A stretch of DNA of 53,033 bases from positions 1 through 53,033 of the forward strand of contig JABFYH010000051.1 of the NCBI GenBank assembly GCA_013361335.1. The letters are read 5' to 3'. Positions 1 to 53,033 of the stretch are shown here, in pieces. The DNA is from Gemmatimonadaceae bacterium (lineage in GTDB: Bacteria > Gemmatimonadota > Gemmatimonadetes > Gemmatimonadales > Gemmatimonadaceae). The notes under the pieces are model-generated. The model ran no database searches and was not told the origin of the DNA. It worked only from the letters and a program-made list of their open reading frames with translations. The position numbers and the translations under genes are program-made. The first letter of the stretch is position 1. Each line of letters starts with the position of its first letter.

Positions 1-621
1 CACGTGCGGGTGGGCGACGCCGAGGTGATCCGCTCGAACACGGTGATCTGGGCGGCGGGGAATGCTGCGTCGCCGCTCGGAAAGTCGCTCGGCGCATCGG
101 TGGATCGGGCGGGCCGGGTGCTCGTGCAGCCCGACCTCAGCATCCCCGGTCATCCCGAGGTGTTCGTGATCGGCGACATGGCATCGATCTCGACGCGCGG
201 GAAGCCGGTGCCGGGCGTCGCGCCGGCGGCGATGCAGATGGGCGCGTATGCCGCGCGGGCGGTGCGTCGCGATCTCGAGCAGCGTCCGCGGACGCCGTTC
301 GTCTACCGCAACAAGGGCGACCTCGCGACGATCGGACGGCATCGGGCCATCGCCGACTTCGGATGGCTGCAGGTCACCGGCGGCATCGCGTGGTGGTTCT
401 GGCTGTTCCTGCACATCCTGTATCTGGCCGGGTTCAGGAACCGCCTGAGCGTCCTGATCGAGTGGGCGTACAGCTACTTCACCTACGAGCGGGGCGCGCG
501 CCTGATCACGCGCGTCGAGCGCGCACCGCTGGTGCAGGCCGTCGCGTCACCGGCGGATCACCCGGCGTCGTCGTCGGCGTCGCCCGCGGCGCCGACCGCC
601 GTCGCCGCGGCGAGCCGGTAG
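1..621 (+). CDS. NAD(P)/FAD-dependent oxidoreductase, type II NADH dehydrogenase-like (5' end outside window)
   Basis: The C-terminal half of an NDH-2-type flavoprotein, which transfers electrons from NADH to quinone at the inner face of the membrane without pumping protons. The frame is open from base 1, so the start lies upstream; about 206 residues remain of a family usually 420-450 long. Visible are the strand before the FAD-contacting region (TVIWAAG), the FAD-binding VIGDMA motif, and a C-terminal aromatic segment (WWFWLFLHILYLAGF) of the kind that anchors NDH-2 to the membrane. The tail after it is low-complexity Ala/Ser/Pro. Family assignment is good; quinone reduction is inferred from the family. 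Confidence 0.85.
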   Translation, partial: HVRVGDAEVIRSNTVIWAAGNAASPLGKSLGASVDRAGRVLVQPDLSIPGHPEVFVIGDMASISTRGKPVPGVAPAAMQMGAYAARAVRRDLEQRPRTPFVYRNKGDLATIGRHRAIADFGWLQVTGGIAWWFWLFLHILYLAGFRNRLSVLIEWAYSYFTYERGARLITRVERAPLVQAVASPADHPASSSASPAAPTAVAAASR

Positions 622-669
622 CGCCGACGCTCGTCGCGTCGACCATGTGCCACCGTCCGCAGGAGGATC

Positions 670-903
670 ATGCGCTTCGAGCCGTCCGACGTCGTTCGCG
701 TGCAGCAGCTCACCGTGCCGATGCGTGAAGTCGATGGTCCGGACGCCGATCCGCCGCAGCCGCGCGTCGGCGAGCTCGCGGTCGTCGTCGACTCGCTCGG
801 CGACGACCTGTACCTGGTGGAGCATCTCACCGACGACGGCCGCTCCGTGTGGATGGCGGAATTTCACGGGAGCGAGCTGGCGCTGGTCGAGCGCCGACGC
901 TGA
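670..903 (+). CDS. small DUF4926-like protein
   Basis: A 77-residue acidic protein. A clear ribosome binding site (AGGAGG, 661-666) sits 3 nt before the ATG and fixes the start. The arrangement DVVRV... GELAVVVDSL... DLYLVEHLTDDGRSVWMAEFHGSEL resembles the small SH3-like barrel of DUF4926 proteins, which are often found beside toxin-like or restriction-like genes. No such partner is visible here, and I assign no function. It lies 48 nt after the NADH dehydrogenase and may share its transcript. Confidence 0.6.
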   Translation: MRFEPSDVVRVQQLTVPMREVDGPDADPPQPRVGELAVVVDSLGDDLYLVEHLTDDGRSVWMAEFHGSELALVERRR

Positions 904-938
904 CCCGTGCGTCGGCGCGACGACGGGGCCGCCGCGGC

Positions 939-944
939 TATGTT
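939..944 (+). promoter_or_regulatory. possible -10 box (TATGTT) for the alpha/beta hydrolase
   Basis: TATGTT inside an otherwise GC-rich 115-nt gap fits the TANNNT pattern seen before other genes in this window. No convincing -35 is present. It would give a leader of about 68 nt before the ATG at 1019. Confidence 0.3.
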
Positions 945-1018
945 TCGCGAAGCCGCGTCTTCAGTCCTTCGAAGGTGCCCCTGTCAAGGCCGCCAACGAC
1001 CCGTCGACTCCGCTCGTC

Positions 1019-1873
1019 ATGCACCGATATCTAATCCTGCTCGCCCTCGCGCCGTTGGTCTCCGCGCCCGCCCGGGCCCAGGATCGGACGATCACCCTCG
1101 CCGGGCGGCGGGTGGCGGTGTGGGAGCCGCGGGGGACGAGCACGACGCCGGCGCCCGTGCTCTTCTTCTCACACGGCTTCGGCGCCTGCGAGACCAGCTC
1201 GAACTTCCTCAAGACCACGCTCGCCGCGCGCGGCTACTGGGTGTTCGCGCCGAGGCACGCCGACGCGCGCTGTGGTGCGCGTGGGGCAACGGCGCCAGTC
1301 GTGTCCTTCGGCCTTCCGGCCGAGTGGAGCGACGCGACCTACGTCGACCGGGCCAACGATCTGCTGGCGATCCACGGCGCGCTCCAGGCGAGCCCCCCGT
1401 ACGCCAGGCGGCTCGACTTCTCGCGCGTCGGCTACGTGGGGCACTCGCTCGGCGGCTACACGGTGGTCGGGCTGGCCGGAGGATGGCGCGCGTGGGGAAC
1501 GCCGCCGGGGCTGCGGGCGGTGCTCGCACTGTCGCCGTACATCGAGCCCTTCGTGACGCACCACACGATGGCGAACGTGTCGGTGCCGATCATGTTCCAG
1601 GGCGGCACCGCGGACAATGGCGTCACGCCATTCGTGACGCGGCGCGGTGGCGCGTACGACTCCGCCCCCGCGCCCAAGTACCTCGTCGTCTTTTCCGGCG
1701 CGACGCACGAGGCGTGGGGTGATCGACGGAAGGCGAGCCACGAGGACATCCTCGCGTACTCGGTCGCCTTTCTCGACCGCTATGTCCGCGATCGCGCGCC
1801 GACGCCGACGCTGACGAGCGTGCGCTCGGGGGTCGCGGCGCTGCGCTTCGCCGCCGACACGGCGGCTAGATGA
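1019..1873 (+). CDS. secreted alpha/beta hydrolase (dienelactone hydrolase/PET hydrolase-like)
   Basis: A 284-residue serine hydrolase. The ATG at 1019 is chosen because it begins a signal peptide: hydrophobic residues 4-16, then an Ala-rich cleavage site near residue 20. The nucleophile elbow GHSLGG places the catalytic Ser at 143; GGTADNGVT near residue 200 should hold the acid, and His230 in ATHEAW completes the triad. HGFG near residue 50 is the oxyanion strand. The sequence resembles the platelet-activating-factor acetylhydrolase/cutinase-like branch, but the ester substrate cannot be read from it. The gene converges on arginase and overlaps its 3' end by 8 nt. Confidence 0.8.
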   Translation: MHRYLILLALAPLVSAPARAQDRTITLAGRRVAVWEPRGTSTTPAPVLFFSHGFGACETSSNFLKTTLAARGYWVFAPRHADARCGARGATAPVVSFGLPAEWSDATYVDRANDLLAIHGALQASPPYARRLDFSRVGYVGHSLGGYTVVGLAGGWRAWGTPPGLRAVLALSPYIEPFVTHHTMANVSVPIMFQGGTADNGVTPFVTRRGGAYDSAPAPKYLVVFSGATHEAWGDRRKASHEDILAYSVAFLDRYVRDRAPTPTLTSVRSGVAALRFAADTAAR

Positions 1874-2774
1874 TGCGGTGCCCGAACGCGCTCATCGCGA
1901 GCTGCACCGCCAGCTCCGCGGTGCGGTTGCGCTCGTCGAGCACGGGGTTCGTCTCGACGATGTCGAGCCCGACCAGCTTGCCGCTGTCGGACACCATCTC
2001 CATCGCGAGCTGCGCCTCGCGGTAGGTCGCGCCACCGCGAACGGGCGTGCCGACGCCGGGTGCGTCCGCCGGATCCACCCAGTCCATGTCGCACGACACC
2101 CAGAGGTGATCGGTGCCCGACGTCGCGACGGCGATCGCGCGCCGCATCACCTCGCGCAGCCCCATCTCGTCGATGTCGCGCATCGTGAAGCAGGTGATGC
2201 CCCAGGCGCGGATCGCCTCCTTCTCCGGGACGTCGAGATCGCGGATGCCGACGAGCGCGAGCTGTTTGGTGGACAGCGCGGGGGACGCGCCGGCGATGGA
2301 GGCGAACCGCTCGTCGCCGTGGCCGAGCAGGTGGGCGAGGGGCATGCCGTGCACGTTGCCGGTGAGGCTCGTGTTGGGCATGTGGAGATCGCCGTGGGTG
2401 TCGAGGTAGACGCATCCGACCGACTCGCCGCGCGCCGCGAAATGCCGTGCCGCGCCGGCCAGCGAGCCGGCGACCAGCGAATGATCGCCCCCCAGCACCA
2501 GTGGAACCTCGCCATGCGCCACGGCGTCGGCGGTCTCCTCGGCGAGCTCCTCACACACCTGGGTGATGAGTGGCAGGAACCCGCGGCCGGCGATCTCGGC
2601 GGAGATGGTGGCTCGTTGGGGAACCGTGACGTCGCCGATGTCGGTCACGGTGTGGCCGAGTGCCCGAAGCGACTCGGCCATCTGCGCGATGCGGAGGGCG
2701 GCCGGCCCCATCTCGACCCCACGGCGGGACGCGCCGAAGTCGAGCGGGACGCCGATCATGCGAATTGTGCTCAC
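1866..2774 (-). CDS. rocF: arginase
   Basis: Hydrolyses L-arginine to ornithine and urea using a binuclear manganese centre in the cytoplasm. All metal motifs are present: GGDHS (His98), DTHGD (Asp125, His127, Asp129) and the DMDWVDP loop (Asp229, Asp231). The 302-residue length is normal. The start is taken as the GTG at 2774 because a TAGCCT box lies exactly 6 nt before it; an ATG 15 nt further in (2759) is the alternative. Related ureohydrolases (agmatinase, formimidoylglutamase) share these motifs, but the overall sequence reads as arginase. The neighbours do not suggest a dedicated arginine operon. Confidence 0.9.
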   Translation of the reverse strand: MSTIRMIGVPLDFGASRRGVEMGPAALRIAQMAESLRALGHTVTDIGDVTVPQRATISAEIAGRGFLPLITQVCEELAEETADAVAHGEVPLVLGGDHSLVAGSLAGAARHFAARGESVGCVYLDTHGDLHMPNTSLTGNVHGMPLAHLLGHGDERFASIAGASPALSTKQLALVGIRDLDVPEKEAIRAWGITCFTMRDIDEMGLREVMRRAIAVATSGTDHLWVSCDMDWVDPADAPGVGTPVRGGATYREAQLAMEMVSDSGKLVGLDIVETNPVLDERNRTAELAVQLAMSAFGHRII

Positions 2775-2780
2775 GGGCTG

Positions 2781-2786
2781 AGGCTA
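2781..2786 (-). promoter_or_regulatory. putative -10 box (TAGCCT) giving a leaderless arginase transcript
   Basis: On the minus strand TAGCCT is followed by 6 nt and then the GTG start at 2774, so transcription would begin at or next to the start codon. No good -35 is visible. The same spacing occurs before nadA and nadB. Confidence 0.4.
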
Positions 2787-2801
2787 ATGACGCGACCGGG
2801 G

Positions 2802-2839
2802 GAGCGGTAGGCTGGTCGGACGAGCGGAGGAGCGGAGGG
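2802..2839 (+). repeat. GAGCGGA-type repeat, single arm (copy A)
   Basis: A run of degenerate octamers (GAGCGGT, CGAGCGGAG, GAGCGGAG) in the gap between divergent arginase and the zinc-ribbon gene. It matches the arms of the hairpins at 31905, 32598 and 49679, but no complementary arm is present. Confidence 0.6.
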
Positions 2840-2907
2840 TGGGTAGAGCGTCCTCGTGATGTTCAGGTGGGTTGGCCGTCATTAGGACAAACCCACCACG
2901 ACCTTTC

Positions 2908-3978
2908 ATGCTGAAGACCCTGCGCGTGCCCGAGCGGCTGTTCCAGATGGCGATGTGGCTGGTGTCGTTCATCTTCGCCAGCTTTCTCATCGGCCTCGGC
3001 GGCAAGATCGTCGGCGACCTCCCCGGGGTGACGCAGGATCTCTACCTCGAGCAGTTCCTCGATCCCGCGCAGGTCGCGCGCAACCGGTACGTGCAGGACT
3101 CGCTCGGCCGGGTCGAGGCCGCGCAGACGGCGGCGCGCGATCGGGCGCAGGTGCGGCTCACCAGCAACGCCAACGTCTATCGCAACGCGCGCCAGAGCTT
3201 CGACAACTGGGTCCGCACGCGCACCGCGACGACCGATCCGGCGCAGGACCCCGAGGTCCTCCAGCGCACCCGCGAGCTCGACGCGCTCAAGTCCGCCGAG
3301 CAGAGCGCGCAGGCCGAGGTGGACCGGCTGAACGGCGAGCTGCTGCTGGTGTCGCAGGCGGAGACCCAGCAACAGCAGCGATACGCGGAGCTCGAGGAGC
3401 AAGCGCGCGGCCGCTACGAGCGCGCCCGCTTCCGGCAGGAGCTGCGGGTGTTCGCCATTCGTCTCGTGCTCACCCTCCCGCTGCTGCTGATCGCCGCATG
3501 GATGGTGATGCGGAAGCGGAAGAGCCAGTACTGGCCGCTGGCGCGCGGGTTCGTGCTGTTCGCGCTGTTCGCCTTCTTCGTCGAGCTCGTGCCCTACCTG
3601 CCGAGCTACGGCGGGTACGTGCGCTATGGGGTCGGCGTGATCGTGAGCGCGGTCGCCGGCGTGTACGCCATCCGCGCCATGCAGCGGTATCTCGCGCGCC
3701 GCGCGGAAGAGGAGCGTCAGAGCGAGAGCGAGCGCCGGCGCGCCCTCCCGTACGAGGAGGCGATCAAGCGCATCTCGGCCGGTGTGTGCCCCGGCTGCGA
3801 GCGCCCGATCGCCCACACCGCCCCCGGCATGCCGGCGAACTTCTGCGTGCACTGCGGGATGACGCTGTTCGACGAGTGCGGCTCGTGCCATACGCGGAAG
3901 AATGCGTTCTTCCACTACTGCCCGGCGTGCGGCGTCCCGGCGACGGGAGTCTCGGGGCCGCCGCCGGTCACCGCGTAG
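2908..3978 (+). CDS. membrane protein with coiled coil and C-terminal double zinc ribbon
   Basis: A 356-residue protein of unknown function. An N-terminal membrane segment (about residues 11-34) is followed by a charged, Gln/Glu/Arg-rich coiled coil (about 60-180). Three more membrane segments lie between about 185 and 262, and the C-terminus has four CxxC pairs (CPGC, CVHC, CGSC, CPAC), enough for two zinc ribbons. The ATG at 2908 is preferred over an in-frame TTG at 2872. The ribbons probably face the cytoplasm, which would suit nucleic-acid or protein contact; that is inference. A terminator-like hairpin follows immediately. Confidence 0.75.
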   Translation: MLKTLRVPERLFQMAMWLVSFIFASFLIGLGGKIVGDLPGVTQDLYLEQFLDPAQVARNRYVQDSLGRVEAAQTAARDRAQVRLTSNANVYRNARQSFDNWVRTRTATTDPAQDPEVLQRTRELDALKSAEQSAQAEVDRLNGELLLVSQAETQQQQRYAELEEQARGRYERARFRQELRVFAIRLVLTLPLLLIAAWMVMRKRKSQYWPLARGFVLFALFAFFVELVPYLPSYGGYVRYGVGVIVSAVAGVYAIRAMQRYLARRAEEERQSESERRRALPYEEAIKRISAGVCPGCERPIAHTAPGMPANFCVHCGMTLFDECGSCHTRKNAFFHYCPACGVPATGVSGPPPVTA

Positions 3979-3980
3979 AC

Positions 3981-4018
3981 GTTGCCGCGGACGGGCGTGA
4001 CCGTCCTCGCCCGGCAAC
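3981..4018 (+). terminator. terminator-like hairpin
   Basis: GTTGCCG (3981-3987) pairs with CGGCAAC (4012-4018), and GGACGG (3989-3994) with CCGTCC (4001-4006), around a 6-nt loop. It begins 3 nt after the zinc-ribbon gene stops. There is no T-tract, so it may act as a transcript-end stabiliser rather than a strict intrinsic terminator. Confidence 0.5.
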
Positions 4019-4122
4019 AGTCATTGACTTGATCTGCCCGCCGGCGAAGTTGAAGCGAAGACGCTTCTCCGCCGCGTGACGCCCGAACGGCGCCTCGCAG
4101 TCCGCCAGCTGTCGACCCAAGC

Positions 4123-6084
4123 ATGCTCTCGTCCGCCCTCGATCTCGCGCCCGGCATGCCGATGGCCGAACGGCAACGCCTCGACGCGCTGCTCGAGGCC
4201 GTGCCGCTCGCGGTCGCCCTGTTCGACGGCATGCTGTCGCTCGTCGCCACGAACGCGCGCTATCGCGACCTGACCGGCCTCGACGTCGCCCAGGCGAGCG
4301 GCCGGCCGATCTACGACGCCTTTCCCAACGCCCTCGCCGACCTCACCGAGCAGATCGACATCGCCGCCGGCGGCGCGCCGGTCGTCTCCGTGCGCGTGCC
4401 CTTCCAGCACCGCGGTGGGCGCCGGCTCGTGGAGGCCACCTTCGCTCCCCTCGCCGACGGGCGCGGCGGACGCGGCGTCCTCTTCGCCGGCTCCGACGTC
4501 ACCGAGCGCGAAGGCCTTCGTGAAGACCTCGGCCGCAGCGTCGCGCAGCTCGAGTCGATCTTCGACGTGCTCCCCGACTCCGTCCGCGTCGTGGACGCCG
4601 ACGGGAAGACGGTCCGCACCAACTCGCAGGCCCAGGAAGAGCACGGCGAGAGCAACCCGCAATCCCTGCGCGAGCTCTGGCAGCTCGATCGCCCGCGGAC
4701 CCTGACCGGGACGACGCTGTTCGTCCACGAGCACCCCACAGCCCGCGCGCTCCGCGGGGAACGCGTGCGCGGAGAGACGCTCGAGGTCCGCCGCGGGCCC
4801 GAAAGCGACGTCGCAGTGATCGAGGTCAACTCGAACCCGCTCTACGATCCGCACAAGCGGGTCCGCGGCGCCGTGACCGTGGAGCGCGACGTCACCGAGC
4901 GCACGCGGCTCCAGCAGCGGGTGCAGACGGAAGCCGAGCGCCTCGAGCGCATGGTGCAGGAGCGTACACGCGAGCTGCTGACCCTTCAGGAAGCCGCCTC
5001 GCGCGACCGGCGTCTCGCCGCGGTGGGGCAGCTCGCCGCCGGTGTGATGCACGACGTGAACAACGCCCTCAACCCGATCATGGCGGCGGCGTATCTCCTC
5101 GAGATGAACGCCGAGAACCCGACCGCCGTGCGCGACTACGCGGCGCGCATCGCGCGCGCTGCCGAGACGGGCGCCGCGACCGCCGCCCGCGTCGGGCGGT
5201 TCATCCGCCAGGAGCCGCTGCTCGGCGCGCGCGAGGACGCGGTCGACCTCTCGGTGATGGTGGAGGAGGTCGTCGCCATGACGCGCCCGCTGTGGCAGGA
5301 GCGCGCCAAGGGTGGCGTGGTCCAGCTCGACGAGTCACTCGTCGACGGTGCGCTGGTGAAGGGAATCGCCGGCGAGCTGCGTGAGGCGCTGCTCAACCTG
5401 GTGCAGAACGCCCTCGACGCCATGCCGGGCGGCGGCACCCTGCGCATCCGGACGACGAAGGACGCCAAGGAGATCAGCGTCGCCGTGACCGACACCGGAA
5501 CCGGGATGTCGGCCGAGGTGCGCGAGCGTGCCTTCGAGCCCTTCTTCACCACGAAGGGGGTGAACGGCACGGGGCTCGGCCTGGCCGAGGTGTACGGCAT
5601 CGCCCGCCGCCACCGGGGGCGGGCGGAGATCGAGTCGGAGATCGGGAAGGGGACGACGGTGCGTCTGGTCTTTCCCGCGGGCACGAACACCACGGCCACC
5701 GACGCGCCAAAGGCCCCGAAGCGGGCGCGTCCGGCTCGCCGCATCCTGCTGGTGGAAGACCATACCGACAGCCGCGAGTTCATGCAGGCGCTCCTCGAGA
5801 CCGACGGGCACCAGGTGGAATCGGTCAAGACGGTGGAGGAGGCGCGTGCCCGGCTGGATCGGGAGGCGGGGGCCTACTACGAGGTGCTGGTGACCGACAT
5901 CGGCCTGCCGGACGGCAGCGGCTGGGACCTGGTCGCCTTCGCGCGCGAGCGCCGGCCGGCACTGCGCATCGGCGTGGTGACCGGGTGGGAACCGCGCAAC
6001 GAGCGGGATCCGGCGTGCGACTTCACGCTGCGGAAGCCCGTAGGCGCGGAAGATTTGCTCGAACAGATTGCGGGGGACGGGTGA
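4123..6084 (+). CDS. hybrid sensor histidine kinase with PAS domains and C-terminal receiver
   Basis: A soluble 653-residue sensor kinase. Two PAS-like domains (about residues 12-130 and 140-270) lead through a coiled coil to a dimerisation domain whose phospho-acceptor is His310 (GVMHDVNNAL). An ATPase domain follows, with the N box (NLVQNALDAM), G boxes (DTGTGMS, GTGLGL) and an F box. A receiver domain (about 535-650) carries the phospho-acceptor Asp592 (VTDIGLPDG). No membrane segment is seen, so the signal is probably cytoplasmic (redox, ligand or light); the sequence does not say which. The ANTAR regulator begins 48 nt downstream and is the likely partner. Confidence 0.88.
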   Translation: MLSSALDLAPGMPMAERQRLDALLEAVPLAVALFDGMLSLVATNARYRDLTGLDVAQASGRPIYDAFPNALADLTEQIDIAAGGAPVVSVRVPFQHRGGRRLVEATFAPLADGRGGRGVLFAGSDVTEREGLREDLGRSVAQLESIFDVLPDSVRVVDADGKTVRTNSQAQEEHGESNPQSLRELWQLDRPRTLTGTTLFVHEHPTARALRGERVRGETLEVRRGPESDVAVIEVNSNPLYDPHKRVRGAVTVERDVTERTRLQQRVQTEAERLERMVQERTRELLTLQEAASRDRRLAAVGQLAAGVMHDVNNALNPIMAAAYLLEMNAENPTAVRDYAARIARAAETGAATAARVGRFIRQEPLLGAREDAVDLSVMVEEVVAMTRPLWQERAKGGVVQLDESLVDGALVKGIAGELREALLNLVQNALDAMPGGGTLRIRTTKDAKEISVAVTDTGTGMSAEVRERAFEPFFTTKGVNGTGLGLAEVYGIARRHRGRAEIESEIGKGTTVRLVFPAGTNTTATDAPKAPKRARPARRILLVEDHTDSREFMQALLETDGHQVESVKTVEEARARLDREAGAYYEVLVTDIGLPDGSGWDLVAFARERRPALRIGVVTGWEPRNERDPACDFTLRKPVGAEDLLEQIAGDG

Positions 6085-6132
6085 GCACGCCCAAATTCAT
6101 CGCGGGCGACCTCCCATATCTCCACGACCGCG

Positions 6133-6747
6133 ATGCCTGACTCGGGATCCATCCGCATCCTCATTGCCGAAGACGACGACAACGCCCGCGCGCTGTTGGT
6201 CGAGCTTCTGAATACGATGGGCCATGTGGTCGTCGCCGAGGTCACGGGAGGCCGCGAGGCGATCGAGCGGGCGATCGACGTCGTCCCCGACGTCGTGCTG
6301 CTCGACGTGCACATGCCGGACGGCTCGGGGATCGAGGCCGCCGAGCAGATCGCGGCCCAGGTGCCGGGCGTGGCCGTCGTGCTCTTCAGTGGGGACGAGT
6401 CGATCGTGCTCTCCGAGCGGGAGATCGCCGCCACGGCGGCGATCGCCTTCCTGCCCAAGCCCACCCCGCCGCGCGTGCTCGACTCGACGCTGCGGCTCGC
6501 GGTGTCCCGCGCGCGCGAGTTCTCGGTGGCGAAGAAGGACGCGCAGGCCGCGCGCGGCGCGCTCGAGAACCGCAAGACGATCGAGCGCGCGAAGGGAATC
6601 CTGATGCGTCGCACCGGCTCCTCGGAGCAGGAAGCCTATCGGATCCTCCAGCGGACGTCGCAGGACCGCTCGGTGCCGATGGTCGAGATCGCGCGGGCCG
6701 TGCTGGCGTCGGAGCCTGGCCTCGCGGAGAACGCCAAGGATAGCTAG
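6133..6747 (+). CDS. response regulator with ANTAR RNA-binding output domain
   Basis: A 204-residue regulator. The receiver (about residues 7-120) has the acidic pair in AEDDD, Asp58 as phosphorylation site (LLDVHMPDG) and a conserved Lys in FLPKP. The C-terminal helices (about 140-195) carry ANTAR features: NRKTIERAKGILM followed by EQEAYRILQRTS. ANTAR domains bind paired hairpins in nascent mRNA and prevent termination, so its targets should be transcripts with a dual-hairpin leader. I could not identify such a leader in this window. It follows the hybrid kinase directly, and its last 4 nt overlap the convergent MFS gene. Confidence 0.88.
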   Translation: MPDSGSIRILIAEDDDNARALLVELLNTMGHVVVAEVTGGREAIERAIDVVPDVVLLDVHMPDGSGIEAAEQIAAQVPGVAVVLFSGDESIVLSEREIAATAAIAFLPKPTPPRVLDSTLRLAVSRAREFSVAKKDAQAARGALENRKTIERAKGILMRRTGSSEQEAYRILQRTSQDRSVPMVEIARAVLASEPGLAENAKDS

Positions 6748-8018
6748 GCCGGCACCGGCGCGGGCTTGGTGTACGCCTCCATCCCGAGTCCGAGGTAGAT
6801 CGTGAACGCCACCATCGTCGCCGAGAGCAGGAAGGGGAGCGGCAGGTAGCGATCGAACAGCCAGCCGAACAGGATCGGGAAGAGCACGCGCGCGAGGCCG
6901 CCGAACGTCTGCTGCACTCCCATGTAGAGCCCGCGCTCGCGGCTCGAGATCACGCGGGAGAGCAGCGCGGTCACGCACGGAAAGGTGAACGCCGTGCCGA
7001 GCGGCAGCAGGGCGACCGCGAGGGCCAGCGGCAGGTACGGCAGGTAGGAAACGATCTCCCAGGGGAGCCCCAGCCGCGCCGCCACGCCGGCCGGATCGGC
7101 GAGCGGTCGGATGAAGGCGAGCGACGCGATGCCGATCGCCAGCAGCGTCGAGCCGAAGCGCGAGAGCCGCGCCTCCCCATACCGGTCCACCATGCGGCCG
7201 AGCACCAGCGCGCGGGTCAGCACGCTGATCACGCCGGTGTAGGCGAAGAAGAAGCCGATGGTCTTCGCCGTGACGTTGAAGCGCACGGCGAGAAAGAGCG
7301 CCAGCATCGACGTCACGCCCTGAAAGCCGCCCATCGCGATCGCGTAGATCCAGATCAGCCGCGACGCCGGCTCCCCCGAGTGCGTGACGACGTGCACGAT
7401 CGCGTCGCGCGACCGGCTGCGCGGGGCGGGGTTGGCCTTGGCCTCGGCGGCTTCCTTCATGTCGCGCGACTCCGTGAGGAAGCGCGCCGCGAACGCCATG
7501 TTCAGGACACAGAGCCCCGCGGCGACGAGTCCCGGCGCGGCGCGGCCCCATTGGCTGGAGATCGAGCCGAGCACCGGCCCGATCGCGACGCCGGCGTTCG
7601 TCGCCGCCGAGAGCCAGCCGAGCGCCTTGGCGCGGTCCTGCGGCTCGGTGGCGTCCGCAACGTACGCCTGGATCACGCTCACCGTCCCACCTCCCGCCCC
7701 CTGCACCAGGCGTGAGACGAAGAGGAGGGCGAGCGAGTGGGCGAAGCCGAAGATCACGTAGGCGACCGCCGACGCGGCGAGCCCGACGAGGAGCGCGGGA
7801 CGCCGGCCGTAGGAGTCGGAGAAGCGTCCCCACATCGGCGCGCTCACCAGCTGCGCCACGGCGAAAGAGCTGACGAGCATTCCGACGATCAGCCCGCCGG
7901 CGCCGAGCTCCTTGGCGTAGAAGGGAAGGATCGGGATGACCATCAACAGCCCCGCCATGTCGATGAAGGCGGTGATCATCAGGATCCAGAGCTTCTTGCT
8001 GTCGTGCGGTTTTGTCAC
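6744..8018 (-). CDS. MFS transporter, TetA/multidrug-exporter-like
   Basis: A 424-residue protein with about 12 hydrophobic segments and the loop 2-3 signature of major facilitator drug:proton antiporters (GRFSDSYGRRPAL). The FVSRLVQGAGGG stretch in the fourth-fifth helix region is typical of the DHA1 group. It probably exports a small molecule in exchange for protons. The GTG start at 8018 is followed by a charged cytoplasmic N-terminus. It lies downstream of the nucleoside importer on the same strand, but the 36-nt gap does not prove co-transcription. Substrate unknown. Confidence 0.85.
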   Translation of the reverse strand: MTKPHDSKKLWILMITAFIDMAGLLMVIPILPFYAKELGAGGLIVGMLVSSFAVAQLVSAPMWGRFSDSYGRRPALLVGLAASAVAYVIFGFAHSLALLFVSRLVQGAGGGTVSVIQAYVADATEPQDRAKALGWLSAATNAGVAIGPVLGSISSQWGRAAPGLVAAGLCVLNMAFAARFLTESRDMKEAAEAKANPAPRSRSRDAIVHVVTHSGEPASRLIWIYAIAMGGFQGVTSMLALFLAVRFNVTAKTIGFFFAYTGVISVLTRALVLGRMVDRYGEARLSRFGSTLLAIGIASLAFIRPLADPAGVAARLGLPWEIVSYLPYLPLALAVALLPLGTAFTFPCVTALLSRVISSRERGLYMGVQQTFGGLARVLFPILFGWLFDRYLPLPFLLSATMVAFTIYLGLGMEAYTKPAPVPA

Positions 8019-8054
8019 GTCGACTTTATCGCTCGCGGTCTGACGGTCTGACCG

Positions 8055-8935
8055 TCATTCGGTTGTCGTCTTCCCGAGCGCCGCGGGCGGCACGGCGCGG
8101 CCCACGACGCCCGCGAGGGCGACGATCGTGAGCACGTAGGGTATCATCTCGACGAACTGCGACGGCAGCGCCTCCGATCCCTGCAGTCTGATCTGGAGGG
8201 TCTCGGCCGCCGCGAAGAGCAGGCAGGCGAGCGCGCCTCGGCGCGGATCCCAGCGTCCGAAGATGATCGCCGCCAGCGCGATGAAGCCGCGGCCGGCGGT
8301 CATCTGGTCGGTGAATTGGTGCTGGTCGAGCGAGAGATAGGCGCCCCCGAGGCCGGCGAGCATCCCGCTCGCGGCGACGGCGAGATACCGAACCCGCGCG
8401 ACCGGGACGCCCACCGATGCCGCCGCCGCCGGATGCTCGCCCACCGCGCGCACGCGCAGCCCGAAGGGCGTGCGGTAGAGCACCCAGGTCACGAGCGCCA
8501 CCGTCACCAATCCGATCCACACGAGAGGGTTCTGCAGCAGCGCCCCGAAGCCGGTGCCGCTCCCCTCGACCTGAAAGCCCGGCACGCGCGGCGAGTTGGA
8601 GGAGCTGTCGAAGAGCAGCCGAAGAAAGAATCGAGTAAGCCCGATCGCCAATAGATTGATCGCGATGCCGACGACCACCTGATCGGCGCGGAAGCGGATG
8701 GTGCACACGGCGTAGAGCAGTGCCAGCGCGCCACCACCGGCGAGCGCGGCGAGCATGCCGATCCAGGGCGAACCGGCCTGATAGCTCGCGACCGCAGCGC
8801 AGAAGGCCCCGCCGAGCATGTAGCCCTCGAGGGTGAGGGCGATGAGCCCGGCGCGCTCGCTCAGCGTTCCCCCGGCCGCGGCGAAGAGATAGGGAATGGC
8901 GATGCGCAGCGTCTGCGCGAGGAACGCGAGCAGGA

Positions 8936-8939
<4 letters not shown>
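8055..8939 (-). CDS. BMP-type nucleoside ABC transporter permease (NupQ-like)
   Basis: A 295-residue membrane protein of the BPD_transp_2 family, the second permease of a nucleoside importer. The N-terminal stretch (AAGGTLSERAGLIALTLEGYML) is the family hallmark, and a GLRVRAVGEHPAAAASVGV segment near the middle is the coupling region towards the ATPase. The ATG at 8939 overlaps the stop of the other permease (ATGA), indicating translational coupling. It should pair with the 378-residue permease to form the channel. Confidence 0.9.
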
Positions 8940-10068
<1,129 letters not shown>

Positions 10069-10072
<4 letters not shown>

Positions 10073-11619
10073 GCCGCGCGCTCCGCGCCGGTCATGAGCG
10101 GCCCGACGGTGTCGGGCGTCGCCTCGCCGCGTGGCAGCACGGCCACGATGCGCCCGCCGTACATCACGGCGACGCGGTCCGCGAGCGCGAGCACCTCCGA
10201 CAGATCCGCCGAGACCAGCAGCACCGCCTTCCCCTGATCGCGGGCCTCACGCAGCCGCGCGTGGATGAACTCGATCGCGCCGACGTCGACCCCGCGGGTC
10301 GGCTGGGCGGCGAGCAGCACCTTGAAATCGCGCGCCATCTCGCGCGCGACGACGATCTTCTGCTGGTTCCCGCCCGACAGCGCGCGCGCCGGCAGCGCAG
10401 GGTCGGTGGGGCGGATGTCGTACGCGCCGATGAGCGTGCGTGCATGCGCGAGCACCCGGTCCATGTCGAGCGTGGGACCGCGGGTGAAGCGGTGCTGCTG
10501 TCCCAGGATGAGGTTCTCGGCCACGCTGTAGTCGAGGACGAGGCCGCGCTCGTGACGGTCCTCGGGGATGTGCGAGAGTCCGGCGTCGCCGCGCTCGCGC
10601 ACCGAGGCGCCGACGAGATCGCGGCCGCCGAGCAGGATGGCGCCCGTGGCGTGGCGCAGGCCGGCGATCGCTTCCACGAGCTCCGTCTGGCCATTCCCCT
10701 CCACGCCGGCGATGCCGAGGATCTCGCCGGGCTCGATGCCGAAGCTGACCTCGTCGACGAGCGCGGCGCGTCGCGTGCCGGCGACGCAGAGGGTGCGCAC
10801 CTCGAGCAGCGTGCCGGCCGCCCCCGGCGAAACGGCACCCCCGCTGCTCACCGGACCGGCGAGATCGGCGTCGAGGGCGAGGGCCACGTCGCGCCCGACC
10901 ATCGCCCGGGCGATCGCCTGCGGTGTCGCGCCGCGCGTGGGCATGCGCGCCACGGTGCGCCCCTGCCGCATGACGGTGATCGCGTCGCTCACGTCGATTA
11001 CCTCGTCGAGCTTGTGGGTGATGAGCACCACCGTGCCACCCGCGTCGCGCAGCGATCGCAGCACCTGCCACAGCTCGCGCACCTCGGGCGGCGAGAGGAC
11101 GGCGGTGGGCTCGTCGAGGATGAGGATCGTCGCGCCGCGATAGAGCGTCTTGAGGATCTCCACGCGTTGCGCCTCGCCCACCGACAGATCGGCGACGAGC
11201 CGGTCCGGCGGGACGGCGAGCCCCGTGCGCGCGCTCAAGGCGCGCACCGCCTCTTCGGCGGCCGCCCGGTCCAGCACCGGGCCGCGCGTGATCTCCGAGC
11301 CCAGCACGACGTTCTCGGCGACGGTGAGCGTCGGGACGAGCATGAAGTGCTGGTGCACCATCCCGACGCCGGCGGCGATGGCGTCGCTGGTCGTCCATCC
11401 CGTGACGTCGCGGCCGTTGACCATCATGGTGCCGGCGTCGGCGCCGTACATGCCGCTCAGGATGCGCATGAGCGTGGACTTGCCGGCGCCGTTCTCCCCG
11501 ACGAGGGCGTGGATCTCCCCCGCGGCGACGTCGAGGTCCGCCCCGCGATTCGCCAGCACCGGCCCGAACGATTTCTCGATCCCGCGCAGCGCGATCGCAC
11601 TTCCCGTCGTCTCAGTCAC
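10069..11619 (-). CDS. BMP-type nucleoside ABC transporter ATP-binding protein (two ATPase domains)
   Basis: A 516-residue fused double ATPase. The first domain has Walker [10 protein letters not shown], signature LSVGEAQR and Walker [11 protein letters not shown]. The second has a degenerate Walker A (GVEGNGQTE) and signature LSGGNQQK, with [11 protein letters not shown] in place of a strict Walker B. One active and one degenerate site is usual in sugar/nucleoside importers. The GTG at 11619 is chosen because an AGGGG ribosome binding site lies 5 nt before it; a longer open frame upstream runs into a palindromic element and is not coding. It energises uptake by the adjoining permeases. Confidence 0.9.
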
Positions 11620-11685
11620 CGACACCCCTCTACCGCCAATTGTCTTGGGAACGGCGATGGCAACCCCAATCGCAACGACAACAGC

Positions 11686-11886
11686 GAACGCGGATTGCGC
11701 GGATGAACGCGGATCATGCACATCGCTCCGTGCCCAGGACGCCTCCATGCGGCCGAACGCCTGTCCAACACCCCCAAAGTTCTTGAAAATGCTTTGAGGG
11801 TGGTGAAAGCTGCCTTGAGTGCGCGGAGGCGTCGTTCCTCTCGGAGCGATCCGCGTGATCCGCGTGCATCCGCGTGATCCGCGTTC
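11686..11886. repeat. 201-nt imperfect palindrome with GCGGAT-unit arms
   Basis: Outer arms 11686-11730 and 11842-11886 are 45 nt each and pair at 39 of 45 positions by my alignment. Inside, GACGCCTCC (11738-11746) pairs perfectly with GGAGGCGTC (11825-11833), and CACCCCCAAAG (11769-11779) pairs 10 of 11 with CTTTGAGGGTG (11792-11802) around a 12-nt tip. The unpaired sections between are of nearly equal length on both sides (7/8 and 22/22). It occupies most of the 352-nt space between the binding-protein gene and the ATPase gene, both minus strand, so it would be transcribed as a long hairpin. It may be a MITE-like or REP-like element. Confidence 0.75.
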
Positions 11887-11890
11887 TGCA

Positions 11891-11941
11891 GTTCGAGCCT
11901 CGGCGCGAAAGGCATGCGCGTTCCGCCGTTCGAGCCTCGGC
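11891..11941 (+). repeat. direct repeat GTTCGAGCCTCGGC, two copies
   Basis: The 14-mer occurs at 11891-11904 and 11928-11941, next to the right arm of the palindrome and just after the end of the binding-protein gene. It could be a flank or duplication associated with insertion of the palindrome. Confidence 0.55.
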
Positions 11942-11971
11942 ACGGCAGAGCGTCCGAACAGATTCGCACGC

Positions 11972-13009
11972 TCATCGCGTGCTCGGGACGACGATCCGAC
12001 CCGCGACGATGTCCTGCTTGAGCGACTCGAGGCGTGCGCGCACGTCAGCGGGGATGAGCTTCGCGTTGTTGGCGTCGTACACGTAGCCGACGCCGTTCTC
12101 CGCCAGGCCGTACTGGTAGATGCCGCCCTCGAAGCGGCGCTCCTTCACGCGCTTGATCGCGTCGAACACGGCGTTGTCCACCCCTTTCACCATCGACGTC
12201 AGCACGAAGCCGGGCGCTTCCTTGTACTGATCGGCGTCGACGCCGATGGCGAGCTTGCCGGTCTGCCGCGCCGCCTCGAACACGCCGAGCCCGGTGGAGC
12301 CGGAGGCGTGGAAGATCACGTTCACCCCCTGCTGGTACTGGCTGAGCGCCAGCTCCTTGCCCTTGCCCGGGTTGCGGAACGCCTCGGGGGTGACGCCGGC
12401 GTACTGCGAGATCACCTCGCAGTCGGGGCACACCTTCTTCACGCCGGCCTTGTAGCCCATCTCGAACTTCTGGATCAGCGGAAAGTCCATCCCGCCCACG
12501 AAGCCCACCTTCTTCGAGCGCCCCACCAGCGCGGCGAGCGCGCCGACGAGAAACGACCCCTGCTCCTCGCGGAACTTGAGCGCCGCGAGATTGGGCGGCG
12601 GCGGGATGACCTTGCCGTCCTGGTCGGTGGCGACCGAGTAGTCGACGCCGGCGAAGCGGGTGGTCGGGTACTCCTTCGCCAGCTGGGTGAGGTCGTCGGT
12701 GAAGATGAAGCCGACGCCGATCACGAGGTCCATGCCTTCGGCGGCAAGCAGCCGGAGACCTGACTCTCGATCTGACCCTTCGCCGGGCTCGATGAACCGC
12801 ACGCGCACGCCGAGCTCCTTCTCGGCCCGCTCGGCGCCGAGGTAGGCACCGTCGTTGAACGACTTGTCGCCGCGTCCGCCAAGGTCGAACACGACGCCGA
12901 CGTCGACCGTGTCGCCGGTGGGGGGCACGGCGGCACCGGACGGATGCACGAAGAGGAGCGCCACGTGGACGACGAGCAACACGCCCACGAGGATGAGAAG
13001 CTTCTTCAT
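11972..13009 (-). CDS. BMP family substrate-binding protein of a nucleoside ABC importer
   Basis: A 345-residue periplasmic binding protein. A hydrophobic N-terminus (about residues 3-20) acts as export signal or anchor; there is no lipobox cysteine. The sequence VFDLGGRGDKSFNDGAYLGAERAE is the start of the Bmp/Med fold, and the GVGFIFTDDL and RFAGVDYS segments line the ligand cleft. The family binds purine nucleosides. It is the first gene of the importer set on the minus strand but stands 352 nt from the ATPase gene, with a long palindrome between. That arrangement could let binding protein be made in excess over membrane subunits (inference). Confidence 0.9.
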   Translation of the reverse strand: MKKLLILVGVLLVVHVALLFVHPSGAAVPPTGDTVDVGVVFDLGGRGDKSFNDGAYLGAERAEKELGVRVRFIEPGEGSDRESGLRLLAAEGMDLVIGVGFIFTDDLTQLAKEYPTTRFAGVDYSVATDQDGKVIPPPPNLAALKFREEQGSFLVGALAALVGRSKKVGFVGGMDFPLIQKFEMGYKAGVKKVCPDCEVISQYAGVTPEAFRNPGKGKELALSQYQQGVNVIFHASGSTGLGVFEAARQTGKLAIGVDADQYKEAPGFVLTSMVKGVDNAVFDAIKRVKERRFEGGIYQYGLAENGVGYVYDANNAKLIPADVRARLESLKQDIVAGRIVVPSTR

Positions 13010-13057
13010 TCGGGGAAAGTCGTCCGTGGCACGGGGTGGGGCAAGGCTCGCGGCAGC

Positions 13058-13133
13058 GTGAACCGTGAACCGTGAACGGCGAACGGTGACTGCGGCCGCC
13101 GCGACGGTTCACGGCTCACCGTTCACGGTTAAC
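13058..13133. repeat. GTGAACC-unit hairpin in the divergent binding-protein/nadB gap
   Basis: Heptamers GTGAACC, GTGAACC, GTGAACG, GCGAACG form the left arm (13058-13090). The complementary units form the right arm (13105-13133), separated by a 14-nt GC-rich spacer holding GCGGCCGC. It fills most of the 156-nt gap between two divergent genes and ends about 20 nt before the nadB -10 box. Confidence 0.7.
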
Positions 13134-13153
13134 AGCCTGCGTCGCAGGCGTAC

Positions 13154-13159
13154 TACATT
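13154..13159 (+). promoter_or_regulatory. putative -10 box (TACATT) giving a leaderless nadB transcript
   Basis: TACATT is followed by six C residues and then the nadB ATG at 13166. There is no ribosome binding site. TTAACA (13129-13134) at the end of the repeat arm is a possible -35, at a long 19-nt spacing. Confidence 0.4.
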
Positions 13160-13165
13160 CCCCCC

Positions 13166-14674
13166 ATGCCCGACCGCACTCGAACCCGCTTTCTCGTCGT
13201 CGGCAGTGGCGTTGCCGGCCTGCACACGGCGTGGCGGGCGTCGCAGCATGGCGAGGTGCTGCTGCTGACCAAGCGCTCGCTGTTCGACAGCGCGACCGCC
13301 TACGCGCAGGGCGGCATCGCCGCCGCGCTCGGCGCGGGCGATTCGCCCACGCTGCATCGACAGGACACCCTGGCGGCCGGCGCCGCGCTGTGCGACGCGG
13401 CGGCGGTGCAGGTGCTGGTGGAGGAGGGACCGGCGCGCGTGCGGGAGCTCCAGACCGCCGGCGCCGAGTTCGACCTCGACCCGAGCGGCGAGCTCCTGCT
13501 CGGCCGCGAGGCGGCGCATTCGACCAACCGCATCGTGCACGCGCACGGCGATCAGACGGGGGCCGAGGTCGCGCGAACGCTCATCGCGCGCGTGCGTGCC
13601 AGCCGGCACATCCGCGTGCTCGAGCGGGCCCGCGTGCTCGACCTCATCGTCGTCCGCGGAGAGTGCTGCGGCGTGCGGGCGAGCGTGGCGGGCAAGGCGA
13701 TGGAGATCGTCGCCGACGCCACCGTGCTGGCGACCGGCGGCTGCGGCCAGGTCTACCGCTACACGACCAATCCCGTCGTCGCCACCGGCGACGGCTTCGC
13801 CATCGCGCATCGGGCCGGCGTCACCCTGGCGGACATGGAGTTCGTGCAGTTCCACCCCACCGCGCTCGACACGCCGGAGAATCCGCTCGCGCTCATCTCG
13901 GAAGCGGTGCGCGGCGAGGGAGCGGTCCTGGTCACCGAGCGGGGCGAGCGCTTCATGCAGAAGGTGCATCGACTCGCCGAGCTCGCGCCACGCGACGTCG
14001 TGGCGCGGGCGATCTTCCGCCAGCAGAAGAAGAGCCGCGTGTACCTCGACGCGCGGAAGCTGGGCCGCGGCTTCGCGAAGCGCTTCCCGGGCATCTTCGC
14101 CCTCTGTGGCGCGCGCGGCATCGATCCGCGCCGAGACCTCATCCCGGTCACCCCGGCCGCGCACTACATGATGGGCGGCGTGGTGACCGATCTGAACGGT
14201 CACTCGAGCATGAAGCGGCTGTACGCGGTGGGCGAGGTCGCGCGGACGGGGGTGCACGGCGCGAACCGCCTGGCGTCGAACTCGCTCCTCGAGGGGTTGG
14301 TGTTCGCCGAGCGGGTCGCGCGCGATCTCGCGGCAGCCGCGCCGTTGACGCGGCTGCCCGCCGCGAAGCGATGGGCGGTGCCTCCCTTCGCGGACCGCGG
14401 CGCCGCGCAGGTGGCCGCCGACCGGGTCCGCGCGGTGATGTGGGACTACGCCGGCATCGCGCGCACGGCCAAGGGGCTGCGCACGGCAGCCGTGGAGCTG
14501 GCCGACATCGAGGAGCGGCTGCCGCCGGGCGCCACCGAGGAGCTCAACCTCGTGCAGACCGCGCGGCTGATCGTGGACGGGGCGCTCCGGCGGAAGGAGT
14601 CGCGGGGTGGGCACTATCGCAGCGATTTCCCCAGGGCGAAGCGGACCTGGCGCGGGCGGCACATCGAGCTGTAG
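13166..14674 (+). CDS. nadB: L-aspartate oxidase
   Basis: First enzyme of de novo NAD synthesis: oxidises L-aspartate to iminoaspartate with FAD, feeding quinolinate synthase. The 502-residue protein has the FAD-binding GSGVAG motif near residue 12, the succinate-dehydrogenase-family region around REAAHSTNRIVHAHGDQTG, the active-site QFHPTAL and RGEGAVL segments, and SNSLLEG near the C-terminal FAD contact. A C-terminal helical domain is complete. nadA and nadC follow on the same strand after an inserted sensory trio, so the pathway is encoded here in full up to nicotinate mononucleotide. Confidence 0.95.
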   Translation: MPDRTRTRFLVVGSGVAGLHTAWRASQHGEVLLLTKRSLFDSATAYAQGGIAAALGAGDSPTLHRQDTLAAGAALCDAAAVQVLVEEGPARVRELQTAGAEFDLDPSGELLLGREAAHSTNRIVHAHGDQTGAEVARTLIARVRASRHIRVLERARVLDLIVVRGECCGVRASVAGKAMEIVADATVLATGGCGQVYRYTTNPVVATGDGFAIAHRAGVTLADMEFVQFHPTALDTPENPLALISEAVRGEGAVLVTERGERFMQKVHRLAELAPRDVVARAIFRQQKKSRVYLDARKLGRGFAKRFPGIFALCGARGIDPRRDLIPVTPAAHYMMGGVVTDLNGHSSMKRLYAVGEVARTGVHGANRLASNSLLEGLVFAERVARDLAAAAPLTRLPAAKRWAVPPFADRGAAQVAADRVRAVMWDYAGIARTAKGLRTAAVELADIEERLPPGATEELNLVQTARLIVDGALRRKESRGGHYRSDFPRAKRTWRGRHIEL

Positions 14675-14905
14675 AGCGGGTTGAATCGCTCCCGTGCGCG
14701 CCGATGATTGGCGCGTCATGCGAGGTGACACCGGGCGGGCTCGTGCGTCTAGCGAATGCAGCCGATACTGGCTGTAGTGCATGTGGTGGCCGACGCCGGC
14801 TTCCCGTGGGCGCCCCACCGGCGCCGCCCGAAAATGCCATCCCGCCCGCCCCACCTGCGGCCCGGCTCTGCCCGAGCGCCCGGTGTCGAACGCTAGAGGA
14901 CTCCC

Positions 14906-15343
14906 GTGAAGAAGCTGGCCCTGCTGCTCGCCCTCGCGACCCTGTCGATCGGCGCGTCACCTGCCGCGGCGCAAAGCGGGAAGTACGTCATCGTCGTGAA
15001 CCCGCGAAACCCGATCAAGCGGCTCAACGCGAACCAGCTCTCCAAGATCTACCTGGGCAAGCTCCAGGGCTGGGACATCGACGGCAAGATCGAGCCGGTG
15101 ATCGCGCTCGATCAGAAGGCGGGGTCCCCGCTGCGCGCGCAGTTCACGCAGGACGTCCTGCGAAAGTCGGTCGCCGAGGCGGACGCCTACTGGCGCCAGG
15201 AGATCTACGCCGGCCGCAGCTTCCCGCCGCTCGAGCAGAGCGAAGACGAGGCGCTCAACGCGGTACGCACCTCGCTCGGCGGCATCGCCTACGTGTCCGC
15301 GTCGGCTGATCTGAAGGGCGTGAAGGTCGTGAGCGTGCAATAG
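14906..15343 (+). CDS. secreted phosphate-binding-protein-like (PBP superfamily) small protein
   Basis: A 145-residue protein with a signal peptide ([23 protein letters not shown], cleavage after about residue 22), then one compact PstS-like domain. The [22 protein letters not shown] segment and the end GGIAYVSA are typical of small phosphate-ABC binding-domain proteins that stand alone, without transporter genes. The GTG start at 14906 has AGAGGA about 9 nt upstream. Its stop TAG shares its last G with the GTG start of the chemoreceptor, so the two are translationally coupled. I infer that it delivers a ligand signal to that receptor, as PstS-type proteins do for CtpL-type receptors. Confidence 0.75.
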
Positions 15344-17133
15344 TGATCACTCGGATCGTCGGAGCGATCGATCGACTCCAGTTTCGCCAGAAGCTCCGCC
15401 TCGCCCCCTCGGTCGCCGCCGTCGCGCTGGGGCTGATCTTCCTCACCAACCTGCTGCTGGGCCTCGCGGTCGAGCGGCAGCAGACGCGTATCCAGCGCGG
15501 GTACTATCCCTCCGTGCAGCTGAGCGGACAGCTCACCGAGCTGCTCGTCTCCACCCAGCGCGCGCTGCAGGATGCCGCCGCCGCCAACGATCCGGAGCGC
15601 CTGGCCGTGGCCGACTCGCTGCGCGACGTCGTCGTGGCGGCGCTCCGTCAGGGCAACGCCGTGATGTCGCAGGACGACGTCGACAGCCTGAAGGCGGCGT
15701 ACACGTCGTACTATCAGATCGCCCGCGGCACGACCGAGAAGACGATGGCCGGCGAGCGCGGCGCCGCCGCGCTGACGGCGCTGCGCGAGATGATGGCCAG
15801 CCACAACCGGCTCCAGGACGCCCTCGAGAAGAACCGCGTCGACAACGTGGCGCAGATCGAGCGCGCCTTCCGGCAGCTGCGCGTGCTCCAGGTCGCCGGC
15901 TGGGTAGCTACCGCCCTGCTCACCATCGGTTGCGTCGCCATCCTGATCTGGCTGTCGCGCCTCACCTCGCGCGCCGTCGCGGCGCCGGTGAAGGAAGCGA
16001 TGCGCGTCGCCGACGCGCTCGCGGTGGGCGACGTCGGCGTCACGGTGAAGACCTTCGCCGACGACGAGCTGGGTCAGCTCCTCAACTCGATGCAGCAGAT
16101 GGTGCGCTACCTCCACGAGACCGCCGCCGTCGCCGAGCGGATCGGCCAGGGCGACGTGGACCTGGTGGTCACCCCGCGCTCGGAGCGCGATGCCTTCGGC
16201 AACGCCCTCGTGAACATGACGCACTACCTGAGCGACATGGCGCGCGTCGCCGACGAGATCTCGGCCGGCCGGCTGGACGCGCAGGTCGCGCCCCGCAGCG
16301 GGGCCGACCGGTTCGGCCACGCCTTCGTGTCGATGGCCCACAGCCTGTCCGATCTAATCGGCGACATCCGCTCCAGCGCCGACGCGATCGCCGTCGCCGC
16401 CACGCAGCTCACGGAGTCGGCGCAGGGGTTGTCGGAGGGGGCCACCGAGGAGGCGGCGAGCGTCACGCAGACCACCGGCAGCCTCGACGTCCTCAACGAC
16501 TCCATCGCCCGCACGGTGAAGGAGATCTCGCAGATGGAAGAGGTCGCGCGTCTCGGCGCCTCGGATGCGGAGCGGAGCGGCAAGGCGATGGAGACCACCG
16601 TCGCCGCGATGATGTCGATCACGGACAAGGTGACGGCGATCAACCAGATCGCCGATCAGACCAATCTCCTCGCGCTCAACGCCGCCATCGAGGCGGCGCG
16701 CGCCGGCCAGCAGGGGCGCGGCTTCGCCGTCGTCGCCGAGGAGGTGCGCCGCCTGGCGGACGTCTCGCGTCGCACCGCCGGGGAGATCACGGAGCTCGCG
16801 GCGCGCAGCAAGGCGACGGTGGCGCAGTCGGGTGAGCTCATCGACGGCCTCGTGCCGCGCATCCGTCAGACGGCCGCGATCGTGCAGGCGGTCTCCGCGT
16901 CGTCGTCGGAGCAGGTGCAGAGCCTGGATCTCGTGGGCCGCGCGATGCAGCAGGTGGACGACGTGACCCACCGCAACGCGGCGGCGGCGCAGCAGCTCGG
17001 CGCCATGGCGGAGGAGCTCACGGCGCAGTCCGAGACCCTGCAGGAGCTGATCGGCCGCTTCCGCGGCGTTCGCGGCGGCAGCGCCATGCTCCCGTCGGCG
17101 CCGAATGGCGGCCGCAAGCTCGCGACGGCCTGA
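15343..17133 (+). CDS. methyl-accepting chemotaxis protein with tandem HAMP units
   Basis: A 596-residue transmembrane chemoreceptor. Membrane segments are at about residues 22-43 and 184-206, enclosing a helical periplasmic sensor of about 140 residues. After the second segment come three successive HAMP-like units (about 212-255, 257-298 and 299-340). The kinase-control module follows, with its hairpin tip near 433-465 ([21 protein letters not shown]). No CheR-binding pentapeptide is present at the C-terminus. The GTG start overlaps the binding-protein stop by one base. It should signal to a CheA/CheW pair encoded elsewhere; the CheY-like gene downstream is the only other chemotaxis-type gene here. 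Confidence 0.9.
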
Positions 17134-17157
17134 CGCACATCCACGTTCGAGGGTGAC

Positions 17158-17535
17158 GTGAAGATCCTCGTGGCCGACGACGATCGGGTGCTGTCGCAGC
17201 TGCTCTGCGACGTGGTGCGAAAAGGGGGACACCTTCCCATCCCCGCCTTCGACGCGATGCAGACGCTGATGTTCGCCATGCGCGCGCCGGCGCCGGCGCT
17301 GATCATCCTCGACATCAACATGCCGGGCGGCACCGGGCTCGAGGCGCTCCGCAAGCTGAAGCTCTCGGCGCGCACCGCGCCCATCCCGGTGATCGTGCTG
17401 AGCGGCAGCGACGACGCCGCGGTGCCGGACCAGGTGCGGGCGCTCGGGGCTGCCGAGTTCCTCCCGAAGCCGATCGACCCCGACGTCCTGCTGGGCGTGA
17501 TCGAGCGCGTGCGCGAGGCCGAGACCGCCCGGTGA
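17158..17535 (+). CDS. single-domain response regulator (CheY-like)
   Basis: A 125-residue stand-alone receiver: acidic residues in VADDDR (7-9), phospho-acceptor Asp52 (IILDINMPGG), switch Ser in VLSGSDD, and Lys in FLPKPID near residue 103. The GTG start is 25 nt after the chemoreceptor, so it probably belongs to the same transcript and relays that receptor's signal. There is no output domain. Its stop codon sits in the -35 region of the nadA promoter. Confidence 0.88.
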   Translation: MKILVADDDRVLSQLLCDVVRKGGHLPIPAFDAMQTLMFAMRAPAPALIILDINMPGGTGLEALRKLKLSARTAPIPVIVLSGSDDAAVPDQVRALGAAEFLPKPIDPDVLLGVIERVREAETAR

Positions 17536-17560
17536 CGGGCCGGAGCGCCGGCGTTAGCTT
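17532..17560 (+). promoter_or_regulatory. putative nadA promoter, leaderless
   Basis: GTGACG (17532-17537) as -35, a 17-nt spacer, and TAGCTT (17555-17560) as -10. Six nt later is the nadA ATG, so transcription would start at the start codon. No ribosome binding site is present. The -35 overlaps the stop codon of the CheY-like gene. Confidence 0.5.
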
Positions 17561-17566
17561 GCACGA

Positions 17567-18601
17567 ATGTCGATTCCCGACACCCACATCCGGTCGCGCG
17601 AGGAGCTGATCGCGGACCTGCAGGGCGAGATCAGGACGCTGGCGCGCGAGCGCAACGCGGTCATCCTCGCGCACAACTACGAGCGCGCCGAGGTCCAGGA
17701 CGTCGCCGACTACGTGGGCGACTCGCTCGGCCTGTCGCGCGAGGCGGCCAAGACCGACGCCGACGTCATCGTCTTCTGCGGCGTCCACTTCATGGCCGAG
17801 ACGGCCGCGGTGCTCTCGCCGCGGAAGACCGTGCTCCTGCCCGATCTGGCGGCCGGCTGCTCCCTCGCCTCGATGATCGACGCGGAGCAACTCCGCGCCT
17901 GGAAGGCCGAGCATCCGGGCGCCGTCGTCGTGTCGTACGTCAACACGACAGCCGAGGTGAAGGCGGAAAGCGACTACTGCTGCACGTCGGGGAATGCGCT
18001 GGAGGTCGTGAACGCCATCCCGGCCGAGACGGAGATCCTGTTCTGCCCCGACATGTTCCTCGGCGCGCACGTGAAGCGGATGAGCGGCCGCGACAACATC
18101 CGGATCTGGATGGGCGAGTGCCACGTGCACGCGGGGATCGATCCCGAGCACATCCGGCTTCGTCGTGCCGAGCACCCGGGGGCGGAGTTCCTCATCCATC
18201 CCGAGTGCGGCTGTTCCACGAGCGTGCTCGAGGCGATGTCGGCCGGTGAAGTCGACCCCGAAGGGGTGCAGATCCTCTCGACGGAGGGCATGATCAAGCG
18301 GCCTGCCCTGTCCGATGCCGAGGACTTCATCGTCGCGACGGAGGTCGGGATCCTCCATCGGCTGCGTCGCGAGAATCCGGCGAAGCGGTTCTTCGCCGCC
18401 AACGATCGCGCGGCCTGTGCCTACATGAAGGTGACCACGCTTCCGAAGGTGCGGCGGTCGCTGGTCGAGATGACGCATCGCATCACGGTGCCGGCGCCGG
18501 TCGCGGCGCGGGCGCGTCGTGCCATCGAGCGGATGATCGCCATCGGGGGGCAGCAGCCGCTGAGCCCCGTTCCCGAGAAGACGGTGGACCCGGGCGAATA
18601 G
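17567..18601 (+). CDS. nadA: quinolinate synthase
   Basis: Condenses iminoaspartate with dihydroxyacetone phosphate to quinolinate, using a [4Fe-4S] cluster. The 344-residue protein shows the family landmarks: AHNYERAEVQDVADYVGDSL near the N-terminus, GVHFMAE, the cysteine-containing YCCTSGNA and PECGCSTS segments, the substrate-binding HPEC region, and the C-terminal ACAYMK cysteine. It forms the de novo NAD pathway with nadB upstream and nadC 25 nt downstream. A strong candidate promoter immediately before it suggests it is expressed independently of the sensory trio. Confidence 0.95.
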   Translation: MSIPDTHIRSREELIADLQGEIRTLARERNAVILAHNYERAEVQDVADYVGDSLGLSREAAKTDADVIVFCGVHFMAETAAVLSPRKTVLLPDLAAGCSLASMIDAEQLRAWKAEHPGAVVVSYVNTTAEVKAESDYCCTSGNALEVVNAIPAETEILFCPDMFLGAHVKRMSGRDNIRIWMGECHVHAGIDPEHIRLRRAEHPGAEFLIHPECGCSTSVLEAMSAGEVDPEGVQILSTEGMIKRPALSDAEDFIVATEVGILHRLRRENPAKRFFAANDRAACAYMKVTTLPKVRRSLVEMTHRITVPAPVAARARRAIERMIAIGGQQPLSPVPEKTVDPGE

Positions 18602-18626
18602 CGCCCCCACCGCACGAGGAGGGCTC

Positions 18627-19562
18627 ATGGAGAGGGAGCGTCAGAATCCGGAACGGCACCGTCGGCCGCGTACGATCACGCCGCTGAGCACCCCAGCCAT
18701 CGGTGGCCGCGGGAGGCTGCGCTTCCCCTACAGCCAGGACGAGCTGCGCACCCTGGTGAAGAACGCGCTCGACGAGGACGGCGCCTTCAACGACGTCACC
18801 ACCCTCGCCACCGTCGTCTCCGACCGGCGCGCACGCGCGCGGCTCGTCGCGCGGCGCGCGGGCGTCATCTCCGGCGTGCCCCTCGCCGTCGAGGCGTTCT
18901 GCACGCTCGATCCCAAGGTCACGATTCGCGTCGACCAGGAGGACGGCGCCCGGGTCGAGCGCGGCGACTCGATTCTCTATCTCACCGGCCATGCGCGGGC
19001 GCTGCTCGCGGCGGAGCGGGTCGCGCTGAACTTCATGCAGCGGCTCTCCGGCGTCGCATCGCTTACCGCGCGCTACGTGGACGAGGTGCGCGGCACCAAG
19101 GCCAAGATCCTCGACACCCGCAAGACGACGCCGGGCTGGCGGCTGCTCGAGAAGTACGCGGTGCGCTGCGGGGGCGGGACCAACCACCGCCTCAACCTGT
19201 CCAGCGCGGTGCTGATCAAGGACAACCATCTCGCGGCCGTCGAGGGCGACGTGGGCGTGGCGGTGCGCCGCGCGCGCGACCTCGCACCCGCCGGCACCAA
19301 GGTGGAGGTCGAGTGCGAGACGATCGACCAGGTGCGTGCCGCGCTCGACGCCGACGCCGACATCATCATGCTCGACAACATGTCGCCGGCGCAGATGGCC
19401 GAGTGCGTGCGGCTGGTCGATGGCCGCGCGATCACGGAGGCGTCGGGCGGGGTGAACCTCGACACCGTGCGACGCATCTCCGAGACCGGCGTGGACTGGA
19501 TCTCGGTGGGGGCGCTCACGCATTCCGCGCCGGCGCTGGATCTCGCGCTCGACTTCGAGTAG
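18627..19562 (+). CDS. nadC: nicotinate-nucleotide pyrophosphorylase (carboxylating)
   Basis: Converts quinolinate and PRPP to nicotinate mononucleotide, CO2 and pyrophosphate. It has 311 residues, with an N-terminal extension of about 30 residues relative to typical members. Motifs: EDGAFNDVTT, the LNFMQRLSGVAS helix, the phosphate-binding DTRKTTPGWR loop, CGGGTNHR, KDNH, and the C-terminal barrel strands EASGGVN and DWISVGALTHS. A GAGGAGGG ribosome binding site precedes the ATG by 3-4 nt, in contrast to nadA and nadB. Co-transcribed with nadA. Confidence 0.95.
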   Translation: MERERQNPERHRRPRTITPLSTPAIGGRGRLRFPYSQDELRTLVKNALDEDGAFNDVTTLATVVSDRRARARLVARRAGVISGVPLAVEAFCTLDPKVTIRVDQEDGARVERGDSILYLTGHARALLAAERVALNFMQRLSGVASLTARYVDEVRGTKAKILDTRKTTPGWRLLEKYAVRCGGGTNHRLNLSSAVLIKDNHLAAVEGDVGVAVRRARDLAPAGTKVEVECETIDQVRAALDADADIIMLDNMSPAQMAECVRLVDGRAITEASGGVNLDTVRRISETGVDWISVGALTHSAPALDLALDFE

Positions 19563-19574
19563 CCACCACGCCCG

Positions 19575-20717
19575 ATGCCGGTCGCTGAGGACGCCCTCGA
19601 CGAGCGGGGCCGCTCCGTCTGGGACGTCGGCCCCGGGCCGGATCTGCCTCGCCTCGAGGGGACGGTGGACGCCGACGTCTGCGTCGTGGGACTCGGCGGA
19701 TCGGGCCTGGCGTGCGTGGGCGAGCTCGGTCGACTGGGTGCCGAGGTGATCGGCGTCGAGGCCGGCCGCGTGGGCGGGGGCGCGGCGGGGCGGAATGGCG
19801 GATTCCTGCTGGCGGGCCTCGCCCCCTTCTACCACGAGGCCGTGGCGCGCTATGGCCGCGCCCGCGCCCGCGCGCTGTACCAGCTGACGCTCGACGAGCT
19901 CGATCACATCGAGTCCGAGACGCCATCGCTGATCGCGCGGCCGGGCTCCCTGCGCATCGCCGAGTCGGACGAGGAGCTCGCCGACTGCGAGGTCCAGCTC
20001 GCCGCGATGCGCGCCGACGGACTTCCGGCCGAGCGCTACGTGGGGTCGGAGGGGAAGGGCCTGCTGATTCCCGGCGACGGCACCTTCCAGCCCCTCGCGC
20101 GCTGCCGCGCCCTGGCGGCTCGCGCCATCGCGGCCGGCGCGCGGCTGTTCGAGCGCTCGCCGGTGACGCACGTCGATGCGTCAGGGGTACGCACGGAGCG
20201 CGGCTTCGTGCGCGCCAGGCAAGTCGTGGTCGCGGTGGACGGCTGCCTGGAGCGGTTGCTCCCCGAGCTCGCGTCGCGCGTGCGGACGGCGCGGCTGCAG
20301 ATGCTGGCGACGGAGCCCACCACCGAGGTGCGCTTCACCCGCCCCGTGTACGCGCGCTGGGGCTACGACTACTGGCAGCAGCGCCCCGACGGCGCCATCG
20401 CCCTCGGCGGCGCGCGCGACCTCGCGGGCGAGTCGGAGTGGACGTCGAACGCGACGCCGACGGACGTGGTCCAGCGCGCGCTCGAGCACCGGCTCCGCGT
20501 GCAGCTCGGCGTGCACGCGGCGATCAGCCATCGCTGGGCGGCGAGCGTGAGCTATACGGCGGACGGCCTGCCGGTGATCGCCGAGGTCCGCCCCGGTGTG
20601 TGGGCGGTGGGCGGGTACTCCGGCACCGGCAACGTCATCGGCGCGCTGCTGGGCCGCGGGCTCGCCTGCTGGCTGCGCCGCGGCGATGATAGCCTGATCC
20701 GCCCATTTCTCGGTTGA
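19575..20717 (+). CDS. FAD-dependent oxidoreductase, DAO family (gamma-glutamylputrescine oxidase-like)
   Basis: A 380-residue flavoprotein. The N-terminal dinucleotide-binding motif GLGGSGLACVGEL (about residues 38-50) and the GAAGRNGGF segment are typical of the PuuB/OrdL branch of D-amino-acid-oxidase-fold enzymes, which oxidise amines or amino acids to imines with release of H2O2. The C-terminal GVWAVGGYSGTGN is the second FAD contact. It starts 12 nt after nadC. An imine-forming amino-acid oxidase next to the NAD genes is suggestive, but nadB already supplies aspartate oxidation, so the substrate remains unknown. Confidence 0.82.
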   Translation: MPVAEDALDERGRSVWDVGPGPDLPRLEGTVDADVCVVGLGGSGLACVGELGRLGAEVIGVEAGRVGGGAAGRNGGFLLAGLAPFYHEAVARYGRARARALYQLTLDELDHIESETPSLIARPGSLRIAESDEELADCEVQLAAMRADGLPAERYVGSEGKGLLIPGDGTFQPLARCRALAARAIAAGARLFERSPVTHVDASGVRTERGFVRARQVVVAVDGCLERLLPELASRVRTARLQMLATEPTTEVRFTRPVYARWGYDYWQQRPDGAIALGGARDLAGESEWTSNATPTDVVQRALEHRLRVQLGVHAAISHRWAASVSYTADGLPVIAEVRPGVWAVGGYSGTGNVIGALLGRGLACWLRRGDDSLIRPFLG

Positions 20718-20913
20718 CGCCTCGCGCCCTCCAGTCCGTCCTGCCCCGACAAAACTGCCACGGCAAATTGCTGCTCGTGTCGGTGCAGGGATGAATCGAG
20801 GCGCGACGGGCGTCCCGGGGCCGTCGTCCGGCGGTCGTCCGTCTCCGCCGTTCGAGCCCGGCGCGTACGGATTTCCCCTCGCAAGGGCGCGGTATTCCGG
20901 CGACATTTCATCC

Positions 20914-21969
20914 ATGCCACGCGCAGCAGTCATGACCGGGGTCGAGCCCTCGCGTCGCGGCGTCAACCCGCTGCGTGACCTGGTCGAGCGGGCGCTCAGC
21001 ATCCCGTTGCTCGGCAAGGTCGCCGGCGCGAACCTGCTCATCGTGCTCGCGGCGCTCGCCGGGGTCGCGGCCGAACACCGGTTCAACGCATCGGGCAATG
21101 TCGTCTCCATCCTCGGCGTCGCCCTCGGCACGAGCCTCGTCGTGAACCTCGTGCTCGTGTACGTCGCGCTGCGCCCCCTCGCCGGCCTGGAAGCCGCCGC
21201 CGCACGCGTGTCGGCGGGGGACCTCGACGCGCGCGTCGCGCCGAGCATGCTGGCCGATCGCGACATGGCGCGCGTGGGCACGACCCTCAACGGCCTGCTC
21301 GACCGCCTTACCGAGGACCGCGCGCGCGTCCGTCGGCTGGCGGCGCAGGTGATCGGCGCGCAGGACGAGGAGCGGGCCCGGGTCGCGCGCGAGCTGCACG
21401 ATTCCACGGCGCAGATCCTCACTGCGGTGATGCTCCAGCTGGGCGCCGCGGCGCGCGAGGCCGATTCGCCGCCGCTCACCGCGCGCATCGCCACGCTGCG
21501 CGAGCTCGCCGCCGAGGCGCTCGAGGAGGTGCGGTCGCTCTCGCACACGATGCACCCGCGCATCCTCGACGACCTCGGCCTCGCCGCGGCGCTGGAGTGG
21601 CTCGGCCGGCAGACGCGAACCCAGACGTCGCTCGACGTGCAGGTCTGCGCCGACGGCACGGGCACGCCCATCCCCGCGCCGCTCGCCTCCGTCCTCTACC
21701 GCGTCGCCCAGGAGGCGCTGCGGAACGCTGTGCGGCACGCCGGCGCCGAGCATGTGGACCTGCGCTTGCGGCAGGAGCCGGGAGCGGCCGTGCTCGAGGT
21801 GGCCGACGACGGCCGGGGCTTCGACGTCGAGCGCGCCGAGGAGCGCCGGCCCGGCATGGGACTGTTCAGCATGCGGGAACGTGTCGCGCTCGTGAATGGC
21901 CGGCTGGTGGTGACGAGCGCGAAGGGGCACGGCACGCAGGTCGTCGCGACCGTGCCACTGACGAACTGA
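20914..21969 (+). CDS. sensor histidine kinase, NarX/LytS-type (HisKA_3)
   Basis: A membrane sensor kinase of about 351 residues. The ATG at 20914 is preferred; ATGs at 20932 and 20791 are also in frame. Two membrane segments (about residues 29-48 and 58-78 from 20914) enclose almost no periplasmic domain, followed by a HAMP-like region (SAGDLDARV). The phospho-acceptor His162 lies in ARVARELHDSTAQIL. The ATPase domain has NAVRHAGA, DDGRGF and GMGLFSMRERV. Lacking an extracellular domain, it probably senses membrane or internal state. The NarL-type regulator follows 13 nt later, and the MerB-family gene follows that. Confidence 0.87.
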   Translation: MPRAAVMTGVEPSRRGVNPLRDLVERALSIPLLGKVAGANLLIVLAALAGVAAEHRFNASGNVVSILGVALGTSLVVNLVLVYVALRPLAGLEAAAARVSAGDLDARVAPSMLADRDMARVGTTLNGLLDRLTEDRARVRRLAAQVIGAQDEERARVARELHDSTAQILTAVMLQLGAAAREADSPPLTARIATLRELAAEALEEVRSLSHTMHPRILDDLGLAAALEWLGRQTRTQTSLDVQVCADGTGTPIPAPLASVLYRVAQEALRNAVRHAGAEHVDLRLRQEPGAAVLEVADDGRGFDVERAEERRPGMGLFSMRERVALVNGRLVVTSAKGHGTQVVATVPLTN

Positions 21970-21982
21970 GGAAACCGAGACG

Positions 21983-22648
21983 ATGACGAAGATCCGGGTA
22001 GTGCTCGTGGACGATCACGCCATCGTGCGCACGGGGTTGAAGGCGGTGCTGGCCGCCGCGCCCGAGGTCGAGGTGGTCGGTGAGGCGTCGGGAGGCACGG
22101 AAGCGCTGGCGCTGCTCGAGCGGACCCACGCCGACGTCGTCGTGATGGACATCTCGATGGCCGACGGAGACGGCATCGCGGCCACCCGCGCGCTCACGAA
22201 GGACTGCGCCACCACGCCGCGGGTGCTCGTGCTCACGATGCACGCCGAGGAGGCGTACCTTGAGGCGGTGCTCGATGCGGGCGCGTCCGGCTACCTGATG
22301 AAGAGCACCGCCGACCGCGAGCTGGTGGACGCCGTGCGGACGGTGGCCCGCGGCGAGGTGTTCGTGCACCCGTCGGCGGCGCGGGTGCTCGCTCAGGGTG
22401 CGCGCCGGCGCGAACAGCACGCCTCCGACCGGGCGCGCTTCGAACGGCTCACCGATCGCGAGCGCGCGGTGATGCAGCTCATCGCGCAGGGATACACCGC
22501 GCCCGAGATTGGCGAGCAGCTCACCATCAGCCCGAAAACCGTCGACACGTACAAGCAACGTATCAACGACAAGCTTGGGCTGACCCATCGCGCCGATTAC
22601 GTGACGCTCGCGCTCAAGCTCGGCCTCCTCCAGCCACCGCCCGCGTGA
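21983..22648 (+). CDS. NarL/FixJ-family response regulator
   Basis: A 221-residue two-domain regulator. The receiver has acidic residues at 10-11 (LVDDHA) and phospho-acceptor Asp56 (VVMDISMADG); the LuxR-type helix-turn-helix (about residues 150-215) has LTDRERAVMQLIAQGYTAPEIGEQL and SPKTVDTYKQRI. A GAGGAAA ribosome binding site precedes the ATG. The cognate kinase is the gene before it. The stop TGA overlaps the GTG start of the MerB-family gene (GTGA), so regulator and enzyme are translationally coupled. Confidence 0.92.
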   Translation: MTKIRVVLVDDHAIVRTGLKAVLAAAPEVEVVGEASGGTEALALLERTHADVVVMDISMADGDGIAATRALTKDCATTPRVLVLTMHAEEAYLEAVLDAGASGYLMKSTADRELVDAVRTVARGEVFVHPSAARVLAQGARRREQHASDRARFERLTDRERAVMQLIAQGYTAPEIGEQLTISPKTVDTYKQRINDKLGLTHRADYVTLALKLGLLQPPPA

Positions 22649-23343
22649 ACGGAATCGCAAGCTTCGACGTCGACGTTCGCCTCGCCATCCAGCACACGCT
22701 CATCGCGGGCCGTCCCACGCCGACGGTGGCGAGTGTCGCCGCCGAGCTGAAGGCGTCGGAGACCGATGTCGCGGCGGCGTTCGATCGATTGGCGGCAGGG
22801 CACGTGATCGTGCTCGCGCCGGGTACGCACGATCTGCTGATGAGCGCTCCCTTCGCCGGTCGTCCCACGGATTTCGCGGTGACGACGGGCGAACGCACCT
22901 ACGCCGCCAACTGCATCTGGGACGCACTCGGCGTCGCCGTGATGCTCGCCGGCGCTGGCCGACGGGTCGACGCCGACGTGCGGACGACCTGTGCCGACTG
23001 CGGCGCGTCGCTCGGCCTCGCCGTCCGGGACGGGACGGTGCGCGCCGATCCCGCGAGTGCCGTGGCGCACTTCGCCGTGCCGGCAGCGCGCTGGTGGGCG
23101 GACATCGGCTTCACCTGACGCACGATGCGACTCTTCCGGTCGGAAGAGCACGTGCAGCGCTGGTCCGCCACCGCCGGCATCGCCGTCGGGGCGATCTTCC
23201 CGGTCGACTCACTCTGGCGCCTCGCCGAGCTCTGGTTCCATGACCGGCTCTCACCGGGCTGGCGGCGGCGCACCCCGGACGAGGCGCAGGCGATCTTCTC
23301 GACGGCGGGCTTGACCGGCGACTTCTGGCGGCTCGACGGATGA
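22645..23343 (+). CDS. merB: MerB-family (alkylmercury lyase-like) protein, candidate selenoprotein with in-frame UGA at codon 158
   Basis: Read conventionally this is a 157-residue ORF ending at TGA 23116-23118, then in the same frame a 72-residue ORF from an ATG at 23125. Read through, it is one 232-residue protein, close to MerB length (about 210-230). The first part has the MerB winged-helix N-terminus (about residues 8-70), Cys90 and Asp93 (NCIWDALG), matching the catalytic Cys96/Asp99 of characterised MerB, a CADC pair (116, 119), and HFAVPAARWWADIGFT. The second part continues with RLFRSEEHVQRW and ends LTGDFWRL, as full-length homologues I recall do. In those homologues the residue between FT/HT and the RLF segment is Cys, the second catalytic cysteine (Cys159 in MerB), exactly where UGA stands here. 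A SECIS-like hairpin follows. MerB cleaves carbon-mercury bonds; activity on organomercury is not proven for this branch. Alternatives: nonsense mutation or sequencing error. Confidence 0.72.
23119..23155 (+). promoter_or_regulatory. SECIS-like hairpin downstream of the in-frame UGA
   Basis: CTCTTCC (23131-23137) pairs perfectly with GGAAGAG (23142-23148) across the 4-nt loop GGTC (23138-23141). Below it, GCAC (23120-23123) can pair with GTGC (23152-23155). The stem starts 12 nt, and the loop 19 nt, after the TGA at 23116-23118. Bacterial SECIS elements have a short stem about 11 nt after UGA and a loop with a G in its first two positions, GGUC in the E. coli fdhF element. Both criteria are met. 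Part of the pairing is also dictated by the encoded residues LFRSEE, so coincidence is not excluded. Confidence 0.7.
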
Positions 23344-23394
23344 CGCTCGGCTTCGTGCGCGGCGAGTAGAGGGTACGCCGGACGGGCGCGACGG

Positions 23395-23607
23395 CTACAG
23401 ATCCGCGCAGCTCTTCACGATCGCGCTGCAGCTCCGGCAGAGCAGCTTGCAGTTCCGCCACCACAGGTCGGTCGAGCCGCACCAGTCGCAGCTCTCGACC
23501 TCCGCGTCGGCCGCCGGGATGGGAGCGCGCGGCGCGTCCGACGCTTGCGGCGGCGGCGCCACACGCTCGGACCCAGGCTGGGACGGCTCGGCAGGGGGAC
23601 GTTCCAT
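23395..23607 (-). CDS. small zinc-ribbon protein
   Basis: A 70-residue protein. The first 37 residues are Pro/Ala-rich and probably disordered. The C-terminal 30 hold five cysteines in a CDWCG ... CKLLCRSC pattern that would bind one zinc, plus one Cys near the end. The ATG at 23607 begins a compact product; longer in-frame starts run into the region coding for ppc on the other strand. Function unknown. It is divergent from ppc and convergent with the MerB-family gene. Confidence 0.55.
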   Translation of the reverse strand: MERPPAEPSQPGSERVAPPPQASDAPRAPIPAADAEVESCDWCGSTDLWWRNCKLLCRSCSAIVKSCADL

Positions 23608-23668
23608 TCGGGCGATGTCGCCGACGATGAGGGTTGCCGGACGGCGCGTCCCGAGGGAAGTTCGGGGA

Positions 23669-26512
23669 ATGTCCGCCCCGTCACGTCGTTCGACCCTGTC
23701 AGACAACGCCCACGTCACCGGAACCGCTGCGCCTCCCCTGCCGGAGCCGAGCGTCCGGCGGGAGGACATCCCCCTGCATGACGACGTGCGATGGCTCGCC
23801 GCCGCCCTCGGCCGCGTGATCCGGCAGCTGCACGGCGACGAGGCCTTCGAGGCGGTGGAGAGCCTTCGCGCCGCCTCGCGCTCACGCCGCCACGGGGAGC
23901 CGAACGCCCTCGGGCTCGAGGCACTCCTCGCGCAGGTCGAGCAGCTGCCGCTCGAGCTCTGCGCCGTCACGGCGCGCGCATTCACCCTCTTTTTCCTCCT
24001 CATCAACACGGCGGAGCAGGTGCACCGCGTCCGCCGCACCCGCGCCTACCGCTCCACCGAATCGCAGGATCCCCAGCCCGCCTCGGCGCGATGGGCCATG
24101 CGTCGCCTGCGCGCCGCGAAACACAGCGCGACCGAGGTGGCCGCCGCCATCGCACGGCTCGACGTCCGGCCGGTGCTCACCGCGCACCCGACGGAGTCGA
24201 CGCGGCGAACGCTGCTGGCGCTCCAGGCCCGCGTCGCCGATCTCCTCCTCGCGCGCGAGCAGGCGACCCTCACCGAACGGCGCGCCATCGAGGAGCAGCT
24301 CGACGGCGAGGTCGAGCTGCTCTGGACGACCGCCGAAGTGCGCCAGGACCGCCCGACGGTGAAGGACGAGGTGAGCACCGTGCTCTGGTACCTGGAGACG
24401 CGGCTCATCGACGCCAGCGCCGCGGCACGCGAGGCGCTTGTTCGCGCTTTCGAGGACGAGTTTTCCGGTGCGCCCCCGCTGGTCACCGGCGCGACGCCGA
24501 TTCGTCTCGGCAACTGGGTCGGCGGCGATCGTGACGGCAATCCGTTCGTCACTCCCGACGTCACCGTCGCCACCGCGCGGCGCGCCTGCCACGCGATCCT
24601 CGGCCGCTACCGCGAGGCCGTCAATGCGCTCGTGGAGCGCCTGTCGCTCTCCGCCCACCTCGCGCCGCCGACGGAGGCGCTCGTGCACTCGCTCGAGGAG
24701 GATCGTGCGCTGCTCCCCGCGGTGTGGGAGGCAAATCGCCAGCGCAACGCCGACGAACCGGTGCGCCTCAAGCTCACCTACATCGCCGCGCGGCTCGAGG
24801 CCACTCGACGACTCGTCGCGTCGCGCGACGCCGGCCGGCCCGGCCGCGAGCCCGCCGCGTATCGCGACGCGGCGACGCTCGAGGGTGATCTCGTCCTCGT
24901 GCGCGACTGTCTCCTCCGTGCCGGCGCCGTCCACGCCTGCCGCGCGACGATCGATCCGCTGCTCGCCACCGTGCGCTCGCACGGGCTGCACGGGTATCTG
25001 CTCGACATCCGCGACCACTCCGACGTGCATCGCGCGGCCCTCGACGACCTCACCGCTCGCGTCGGCGCGCCCAGATTGACCGGGGATGCTCTGCGGGCCG
25101 AGCTGTCCGGCCGGCGTCCGCTCGTGGGCGCGCAGGTACCGCTCGCCGCCGACACCCAGAAGGTGCTCGACACCTTCGGCGCCGTGCGCACGATCCAGCA
25201 GGAGCTCGGCGAGGCCGCCGCGAGCACCTACATCGTCTCCATGACGCGGGACGGCGACGACCTCCTGCGCGTGCTGCTGTTCGCCCGCGAGACGGGGCTC
25301 GCCGATCTCGCCGCGGAACCGCCGACGTCGCGCCTCGACGTCGTCCCGCTCTTCGAGACGCTGGACGATCTGGATCGGGCGCCGGCGGTGATGCGCGCTC
25401 TGCTCGCGGATCCGGTGTACGCCCGCCAGCTCGCGGCGCGCGGCAACCGCCAGGAGGTGATGATCGGCTACTCGGATTCCGGGAAGGACGCCGGCATCCT
25501 GGCCGCGTCGTGGGCGCTGTATCGCGGCCAGGAGGCGCTGGCGGAGCTGTTCCGCGAGCACGGCGTCGCGCTCCGGCTCTTCCACGGACGCGGCGGCAGC
25601 GTGGGACGCGGCGGGGGCTCGCCGGTGTATCGGGCCCTGGCCGCGCTGCCACCCGGCACGGTGGCGGGCCAGCTGCGGATCACCGAGCAGGGTGAGATCG
25701 TTTCCCAGCAGTTCGGCCTCCTCCCGATCGCGGAACGCACGATGGAGGTGACGCTCGCCGGCGTGCTGCTCCAGGAGTTCACCGATTGGCGCGCCGACGT
25801 CTCGCCCGCGGAGGTGGAAGACTTCCGCGCCCGCATGACGCGGCTCGCCGAGCGCTCGCTGGGCGTGTACCGCGAGCTCGTGCACGAGGGTGACGCGCTG
25901 TTCACGCTGTTTCGCGTCGCGACACCGATCGCCGAGCTGGCAGACGCGCGCTTCGGGTCGCGTCCTGCGTATCGGCCGGGGGCGGCGCCGGGCATCGAGG
26001 GCATCCGCGCGATCCCATGGGGCTTCGGCTGGACGCAGATCCGCCTCATGCTCACCGGCTGGCTCGGGGCCGGCACCGCGCTCGCCGCTGAGATCTCCAC
26101 CCCCGATGGCCTCGCGGCGCTGCGGCGCATGGCGACCGTCTGGCCCTTCTTCGACGATCTGTTGGGCAAGATCGAGATGGTGTGTGCCAAGACGGACCTC
26201 GCGGTCGCGCGCCTCTACGTCGAGCAGCTCGGCGGCGACGTCGCGCTCCTTGGAAGGCTCGAGGACGAGTTCCGGCATACCGTCGACGCGGTGCTGCGGA
26301 TCCGCGACCGGGCGCATCTCGCCGAGGACGTGCCCGTGCTCCAGTCGGCGATCGGGCTGCGCAACCCGTACGTCGATCCGCTCTCGCTGCTGCAGGTGGC
26401 GCTGCTCAAGCGCAAGCGGGCGAGCACGTCGACCGAAGAAGAGGATCGGATCGAGGAGGTGCTGGCCACGACGTTGAGCGGTATCGCGCAGGGGCTGAGG
26501 AACACCGGATGA
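23669..26512 (+). CDS. ppc: phosphoenolpyruvate carboxylase
   Basis: Carboxylates phosphoenolpyruvate with bicarbonate to oxaloacetate, replenishing the TCA cycle. The protein is 947 residues from the ATG at 23669 (GGGGA just upstream); in-frame starts further back would add a non-conserved stretch. Signatures: TAHPTESTRRT (catalytic His), VGGDRDGNP, GYSDSGKDAG, FHGRGGSVGRGGG (mobile loop, catalytic Arg), and the canonical C-terminal end RNTG. An N-terminal extension of about 50 residues precedes the conserved part. Its stop overlaps the next gene by 4 nt. Confidence 0.96.
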   Translation: MSAPSRRSTLSDNAHVTGTAAPPLPEPSVRREDIPLHDDVRWLAAALGRVIRQLHGDEAFEAVESLRAASRSRRHGEPNALGLEALLAQVEQLPLELCAVTARAFTLFFLLINTAEQVHRVRRTRAYRSTESQDPQPASARWAMRRLRAAKHSATEVAAAIARLDVRPVLTAHPTESTRRTLLALQARVADLLLAREQATLTERRAIEEQLDGEVELLWTTAEVRQDRPTVKDEVSTVLWYLETRLIDASAAAREALVRAFEDEFSGAPPLVTGATPIRLGNWVGGDRDGNPFVTPDVTVATARRACHAILGRYREAVNALVERLSLSAHLAPPTEALVHSLEEDRALLPAVWEANRQRNADEPVRLKLTYIAARLEATRRLVASRDAGRPGREPAAYRDAATLEGDLVLVRDCLLRAGAVHACRATIDPLLATVRSHGLHGYLLDIRDHSDVHRAALDDLTARVGAPRLTGDALRAELSGRRPLVGAQVPLAADTQKVLDTFGAVRTIQQELGEAAASTYIVSMTRDGDDLLRVLLFARETGLADLAAEPPTSRLDVVPLFETLDDLDRAPAVMRALLADPVYARQLAARGNRQEVMIGYSDSGKDAGILAASWALYRGQEALAELFREHGVALRLFHGRGGSVGRGGGSPVYRALAALPPGTVAGQLRITEQGEIVSQQFGLLPIAERTMEVTLAGVLLQEFTDWRADVSPAEVEDFRARMTRLAERSLGVYRELVHEGDALFTLFRVATPIAELADARFGSRPAYRPGAAPGIEGIRAIPWGFGWTQIRLMLTGWLGAGTALAAEISTPDGLAALRRMATVWPFFDDLLGKIEMVCAKTDLAVARLYVEQLGGDVALLGRLEDEFRHTVDAVLRIRDRAHLAEDVPVLQSAIGLRNPYVDPLSLLQVALLKRKRASTSTEEEDRIEEVLATTLSGIAQGLRNTG

Positions 26513-26542
26513 GCGGACGAGCGGGTTCGCGGACGAGCGCTG
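26507..26542 (+). repeat. GAGCGGA-type repeat overlapping a start codon (copy B)
   Basis: GGATGAGCGGACGAGCGG followed by CGGACGAGCG repeats the unit found in the intergenic hairpins. It contains the ppc stop codon and encodes the first residues (MSGRAGSRTSAD) of the downstream oxidoreductase. Confidence 0.6.
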
Positions 26543-27570
26543 ACGCACGTCGCGTCGGGCTGATCGGGTATGGGCTCGGCGGCTCGGCGTTTCATGCGCC
26601 GCTCGTCGCGGCGACGCCAGGCTTGCGGCTCGCCGCGGTGGTCACGCGCGACGCAGGCCGCCGCGCCGAGGTGGAGCGGCGCTACGACGGTGCGCGTCTG
26701 GTCGACGACGTCGATGCCCTGTGGGCGATGGCGGGTGAGCTCGACCTGGTGGTCGTCACCTCCCCGAACGTCACGCACGTGCCCTATGCGCGCGCGGCGC
26801 TCGAGGCTGGGCTGCACGTCGTCGTCGACAAGCCCTTTGCGGCGACGGCGGACGAGGCGCGGGCGATCGGCGCGTTGGCGGAGCGCATGGGACGCCTTGC
26901 GATCCCATTCCAGAACCGGCGCTGGGACGGCGACTTTCTCACCGTGCAGCGTCTGCTGCGCGACGGCGCGCTCGGCACGGTTCATCGCTTCGAGTCCCGG
27001 TTCGAGCGTCTGCGTGCGACGGCGAAGCCGGTCTGGACCCGGCCCGGCGCCGCCGAGCGGTGCGAGGGGATCGTGTACGACATCGGCAGCCATCTCATCG
27101 ATCAAGCGCTTCACCTCTTCGGTCCGGTGACCGACGTCTACGCCGAGCTGGCGCGCCGCCATCCGGAGGTCGTGGTGGAGGACGAGGCGTTCGTGTCGCT
27201 CACCCATGCGAACGGTGTGCGCAGCCATCTCTACATGAGCGCCGCTGCGGCGCAGCCGGGCGCGCGGTTCAGCGTGTGGGGCTCACGTGCGGCCTACGTG
27301 AAGCACGGCCTCGACGGCCAGGAGGCCGCGCTGCGCGCCGGCAACGTACCGGCCGGAGACGACTGGGGCGCCGAACCGCGCGAACAATGGGGCACGCTGG
27401 GCGCGGGGAGCGAGATCCATCTCGAGCCTACCGACCATGGTGCCTATCCCGCCTTCTACGCCGGTGTCGAGCGAGCGATCCGCGGTGCAGGGCCGCCGCC
27501 GGTGCGCGTGGCAGATGCCGTGGCGTATCTCGAGGTGATCGAGGCGGTGCATCGACTGGCTTCGCCCTGA
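26509..27570 (+). CDS. Gfo/Idh/MocA-family oxidoreductase
   Basis: A 353-residue NAD(P)-dependent dehydrogenase. The Rossmann motif GLIGYGLGGSAFH (about residues 16-28) and the VVDKPFA segment (the family's E/D-K-P, nicotinamide contact) define the N-terminal domain. The C-terminal substrate domain has YDIGSHLIDQALHLFG, the family's conserved GxHxxD motif. Sugars or inositols are the usual substrates, but the specific one is not readable. The ATG overlaps the ppc stop (ATGA). Residues 2-13 are encoded by a GAGCGGA-type repeat and probably add nothing to the fold. A terminator-like structure follows. Confidence 0.88.
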   Translation: MSGRAGSRTSADARRVGLIGYGLGGSAFHAPLVAATPGLRLAAVVTRDAGRRAEVERRYDGARLVDDVDALWAMAGELDLVVVTSPNVTHVPYARAALEAGLHVVVDKPFAATADEARAIGALAERMGRLAIPFQNRRWDGDFLTVQRLLRDGALGTVHRFESRFERLRATAKPVWTRPGAAERCEGIVYDIGSHLIDQALHLFGPVTDVYAELARRHPEVVVEDEAFVSLTHANGVRSHLYMSAAAAQPGARFSVWGSRAAYVKHGLDGQEAALRAGNVPAGDDWGAEPREQWGTLGAGSEIHLEPTDHGAYPAFYAGVERAIRGAGPPPVRVADAVAYLEVIEAVHRLASP

Positions 27571-27571
27571 T

Positions 27572-27613
27572 GCCCCGCCAGGCTGCCTGCGGTAGGGCGA
27601 GCATCGCTCTTTT
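27572..27613 (+). terminator. terminator-like structure after the ppc-oxidoreductase pair
   Basis: An interrupted stem (GCCCCGCCAGG with CCTGCGGTAGGGC, 27572-27598) is followed by GAGC-atc-GCTC (27599-27609) and TTTT (27610-27613). Placement 2 nt after the stop codon and the T-run support termination. Confidence 0.45.
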
Positions 27614-27737
27614 ACGCTTACAGATCTCTGTCGGGCTGGCCGTGCTTTTTTTGGCGTCGGGCAGGCATCGCGGTGCGCTCGCGGCTCCGATGGTGGGCGC
27701 GCAGCAAACAAAGAATGCACGGAGCTAAAAGATGACG

Positions 27738-27800
27738 GAACGGGCGGATCGAACAAACAAAAGCATTTTGATCCGCCGGTTCTGTGACTCTCGCCCGTTC
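27738..27800 (+). promoter_or_regulatory. two mutually exclusive hairpins upstream of the RNB ribonuclease
   Basis: 27740-27750 pairs with 27770-27780 (10 of 11) around an A-rich loop. GAACGGGC (27738-27745) pairs perfectly with GCCCGTTC (27793-27800). Both use bases 27740-27745 and cannot form together. The whole 27571-27897 gap is less GC-rich than its surroundings and holds no gene. Confidence 0.4.
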
Positions 27801-27897
27801 CATGCATGCAGTTGGCGGAAGCCACAGCCGTTGGTCTTGCGACCAGCGCCAAGAGCGTGTCAGCGAACATGATGCTTCAAGCGAGAGAGAGAAATCC

Positions 27898-29343
27898 GTG
27901 ACCGATCTCGACGCCGTCGCGCGGCAGGCGCTCACCGACAACCACTTCCAGCCCGAGCTCGACGCCGACGCTCAGCGCGAGCTCGCGACGCTGCCGTCGA
28001 CCAGCGGCCTGGGCGGCCTCCGCGACCTGTGCGATCTCGGCTGGAGCTCGATCGACAACGCCGAGTCGAAGGACCTGGATCAGATCGAGCTCGTCGACGC
28101 GCTGCCCGATGGTGGCGTCCGGCTTCGCGTCGCCATCGCCGACGTCGACGCGATCGTCCCGAAAGGCTCGGCGCTCGACCGGCACGCCGCCGCGAACGCG
28201 ACGTCGGTGTACACCGGCATCGCGGTCTATCCCATGCTCCCTCGCGAGGTGTCGGAGGGCCAGAGCTCGCTGCTCGAGGGCGCCGACCGCCCGGTCGTCG
28301 TGATCGAGCTCGAGCTGACCAGGGACGGCACCGTCCGGGCGCGCGACGTCTATCGCGCGGCCGCTCGCAATCGCGCGAAGCTGGCCTACGACAGTGTCGG
28401 CAGCTGGCTGGAAGGACGCGGCCCCGTCCCGCCCGTCGTCGCGGCGATGCCCGGGCTCGAAGAGCAGCTCTGGCTGCAGGACCGCACAGCGAGCCTCCTC
28501 AAGTCGCTGCGCGAGAAGGCCGGCGCGCTGGAGCTCGACACGGCGGAGGCGAGCGCCGTCGGCCAGAACGGGAAGGTCCAGTCGATCACCGTGACCCGGA
28601 AGAATCGGGCGCGCGATCTGATCGAGGACTTCATGATCGCCGCCAACGTCGCCATCGCGCAGTATCTCGCCGACGAGCAGCGCTCCGCCATCCGACGCGT
28701 GGTGCGCGTGCCGCGGCGCTGGGATCGGATCGTCGCGCTCGCGGCGACCTTCGGTGGCACCCTGCCGGCGACGCCGGATGCGCGCGCGCTCGCCGATTTT
28801 CTCGCCGTACGGCGCGCGGCCGATCCGCTGCGCTTCCCCGACCTGTCGCTCAGCATCGTGAAGCTGCTCGGGCCGGGCGAGTACGTCCTCGACCGTCCCG
28901 GCGCGGCGGACGACGAAGGCCACTTCGGCCTGGCGGCGCACGACTACTCGCACGCGACCGCGCCGAACCGCCGCTACGCCGATCTCGTCACGCAGCGCCT
29001 CGTGAAGGCGGCGATCGCCGGCGCCCCGGCCCCCTACTCCGACGACGAGCTGGCGGCCATCGCGCAGCTCTGCACCGAGCGCGAGAATGCGGCGAACCGC
29101 GTCGAGCGCGTCACCCGCAAGGCCGCCGCCGCGCTCCTCCTCGCGCCCCGCATCGGCAGCGTCTTCGACGCGATCGTCACCGGGGTCAACAAGGATGGCA
29201 CCTACGTCCGCCTGCTCTCTCCGCCGGCCGAGGGGCGCGTCGTGCACGGCGAGGCGGGGATGGACGTCGGCGAGCGCGTGCGAGTGAAGCTCGTCGCCAC
29301 CGATCCCCGTCGCGGCTTCATCGATTTTGCCGGCGTATCGTGA
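27898..29343 (+). CDS. RNB-domain exoribonuclease (short RNase II/R family)
   Basis: A 481-residue 3'-5' exoribonuclease-like protein. The GTG at 27898 follows a GAGAGAGA purine run and begins the conserved part; an in-frame ATG at 27784 would add sequence without conservation. The catalytic motif reads SIDNAESKDLDQIE, so the fourth Asp of the usual DxxxxxDxDD cluster is Gln. From memory this is common in this short subfamily. The RNB core runs to about residue 395 (HDYSHATAPNRRYADL), and an S1-like fold closes the protein (GSVFDAIVTGVNKDGTYVRL). No N-terminal cold-shock domains are present. RNA decay is the likely role. Confidence 0.87.
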   Translation: MTDLDAVARQALTDNHFQPELDADAQRELATLPSTSGLGGLRDLCDLGWSSIDNAESKDLDQIELVDALPDGGVRLRVAIADVDAIVPKGSALDRHAAANATSVYTGIAVYPMLPREVSEGQSSLLEGADRPVVVIELELTRDGTVRARDVYRAAARNRAKLAYDSVGSWLEGRGPVPPVVAAMPGLEEQLWLQDRTASLLKSLREKAGALELDTAEASAVGQNGKVQSITVTRKNRARDLIEDFMIAANVAIAQYLADEQRSAIRRVVRVPRRWDRIVALAATFGGTLPATPDARALADFLAVRRAADPLRFPDLSLSIVKLLGPGEYVLDRPGAADDEGHFGLAAHDYSHATAPNRRYADLVTQRLVKAAIAGAPAPYSDDELAAIAQLCTERENAANRVERVTRKAAAALLLAPRIGSVFDAIVTGVNKDGTYVRLLSPPAEGRVVHGEAGMDVGERVRVKLVATDPRRGFIDFAGVS

Positions 29344-30965
<1,622 letters not shown>

Positions 30966-30969
<4 letters not shown>

Positions 30970-31868
30970 GAGCCCTTCACCGCGTGGCCGCCGAACTCGT
31001 TGCGCAGGGCGGCGATGACCTTCCCACCGAACGAATCCTCCTGGCGAGAGCGGAGCCGCATCAGCAACGAGAGCGTGATCACCGGCGCCGGCACGTCCTC
31101 CTCGATCGCTTCCGCCACCGTCCATCGGCCCTCGCCGGAGTCGGCGACGTAGCCCTTCAGCTTGTCCAGTCGCGGGTCCTTCTCGAAGGCTCGCACGGCG
31201 AGCTCGTTCAGCCACGAGCGGACGACGCTGCCGTGCTGCCACAGCTCGGCGATGCCGTGCAGGTCGAGCTCCGGATACTTCTTCGACTGGCCGAGGATCT
31301 CGTAGCCTTCGGCGAACGCCTGCAGCATCCCGTACTCGATGCCGTTGTGCACCATCTTGACGTAGTGCCCCGCGCCCGGCGGGCCGACGTGCATGTAGCC
31401 CCCGTTCTGCGCCAGGGAAAGGAAGATCGGCTCGCAGCGCTTCACCGCCGCCGTCTCGCCGCCGACCATGAGGCAGTAGCCGTTCTCCAGCCCCCAGATG
31501 CCCCCGCTGGTGCCGGCGTCGATGAAGGAGATGTTCTTCGCCGCGAGCCGCTCGGCGCGCGCGCGCGTCTCCTTGTAGTTCGAGTTGCCGCCGTCGATGA
31601 TGATGTCGCCGGGTTGCAGGCCGCCGAGCAACGCGTCGATCGTGTCGTCGACCGGCTTGCCCGCCGGCACCATGATCCAGACGATGCGCGGCGCGGCGAG
31701 CTGGCGGATGACGTCGGACAGGTCCTTCGCCGCCGCGCCGCCCTGCGCCACGTACTTGGCCACCGTCTCGGCCTGCCGGTCGTAGACGACCACCTTGTGG
31801 CCGTCGCGCAGAAGCCGCGCGCTCATGTTGCCGCCCATCTTCCCCAGGCCGATCATCGCGAGCTGCAT
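30966..31868 (-). CDS. gnd: 6-phosphogluconate dehydrogenase, short (decarboxylating) form
   Basis: Oxidatively decarboxylates 6-phosphogluconate to ribulose-5-phosphate. The 300-residue length marks the short NAD(P)-type family rather than the 470-residue form. Motifs: GLGKMGGNMSARL (cofactor), GGNSNYKETRARA and GAGHYVKMVHNGIEYG (catalytic Lys). The ATG at 31868 is chosen because the Rossmann motif begins six residues later; the in-frame sequence upstream lies in a repeat-containing gap. First of the gnd-zwf pair. Confidence 0.95.
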
Positions 31869-31904
31869 CGTCAGTCCAATTTGTGGGTGGTCGTGAAGGA
31901 TATC

Positions 31905-31973
31905 GAGTGAGCGGTCGAGTGGAGGGGCGTTACGGCACACCGCTCATCCGCTCCGCCGCTCGTCCGGTCCCCC
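31905..31973. repeat. GAGCGGA-type inverted repeat (copy C)
   Basis: Left arm 31905-31930 (GAGTGAGCGGTCGAGTGGAG...) and right arm 31939-31973 (CCGCTCATCCGCTC...CCGCTCGTCCGG) are imperfect inverse copies. It fills the gap between gnd and the cyclase gene and runs into the cyclase 3' end, encoding its last residues (DERRSG) and stop. Confidence 0.65.
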
Positions 31974-32597
31974 GATCAGCACCGCCCGTGCCGGCGCCCC
32001 ATCCAACCCCGCGAGCCGCAACGGCAGACACCGGAAGTCGTAGTCGCCCGGCGACGGCTCGGTCAGCATCAAGCCCTCAACGATCACCACCCCCGCGCCC
32101 AGCAGCGTGCGGTGCGTGCGGTGATGCCCCGAGTGGAACTGCTCGACCGACAGATAATCCACACCCACGAGCTTCACGCCGAGCGACACGAGATACGCCG
32201 CGCCGTCGGGGGCGACGAAGGTGTAGTCGGGATGGAACTCGCTGCTGCCGCTCGACAGCCACGCCGAGTTGCGCGTGCGGATCAACAGCCGCGTCACCCC
32301 GCGCAGGTCGTGCGCGCGCAACTCCGCTTCACCAACGCTCTTCACCGAGTCGTCCATCGCGATCAGCCGCGCGGGACCCATCAGCAGGTCGAGCGGCAGC
32401 GCGTCGACTCCGGCGCCGTCGTCGAAGAAGTGCTTCGGCGCGTCGACGTGCGTGCCGGTGTGCGACCCGAGATCGAGTCGCGAGACGTTGGCGCCGGCGC
32501 CCTTCGAGATCGCCTGCTGCGCCGAGATGTCGATCGTCGGGTTGCCGGGGTAGACCACGCCCCCGGAGCGGATCGGGACGGAGATGTCGTGAATCAT
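31944..32597 (-). CDS. cyclase family protein (kynurenine formamidase-like)
   Basis: A 217-residue metal-dependent hydrolase of the cyclase/KynB fold. The metal site motif HTGTHVDAPKHFF (about residues 45-57) is intact, with further conserved residues in GVDYLSVEQF and the later histidines (SGHHRTHRTLL). KynB hydrolyses N-formylkynurenine, but no tryptophan-degradation gene is adjacent, so only the general amide/ester hydrolase class is supported. The ATG overlaps the stop of the acyl-CoA dehydrogenase. The C-terminal DERRSG comes from a repeat. Confidence 0.82.
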   Translation of the reverse strand: MIHDISVPIRSGGVVYPGNPTIDISAQQAISKGAGANVSRLDLGSHTGTHVDAPKHFFDDGAGVDALPLDLLMGPARLIAMDDSVKSVGEAELRAHDLRGVTRLLIRTRNSAWLSSGSSEFHPDYTFVAPDGAAYLVSLGVKLVGVDYLSVEQFHSGHHRTHRTLLGAGVVIVEGLMLTEPSPGDYDFRCLPLRLAGLDGAPARAVLIGGPDERRSG

Positions 32598-34438
32598 CGG
32601 ATGAGCGGATGAGCGGATGAACGGTGGAGCGGTGAAGCGGAGCCGTCGTGACGCTCCTCCGCTCCTCCGTTCACCCGTTCCCCCGGCAGGATTGCGTCTT
32701 CTACCCCGTAACCCCCGCGCTCGCGGACGGCACGAGCCACGCCGCGCCGGAGCTCGTCCTGCGCGCTCTCGAGCGCGAGGCGGCTGGCGCGAAACCGCCG
32801 CCCCGCTTCGACGACGAACAGGTCGCACAACCCCAGCTCGTGCGCGCAGGCCTCCGCCCCCCGCTCGGCGAGGAGCTGCTGCGTGCGCGCGAGCACGCAC
32901 GCGGTGGCGAACAGCTCGATCGCCATGTCGCTGAGCCGCTCCAGCTCCTGCTGCCGGTCGATGATCTCCTTCCGATACGCACGGATCACCCGCTGCGCCG
33001 CATCCTTCATCTCGGCCACGTGCTTCTCGAAGTGCCGCGCGTGCCCGGTGAGTCGCTCGTGGAGCTCGACGTCGAGCGTCGGCGTCGAGCCGAACCGGCT
33101 CGCGACGCGCGACGCGGCGAAGCCCGAGATCATACCAAGGTTCCGCAGCGGCCGGCGCAGCGCGATCCCCAGCTCCTTGAGCTGCGCCGCCGGCGCCTGG
33201 ATCCCGTTGAGCGAGATGAACAGCCGCAGGATCTCGTTCGTCCCCTCGAAGATCCGGTTGATCCGCGCATCGCGGAGCTGGCGCTCGTATGGATACGGCT
33301 TGACGTAGCCGCGCCCGCCCGCCACCTGCACCATCTCGTCCGCCGTGCGCCAGAGCATCTCGCTCGCGAACACCTTGCAGCACGCCGCCTCCAGCGCGTA
33401 CTCCCCGTCGGGATGCTCCGCCAGCCGCGTCAGCTCGCCGAGCATCGCGTCGGCGGCGTAGACGTCGCTCGCCGCGCGGGCGATCTTGCGCTGCGTGATC
33501 TCGAAGTCGGCGATGGGACGGCCGAACTGTACGCGCCCCTCGGCGAACGTCACCATCTCCGCGAGCAGCGCCTTGGTGCCGGCGGTACAGCCCGCGGCGA
33601 GCGTCATGCGGCCGCCGTTGAGCACCTTCACGGCGACGCCGAATCCCTTGCCCACCGTGCCCAGCACGTGGTCCGCCGGGACGCGGAGATTCTCGTACAC
33701 GAGCTCCGCCTGCGTCGAGCCGCGGATGCCCAGCTTGCGCACCGTACCGGCGACGCGGAAGCCGGGCATGTCCGGGCGGATGATGAAGGCGGTCGGCCGC
33801 AGCACCGTCTTCCCGCCGCGTAACACGGGCGCCTGCGCGAAGGTCGCGATCACGCCGGCGCGATGCCCGTTGCCGATCCAGTGCTTCCGGCCCGTCAGCG
33901 ACCACGTGCCGTCGGCGTTGGGCTGCGCCTGGGTGACGATGTTCTGCGCGTCGGATCCGGTCTCCGGCTCGGTGAGCGCGTACGCGGCCAGCGTCTCGCC
34001 ACGCGCGAGCATCGGCAGGTATCGCGCCTTCTGCGCCGGCGTCCCGAACAGCACGATCGCCTTGGAGCCGAGGCCGCAGTGGACGCCGAGCAGCACCCCG
34101 ATGGCGGCGTCGACGCTGGAGATCGCGCCGAACACGTGCGCGTACGCGGCGGCCGAGAGCCCCAGCCCACCATACTCGCGCGGGATGGAGAGCCCCATCC
34201 AGCCGCCGTCGGCCAACGCGCGGATCGTCTCCTCGGGGACGGTCTCCTCGTCGTCGAACCGCGCGGGATCGATCACACCGGTGTCGCGCAGTCGTGCGAG
34301 ATCCGCCAGCAGCCGGCGCACCGTCCGCGCTTCGTCCGGATCACGCGCCTCGAGGGAGGCGGGGAAGGGAAAGAGCAGATCGTCGTGAATCGCGCCGGCG
34401 AAGAGGCCTCGGACGAAGGAGGGGGCGTCGTCGCTCAT
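32594..34438 (-). CDS. acyl-CoA dehydrogenase, long (ACAD9/VLCAD-like) form
   Basis: A 614-residue FAD enzyme that introduces the alpha,beta double bond into acyl-CoA and passes electrons to ETF. Motifs: LTEPETGSDAQNI (FAD contact), GRKHWIGNG, FGRPIADFEITQRKIA, and RIFEGTNEI with the catalytic Glu of this branch. A C-terminal helical extension of about 170 residues is typical of VLCAD-like members. The ATG at 34438 is preceded, 7 nt away, by TAACCT. The last residues (from about GERVNGGAEERHD onward) are encoded by a GAGCGGA-type inverted repeat rather than by conserved sequence. First of a four-gene minus-strand run with the cyclase, gnd and zwf. Confidence 0.92.
   Translation of the reverse strand: MSDDAPSFVRGLFAGAIHDDLLFPFPASLEARDPDEARTVRRLLADLARLRDTGVIDPARFDDEETVPEETIRALADGGWMGLSIPREYGGLGLSAAAYAHVFGAISSVDAAIGVLLGVHCGLGSKAIVLFGTPAQKARYLPMLARGETLAAYALTEPETGSDAQNIVTQAQPNADGTWSLTGRKHWIGNGHRAGVIATFAQAPVLRGGKTVLRPTAFIIRPDMPGFRVAGTVRKLGIRGSTQAELVYENLRVPADHVLGTVGKGFGVAVKVLNGGRMTLAAGCTAGTKALLAEMVTFAEGRVQFGRPIADFEITQRKIARAASDVYAADAMLGELTRLAEHPDGEYALEAACCKVFASEMLWRTADEMVQVAGGRGYVKPYPYERQLRDARINRIFEGTNEILRLFISLNGIQAPAAQLKELGIALRRPLRNLGMISGFAASRVASRFGSTPTLDVELHERLTGHARHFEKHVAEMKDAAQRVIRAYRKEIIDRQQELERLSDMAIELFATACVLARTQQLLAERGAEACAHELGLCDLFVVEAGRRFRASRLALESAQDELRRGVARAVRERGGYGVEDAILPGERVNGGAEERHDGSASPLHRSSAHPLIR
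32598..32684. repeat. GAGCGGA-type inverted repeat (copy D)
   Basis: Left arm 32598-32643 (GGATGAGCGGATGAGCGGAT...), short spacer, right arm 32652-32684 (CGCTCCTCCGCTCCTCCG...). The inner 25 nt pair at 21 positions by my alignment. It covers the acyl-CoA dehydrogenase 3' end, starts next to the cyclase start codon, and is translated as the dehydrogenase tail. Confidence 0.7.
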
Positions 34439-34445
34439 TCGCCGA

Positions 34446-34451
34446 AGGTTA
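34446..34451 (-). promoter_or_regulatory. putative -10 box (TAACCT) for a leaderless acyl-CoA dehydrogenase transcript
   Basis: On the minus strand TAACCT is followed by 7 nt and the ATG at 34438. No ribosome binding site is seen in the interval. The -35 region is unconvincing. Confidence 0.4.
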
Positions 34452-34551
34452 GGCACCGCGCGGTCGCGACACCAGCGCGGCGGGCTCGACATTGGGACGG
34501 ACTGTGATTCACGCCGTTGCGTGGGCCCGGCGCGCCGAGAAGCTTTCAAGG

Positions 34552-35364
34552 ATGACTCCTCCATCCATTCGCGCGGCCGGTGTGGCGGCGCTCTCGGCCA
34601 TGATCCTGTTCGCCGCCTGCTCGCGCGGGTCGTCGACCTCCAGCGCGCCGGCGCCGGCGCGCGTCACCACCCGCTACGCCGACGGCGGCGACGTCGTGGA
34701 AGCCATGCACGCGCGCTACGCGGGAAAGTGGTATCGCACGCTCACCTTCCGGCAGAAGACGTCGAGGCTGCTTCCGAACAACACGTGGAAGGTCGAGACC
34801 TGGTACGAGTCGATCCGGGTGCCCGGCCGGTTGCGGATCGACTTCGATCCGATGTCGGCGGGCAATGGCGTGCTCTACGCGCGCGACAGCCAGTTCGTCG
34901 CGTCGAACGGTCGCGTCATCCAGAGCAGCCCCGGCATCAACGACCTGCTGCTGCTCGGCTTCGACGTCTACGTCAACACGCCGTCCCGTACCGAGGCGCT
35001 GATGCGCCGCCAGGGGATCGATCTGAGCCGCGTGCACGAGGACACCTTCGACGACCGGCCGATGATCGTGATCGGCGCCCTGCGCGGCGACCTCCGCCGC
35101 AAGCAGGTGTGGATCGACGCCGAGCGGCTGTACTTCGTCCGCCTCCTCGAGCCGGCGCGCGCCGACTCGAGCAAGCTGCAGGACATCCGCTTCGCGAACT
35201 ACGAGCGCCGCGGCGACGCCTGGCTCTCGCCGCGCGTGGAGATCTATAACGACGGGAAGCTGGTGTTCTACGAGGACTACAGCGACGTGAAGACAGACGT
35301 GCCGGTGGACGAATCGCTGTTCGATCCGACGCCCTGGAAGAATCCAAAGCATTGGATGCGCTGA
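34552..35364 (+). CDS. outer-membrane lipoprotein-sorting-like lipoprotein
   Basis: A 270-residue lipoprotein. The signal peptide ends in a lipobox (ILFAAC, lipidated Cys near residue 23), followed by a Ser/Ala/Pro linker. The body is rich in alternating beta strands with LRIDFDPMSAGNGVLYARDSQ and QVWIDAERLYFVRLLE, resembling LolA/LolB-fold carrier proteins that bind acyl chains. The ATG at 34552 (AAGG just upstream) is chosen because it starts the signal peptide. Divergent from the acyl-CoA dehydrogenase. No transport partner is adjacent. Confidence 0.7.
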   Translation: MTPPSIRAAGVAALSAMILFAACSRGSSTSSAPAPARVTTRYADGGDVVEAMHARYAGKWYRTLTFRQKTSRLLPNNTWKVETWYESIRVPGRLRIDFDPMSAGNGVLYARDSQFVASNGRVIQSSPGINDLLLLGFDVYVNTPSRTEALMRRQGIDLSRVHEDTFDDRPMIVIGALRGDLRRKQVWIDAERLYFVRLLEPARADSSKLQDIRFANYERRGDAWLSPRVEIYNDGKLVFYEDYSDVKTDVPVDESLFDPTPWKNPKHWMR

Positions 35365-35529
35365 CGCGCGGCGGGTGAGGCTCCGCCCCTCACGCCCTTA
35401 CCCAACCGATAACCGCCACCATATTCCCACGCCGTACGCCTCCCGCCGCGACGCCGCACGGCGCGCCGTACCCCTCACGCCGTCCGACAGCGCGCCCGAC
35501 CCGCGCCCGACCCGCCCCCGACACCCCCA

Positions 35530-36861
35530 ATGCGCCTCCGCTCTCTCCTCCTTGCCCTGATCGCTCCCGCCTCCATCGCCGCGCAGCAGATCCAGCCGGC
35601 CAAGGGAACGGTCGTCCTGAAAGCCGCGCGGCTCATCGACGGCACCGGGGCCGCCCCCGTCCAGAACGGCGTCGTCGTCGTCACCGACGACAGAATCGTG
35701 GCCGCGGGTGCGGAAGGGACGGTGAGCGTGCCGACCGGTGCGCGAGTCGTCGACCTCGGCGACGCCACGCTCCTGCCCGGGTTCATCGACGCGCACACCC
35801 ACATCATCGGGCGGCCGCTGTCGGATCCCAAGTCGGACGACGCCGGCGTGAAGGACTACCCCGGCTACGCGGCGATCAGGGGCGTCGAGAACGCGCGCAA
35901 GACGCTGATGGCCGGCTTCACCAGCATTCGCGTCCTCGGCTCCCCCGACTTCAACGACGTCGCGCTGCGGCAGGCGATCACCGACGGCGTCGTGCCCGGC
36001 CCGCGCATCGAAACGGCCGCCCACTCCTTCGGCATCACCGGCGGGCACTGCGACGAGAACGGCTACAAGCCGGGCCTCCAGGATGCCGACTACCGCACCG
36101 GCGTCGCCGACGGCGCCGACGAAGGGCGGAAGGCGGTGCGCTACCAGGTGAAGTACGGCGCCGACGTGATCAAGATCTGCGCGACCGGCGGCGTGCTCTC
36201 CGAGGGCGACGCGGTCGGCGCGACGCAGTACACGCTGGAGGAGATGAAGGCGATCGTCGACGAAGCGGCGAAGCTCGACCGCAAGGTCGCGGCGCATGCC
36301 CACGGCACCGAGGGGATCAAGCTCGCCGTCCGCGCGGGCGTCGCGTCCATCGAGCACGGCTCCTTCCTCGACGAGGAGGGGGCGAAGCTCATGGTGCAGC
36401 ACGGCACCTACCTCGTCCCCACCATCAGCGCCGGCGAGTTCACCGAGAACGCGGCCAGGAGCGGCCGCCTCACGGGGCTCCGCGCCGAGAAGGCGCTTGC
36501 CGCCGCGCAGGGGATGCGGAATGCGGTGCGCATCGCGCAGCGCACGGGCGTGCCCATCGCCCTCGGCACCGACGCGGGTGTCGGCGAGCACGGGGCGAAC
36601 GGCCACGAGTTCACGCTGATGGTGATGTGGGGCGGGCTCACCCCGATGCAGTCCATCGTCGCCGGCACCTCGAGCGCGGCCAAGCTCCTCGGTTGGGACA
36701 AACGCGTCGGCACGCTGAGCGCGGGCAAGTGGGCCGACATCGTCGCCGTCCCGGGTGATCCGACGCGCGACATCACGGTGATGGAGAAGCCGAGCTTCGT
36801 GATGAAAGGGGGCGTCGTCTACAAGCAGCCACAGGCAGGACGCACGACCGCGCTCCGATGA
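35530..36861 (+). CDS. secreted amidohydrolase family protein (imidazolonepropionase/M38-like)
   Basis: A 443-residue metal-dependent hydrolase with a signal peptide (cleavage near residue 18, SIAAQ). Motifs in order: PGFIDAHTHI (HxH metal ligands), the VIKICATGG strand with the bridging Lys, AHAHG and SIEHGSFLD histidines, and GTDAG with the catalytic Asp. Secreted members of this group are often prolidase-like dipeptidases. The 165-nt gap before it holds no gene. After it lies a 551-nt stretch without a convincing gene. Confidence 0.88.
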   Translation: MRLRSLLLALIAPASIAAQQIQPAKGTVVLKAARLIDGTGAAPVQNGVVVVTDDRIVAAGAEGTVSVPTGARVVDLGDATLLPGFIDAHTHIIGRPLSDPKSDDAGVKDYPGYAAIRGVENARKTLMAGFTSIRVLGSPDFNDVALRQAITDGVVPGPRIETAAHSFGITGGHCDENGYKPGLQDADYRTGVADGADEGRKAVRYQVKYGADVIKICATGGVLSEGDAVGATQYTLEEMKAIVDEAAKLDRKVAAHAHGTEGIKLAVRAGVASIEHGSFLDEEGAKLMVQHGTYLVPTISAGEFTENAARSGRLTGLRAEKALAAAQGMRNAVRIAQRTGVPIALGTDAGVGEHGANGHEFTLMVMWGGLTPMQSIVAGTSSAAKLLGWDKRVGTLSAGKWADIVAVPGDPTRDITVMEKPSFVMKGGVVYKQPQAGRTTALR

Positions 36862-37412
36862 GGCCGCAGCGCCCGCCTCGCTATCGAGGAGCGAATGTGC
36901 TAGGTTGAGAGGGCGCAGGTTTGTTCGGGCGCCGAGCGCACGGGCCAAACCTGTCCGCCCATTCATCATTCGACATCGAGCTGGGCGACGTCGCCCTCTC
37001 CTGCCGGAAGTGAGTGTTCTCCGCACCGCGAGAGAGCTCCGGCAATGGAATCGATCTCGACTCGGCCCACCGCTCCCGTGCGCCCCACCCGCGCACTCGT
37101 GCTCGACGGCGCACCGTCCGGCCGGCCGGCTCCGGATGAAGATGAAGCTCGAGCAGCGCTTCCTGTCGTACATGCCGGGCGTCCATCGGCCGGCGGTCTC
37201 CCTGGCGCCCTTCAGCGTGTTCGATCCGGGGGATAAGCCGTCCGCTGACCGTCATCCGTACACGTATGTATTGAACCGTACGCACTTGACGTCGTAAATT
37301 ATTGAAGGCAAAAGACTTACTGGATTTCTGCGCCGATGTGGGCTATCATGCGAGTCCTCGATCGACCGTGCGCTGACGCACACTGTGGTGCTCCCCCGCG
37401 CATCGGAGCCAG
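36862..37412. other. 551-nt intergenic stretch without a supported gene
   Basis: Short open frames here have no domain signal or ribosome binding site. Visible items: TAGGTT at 36901-36906; an 8-bp inverted repeat CAGGTTTG (36916-36923) / CAAACCTG (36946-36953); an unusually AT-rich patch at 37255-37330; and GTGCG-ctga-CGCAC at about 37369. The AT-rich patch probably holds the promoter for the small genes that follow. Confidence 0.5.
37271..37300 (+). promoter_or_regulatory. possible promoter upstream of the small-protein cluster
   Basis: TTGAAC (37271-37276), an 18-nt spacer and TAAATT (37295-37300) lie in the AT-rich patch. Each box matches the sigma-70 consensus at 4 of 6 positions. The leader to the ATG at 37413 would be about 105 nt. 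Confidence 0.35.
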
Positions 37413-37778
37413 ATGCACTACACGTTCACGACGCCGCCTGCTTCGCGGGCGGTAGAACGCCCCACTCCGATCGACGATGCCCTGGTCGCCGAGGCGCGTC
37501 GCCTCCTCAGCGGCGCGATCGAGAACCGTCCGCCGGCGGCGCTCCTCAACCGGCAGGGGATGCAGGCACTCTTCGCGATGCCCATGATGAGCCTCTGCGC
37601 GACCACGATGCCGACCGGCGTTCCGGTCGAGAAGCTGATCGTCGCGATCAAGCTCGCCTGGGCCTCGATGACCGAAGCCCGGCTCAGCCTCGGCGACACC
37701 GGCCCCGATGCACTGTCCGGGGCCGTTACCGCCTGCATCGAGGCATACTTCCAGACGGCGTCGCGCAAAGCGGACTGA
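37413..37778 (+). CDS. hypothetical protein (121 aa)
   Basis: Unrecognised. A predominantly helical 121-residue protein with two conserved-looking parts: DDALVAEARRLLSGAIENR and a Met-rich segment MQALFAMPMMSLCATTMPTG followed by VPVEKLIVAIKLAWASM. No signal peptide or clear membrane helix. GGAGCC lies 5 nt before the ATG. It precedes three smaller related ORFs and may be co-transcribed with them. Confidence 0.5.
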   Translation: MHYTFTTPPASRAVERPTPIDDALVAEARRLLSGAIENRPPAALLNRQGMQALFAMPMMSLCATTMPTGVPVEKLIVAIKLAWASMTEARLSLGDTGPDALSGAVTACIEAYFQTASRKAD

Positions 37779-37862
37779 TCATTAACGCCGCCGTCGGATG
37801 ATTGCGGCGTCGAGAAACGGCGTGACCTTCCCGGGCTTGCTGCGTCCGGTAGAACACACGCC

Positions 37863-38093
37863 ATGTCTCTTCCCCTCCCGCTGTATCCCGATCGCCCCAT
37901 CACGGGCCCGCGCGATGCCTCCGACCCTGTGGCTCAGACCCGGGAGGGGCGTCTTGCCGAGCTCGTGCGTGAGCTGCTTCCGGCGATGCGGCGGCGGGCC
38001 CCCCACCTTTCCGACTCGGCGCTCCTCCAGGCCGTCGAGCGGATCGCCGCCCACCGTCTGGCCGATGAGGAGCTCGCGCATCGTTCATGGTGA
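37863..38093 (+). CDS. small helical protein, paralogue 1 of 3
   Basis: A 76-residue protein of unknown function. A Pro-rich N-terminus of about 28 residues is followed by a two-helix unit: LAELVRELLPAMRRR, then HLSDSALLQAVERIAAHRL. The same pattern (leucine/arginine helix, a short turn with Ser/Pro-Asp/Glu-Glu/Asp, then a helix containing RhA and ending near a Glu) recurs in the next two ORFs. Its last 7 nt overlap the start of paralogue 2. Confidence 0.5.
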   Translation: MSLPLPLYPDRPITGPRDASDPVAQTREGRLAELVRELLPAMRRRAPHLSDSALLQAVERIAAHRLADEELAHRSW

Positions 38094-38293
38094 ACCGCAG
38101 GCTGCACGGCCCCGACGTGCCTGATCGCGTCCGGGCGCTCGCACTCGACATCGCGCACCGGCTGCGTCCGGTCTGCGCCAACATGCCCGACGAGGACATG
38201 CTCGAGCTCTCCACGCGGATGGCCGCCGTGGAGCTGGAGTACTTCGAGCCGGTGCCGTCCCACCGCCCTCGGCGCCGCACGGCGCACGGATAA
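38087..38293 (+). CDS. small helical protein, paralogue 2 of 3
   Basis: A 68-residue protein of unknown function. Its core, ALALDIAHRLRPV then MPDEDMLELSTRMAAVELEYFE, aligns with the cores of the ORFs on either side. A basic C-terminal tail (HRPRRRTAHG) follows. It overlaps paralogue 1 by 7 nt and ends 6 nt before paralogue 3, so the three form one translational unit. Confidence 0.5.
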   Translation: MVNRRLHGPDVPDRVRALALDIAHRLRPVCANMPDEDMLELSTRMAAVELEYFEPVPSHRPRRRTAHG

Positions 38294-38299
38294 GCGATC

Positions 38300-38509
38300 A
38301 TGGGCGAGGAATGGGACCTCTTCGAGGACGCCGAGTCGTCGGCGCGCCGCCGCCGTCAGGAGCTGATCACGCGCCTGCGTGAGCGGGTCATCGCCGCCGG
38401 CGACAAGCTCTCCGAAGAGCAGGTCGACGCCATCGTCGCCCGCATGGCCGACACGGCCCTGGAAGGCGAGCGCCTCCGGCACGGCTACCGGGACCGCCGC
38501 CGCGCCTGA
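38300..38509 (+). CDS. small helical protein, paralogue 3 of 3
   Basis: A 69-residue, highly charged protein of unknown function. An acidic N-terminus (MGEEWDLFEDAE) precedes the shared unit ELITRLRERVIAAG then KLSEEQVDAIVARMADTALEGE, with a basic tail. The acidic N-terminus and basic C-terminus of neighbouring members could favour hetero-oligomers, but that is speculation. Confidence 0.5.
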   Translation: MGEEWDLFEDAESSARRRRQELITRLRERVIAAGDKLSEEQVDAIVARMADTALEGERLRHGYRDRRRA

Positions 38510-38748
38510 CGCACCCGGGCTCGCCGCGCGCCCGACACGGCGCGCGAGCGACCGCCCGCAACGAGGCGATACGCCGCCGTCACACCTCGATACGGAGCCG
38601 GCTCCAACGCTCCTGCGGCTTCCCCGGTAACTACGGGACAGCCAACGACTTGGCACCGCGACACGACACGTCGCGCTCCTTGCTACGCAGGCCTCCGTCC
38701 GGACAGCCGGACGACGTTTTCCATGGGCCACCTGCCAGGAGCTGTCTG

Positions 38749-39111
38749 ATGCGCTCGCGTTTCATGATCGCCACGTTCGCCCTTGCCGCCGCCTGTGGGG
38801 GCGGTGGGTCGGACACGCCCACCATTCCGACGATTCCGTCGGCGCCCGACAATCCCGTCGCGACGACGGCGGTCTCCCTGCAGGGCGACGCCTTCAACCC
38901 GACTCATATCCTCGTCGGGCCGTCGGCGGTGGTCACCTTCACCAACAACGACCGCATCGCGCACAACGTGATGTTCGCCAACCAGAACATCACGTCGATC
39001 ACCGACTGGACCTCGGGCGACCGGACCACTACGATGCCGTCGACGCCGGGGACATACAGCTACACCTGCACGATTCATCCGGGCATGAGCGGCACCGTGA
39101 AGGTTCAGTGA
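38749..39111 (+). CDS. cupredoxin-domain lipoprotein (plastocyanin/pseudoazurin-like)
   Basis: A 120-residue type 1 copper lipoprotein. The lipobox LAAAC places the lipidated Cys at 16, followed by a Gly/Ser/Pro/Thr linker. The cupredoxin domain has the four expected copper ligands: His72 (IAHN), Cys107, His110 and Met113 (YTCTIHPGM). It should shuttle single electrons at the outer face of a membrane. The ATG at 38749 is chosen for the signal peptide and an AGGAG 7-8 nt upstream; an in-frame ATG at 38650 lacks both. First of four genes that look like a redox module. Confidence 0.82.
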   Translation: MRSRFMIATFALAAACGGGGSDTPTIPTIPSAPDNPVATTAVSLQGDAFNPTHILVGPSAVVTFTNNDRIAHNVMFANQNITSITDWTSGDRTTTMPSTPGTYSYTCTIHPGMSGTVKVQ

Positions 39112-39135
39112 CGTCCCCCTCGAGCCCAGCCTGAC

Positions 39136-39729
39136 ATGATCCTCGCCCTCCAGGTCGCGGTCGCGGCCCTGCTGCTCGCCCCGGCCGACACGACCGTCGC
39201 CGTCCGCGACTCGGCCGATGCGGGGCCGCGCGTCATCGATGCGCGGCTCGGGCCCACGGCGGCGGACGATACCACGCCGCACCGGCGGCCACGAGCGGTG
39301 GAGGTGAGCGATGCGTACGCCCTGCGCCTCCGCATCCACCACTACGCGTCGTACGCGATGATCCCGCTGTTCACCGCGCAGGCGATCGCCGGCAACCAGA
39401 TGTACCAGTCGGGCAGCGACGATCCCGCATGGGCCAAGTCCCTCCACGGCATCGGCGCGGCAGGGCTGGGCGCGCTGTTCACCGTGAACACCGTGACCGG
39501 CGTGTGGAACCTCTGGGAGTCGCGTGGGGTCAGTGAAGGTCGGACGGCCAGGCTCGTGCACAGCGTGTTCATGCTCGCCTCCGACGCCGGCTTCGCCTAC
39601 GCCGGCATCAAGCTCGGCCCGGACGCTCACAACTCCTTCTCGAAGCGTCAGGAACATCGTCGCGTCGCGTACATCTCCATGGGCAGCGCACTCGCCGGCT
39701 ACGCCACCATGCTCGTCGCCAACCGCTAG
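39136..39729 (+). CDS. membrane protein with conserved histidines, cytochrome b561-like
   Basis: A 197-residue protein with an N-terminal signal or anchor and about four membrane helices between residues 65 and 195. Each helix carries a His near its end (His69 in IHHYASYAM, His104 in LHGIGAAGL, His142 in VHSVFML, His174 in HRRVAYISM), the arrangement that coordinates two b hemes in b561-type proteins. I do not recognise the family by name. The first ~60 residues are a charged extracytoplasmic segment. It lies between the cupredoxin and another His-bearing membrane protein. Confidence 0.6.
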   Translation: MILALQVAVAALLLAPADTTVAVRDSADAGPRVIDARLGPTAADDTTPHRRPRAVEVSDAYALRLRIHHYASYAMIPLFTAQAIAGNQMYQSGSDDPAWAKSLHGIGAAGLGALFTVNTVTGVWNLWESRGVSEGRTARLVHSVFMLASDAGFAYAGIKLGPDAHNSFSKRQEHRRVAYISMGSALAGYATMLVANR

Positions 39730-39733
39730 CCTC

Positions 39734-40240
39734 ATGATCCTCGCCGTGCCGCAGCTGCTCGTCGATCTGGCCGACCCGTGGGCGAAGGTGTACGGGCACT
39801 CGAAGGTGGTCGCCACCATCGTCGGCTTTCTGCACGTCGCGCCCATCGTTGTGGGCGGCGGGCTGGCCATCGCCCTCGATCGGTCGACCCTCCGCGTGCG
39901 GCACGACGAGCCGGGGGCCCGCGCCCGCCACCTCTCCGAGCTCGGCGCGGGGCACGGTGTCGTGCTCGGCGCCCTCGCGCTCTCGCTCGTCTCGGGGGTC
40001 GCACTGCTCGCCGCCGATCTCGAGACCTACTTCGACTCGCCCATCTTCTGGATCAAGATGGGGCTCATCGTGCTGCTGCTCGCCAACGGCGCCCTGATGA
40101 CGCGGACGGAGCGCACCCTGCGCGTCGCCGGCGCGACCGCCGACGCCTCATGGCGGCGTCTCCGGACGATCGCCATCACCAGCCTCGCCCTCTGGCTCAC
40201 CATCACGCTGGCTGGCGTGGCACTCATGAACCTGGCCTGA
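39734..40240 (+). CDS. four-helix membrane protein, possible b-type cytochrome
   Basis: A 168-residue protein with about four membrane helices (roughly 25-47, 72-93, 103-121, 142-164). Histidines at about 22 and 34 (YGHSKV, FLHVAP) and 74 (GAGHGVVLG) sit at helix ends and could bind heme or copper; CopD-like proteins look similar. It begins 4 nt after the previous gene and its stop shares one base with the Rieske start, so all three are in one transcript. Function inferred only from these features. Confidence 0.6.
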   Translation: MILAVPQLLVDLADPWAKVYGHSKVVATIVGFLHVAPIVVGGGLAIALDRSTLRVRHDEPGARARHLSELGAGHGVVLGALALSLVSGVALLAADLETYFDSPIFWIKMGLIVLLLANGALMTRTERTLRVAGATADASWRRLRTIAITSLALWLTITLAGVALMNLA

Positions 40241-40761
40241 TGACTCCCGATTCCTCCGACTGCACCGGCTGCCCGATCGATCCGGACCGCCGCGAGTTCC
40301 TCCGCTCCGTCGGGGCGGCGGTGACGTCGCTCGCGCTCCTCGGTCTGCTCCCGCGCGACGCCGACGCGGCGTCGCTGCGCGCGATCACGGCGCTCGCCTC
40401 CGCGACACACGACCGCAAGGCCGAGAAGCGCTACCCGATCCCCGCCGCCGACGGCGTGTCGATCGACAAGGACAACGAGGTGATCGTCGCCCGTGCGAGC
40501 GGCAAGGTGTACGCCTTCGCCCTCGCCTGCCCGCACCAGAACACCGCGCTGCGGTGGAACGCGGACGACCACCAGTTCCAGTGCCCCAAGCACAAGTCCC
40601 GCTACCGCGACGACGGCACCTTCATCGAGGGCCGCGCGACCCGCAACATGGACCGCCTGGCCGTGCGTCGAGAGGGCTCGACGCTCGTCGTCGACGTCGA
40701 TGCGCTGATCCAGCAGGACGAGCATCCGGCCGAGTGGAACGCCGCGTTCGTCGCGGTGTGA
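40240..40761 (+). CDS. Rieske [2Fe-2S] protein with Tat signal
   Basis: A 173-residue Rieske protein. The N-terminus has a twin-arginine signal (DRREFLRSVGAA) and a hydrophobic stretch. The cluster ligands are Cys97/His99 (ACPHQN) and Cys115/His118 (CPKHKS), giving C-x-H-x15-C-x2-H. The extra disulfide cysteines of bc1-type Rieske proteins are absent, so the potential may be lower. A CxxC at residues 8-11 precedes the Tat motif and is unusual. As last gene of the cupredoxin/membrane-cytochrome-like set, it probably passes electrons between quinol or heme and the cupredoxin. Confidence 0.85.
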   Translation: MTPDSSDCTGCPIDPDRREFLRSVGAAVTSLALLGLLPRDADAASLRAITALASATHDRKAEKRYPIPAADGVSIDKDNEVIVARASGKVYAFALACPHQNTALRWNADDHQFQCPKHKSRYRDDGTFIEGRATRNMDRLAVRREGSTLVVDVDALIQQDEHPAEWNAAFVAV

Positions 40762-40827
40762 CCACGACAACTGCAACAGCTTTCAAACAGCACGTGCGAC
40801 TGCAGCCCCCGGCCCGGGGACGGTTGC

Positions 40828-41820
40828 CTACTCGAGCGCCTCCAGCCCGGCCCGCAGCGCATCGCATTCCGCGCGGGCACCCAGCTTCTCGAAGATGCCG
40901 ATCGCCATGTGCGCGTCCTCGAGCGCGAGGGTGCGCTCGCCCACGCGGACGCGCACCGGCACGCGATCGCGCAGCGCCTCGGCCTCGTTGAGCGCGTAGC
41001 CGTGCTGGCGCGCGATCTGGAGCGCGCGGCTGAAATCCACCAGCGCGTCGTTGTGCCGTTGCTGCGCGGCACAGGCGGCGCCGGCGAGCCGCCAGGCGTC
41101 GCCCTCGTTCAGCAGGTCGCCGAGCTTCACGAACTCCTCGATGCAGAGCCGCGCCGTCGTCTCCGCGAGCTGTGGATCGCCGCGCCGCAGCGCGATCTCC
41201 GCCCGCCCGGTACGCCCCATCGCCGCCACGCGCGGCGCGCCGCCGTCGTTCGCGTAGTCGATCGCGCGCCGCTCGTGCTCGTCCGCCTCCGTGAGGTCAC
41301 CCACGTCGCGGAAGGTGATGGCCAGGTTGTGGTACCCCTGTGCAAGGAGCGTCGGCTGTCCCAGCCGCTGCAGCATCGGCAGGGCCAGTCGGTACTGCCA
41401 CAGCGCATCTTCGTGCCGGCCCTGCAGGTTCGCGATGGCGCCGAGATTGTTCGAGGCCTGTGCCATCATGAGCAGGTCGTCGTCGCGCGTCGCGAGCTCC
41501 AGCGCCCGCGACAGCGCGGCGTTCGCTCCCTCGAGATCCCCGAGGACGAGGCTCGCGACACCGATCATGTTCACGGCGCGCCGGTGGAGCGCGCGGCTGC
41601 CGTCCTCGGCGAGCGTGCCCTCGATCTCCCGGAGGTAGGCCAACGCCTGGCGCTCCTCGCCGGAGCGCATGAGGGCCTCGGCGTACAGCGTCGCCTCCTC
41701 GCCGGCCGACAGGCCGGATTCGGCGCGCTGCGTCAGCAGCACCACCAGCTCGCGCCACGATCCCGCGGCGGCGAGCTGACGCGCCGTCGCGAGCAGAGGA
41801 TCGGGCCGGGAGGTGAACAT
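40828..41820 (-). CDS. tetratricopeptide-repeat protein
   Basis: A 330-residue cytoplasmic protein (no signal peptide) made of helical repeats from about residue 10 to 320. Recognisable TPR units include MAQASNNLGAIANLQGRHEDALW, AQGYHNLAITFRDVGDLTEA and GDAWRLAGAACAAQQRHNDAL. Such scaffolds bind peptide partners; the partner is unknown. It begins 15 nt after the dockerin-like lipoprotein and is the third gene of a minus-strand set headed by the sigma-54-type activator. Confidence 0.8.
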   Translation of the reverse strand: MFTSRPDPLLATARQLAAAGSWRELVVLLTQRAESGLSAGEEATLYAEALMRSGEERQALAYLREIEGTLAEDGSRALHRRAVNMIGVASLVLGDLEGANAALSRALELATRDDDLLMMAQASNNLGAIANLQGRHEDALWQYRLALPMLQRLGQPTLLAQGYHNLAITFRDVGDLTEADEHERRAIDYANDGGAPRVAAMGRTGRAEIALRRGDPQLAETTARLCIEEFVKLGDLLNEGDAWRLAGAACAAQQRHNDALVDFSRALQIARQHGYALNEAEALRDRVPVRVRVGERTLALEDAHMAIGIFEKLGARAECDALRAGLEALE

Positions 41821-41835
41821 GAGCGGTCGCCGGGG

Positions 41836-42456
41836 TCAGTACATCAGGGCGTAGCCGGTGAACCCACTCAGCTGCGCGTCGACTTCCTTCAGGGTCGTCT
41901 GGACGGAGCTCGTCAGCTTGAACCAGGGCTGGAAGGGCGCTTCCTGCCGCCACAGGGCGAGCGACGACAGCATCGCCGCGTCGGTCGCGTCGATCTTTCC
42001 GTCGTAGTTCAGGTCGTCGCCGCAGGCGGCGAAGGAGATCTTGAGCGTCGGCTGGTCCGCGTCGGCGAACTTCAGCCCCGACGGCTGGAAATCGATGATG
42101 AAATGCGTCGGATCGGTGACGGTAAGGGTGATCGACACGGAGTCGCCGACGGCGATCGCCGACCCGTCCGGCCGGCGATCGAGCGAGTTGCTGCCGACGC
42201 GAAACTCCAGGAACTTCGACGAGTCGCTGCGACCGGCGGCGGGCCGATACCAGATGTCCACGCCGCTGCTGCGCCCCTTCACCGCGTAGAAGCTCGCCGT
42301 CGTCGTGGCGAGCGGCGGGGTGCCGTGTGGCGCGGCCAGGAGTCGCAGATCGGTCGCGGCGCGCTCGGTGTCACCGGCGGGCGCCGTGCTGTCGGTACAC
42401 GATGCGGCCGCGCCGAGCAGTGCTCCGGCGAGCACGAGAAGACGTCGGAATGCCAT
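41836..42456 (-). CDS. lipoprotein with one dockerin/EF-hand-like motif
   Basis: A 206-residue lipoprotein. The signal peptide ends at a lipobox-like LGAAASC (Cys near residue 20). The ATG at 42456 is preferred because GAAGGG lies about 7 nt upstream; an in-frame ATG at 42471 is the alternative. A beta-rich cohesin-like or CBM-like region (SSKFLEFRVGSNSL ... GDSVSITLTVTDP) leads to DLNYDGKIDATDAAML, a calcium-binding loop of the EF-hand/dockerin type. The combination resembles a cohesin-dockerin pair in one chain. Ligand and function unknown. Confidence 0.65.
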   Translation of the reverse strand: MAFRRLLVLAGALLGAAASCTDSTAPAGDTERAATDLRLLAAPHGTPPLATTTASFYAVKGRSSGVDIWYRPAAGRSDSSKFLEFRVGSNSLDRRPDGSAIAVGDSVSITLTVTDPTHFIIDFQPSGLKFADADQPTLKISFAACGDDLNYDGKIDATDAAMLSSLALWRQEAPFQPWFKLTSSVQTTLKEVDAQLSGFTGYALMY

Positions 42457-42490
42457 GCGGGAACCCTTCATCGGGAAGTGAGAGAGCGAG

Positions 42491-43939
<1,449 letters not shown>

Positions 43940-44092
43940 CGCGAACACTCCCTGAGAGCTGAATGAGCTGAACGGCACGACCCTGGGAACCTCAGGGCAG
44001 GTCAGGTGCCGTGGGCAGGGGTACGGGAGACCCCCGCCAACCCGCGCTCGGTCAACGGCTTAGGTCAGTTGCCCAGCAGGGTGGACGGGTGT

Positions 44093-44117
44093 GGCCGTAA
44101 CGGTTCGTTACAGGGCC
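44093..44117 (-). terminator. hairpin at the 3' end of the YyaL-like gene
   Basis: GGCC-GTAACG (44093-44102) pairs with CGTTAC-(ag)-GGCC (44106-44117) around a 3-nt loop, overlapping the TAA stop of the minus-strand gene at 44108. No T-run follows, so termination is likely but not certain. Confidence 0.45.
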
Positions 44118-46171
44118 GTATCGCGGCGTGACTGCGGACGGAGGGCATCCAGCTGCTGCCCCAGCACCGCCGGATCCTCCGTCGGTAGATCGCACGCATA
44201 CGCGCGGCAGACGTACGCCACCGGCTCCGGGCCCTCGCGACCCTCCAGCACCGCGATCCCCTCGGCCGCGCGTCCCTCACCTCCGGCGAGCACCAGCGAC
44301 GGCACGTAGCGATTGGCTACCTCGCGGGCGAGCGACCCGAAGGCGCCGTCCCCCGGATCGCCGGAGATCGCCACCTCCACGGCGCCGCGCACCACCATGT
44401 CCGCTGCGCCCAGCGCATGCCCGAACGCGGTGGGATAGCGCGCCATCGGCTCGGCGAGCGTCTCCAGCACGTAGCTCGCGCGGGCGGTGTACTCGCCGTC
44501 CGCGAACAGGTCGCCGAGCACCAGCAGCAGCTCCGCGGCGAGCGAGCTCCCGCTCGGCACCGCGTTGTCGGTGACGTCGCGCGGGCGGGTGACGAGCGTC
44601 TCGGCGTCGGCCGCGGTGTCGAAGAACGCCCGCGCCGACTCGTCCCAGAAGCGTGTCATGATCCCGTCGGCGAGCCGCCGCGCGCGCTCGAGCCACCGCC
44701 GGTCGAAGGTGAGCTGGTACAGCGCGTTCGCGCCCAGAGCGACCGCGGCGTGATCCTCGAGGAAGCCCGGGATCTTCGCGATGCCGTCCTTGTACGAGCG
44801 CAGCACGCGGTCGTCGCGCACGAGATGCTGGAAGAGGAACTGGCCGTTGCGGATCGCCATCAGCCGCAGCTCGCGATCGCCGAAGGCGCGCGCCGCCTCG
44901 GCCAGGCCGCGCAGCATCAACCCGTTCCAGGCGGCGAGGATCTTGTCGTCGCGGCCGGGCCTGACGCGGCGCTCGCGCACGTCGTAGAGAATCCGCGTCG
45001 CGCGGTCGACGGCCGTGCGCAGCTCCGGCTCGGTGACGCCATGCTCGGCGGCCACCTCGCTCGGCTCGCGCGGCACGAACAGGATGTTGCGCCCCTCGAA
45101 GTTTCCCTCGGCGCTGACACCCCAGTATGCCTTCACCAGCGCGGCTTCCTCACCGAGGAGGGCGTCGAGCTCGCCCGCGTCCCAGACGTAGTAGCGGCCC
45201 TCGTGTCCCTCGGAGTCCGCGTCGAGCGAGGAGTAGAATCCTCCTTCGGGGGAGGTCATCTCGCGCGCCAGCCAGCCGATCGTCTCCTCCGTCATCCGGC
45301 GGAGCTCGGGGTCGCGCGTCGCCTGCCAGAGATTCGCGCCCAGGCGGACGAGGAGGGCGTTGTCGTACAGCATCTTCTCGAAGTGCGGCACGAGCCAGTA
45401 GGGATCGACGCTGTACCGCGCGAAGCCGCCGCCGACCTGGTCGTAGATCCCGCCGCGCACCATGCGGCGGACGGTGTGGGTCACCATGGACAGCGCGTTC
45501 GCGTCGCCGGTGCGCGCCCACTGCCGCAGCAGGAAGTCGAGCGTCATCGTCGGCGGAAACTTCGGGGCGCCGTCGAACCCGCCGAAGCGCGGCTCGTAGC
45601 GCTGCGCCAGCGAGTCCATCGCCCGGGAGAGCAGCGCCTCGTCGAGCGCGCCGGTGACGCGCGTGCGCTCGGTGCTCGCCGCGTACAGGTCGCGCATGGA
45701 TGCCGTCGTCTTCGCCACGCTGTCCTGCTTGTTCGCCCACGCGTCGGCGACGCCCTGCAGGACGCGCCGGAAGCTCGGCATGCCATGCCGATCCTCCGGG
45801 GGGAAATAGGTGCCCGCGTAGAAGGGCTCGCCCTGCGGGGTGAGGAACACCGTCATCGGCCAGCCGCCATGCCCGGTCATCGCTTGGGTCGCCTGCATAT
45901 AGATCGCGTCGATGTCCGGCCGCTCCTCGCGGTCCACCTTGATGCACACGAAGCTCGCGTTCATGAGCGCCGCCGTCTCCGCGTCCTCGAACGACTCGCG
46001 CTCCATGACATGACACCAGTGGCACGCGGCGTAGCCGATGCTGAGCAGGATCGGCCGATTGTCGGCGCGCGCCACGGCCAGCGCCTCCTCGCCCCAGGGC
46101 CGCCAGTCGACCGGGTTGTGGGCATGCTGCAGGAGGTACGGGCTGGTCTCGGTGGCGAGATGGTTGGCCAC
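44108..46171 (-). CDS. thioredoxin-domain protein of the YyaL/SSP411 (DUF255) family
   Basis: A protein of about 687 residues. The N-terminal thioredoxin-like domain has the family opening ([16 protein letters not shown]) and the redox pair Cys50-x-x-Cys53 in [14 protein letters not shown], with [11 protein letters not shown] further on. The remainder is a six-hairpin, glycosidase-like fold ([37 protein letters not shown]). The biochemical function of the family is not established. The GTG at 46171 gives the usual family N-terminus; an ATG at 46261 would add 30 residues and has a TACTCT box 8 nt before it, so the start is uncertain. Confidence 0.85.
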
Positions 46172-46280
46172 GGCGTGCGAAGGGCTCGGGTCCACGGGAC
46201 TGCGGACGCCCGGACGGGCGACTAACTTCTGGGCGCGGCCGCTCTCCCGCGCGAACTTCATTCCACTCAAGAGTAGCCTG

Positions 46281-47594
46281 GTGCCTCGCGACGCCGCTCC
46301 CCGTCCGCGGAAAATTCATGCGTATGTCGCCCGCCTGGAGCGGCTGCGCCCGTTGCGCCCCTGGTGGCGGCTCCTCCTGCTCGCGGTGCTCGTCCTCGGG
46401 AGCGCGCCCTTCGCCATCGCGCCGATCCGCGAGGCCGCCACGCTGGGGCCGGTCACCGAAGCGATGCTGGGGCGCCCCGCGGGGTATGTGCTGCTGGCCC
46501 CGCTCTCGAACGTTCTCGACCTGCTCACGCTGCTGAGCGTGCGCCAGCACGTCGCCCTGCTCGTCACGCTGGCCCTGGGGTACGCCGCATGGTGGTGGCT
46601 GCGCGGACGGACGATGCCGCCGACCGTGACACCGGGCCGCCGCGCGGCGCGTGTCGCGGCCCGCATCGGGCTCCCCATCCTCGCCGTGCTGGCGGTGTAC
46701 TTCGGCGGCGCGCTCCTGCCACGCCCCATGGCGGGGCTCGAGGTCGGCCCCGACGTCGTGGCGATCGACTTCCACGCGCACACGCGCTACTCGCACGACG
46801 GCCGCCCCGACTGGACCCCCGAAGACGTGCGCGACTGGCATCGCGATGCCGGCTTCGGCGCGGTGTACGTCTCCGACCATCGCACCTTCGAGGGCGCACG
46901 GGACGGATGGTCGAACAATCCCCTCCTCGCGGGGCAGGGCGTCTCCCTTCTCCCCGCGATCGAGGTGGTGTGGAAGGGAGAGCATGTGAACGTGCTCGAT
47001 GCCGACCGGATGTACCGCGGCATCTTCAACGCGACGCTGCGCGACATCGACGAGGACGCGTTGCGGCTCGCCAGCGCGGTGACGGGCAACGAGCCGGTGC
47101 TCATCGAGACGCTGCCCGGCGACCTGTCGAGGATGATTCCGGCGCGCGGGCCCGGGACGCCGGGAGTGCGGGCACTGGAGCTGATCGACGGCGCGCCGAA
47201 GGGACTCGGTCAGGCCCGTCGCGAGCGCGCGCGGATCGTCAAGCTCGCCGACAGCCTCGACCTCGCGCTCGTGGCCGGAAGCAATCATCACGGGTGGGGA
47301 CGCACCGCTGCCGGATGGACGTTGATGGCCCTTCCCGGGTGGCGCGGGGCCACGCCCGTCCAGCTCGCGGCCGCGATCGAGCGATCCATCCGCCGCGGCG
47401 GGTACGGCTCGACGCTCGTGGTGGAGCGCTACGTCGCCGACACGGAGCGCGGCGTGGCGCTGCCGCTCACCGCGCCCCTCGTGACCTGGGGGATGCTGCG
47501 CACGCTATCCACCGAGGAGCGCGTCGCGTGGCTGGTGTGGGGTCTCGTGCTTGCGCTCCTCTCGCGCGTCATGGAGCGGCGTCGCCAGGCGTGA
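46281..47594 (+). CDS. membrane-anchored PHP-domain metallohydrolase
   Basis: A 437-residue protein. About three to four membrane helices in the first 140 residues precede a PHP-type phosphoesterase domain: [12 protein letters not shown] (metal-binding HxH), [20 protein letters not shown], an ELID motif, and GSNHHGWGR near the end. PHP enzymes hydrolyse phosphoesters, and the catalytic part probably lies outside the cytoplasm (topology inferred). The GTG at 46281 is the most upstream start after the divergent gene. Its stop overlaps the glycosyltransferase start (GTGA), indicating a joint role, possibly in cell-surface glycan or phospholipid handling. Confidence 0.72.
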
Positions 47595-49114
47595 CGACGC
47601 CGGATCCAGCCGCCGTCGTCACCGATCAGACGCGCGAGGGGCGCCTGTGGCGCGCCGCGGTGTTGGTCACCTGGCTCGCCACGCTGGTGCGACTCCTGTT
47701 CGCGATCCGGCTGCCGCTCTTTCCCGACGAAACCTACTACTGGGACTGGTCGCGCCATCTCGCCGGCGGGTACTTCGACCATCCGCCGATGATCGCGCTG
47801 CTCATCGCCGCCGGCCCGGGCGTGCGGTTCTGGTCCGTGGTCGCCGGCGGTGTCGCCGGTCTGGCGACGAGCGCGATCGCACGCCGGCTCGGTGGGGGCG
47901 CGGCAGCGGTGCGCGCCGCGGTCGTGCTGGCCGTCATGCCCCTCGTCGCCTCGGGATTGGTGCTGGCGACGCCGGATGCGCCACTGCTCGCGGCAAGCGC
48001 GGTGGGACTCTACTGCGTCGTACGCGCGGTGCAGGCGCCGCTCCGCTCGCGCGCCGCGCTGGGCTGGTGGAGCGCCGCCGGCGTCGCGCTCGGACTGGCC
48101 TTCGCGTCGAAGTACACGTCGATCCTGCTGCCGGTGACCGCGACGGCGGCCGTGCTGCTCCGCCCGTCGCTTCGCGCGCGACTGCGCGAGCCTGGTCCGT
48201 ACGTCGCCTGCGTGCTCGCGACGCTGGTGTTCCTGCCGGTGCTGCACTGGAACGCGACGCACGACTGGATCTCCTTCCGCTTCCAGGTGCAGCATGGGCT
48301 GGGCACGCCGAAAGGCTCGGCGCTCAAGCGCGAGCTGGATCTGATTGGCGGCCAGCTCGGACTCGTGTCGCCGATCCTGTTTGCTCTCGCAGCTGACTCT
48401 GTCTGGCGCACCCTCCGTCGCCCGGTGGACGACGCGCGGTTCCTGCTCGCCGTCGTCGCGGTGGGCAGCTGGGTGTTCTTCGTGTACAGCGCGACGCGGC
48501 GCGCGGTGGAGCCGAACTGGCCGGCGCCGTCGTACGTATCCGGCGTCGCCCTGCTCGCCGCGCTCGCGACGACGCCCGGCTACCAACGCTGGCTGCGACG
48601 CGGTGTCGCCCTCGCGGCGGTCATGGTGGGCGTGCTCTACCTGCACGCGCTCACGCCGATTCTGCCGATCCCCGCGCGGCGCGATCCTCTCGCCCGCAAC
48701 GAGGGATGGGCCGGCCTGGCGCTGGCGGTGCGCACCGCGGCGCAGGAGAGAAAGCTGTCTCCCGCCGTCGTGCACGTCGGCGCCGATCGCTATCAGGACG
48801 TGAGCGAGCTCGCCTACCATCTCACCGACGCCGAGCCGGTGAACGTCGACTGCATCTGTCTGCGGGGACGCCACAACCAGTACGAGCTGTGGCCGCGCTT
48901 TGCGCAGGTCGCCAGGCCGGGCGATGCGCTCGTGCTTGCGCTCGACGAGCGCGAGGGGGTGCACGAGACGGCCGCGGCGCTCGCGCCCTACTTCACCACC
49001 GTGACACGAGGTGCGCTGGCCCCGCTGCTTCGTGGCGCCGACACGGTGACCACCCGGCGGATCTGGATCCTCGAAGGCTACCGCGGCGGCTGGCCGCCGC
49101 GCGCCGAGCCCTGA
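47591..49114 (+). CDS. glycosyltransferase family 39 (ArnT/PMT-like) membrane protein
   Basis: A 507-residue polytopic protein. The first extracytoplasmic loop has FPDETYYWDWSRHLAGGYFDHPP, the acidic pair and aromatic residues that define lipid-linked-sugar transferases of the PMT/ArnT clan. About 10 further membrane helices follow, then a soluble C-terminal domain of about 140 residues. Such enzymes move a sugar from polyprenyl phosphate to a protein or lipid on the outer face of the membrane. The acceptor is unknown. It is translationally coupled to the PHP-domain protein, and its last 37 nt overlap the convergent MarR gene. Confidence 0.85.
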   Translation: MTTPDPAAVVTDQTREGRLWRAAVLVTWLATLVRLLFAIRLPLFPDETYYWDWSRHLAGGYFDHPPMIALLIAAGPGVRFWSVVAGGVAGLATSAIARRLGGGAAAVRAAVVLAVMPLVASGLVLATPDAPLLAASAVGLYCVVRAVQAPLRSRAALGWWSAAGVALGLAFASKYTSILLPVTATAAVLLRPSLRARLREPGPYVACVLATLVFLPVLHWNATHDWISFRFQVQHGLGTPKGSALKRELDLIGGQLGLVSPILFALAADSVWRTLRRPVDDARFLLAVVAVGSWVFFVYSATRRAVEPNWPAPSYVSGVALLAALATTPGYQRWLRRGVALAAVMVGVLYLHALTPILPIPARRDPLARNEGWAGLALAVRTAAQERKLSPAVVHVGADRYQDVSELAYHLTDAEPVNVDCICLRGRHNQYELWPRFAQVARPGDALVLALDEREGVHETAAALAPYFTTVTRGALAPLLRGADTVTTRRIWILEGYRGGWPPRAEP

Positions 49115-49608
49115 GCGGCGGGCGGTCCCTCGCGGCAGGCGACGCGCACCGCGCCGAGCAGCTCCACCAGCGACGCCTTCTCGGCCTCGTCGAGGGTGGA
49201 GAAGGCCGACTCCGTCATCGCTTCCATCGGGGCGTCGAGCGCGGCGAGGAGCGAGAGCCCGGCGGGGGTGATCTGGCAGAGCACCTGCCGCCGGTCGGGC
49301 GTCGAACGCTCGCGCACCACGTGTCCGGCGCTCTCGAGCTTGTCGAGCAGCCGTGTGATCCCGGCCGCCTCCTCGATCATCCGATCACGGATGGCGAGGG
49401 TCGGCAGACCCGCTTCGCCGGCGCCGCGCAGGATGCGCAGGACGTTGTACTGCTGGACGGTGATGCCGCTCCGCTCGACGACCTGCGCCGTGACACGCTG
49501 AACGACGGCGGCCGTGCGCAGCACGCTCAGCAACGCTTCATGCGCCGGGGATTGAAAGGGCCGAGTCTGCTTGAGCTCCTCGCGGAGCGCACTCGTCTGG
49601 GTAGGCAT
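49078..49608 (-). CDS. MarR-family transcriptional regulator
   Basis: A 176-residue winged-helix repressor. The DNA-binding core spans about residues 45-115: ITVQQYNVLRILRGAGEAGLPTLAIRDRM, then LLDKLESAGHVVRERSTPDRRQVLCQITPAG, the wing with the conserved Asp-Arg-Arg. MarR dimers typically bind palindromes near their own promoter; the gap upstream holds an AT-rich patch (around 49640-49660, with TAGTGT on the minus strand) that would suit promoter and operator. Its target is not evident, as the flanking genes are an outer-membrane barrel and a glycosyltransferase. The C-terminal 20 residues overlap the opposite gene. Confidence 0.88.
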   Translation of the reverse strand: MPTQTSALREELKQTRPFQSPAHEALLSVLRTAAVVQRVTAQVVERSGITVQQYNVLRILRGAGEAGLPTLAIRDRMIEEAAGITRLLDKLESAGHVVRERSTPDRRQVLCQITPAGLSLLAALDAPMEAMTESAFSTLDEAEKASLVELLGAVRVACREGPPAAQGSARGGQPPR

Positions 49609-49678
49609 CGGGGACTGGGCTCACGATGGTCGCGGATGACACTATGTACGTGAGAATTGCCCCGAACGCCAGTAAGAC

Positions 49679-49760
49679 GGGAGGAGCGGACGAGCGGAGG
49701 AGCGGAACTGCCATCGACGTAATGCCGCTCGTCCGTTCATCCGCTCACCCGCTCATCCGG
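49679..49760. repeat. GAGCGGA-type inverted repeat (copy E)
   Basis: Left arm 49679-49706 (GGAGGAGCGGACGAGCGGAG...), an 18-nt spacer, right arm 49725-49760 (CCGCTCGTCCGTTCATCCGCTC...). The inner 26 nt pair at 21 positions by my alignment. It lies in the gap between the outer-membrane barrel gene's 3' end and the MarR gene's 5' end. Confidence 0.7.
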
Positions 49761-49767
49761 CAGCAGT

Positions 49768-50409
49768 TCAGAACGACAGCCGGACGCCGGCGCTGAAGGC
49801 GAAGCTCTGCGTGGTGTTCGTGCCGACGTTCAGGTAGGTCGCCTGCTGAAGATCGAACTGACCGATGTAGTCCTTCGCCATCACCCGAACACCGACCCCG
49901 CGCCCGACCGACACGTCGGCGCCCAGTCCGACGTTGGCCGCGAAGTTGGTGGAGGAGGTGGTGATGAATGACTGGGTGATGTCGTAGCGCATCGCGCCGG
50001 CGCCGGCCTGGACGAACGGCGTCATCGCCGTGCCGCTCATGGTCGTGAGGGGCAGCGCGAGCTCGAGCCCGGCGTCGAACATCTGCACGCGGCTCTGCGC
50101 CAGCGAGACGCCGCCGAGGATCGGCACGCCCGCCTGGATGTCGCTCGAGGCGGTGGCGACGTTGCCGATGAGCGAGAGGTTCGGCGCGAGCTTCATCCCG
50201 AGCTGTGCGCCGAACACCGGCGCGGGCGCGTTCGTCACCGACGTGCCCAGCGGGCCGCTCAGGTAGTCGCCGAAGAACATGTAGCCGACGTACGGGGTGG
50301 CCTGAAAGGCCGTGTTCGTGGCGAGGGACGAGGCGCTGCGGGATTGGGCGGCGGCGAGCACGGGGGCGGTCGCGAGGAGGGCCGCGGCGAGCACGATAGG
50401 ACTGCGCAT
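49768..50409 (-). CDS. outer-membrane beta-barrel protein
   Basis: A 213-residue protein. The signal peptide (residues 1-22, cleavage after LAAAQ) and alternating strands rich in aromatic and small residues (ATPYVGYMFFGDYLSG, FGAQLGMKLAPNLSLIGN, VQMFDAGLELALPL, MTPFVQAGAGAMRYD) ending in AFSAGVRLSF, with a terminal Phe, mark an 8-stranded OmpA/OmpW-type barrel. The ATG at 50409 has GGAGACTTCC upstream and begins the signal peptide. Role unknown; such barrels are often structural or small-solute pores. Confidence 0.8.
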   Translation of the reverse strand: MRSPIVLAAALLATAPVLAAAQSRSASSLATNTAFQATPYVGYMFFGDYLSGPLGTSVTNAPAPVFGAQLGMKLAPNLSLIGNVATASSDIQAGVPILGGVSLAQSRVQMFDAGLELALPLTTMSGTAMTPFVQAGAGAMRYDITQSFITTSSTNFAANVGLGADVSVGRGVGVRVMAKDYIGQFDLQQATYLNVGTNTTQSFAFSAGVRLSF

Positions 50410-50628
50410 GGAAGTCTCCGGAAGGGTCGCCACGGGTGGTGGGGGTGGCGGAGTCGAGCAAGGCAGGCGTGGTGCCCGTGCGCGCCGGTGCGGATCGCGA
50501 TAGCTAAGTCGCAAACCCGCAACACCTTGGCGATCCACGCCCGCGCGGCGGTCGGCATGCGATGTCCCCGGAGGAGGACGCGGCGCTCACCCCGGGCGAG
50601 GACGATTCGCCCCGTGCCGGGCGCGGGT

Positions 50629-50634
50629 TATGTT
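50629..50634 (+). promoter_or_regulatory. possible -10 box (TATGTT) for the M20 peptidase
   Basis: TATGTT, with TTCGCC (50606-50611) 17 nt upstream as a weak -35. The leader would be about 24 nt to the ATG at 50665. Confidence 0.35.
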
Positions 50635-50664
50635 CAGGCTCGTTCACGATCTCCGTGCACTCCC

Positions 50665-52068
50665 ATGACATCAATGAGCGCCGTCTCGACCGACCTCGAC
50701 GCGTACCTGAGCACCCACGACGCGCGCATCCAGCGCGAGCTGTTCGACCTGCTGCGCATCCCGAGCGTGAGCGCGCGGTCGGAGCACGACGCCGACACGG
50801 CTCGCGCCGCCGAGTGGGTCGCGCAGTCGCTGCGCGACGCGGGACTCGAGGCATCGGTGCACCCGACCGGCGGTCATCCGGTGGTGGTCGGTGAGTGGCG
50901 CGGTGCGGGCGCGGGCGCGCCGACGGTGCTCGTGTACGGACACTACGACGTCCAGCCAGCGGAGCCGCTCGAGCTGTGGACGTCGCCAGCGTTCGAGCCG
51001 ACGATCCGCGACGGCAAGCTGTTCGCACGCGGCTCGGTGGACGACAAGGGACAGCTGTTCCTGCACGTGAAGGCGCTGGAGGCGCACCTCAAGGCGCGCG
51101 GCAGGCTGCCGGTGAACGTCATCGTGCTGGCCGAAGGCGAGGAAGAGGTGGGAAGCGAGCATCTGGCGGGCTTCATCGAGGCCAATGCAGCAAGGCTTCA
51201 GGCCGACGCCGTCGTGATCTCCGATTCGGCGATGTTCGCGCCCGGCCTCCCGAGCATTCTGTCCTCGCTGCGCGGCCTCGCGTACTTCCAGATCGACGTG
51301 CAGGGTCCCGCCCAGGACCTGCATTCGGGGAGCTACGGCGGCGCCGTGGTGAACCCGGCGATGGCGCTGGCGCGCATCCTCGCGACGATGCACGACGCCG
51401 ACGGCCGCATCGCCATCCCCGGCTTCTACGATGCGGTCCACGCATGGGACGCACGCGTGCTCGAACAGATGCGCGGCCTTCCCTTCGACGAGGAGCACTT
51501 CCGTGCCGAAGCGGGGTCGCCGGCGCTTGGAGGCGAGAAGGGTTACACCGTGCTCGAGCGACTGTGGACACGCCCCACCTGCGAAGTGAACGGACTGCTG
51601 AGCGGCTACACCGGCGAGGGGGCGAAGACGGTGTTGCCGGCGAAGGCGATGGCGAAGGTGAGCTGTCGTCTCGTCCCCGATCAGGATCCGGCTGCCATCG
51701 AGGCGCTGATGAAGGCGCACGTCGCGCGCGTCGCCCCGAAGGGGGTGACGGTGACGGTGACCCATCTGCATGGTGGACGTCCATGGCGCGCCGAGCTGGC
51801 CGGTCCGCTCTTCGACGCCGCGCGGCGTGCGCTCGCCGCGGCCTTCGGCAGGGAGCCGGTGATCACGGGCGAGGGTGGATCGATCCCGGTGGTCGGAGAT
51901 TTTCAGCGGATCCTGGGCGCGCCGGTGCTGCTCGTGGGGTTCGGGCTGCCCGGTGAGAACGCGCATGCGCCGGACGAGTGGATGAGCGTCGAGAACTTCA
52001 CGAAGGGGATGCGCGCGATCGCGGCGCTCTGGGACGAGCTGGGGACGAGCACCGGGCGCACCAAATGA
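50665..52068 (+). CDS. M20-family metallopeptidase (dipeptidase/carboxypeptidase)
   Basis: A 467-residue di-zinc peptidase. The metal and catalytic residues are in order: His93 and Asp95 (YGHYDVQP), Asp126 (GSVDDKGQ), the catalytic and bridging Glu pair in AEGEEEVGS (about 159-161), an Asp in VISDSAMF, and His near residue 440 (ENAHAPDEWM). The inserted dimerisation domain (from about residue 205) is complete. No signal peptide, so it is cytoplasmic and probably cleaves small peptides. The ATG at 50665 is followed by another in frame at 50674. ilvE follows 18 nt later. Confidence 0.92.
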   Translation: MTSMSAVSTDLDAYLSTHDARIQRELFDLLRIPSVSARSEHDADTARAAEWVAQSLRDAGLEASVHPTGGHPVVVGEWRGAGAGAPTVLVYGHYDVQPAEPLELWTSPAFEPTIRDGKLFARGSVDDKGQLFLHVKALEAHLKARGRLPVNVIVLAEGEEEVGSEHLAGFIEANAARLQADAVVISDSAMFAPGLPSILSSLRGLAYFQIDVQGPAQDLHSGSYGGAVVNPAMALARILATMHDADGRIAIPGFYDAVHAWDARVLEQMRGLPFDEEHFRAEAGSPALGGEKGYTVLERLWTRPTCEVNGLLSGYTGEGAKTVLPAKAMAKVSCRLVPDQDPAAIEALMKAHVARVAPKGVTVTVTHLHGGRPWRAELAGPLFDAARRALAAAFGREPVITGEGGSIPVVGDFQRILGAPVLLVGFGLPGENAHAPDEWMSVENFTKGMRAIAALWDELGTSTGRTK

Positions 52069-52086
52069 ACTCCTGGAGGCGATAAC

Positions 52087-53033
52087 ATGGCCAAGCTCAC
52101 GGCGACCGAGTGGATCTGGCGTGACGGCGAGTTCGTCGCGTGGCAGGATGCCACCGTGCACGTGCTCGCCCACTCGATGCAGTTCGGGTCGTCTGTGTTC
52201 GAGGGGGTGCGCTGCTACGACACGCCGCAGGGGCCGGCGATCTTCCGGCTCGAGGACCATCTGCAGCGCCTGATCAACTCCTGTCGGATCTACCGCATGG
52301 AGGTGCCGTACGGCGTGGACGAGCTGGTGGCGGCCTGCTGCGAGCTCGTCGAGCGCAACGGGCTGCGATCGTGCTACATCCGGCCGATGGTCCTGCGCGG
52401 CTTCGGCGCGGCAGGCATGGTGCCCTTCGACAGCCCGGTCGAGGTCTACCTGCCGTGCTGGCCATGGGGCACCTACCTCGGCGAGGGCGCGCTGGAGAAC
52501 GGCGTCGACACCTGCGTCTCGAGCTGGCACCGCGTCGCGCCGAACACCATTCCGAGCATCGCCAAGGTGGCCGGCAACTATCTCGGCGGACAGCTCATCA
52601 AGATGGAGGCGCTGGCCAACGGATTCGACGAGGCGATCGCGCTCGGCACCGACGGGATGGTGAGCGAAGGCTCGGGGCAGAACGTGTTCGTCGTGCACAA
52701 GGGTGTGGTCTACACCACGCCGCTCAACGGCACCCTGCTGCCCGGCATCACGCGCGAGAGCATCATGACCCTGGCGCACGACGCGGGGCTCGAGGTGCGC
52801 GAGCAGCCGCTCCAGCGCGAGATCCTGTACACCGCGGACGAGATCTTCCTCACCGGCACCGCGTCGGAGGTGACGCCGGTGCGGAGCGTGGATCGCATCA
52901 AGGTCGGTACGGGCCGCGCCGGCGAGGTGACGAAGCAGCTCCAGCGGACCTTCCTCGACCTGGTGCACGGGAGGATCGAGGATCGGCATGGGTGGCTCAC
53001 CTTCGTGCACGCCGAGCGGGCCAGCGCGAAGTA
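52087..53033 (+). CDS. ilvE: branched-chain amino acid aminotransferase (stop codon cut by window end)
   Basis: Transfers the amino group between glutamate and the 2-keto acids of leucine, isoleucine and valine, using pyridoxal phosphate. 315 codons are present and the last two bases are 'ta', so only the final base of the stop is missing. The fold-type IV signatures are clear: AHSMQFGSSVFEGVRCY, Lys160 in IPSIAKVAGNYLGGQ as the PLP Schiff base, EGSGQNVFVV, and FLTGTASEVTPV. GGAGG (52076-52080) precedes the ATG by 6 nt. It probably shares a transcript with the M20 peptidase, which could supply free amino acids (inference). Confidence 0.95.
   Translation, partial: MAKLTATEWIWRDGEFVAWQDATVHVLAHSMQFGSSVFEGVRCYDTPQGPAIFRLEDHLQRLINSCRIYRMEVPYGVDELVAACCELVERNGLRSCYIRPMVLRGFGAAGMVPFDSPVEVYLPCWPWGTYLGEGALENGVDTCVSSWHRVAPNTIPSIAKVAGNYLGGQLIKMEALANGFDEAIALGTDGMVSEGSGQNVFVVHKGVVYTTPLNGTLLPGITRESIMTLAHDAGLEVREQPLQREILYTADEIFLTGTASEVTPVRSVDRIKVGTGRAGEVTKQLQRTFLDLVHGRIEDRHGWLTFVHAERASAK

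Follow-up and report, generated by a model that had tools for sequence, protein, structure and literature searches.

A MerB-family gene with a conserved in-frame UGA codon, likely read as selenocysteine, in bacteria from about ten phyla

A gene of the MerB family, predicted to encode a selenoprotein, is located at positions 22645–23343 (+ strand) of the window, i.e. the whole stretch of 53,033 nucleotides from a Gemmatimonadaceae contig that was analysed. Its frame is interrupted by a UGA codon at the position of a catalytic cysteine, and the best explanation for this arrangement, which we regard as very likely, is that the UGA is translated as selenocysteine (Sec). The gene starts with GTG and comprises 232 codons followed by a TGA stop. 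The GTG at 22645 opens an ORF of 157 amino acids (22645–23118, +) that is terminated by TGA 23116–23118 (codon 158), after which the same frame remains open for 74 codons (23119–23340, +) up to TGA 23341–23343. The initial annotation had described an ORF ending at TGA with a frame that continues beyond it, as is confirmed here, and had proposed that the two parts make up one full-length MerB-family protein. This second statement is borne out by the Pfam MerB profile PF03243: the read-through product scores 92.9 bits (cut-off 27) and covers profile positions 1–125 of 126, versus 53.2 bits for the first piece and 23.9 bits for the second one taken separately. With NF009710, the NCBIfam equivalog model for MerB, the window protein reaches 32.4 bits, below the cut-off of 193. 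As the UGA at the catalytic position is likely read as Sec, the predicted product has 232 residues rather than 157, and the 157-residue ORF is likely only an apparent truncation.

The conservation of codon 158 was examined in two sets of homologues. Within the phylum, 69 of 395 genomes carry a homologue. They gave 74 rows, from which three short rows and one row from an already represented locus were omitted; among the 70 loci fetched, L090 (no tblastn hit) and L083 and L086 (both ending short of codon 158) were dropped, leaving 67. The codon-158 column is TGA in 52 of these 67 loci and TGC or TGT in the other 15, one of the latter (L091, 35 bits) being probably spurious and omitted from the tree and from the tally of residues given below. 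One genome, G051, has two copies, a UGA form and a distant Cys relative of MerB (L038 and L087, respectively). A genome-wide scan including one genome per species (84,980 species) yielded 370 relatives, and the best 80 were kept. Despite the poor tblastn score of a stop codon, TGA occupies the codon-158 column in all of these best 80. According to the titles of their records, the 80 loci belong to Actinomycetota, Acidobacteriota, Chloroflexota, Thermomicrobiales, Calditrichota, Planctomycetota, Marinimicrobia, Eremiobacterota, KSB1, a deltaproteobacterium and Gemmatimonadota, about ten phyla altogether; individual names might be wrong, as most of these titles are those of metagenome bins. Some genomes are present in both sets, so that the 132 UGA-type loci include some genomes twice and correspond to 118 distinct sequences over the 42 nt used for the hairpin analysis below. 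In these alignments, the UGA-type gene occurs in more than a hundred genomes.

An internal stop seen in a single genome could as well result from a nonsense mutation in a dying gene or from a sequencing error in an intact Cys gene. One locus of the collection (L080, from genome G075) fits such a scenario: another in-frame TGA precedes the conserved UGA, one base of the hairpin described below is altered, and this copy may be decayed or mis-sequenced. For the family as a whole, this explanation is refuted and we give it a very low probability. At this column, all 132 UGA-type loci have TGA as the internal stop and none has TAA or TAG, whereas these loci terminate with 76 TGA, 31 TAG and 23 TAA (two reach contig ends). 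Beyond the internal TGA, conserved residues and a covarying hairpin are found, and the frame remains open for 65–100 codons in 130 of the 132 loci versus 16% of 264 readings in the two other frames. The relatives carry either TGA or a Cys codon at this site and no other stop, and the non-UGA homologues have Cys in the column, as the initial annotation had expected.

Database homologues have a different appearance. Among the 120 listed out of 650, 118 stop at residue 157 and the other two are full length with Cys158. These truncated entries, together with an ORF of 72 codons that starts at ATG 23125, could be taken to indicate two products, i.e. a working protein of 157 residues and a downstream frame that is either restarted at this ATG or is a regulated extension. 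We hold this alternative to be improbable. The codon in question (codon 161) encodes Met in only 15 of 52 genes of the phylum, the others having Ile (26) or Tyr (11); the UGA interrupts the MerB domain at one of its catalytic positions; and the homologues with a Cys codon form a single protein. Under the preferred reading of the UGA as Sec, the database copies end immediately before this codon, and an enzyme that is widespread and predicted to degrade organometals has probably escaped notice in this way.

A putative hairpin of the SECIS type lies just 3' of the UGA (stem 23131–23137 with 23142–23148, loop GGTC at 23138–23141, + strand). Since matches of an Rfam scan of positions 22500–23500 were all below their gathering scores and did not include any SECIS, the hairpin was tested through the alignment, with covariation, frozen codons, loop counts and folding as evidence. 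Its loop begins 19 nt after the UGA, and this distance is the same in all 118 distinct UGA sequences, which align without gaps. The loop is GGTC (GGUC in the RNA) in 112 of them, the innermost pair being absent in the other six. Over the 118 sequences, 91% of the pair cells do pair, compared with 86% in shuffled alignments. Changes on both sides were observed for four pairs (one of 500 shuffles was as high) and in 47 cells versus 16.3 expected from shuffles (none of 500 as high), these counts being uncorrected for kinship. Every covariation measure decreases when the stem partner is shifted. In the phylum alone (48 sequences), 27 cells have changed on both sides versus 11.6 in shuffles, while the number of pairs with such changes, two, is not above that of shuffles. 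In one sequence (L138), a U-A pair replaces C-G in the stem together with the replacement of Glu by Lys. Three codons are frozen among their synonyms: Arg165 is CGG in 52 of 52 cases (30% elsewhere in these genes), Ser166 is TCG in 50 of 50 (36% elsewhere) and Phe164 is TTC in 51 of 51 (84% elsewhere). The folding energy of single sequences is only modestly unusual (z of -1.2, -1.7 and -2.2). Within the phylum, the hairpin core is present in 49 of 52 UGA genes versus none of the 15 Cys genes. The SECIS of E. coli fdhF, which encodes formate dehydrogenase H, likewise has a GGUC apical loop, located 18 nt after the UGA instead of 19 nt, but it differs by the sequence of its stem and by the gene family to which it belongs.

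The window genome (3.75 Mb in 230 contigs, 84% complete) encodes the machinery needed for Sec, for which the initial annotation had proposed a search: tRNA-Sec (selC, 74.1 bits for a cut-off of 47), selA (537 bits), selB (310 bits, seen over 312 codons before its locus ends) and selD (365 bits) were all found. On contig C98 of this genome (L018 1501–2610), selD itself contains an in-frame TGA (CAGUAAKLGPGDL), which we take to be its usual Sec site, and tRNA-Sec follows about 90 bases behind. A strict search across the phylum detected tRNA-Sec in 279 of 395 genomes. Among genomes with the UGA form, 50 of 52 have it, and the other two (G123 and G343) have selA at more than 520 bits. The Cys-only genomes number 13, without counting G275 (the source of L091) and G051, where a UGA copy is present as well; four have tRNA-Sec, six have selA and seven have neither, six of these seven belonging to one genus. 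The UGA form and Sec genes are associated (Fisher p of 1e-6 to 2.5e-6, uncorrected for kinship). Outside the phylum, 50 genomes were picked from the 80 scanned loci, leaving aside Gemmatimonadota and some others; by the same strict search, tRNA-Sec was found in 39 of these 50 and not in 11, for which the draft state of the assemblies may or may not be the cause.

A further alternative is that a suppressor tRNA or a changed code assigns a residue other than Sec to UGA. No point supporting this was found, and it appears extremely improbable to us. TGA terminates both the MerB-family gene and the response regulator gene that precedes it, in agreement with the earlier statement that the genetic code is unchanged. 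Furthermore, the genome has the full Sec gene set, the UGA form accompanies Sec genes and the hairpin is of the Sec type. The Cys found in the column of other homologues, the sel genes, the TGA or Cys codons of relatives and the conserved hairpin behind the UGA thus all support the candidate selenoprotein put forward by the initial annotation. From these sequence data, we infer that Sec is almost certainly inserted at codon 158. In the corresponding model, SelB loaded with Sec-tRNA would recognise this conserved hairpin, with its loop beginning 19 nt downstream of the UGA.

The other residues expected of a MerB-type active site are located in the part that precedes the UGA. In MerB, Cys96 and Cys159 hold the metal and Asp99 protonates the leaving group. 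Codons 90–93 of the window gene (22912–22923, +) encode Cys-Ile-Trp-Asp, and a profile alignment with the MerB chains of the PDB places Cys90, Asp93 and codon 158 on what we take to be Cys96, Asp99 and Cys159 in MerB numbering. This agrees with the equivalences initially proposed for the first cysteine and the aspartate, and for codon 158 as the second catalytic cysteine. Both Cys90 and Asp93 are found in 131 of 132 UGA rows, the remaining row being a fragment with a gap. This conservation is partly by construction for the 80 scanned loci, as the scan pattern demanded Cys90 and either Asp or Cys at position 93; the pattern did not involve codon 158, and the 52 loci from the phylum were not selected on these two residues. 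An AlphaFold2 model built from 44 sequences has a mean pLDDT of 96 and a pTM of 0.92. Its structural matches in the PDB at E<=0.001 number 11, all of them MerB or MerB2 (target TM-scores of 0.56–0.77), and a Foldseek search against viral models gave no match at this threshold. The modelled protein is therefore predicted to have a MerB fold. It resembles MerB (1s6l, 3f0o) and MerB2 (5c17) by this fold and by the positions of the three residues, but has a predicted Sec in place of Cys159, a longer C-terminal part and no surrounding mer operon; identity in the best structural matches is 19–22%, and the score falls below the NCBIfam MerB cut-off.

The Cys homologues are of two kinds. Among 16 Cys rows, ten have Cys-x-x-Cys, five have Cys-x-x-Asp and one has a gap. 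The ten rows with Cys-x-x-Cys (L064, L069, L071, L073–L076, L078, L079 and L085), in contrast to the Cys-x-x-Asp of MerB and the Sec form, all lack the hairpin core, and six of these rows belong to genomes with neither tRNA-Sec nor selA. A tree obtained from 81 hand-thinned rows by a quick method, with SH-aLRT support only, requires three changes for the Sec/Cys label. With a support of 96, the two full-length database proteins with Cys adjoin two Sec rows; the Cys-x-x-Cys rows fall within a branch that holds Sec rows (support 95). The simplest reading of this tree is a single gain of Sec followed by two reversions to Cys. In the same tree, the window gene adjoins a copy from Actinomycetota (support 88) and is separated from L034 and L049, the copies present in its own genus, which suggests that it has moved between phyla.

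The idea of a Sec-containing MerB is not new as such, since a MerB-like selenoprotein, SaoL, is already included in reviews. A MerB-like selenoprotein appears as a table row in PMC9312934. PMC13188914 names SaoL (NF040728, motif CU) as a MerB-like organometallic lyase selenoprotein, describes a SAO operon with six selenoprotein genes, and cites Haft and Gwadz 2023 and Haft and Tolstoy 2025; it also reports that the authors of SaoL place this protein in an organometallic system. SaoL and the proteins described here are alike in being members of the MerB family with Sec, which is predicted in the present case. They were set apart using NCBIfam scores and the table of that review. The window protein scores 25.5 bits with NF040728, whose cut-off is 140, and the best of 44 members of set A1 has an E value of 2.7e-18, i.e. 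about 67 bits by scaling, which is also below this cut-off. The residue before U is T in 124, N in five and A in three of the 132 sequences and is never C, in contrast to the CU motif that the review table gives for SaoL. In addition, the SaoL model has a length of 159, compared with 232 residues here, and clustering of neighbours revealed no SAO-type operon common to the loci. On these sequence comparisons, we judge the T-U (rarely N-U or A-U) family to be a variant distinct from SaoL, i.e. a widespread predicted Sec-MerB. No description of this family was found in the literature searched, although the supplementary sets of 2008 and 2016 may hold members: PMC2398784 does not mention MerB in the main text, and PMC12013277 and PMC5029168 contain no mention of MerB, mercury, Gemmatimonadota or lyase.

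The genes around these homologues gave no lead as to function. In the window, the neighbours encode a histidine kinase, a response regulator and a PEP carboxylase, and no mer gene is adjacent. Between the GTG start and the stop codon of the response regulator gene there is an overlap of 4 nt (22645–22648), suggesting that translation is coupled here to that of the two-component system. Directly behind the gene, an ORF on the opposite strand (23395–24039, -) has a C-terminal part rich in cysteine pairs (CDWCGSTDLWWRNCKLLCRSC); as listed, it overlaps the PEP carboxylase ORF. Clustering of the mechanically called neighbour ORFs of the 132 loci, 29 of which (L023–L051) have flanks of at most about 1.5 kb, revealed no family common to most loci, and the clusters are mostly local to a lineage, the biggest one including 11 loci. 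In 11 loci (L039–L044, L046, L052, L055, L061 and L063), the gene is preceded on the same strand by a member of one neighbour family, peptidase-like from reading of its sequence. A cluster of 10 loci, labelled ABC-transporter-like from sequence reading too, recurs in different phyla, at varied positions and in both orientations.

Elsewhere in the window genome, contig C90 carries merA (522.6 bits for a cut-off of 454). This gene, whose product has an N-terminal heavy-metal domain, is grouped with a frame encoding a MerT domain and a MerR-family gene (L172, 1498–4100), away from the MerB-family gene. A second PF03243 protein was sought in this genome and none was found. Across the phylum, MerA above the cut-off was found in six of 52 genomes with the UGA form versus 24 of 343 others, a difference that is not significant (p of 0.26, with four candidates scored per genome).

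A Sec protein with a MerB fold could act on another substrate, such as an organotin, organolead or organoarsenic compound, or have a redox or metal-binding role. The lack of adjacent mer genes, of a significant link with MerA and of a common neighbourhood is consistent with this alternative, as is the placing of the related SaoL in an organometallic system by its authors, according to PMC13188914. We give this possibility serious weight, at somewhat under an even chance. In favour of MerB chemistry, Cys, Asp and Sec equivalents of the full set of three catalytic residues are found in 131 of 132 rows; moreover, merA, merT and merR are present in the window genome, where no other MerB was found. 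We slightly favour organomercury as the natural substrate of the predicted Sec enzyme. Its putative mechanism can be drawn by analogy with MerB. Cys90 and Sec158 would act as ligands of the metal in an organomercurial or another organometal and Asp93 would protonate the leaving carbon group; a selenolate would be expected to bind mercury more tightly than a thiolate and to be more reactive at neutral pH. The Hg(II) released could then pass to the MerA encoded on the other contig of this genome.

On a broader scale, these genes might encode horizontally spread selenoenzymes of many phyla that detoxify organomercury or another organometal in environmental bacteria without a mer operon and that have been missed because gene callers cut them at the UGA, with at least two reversions to Cys accompanied by loss of the SECIS, one of which also involved the replacement of the catalytic Asp by Cys. 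We consider this full scenario to be evenly balanced between true and false. If it is true, surveys of MerB that rely on full-length models miss a large set of selenium-dependent organomercury or organometal lyases, and the breakdown of such compounds would be tied to selenium supply. The family would then offer, at a catalytic site that binds metal, a natural experiment on Sec versus Cys, with Cys/Asp/Sec enzymes, reverted Cys/Asp/Cys enzymes and a Cys/Cys/Cys clade, and an example of Sec that would serve at the metal-ligand site of a lyase instead of in its usual redox role.
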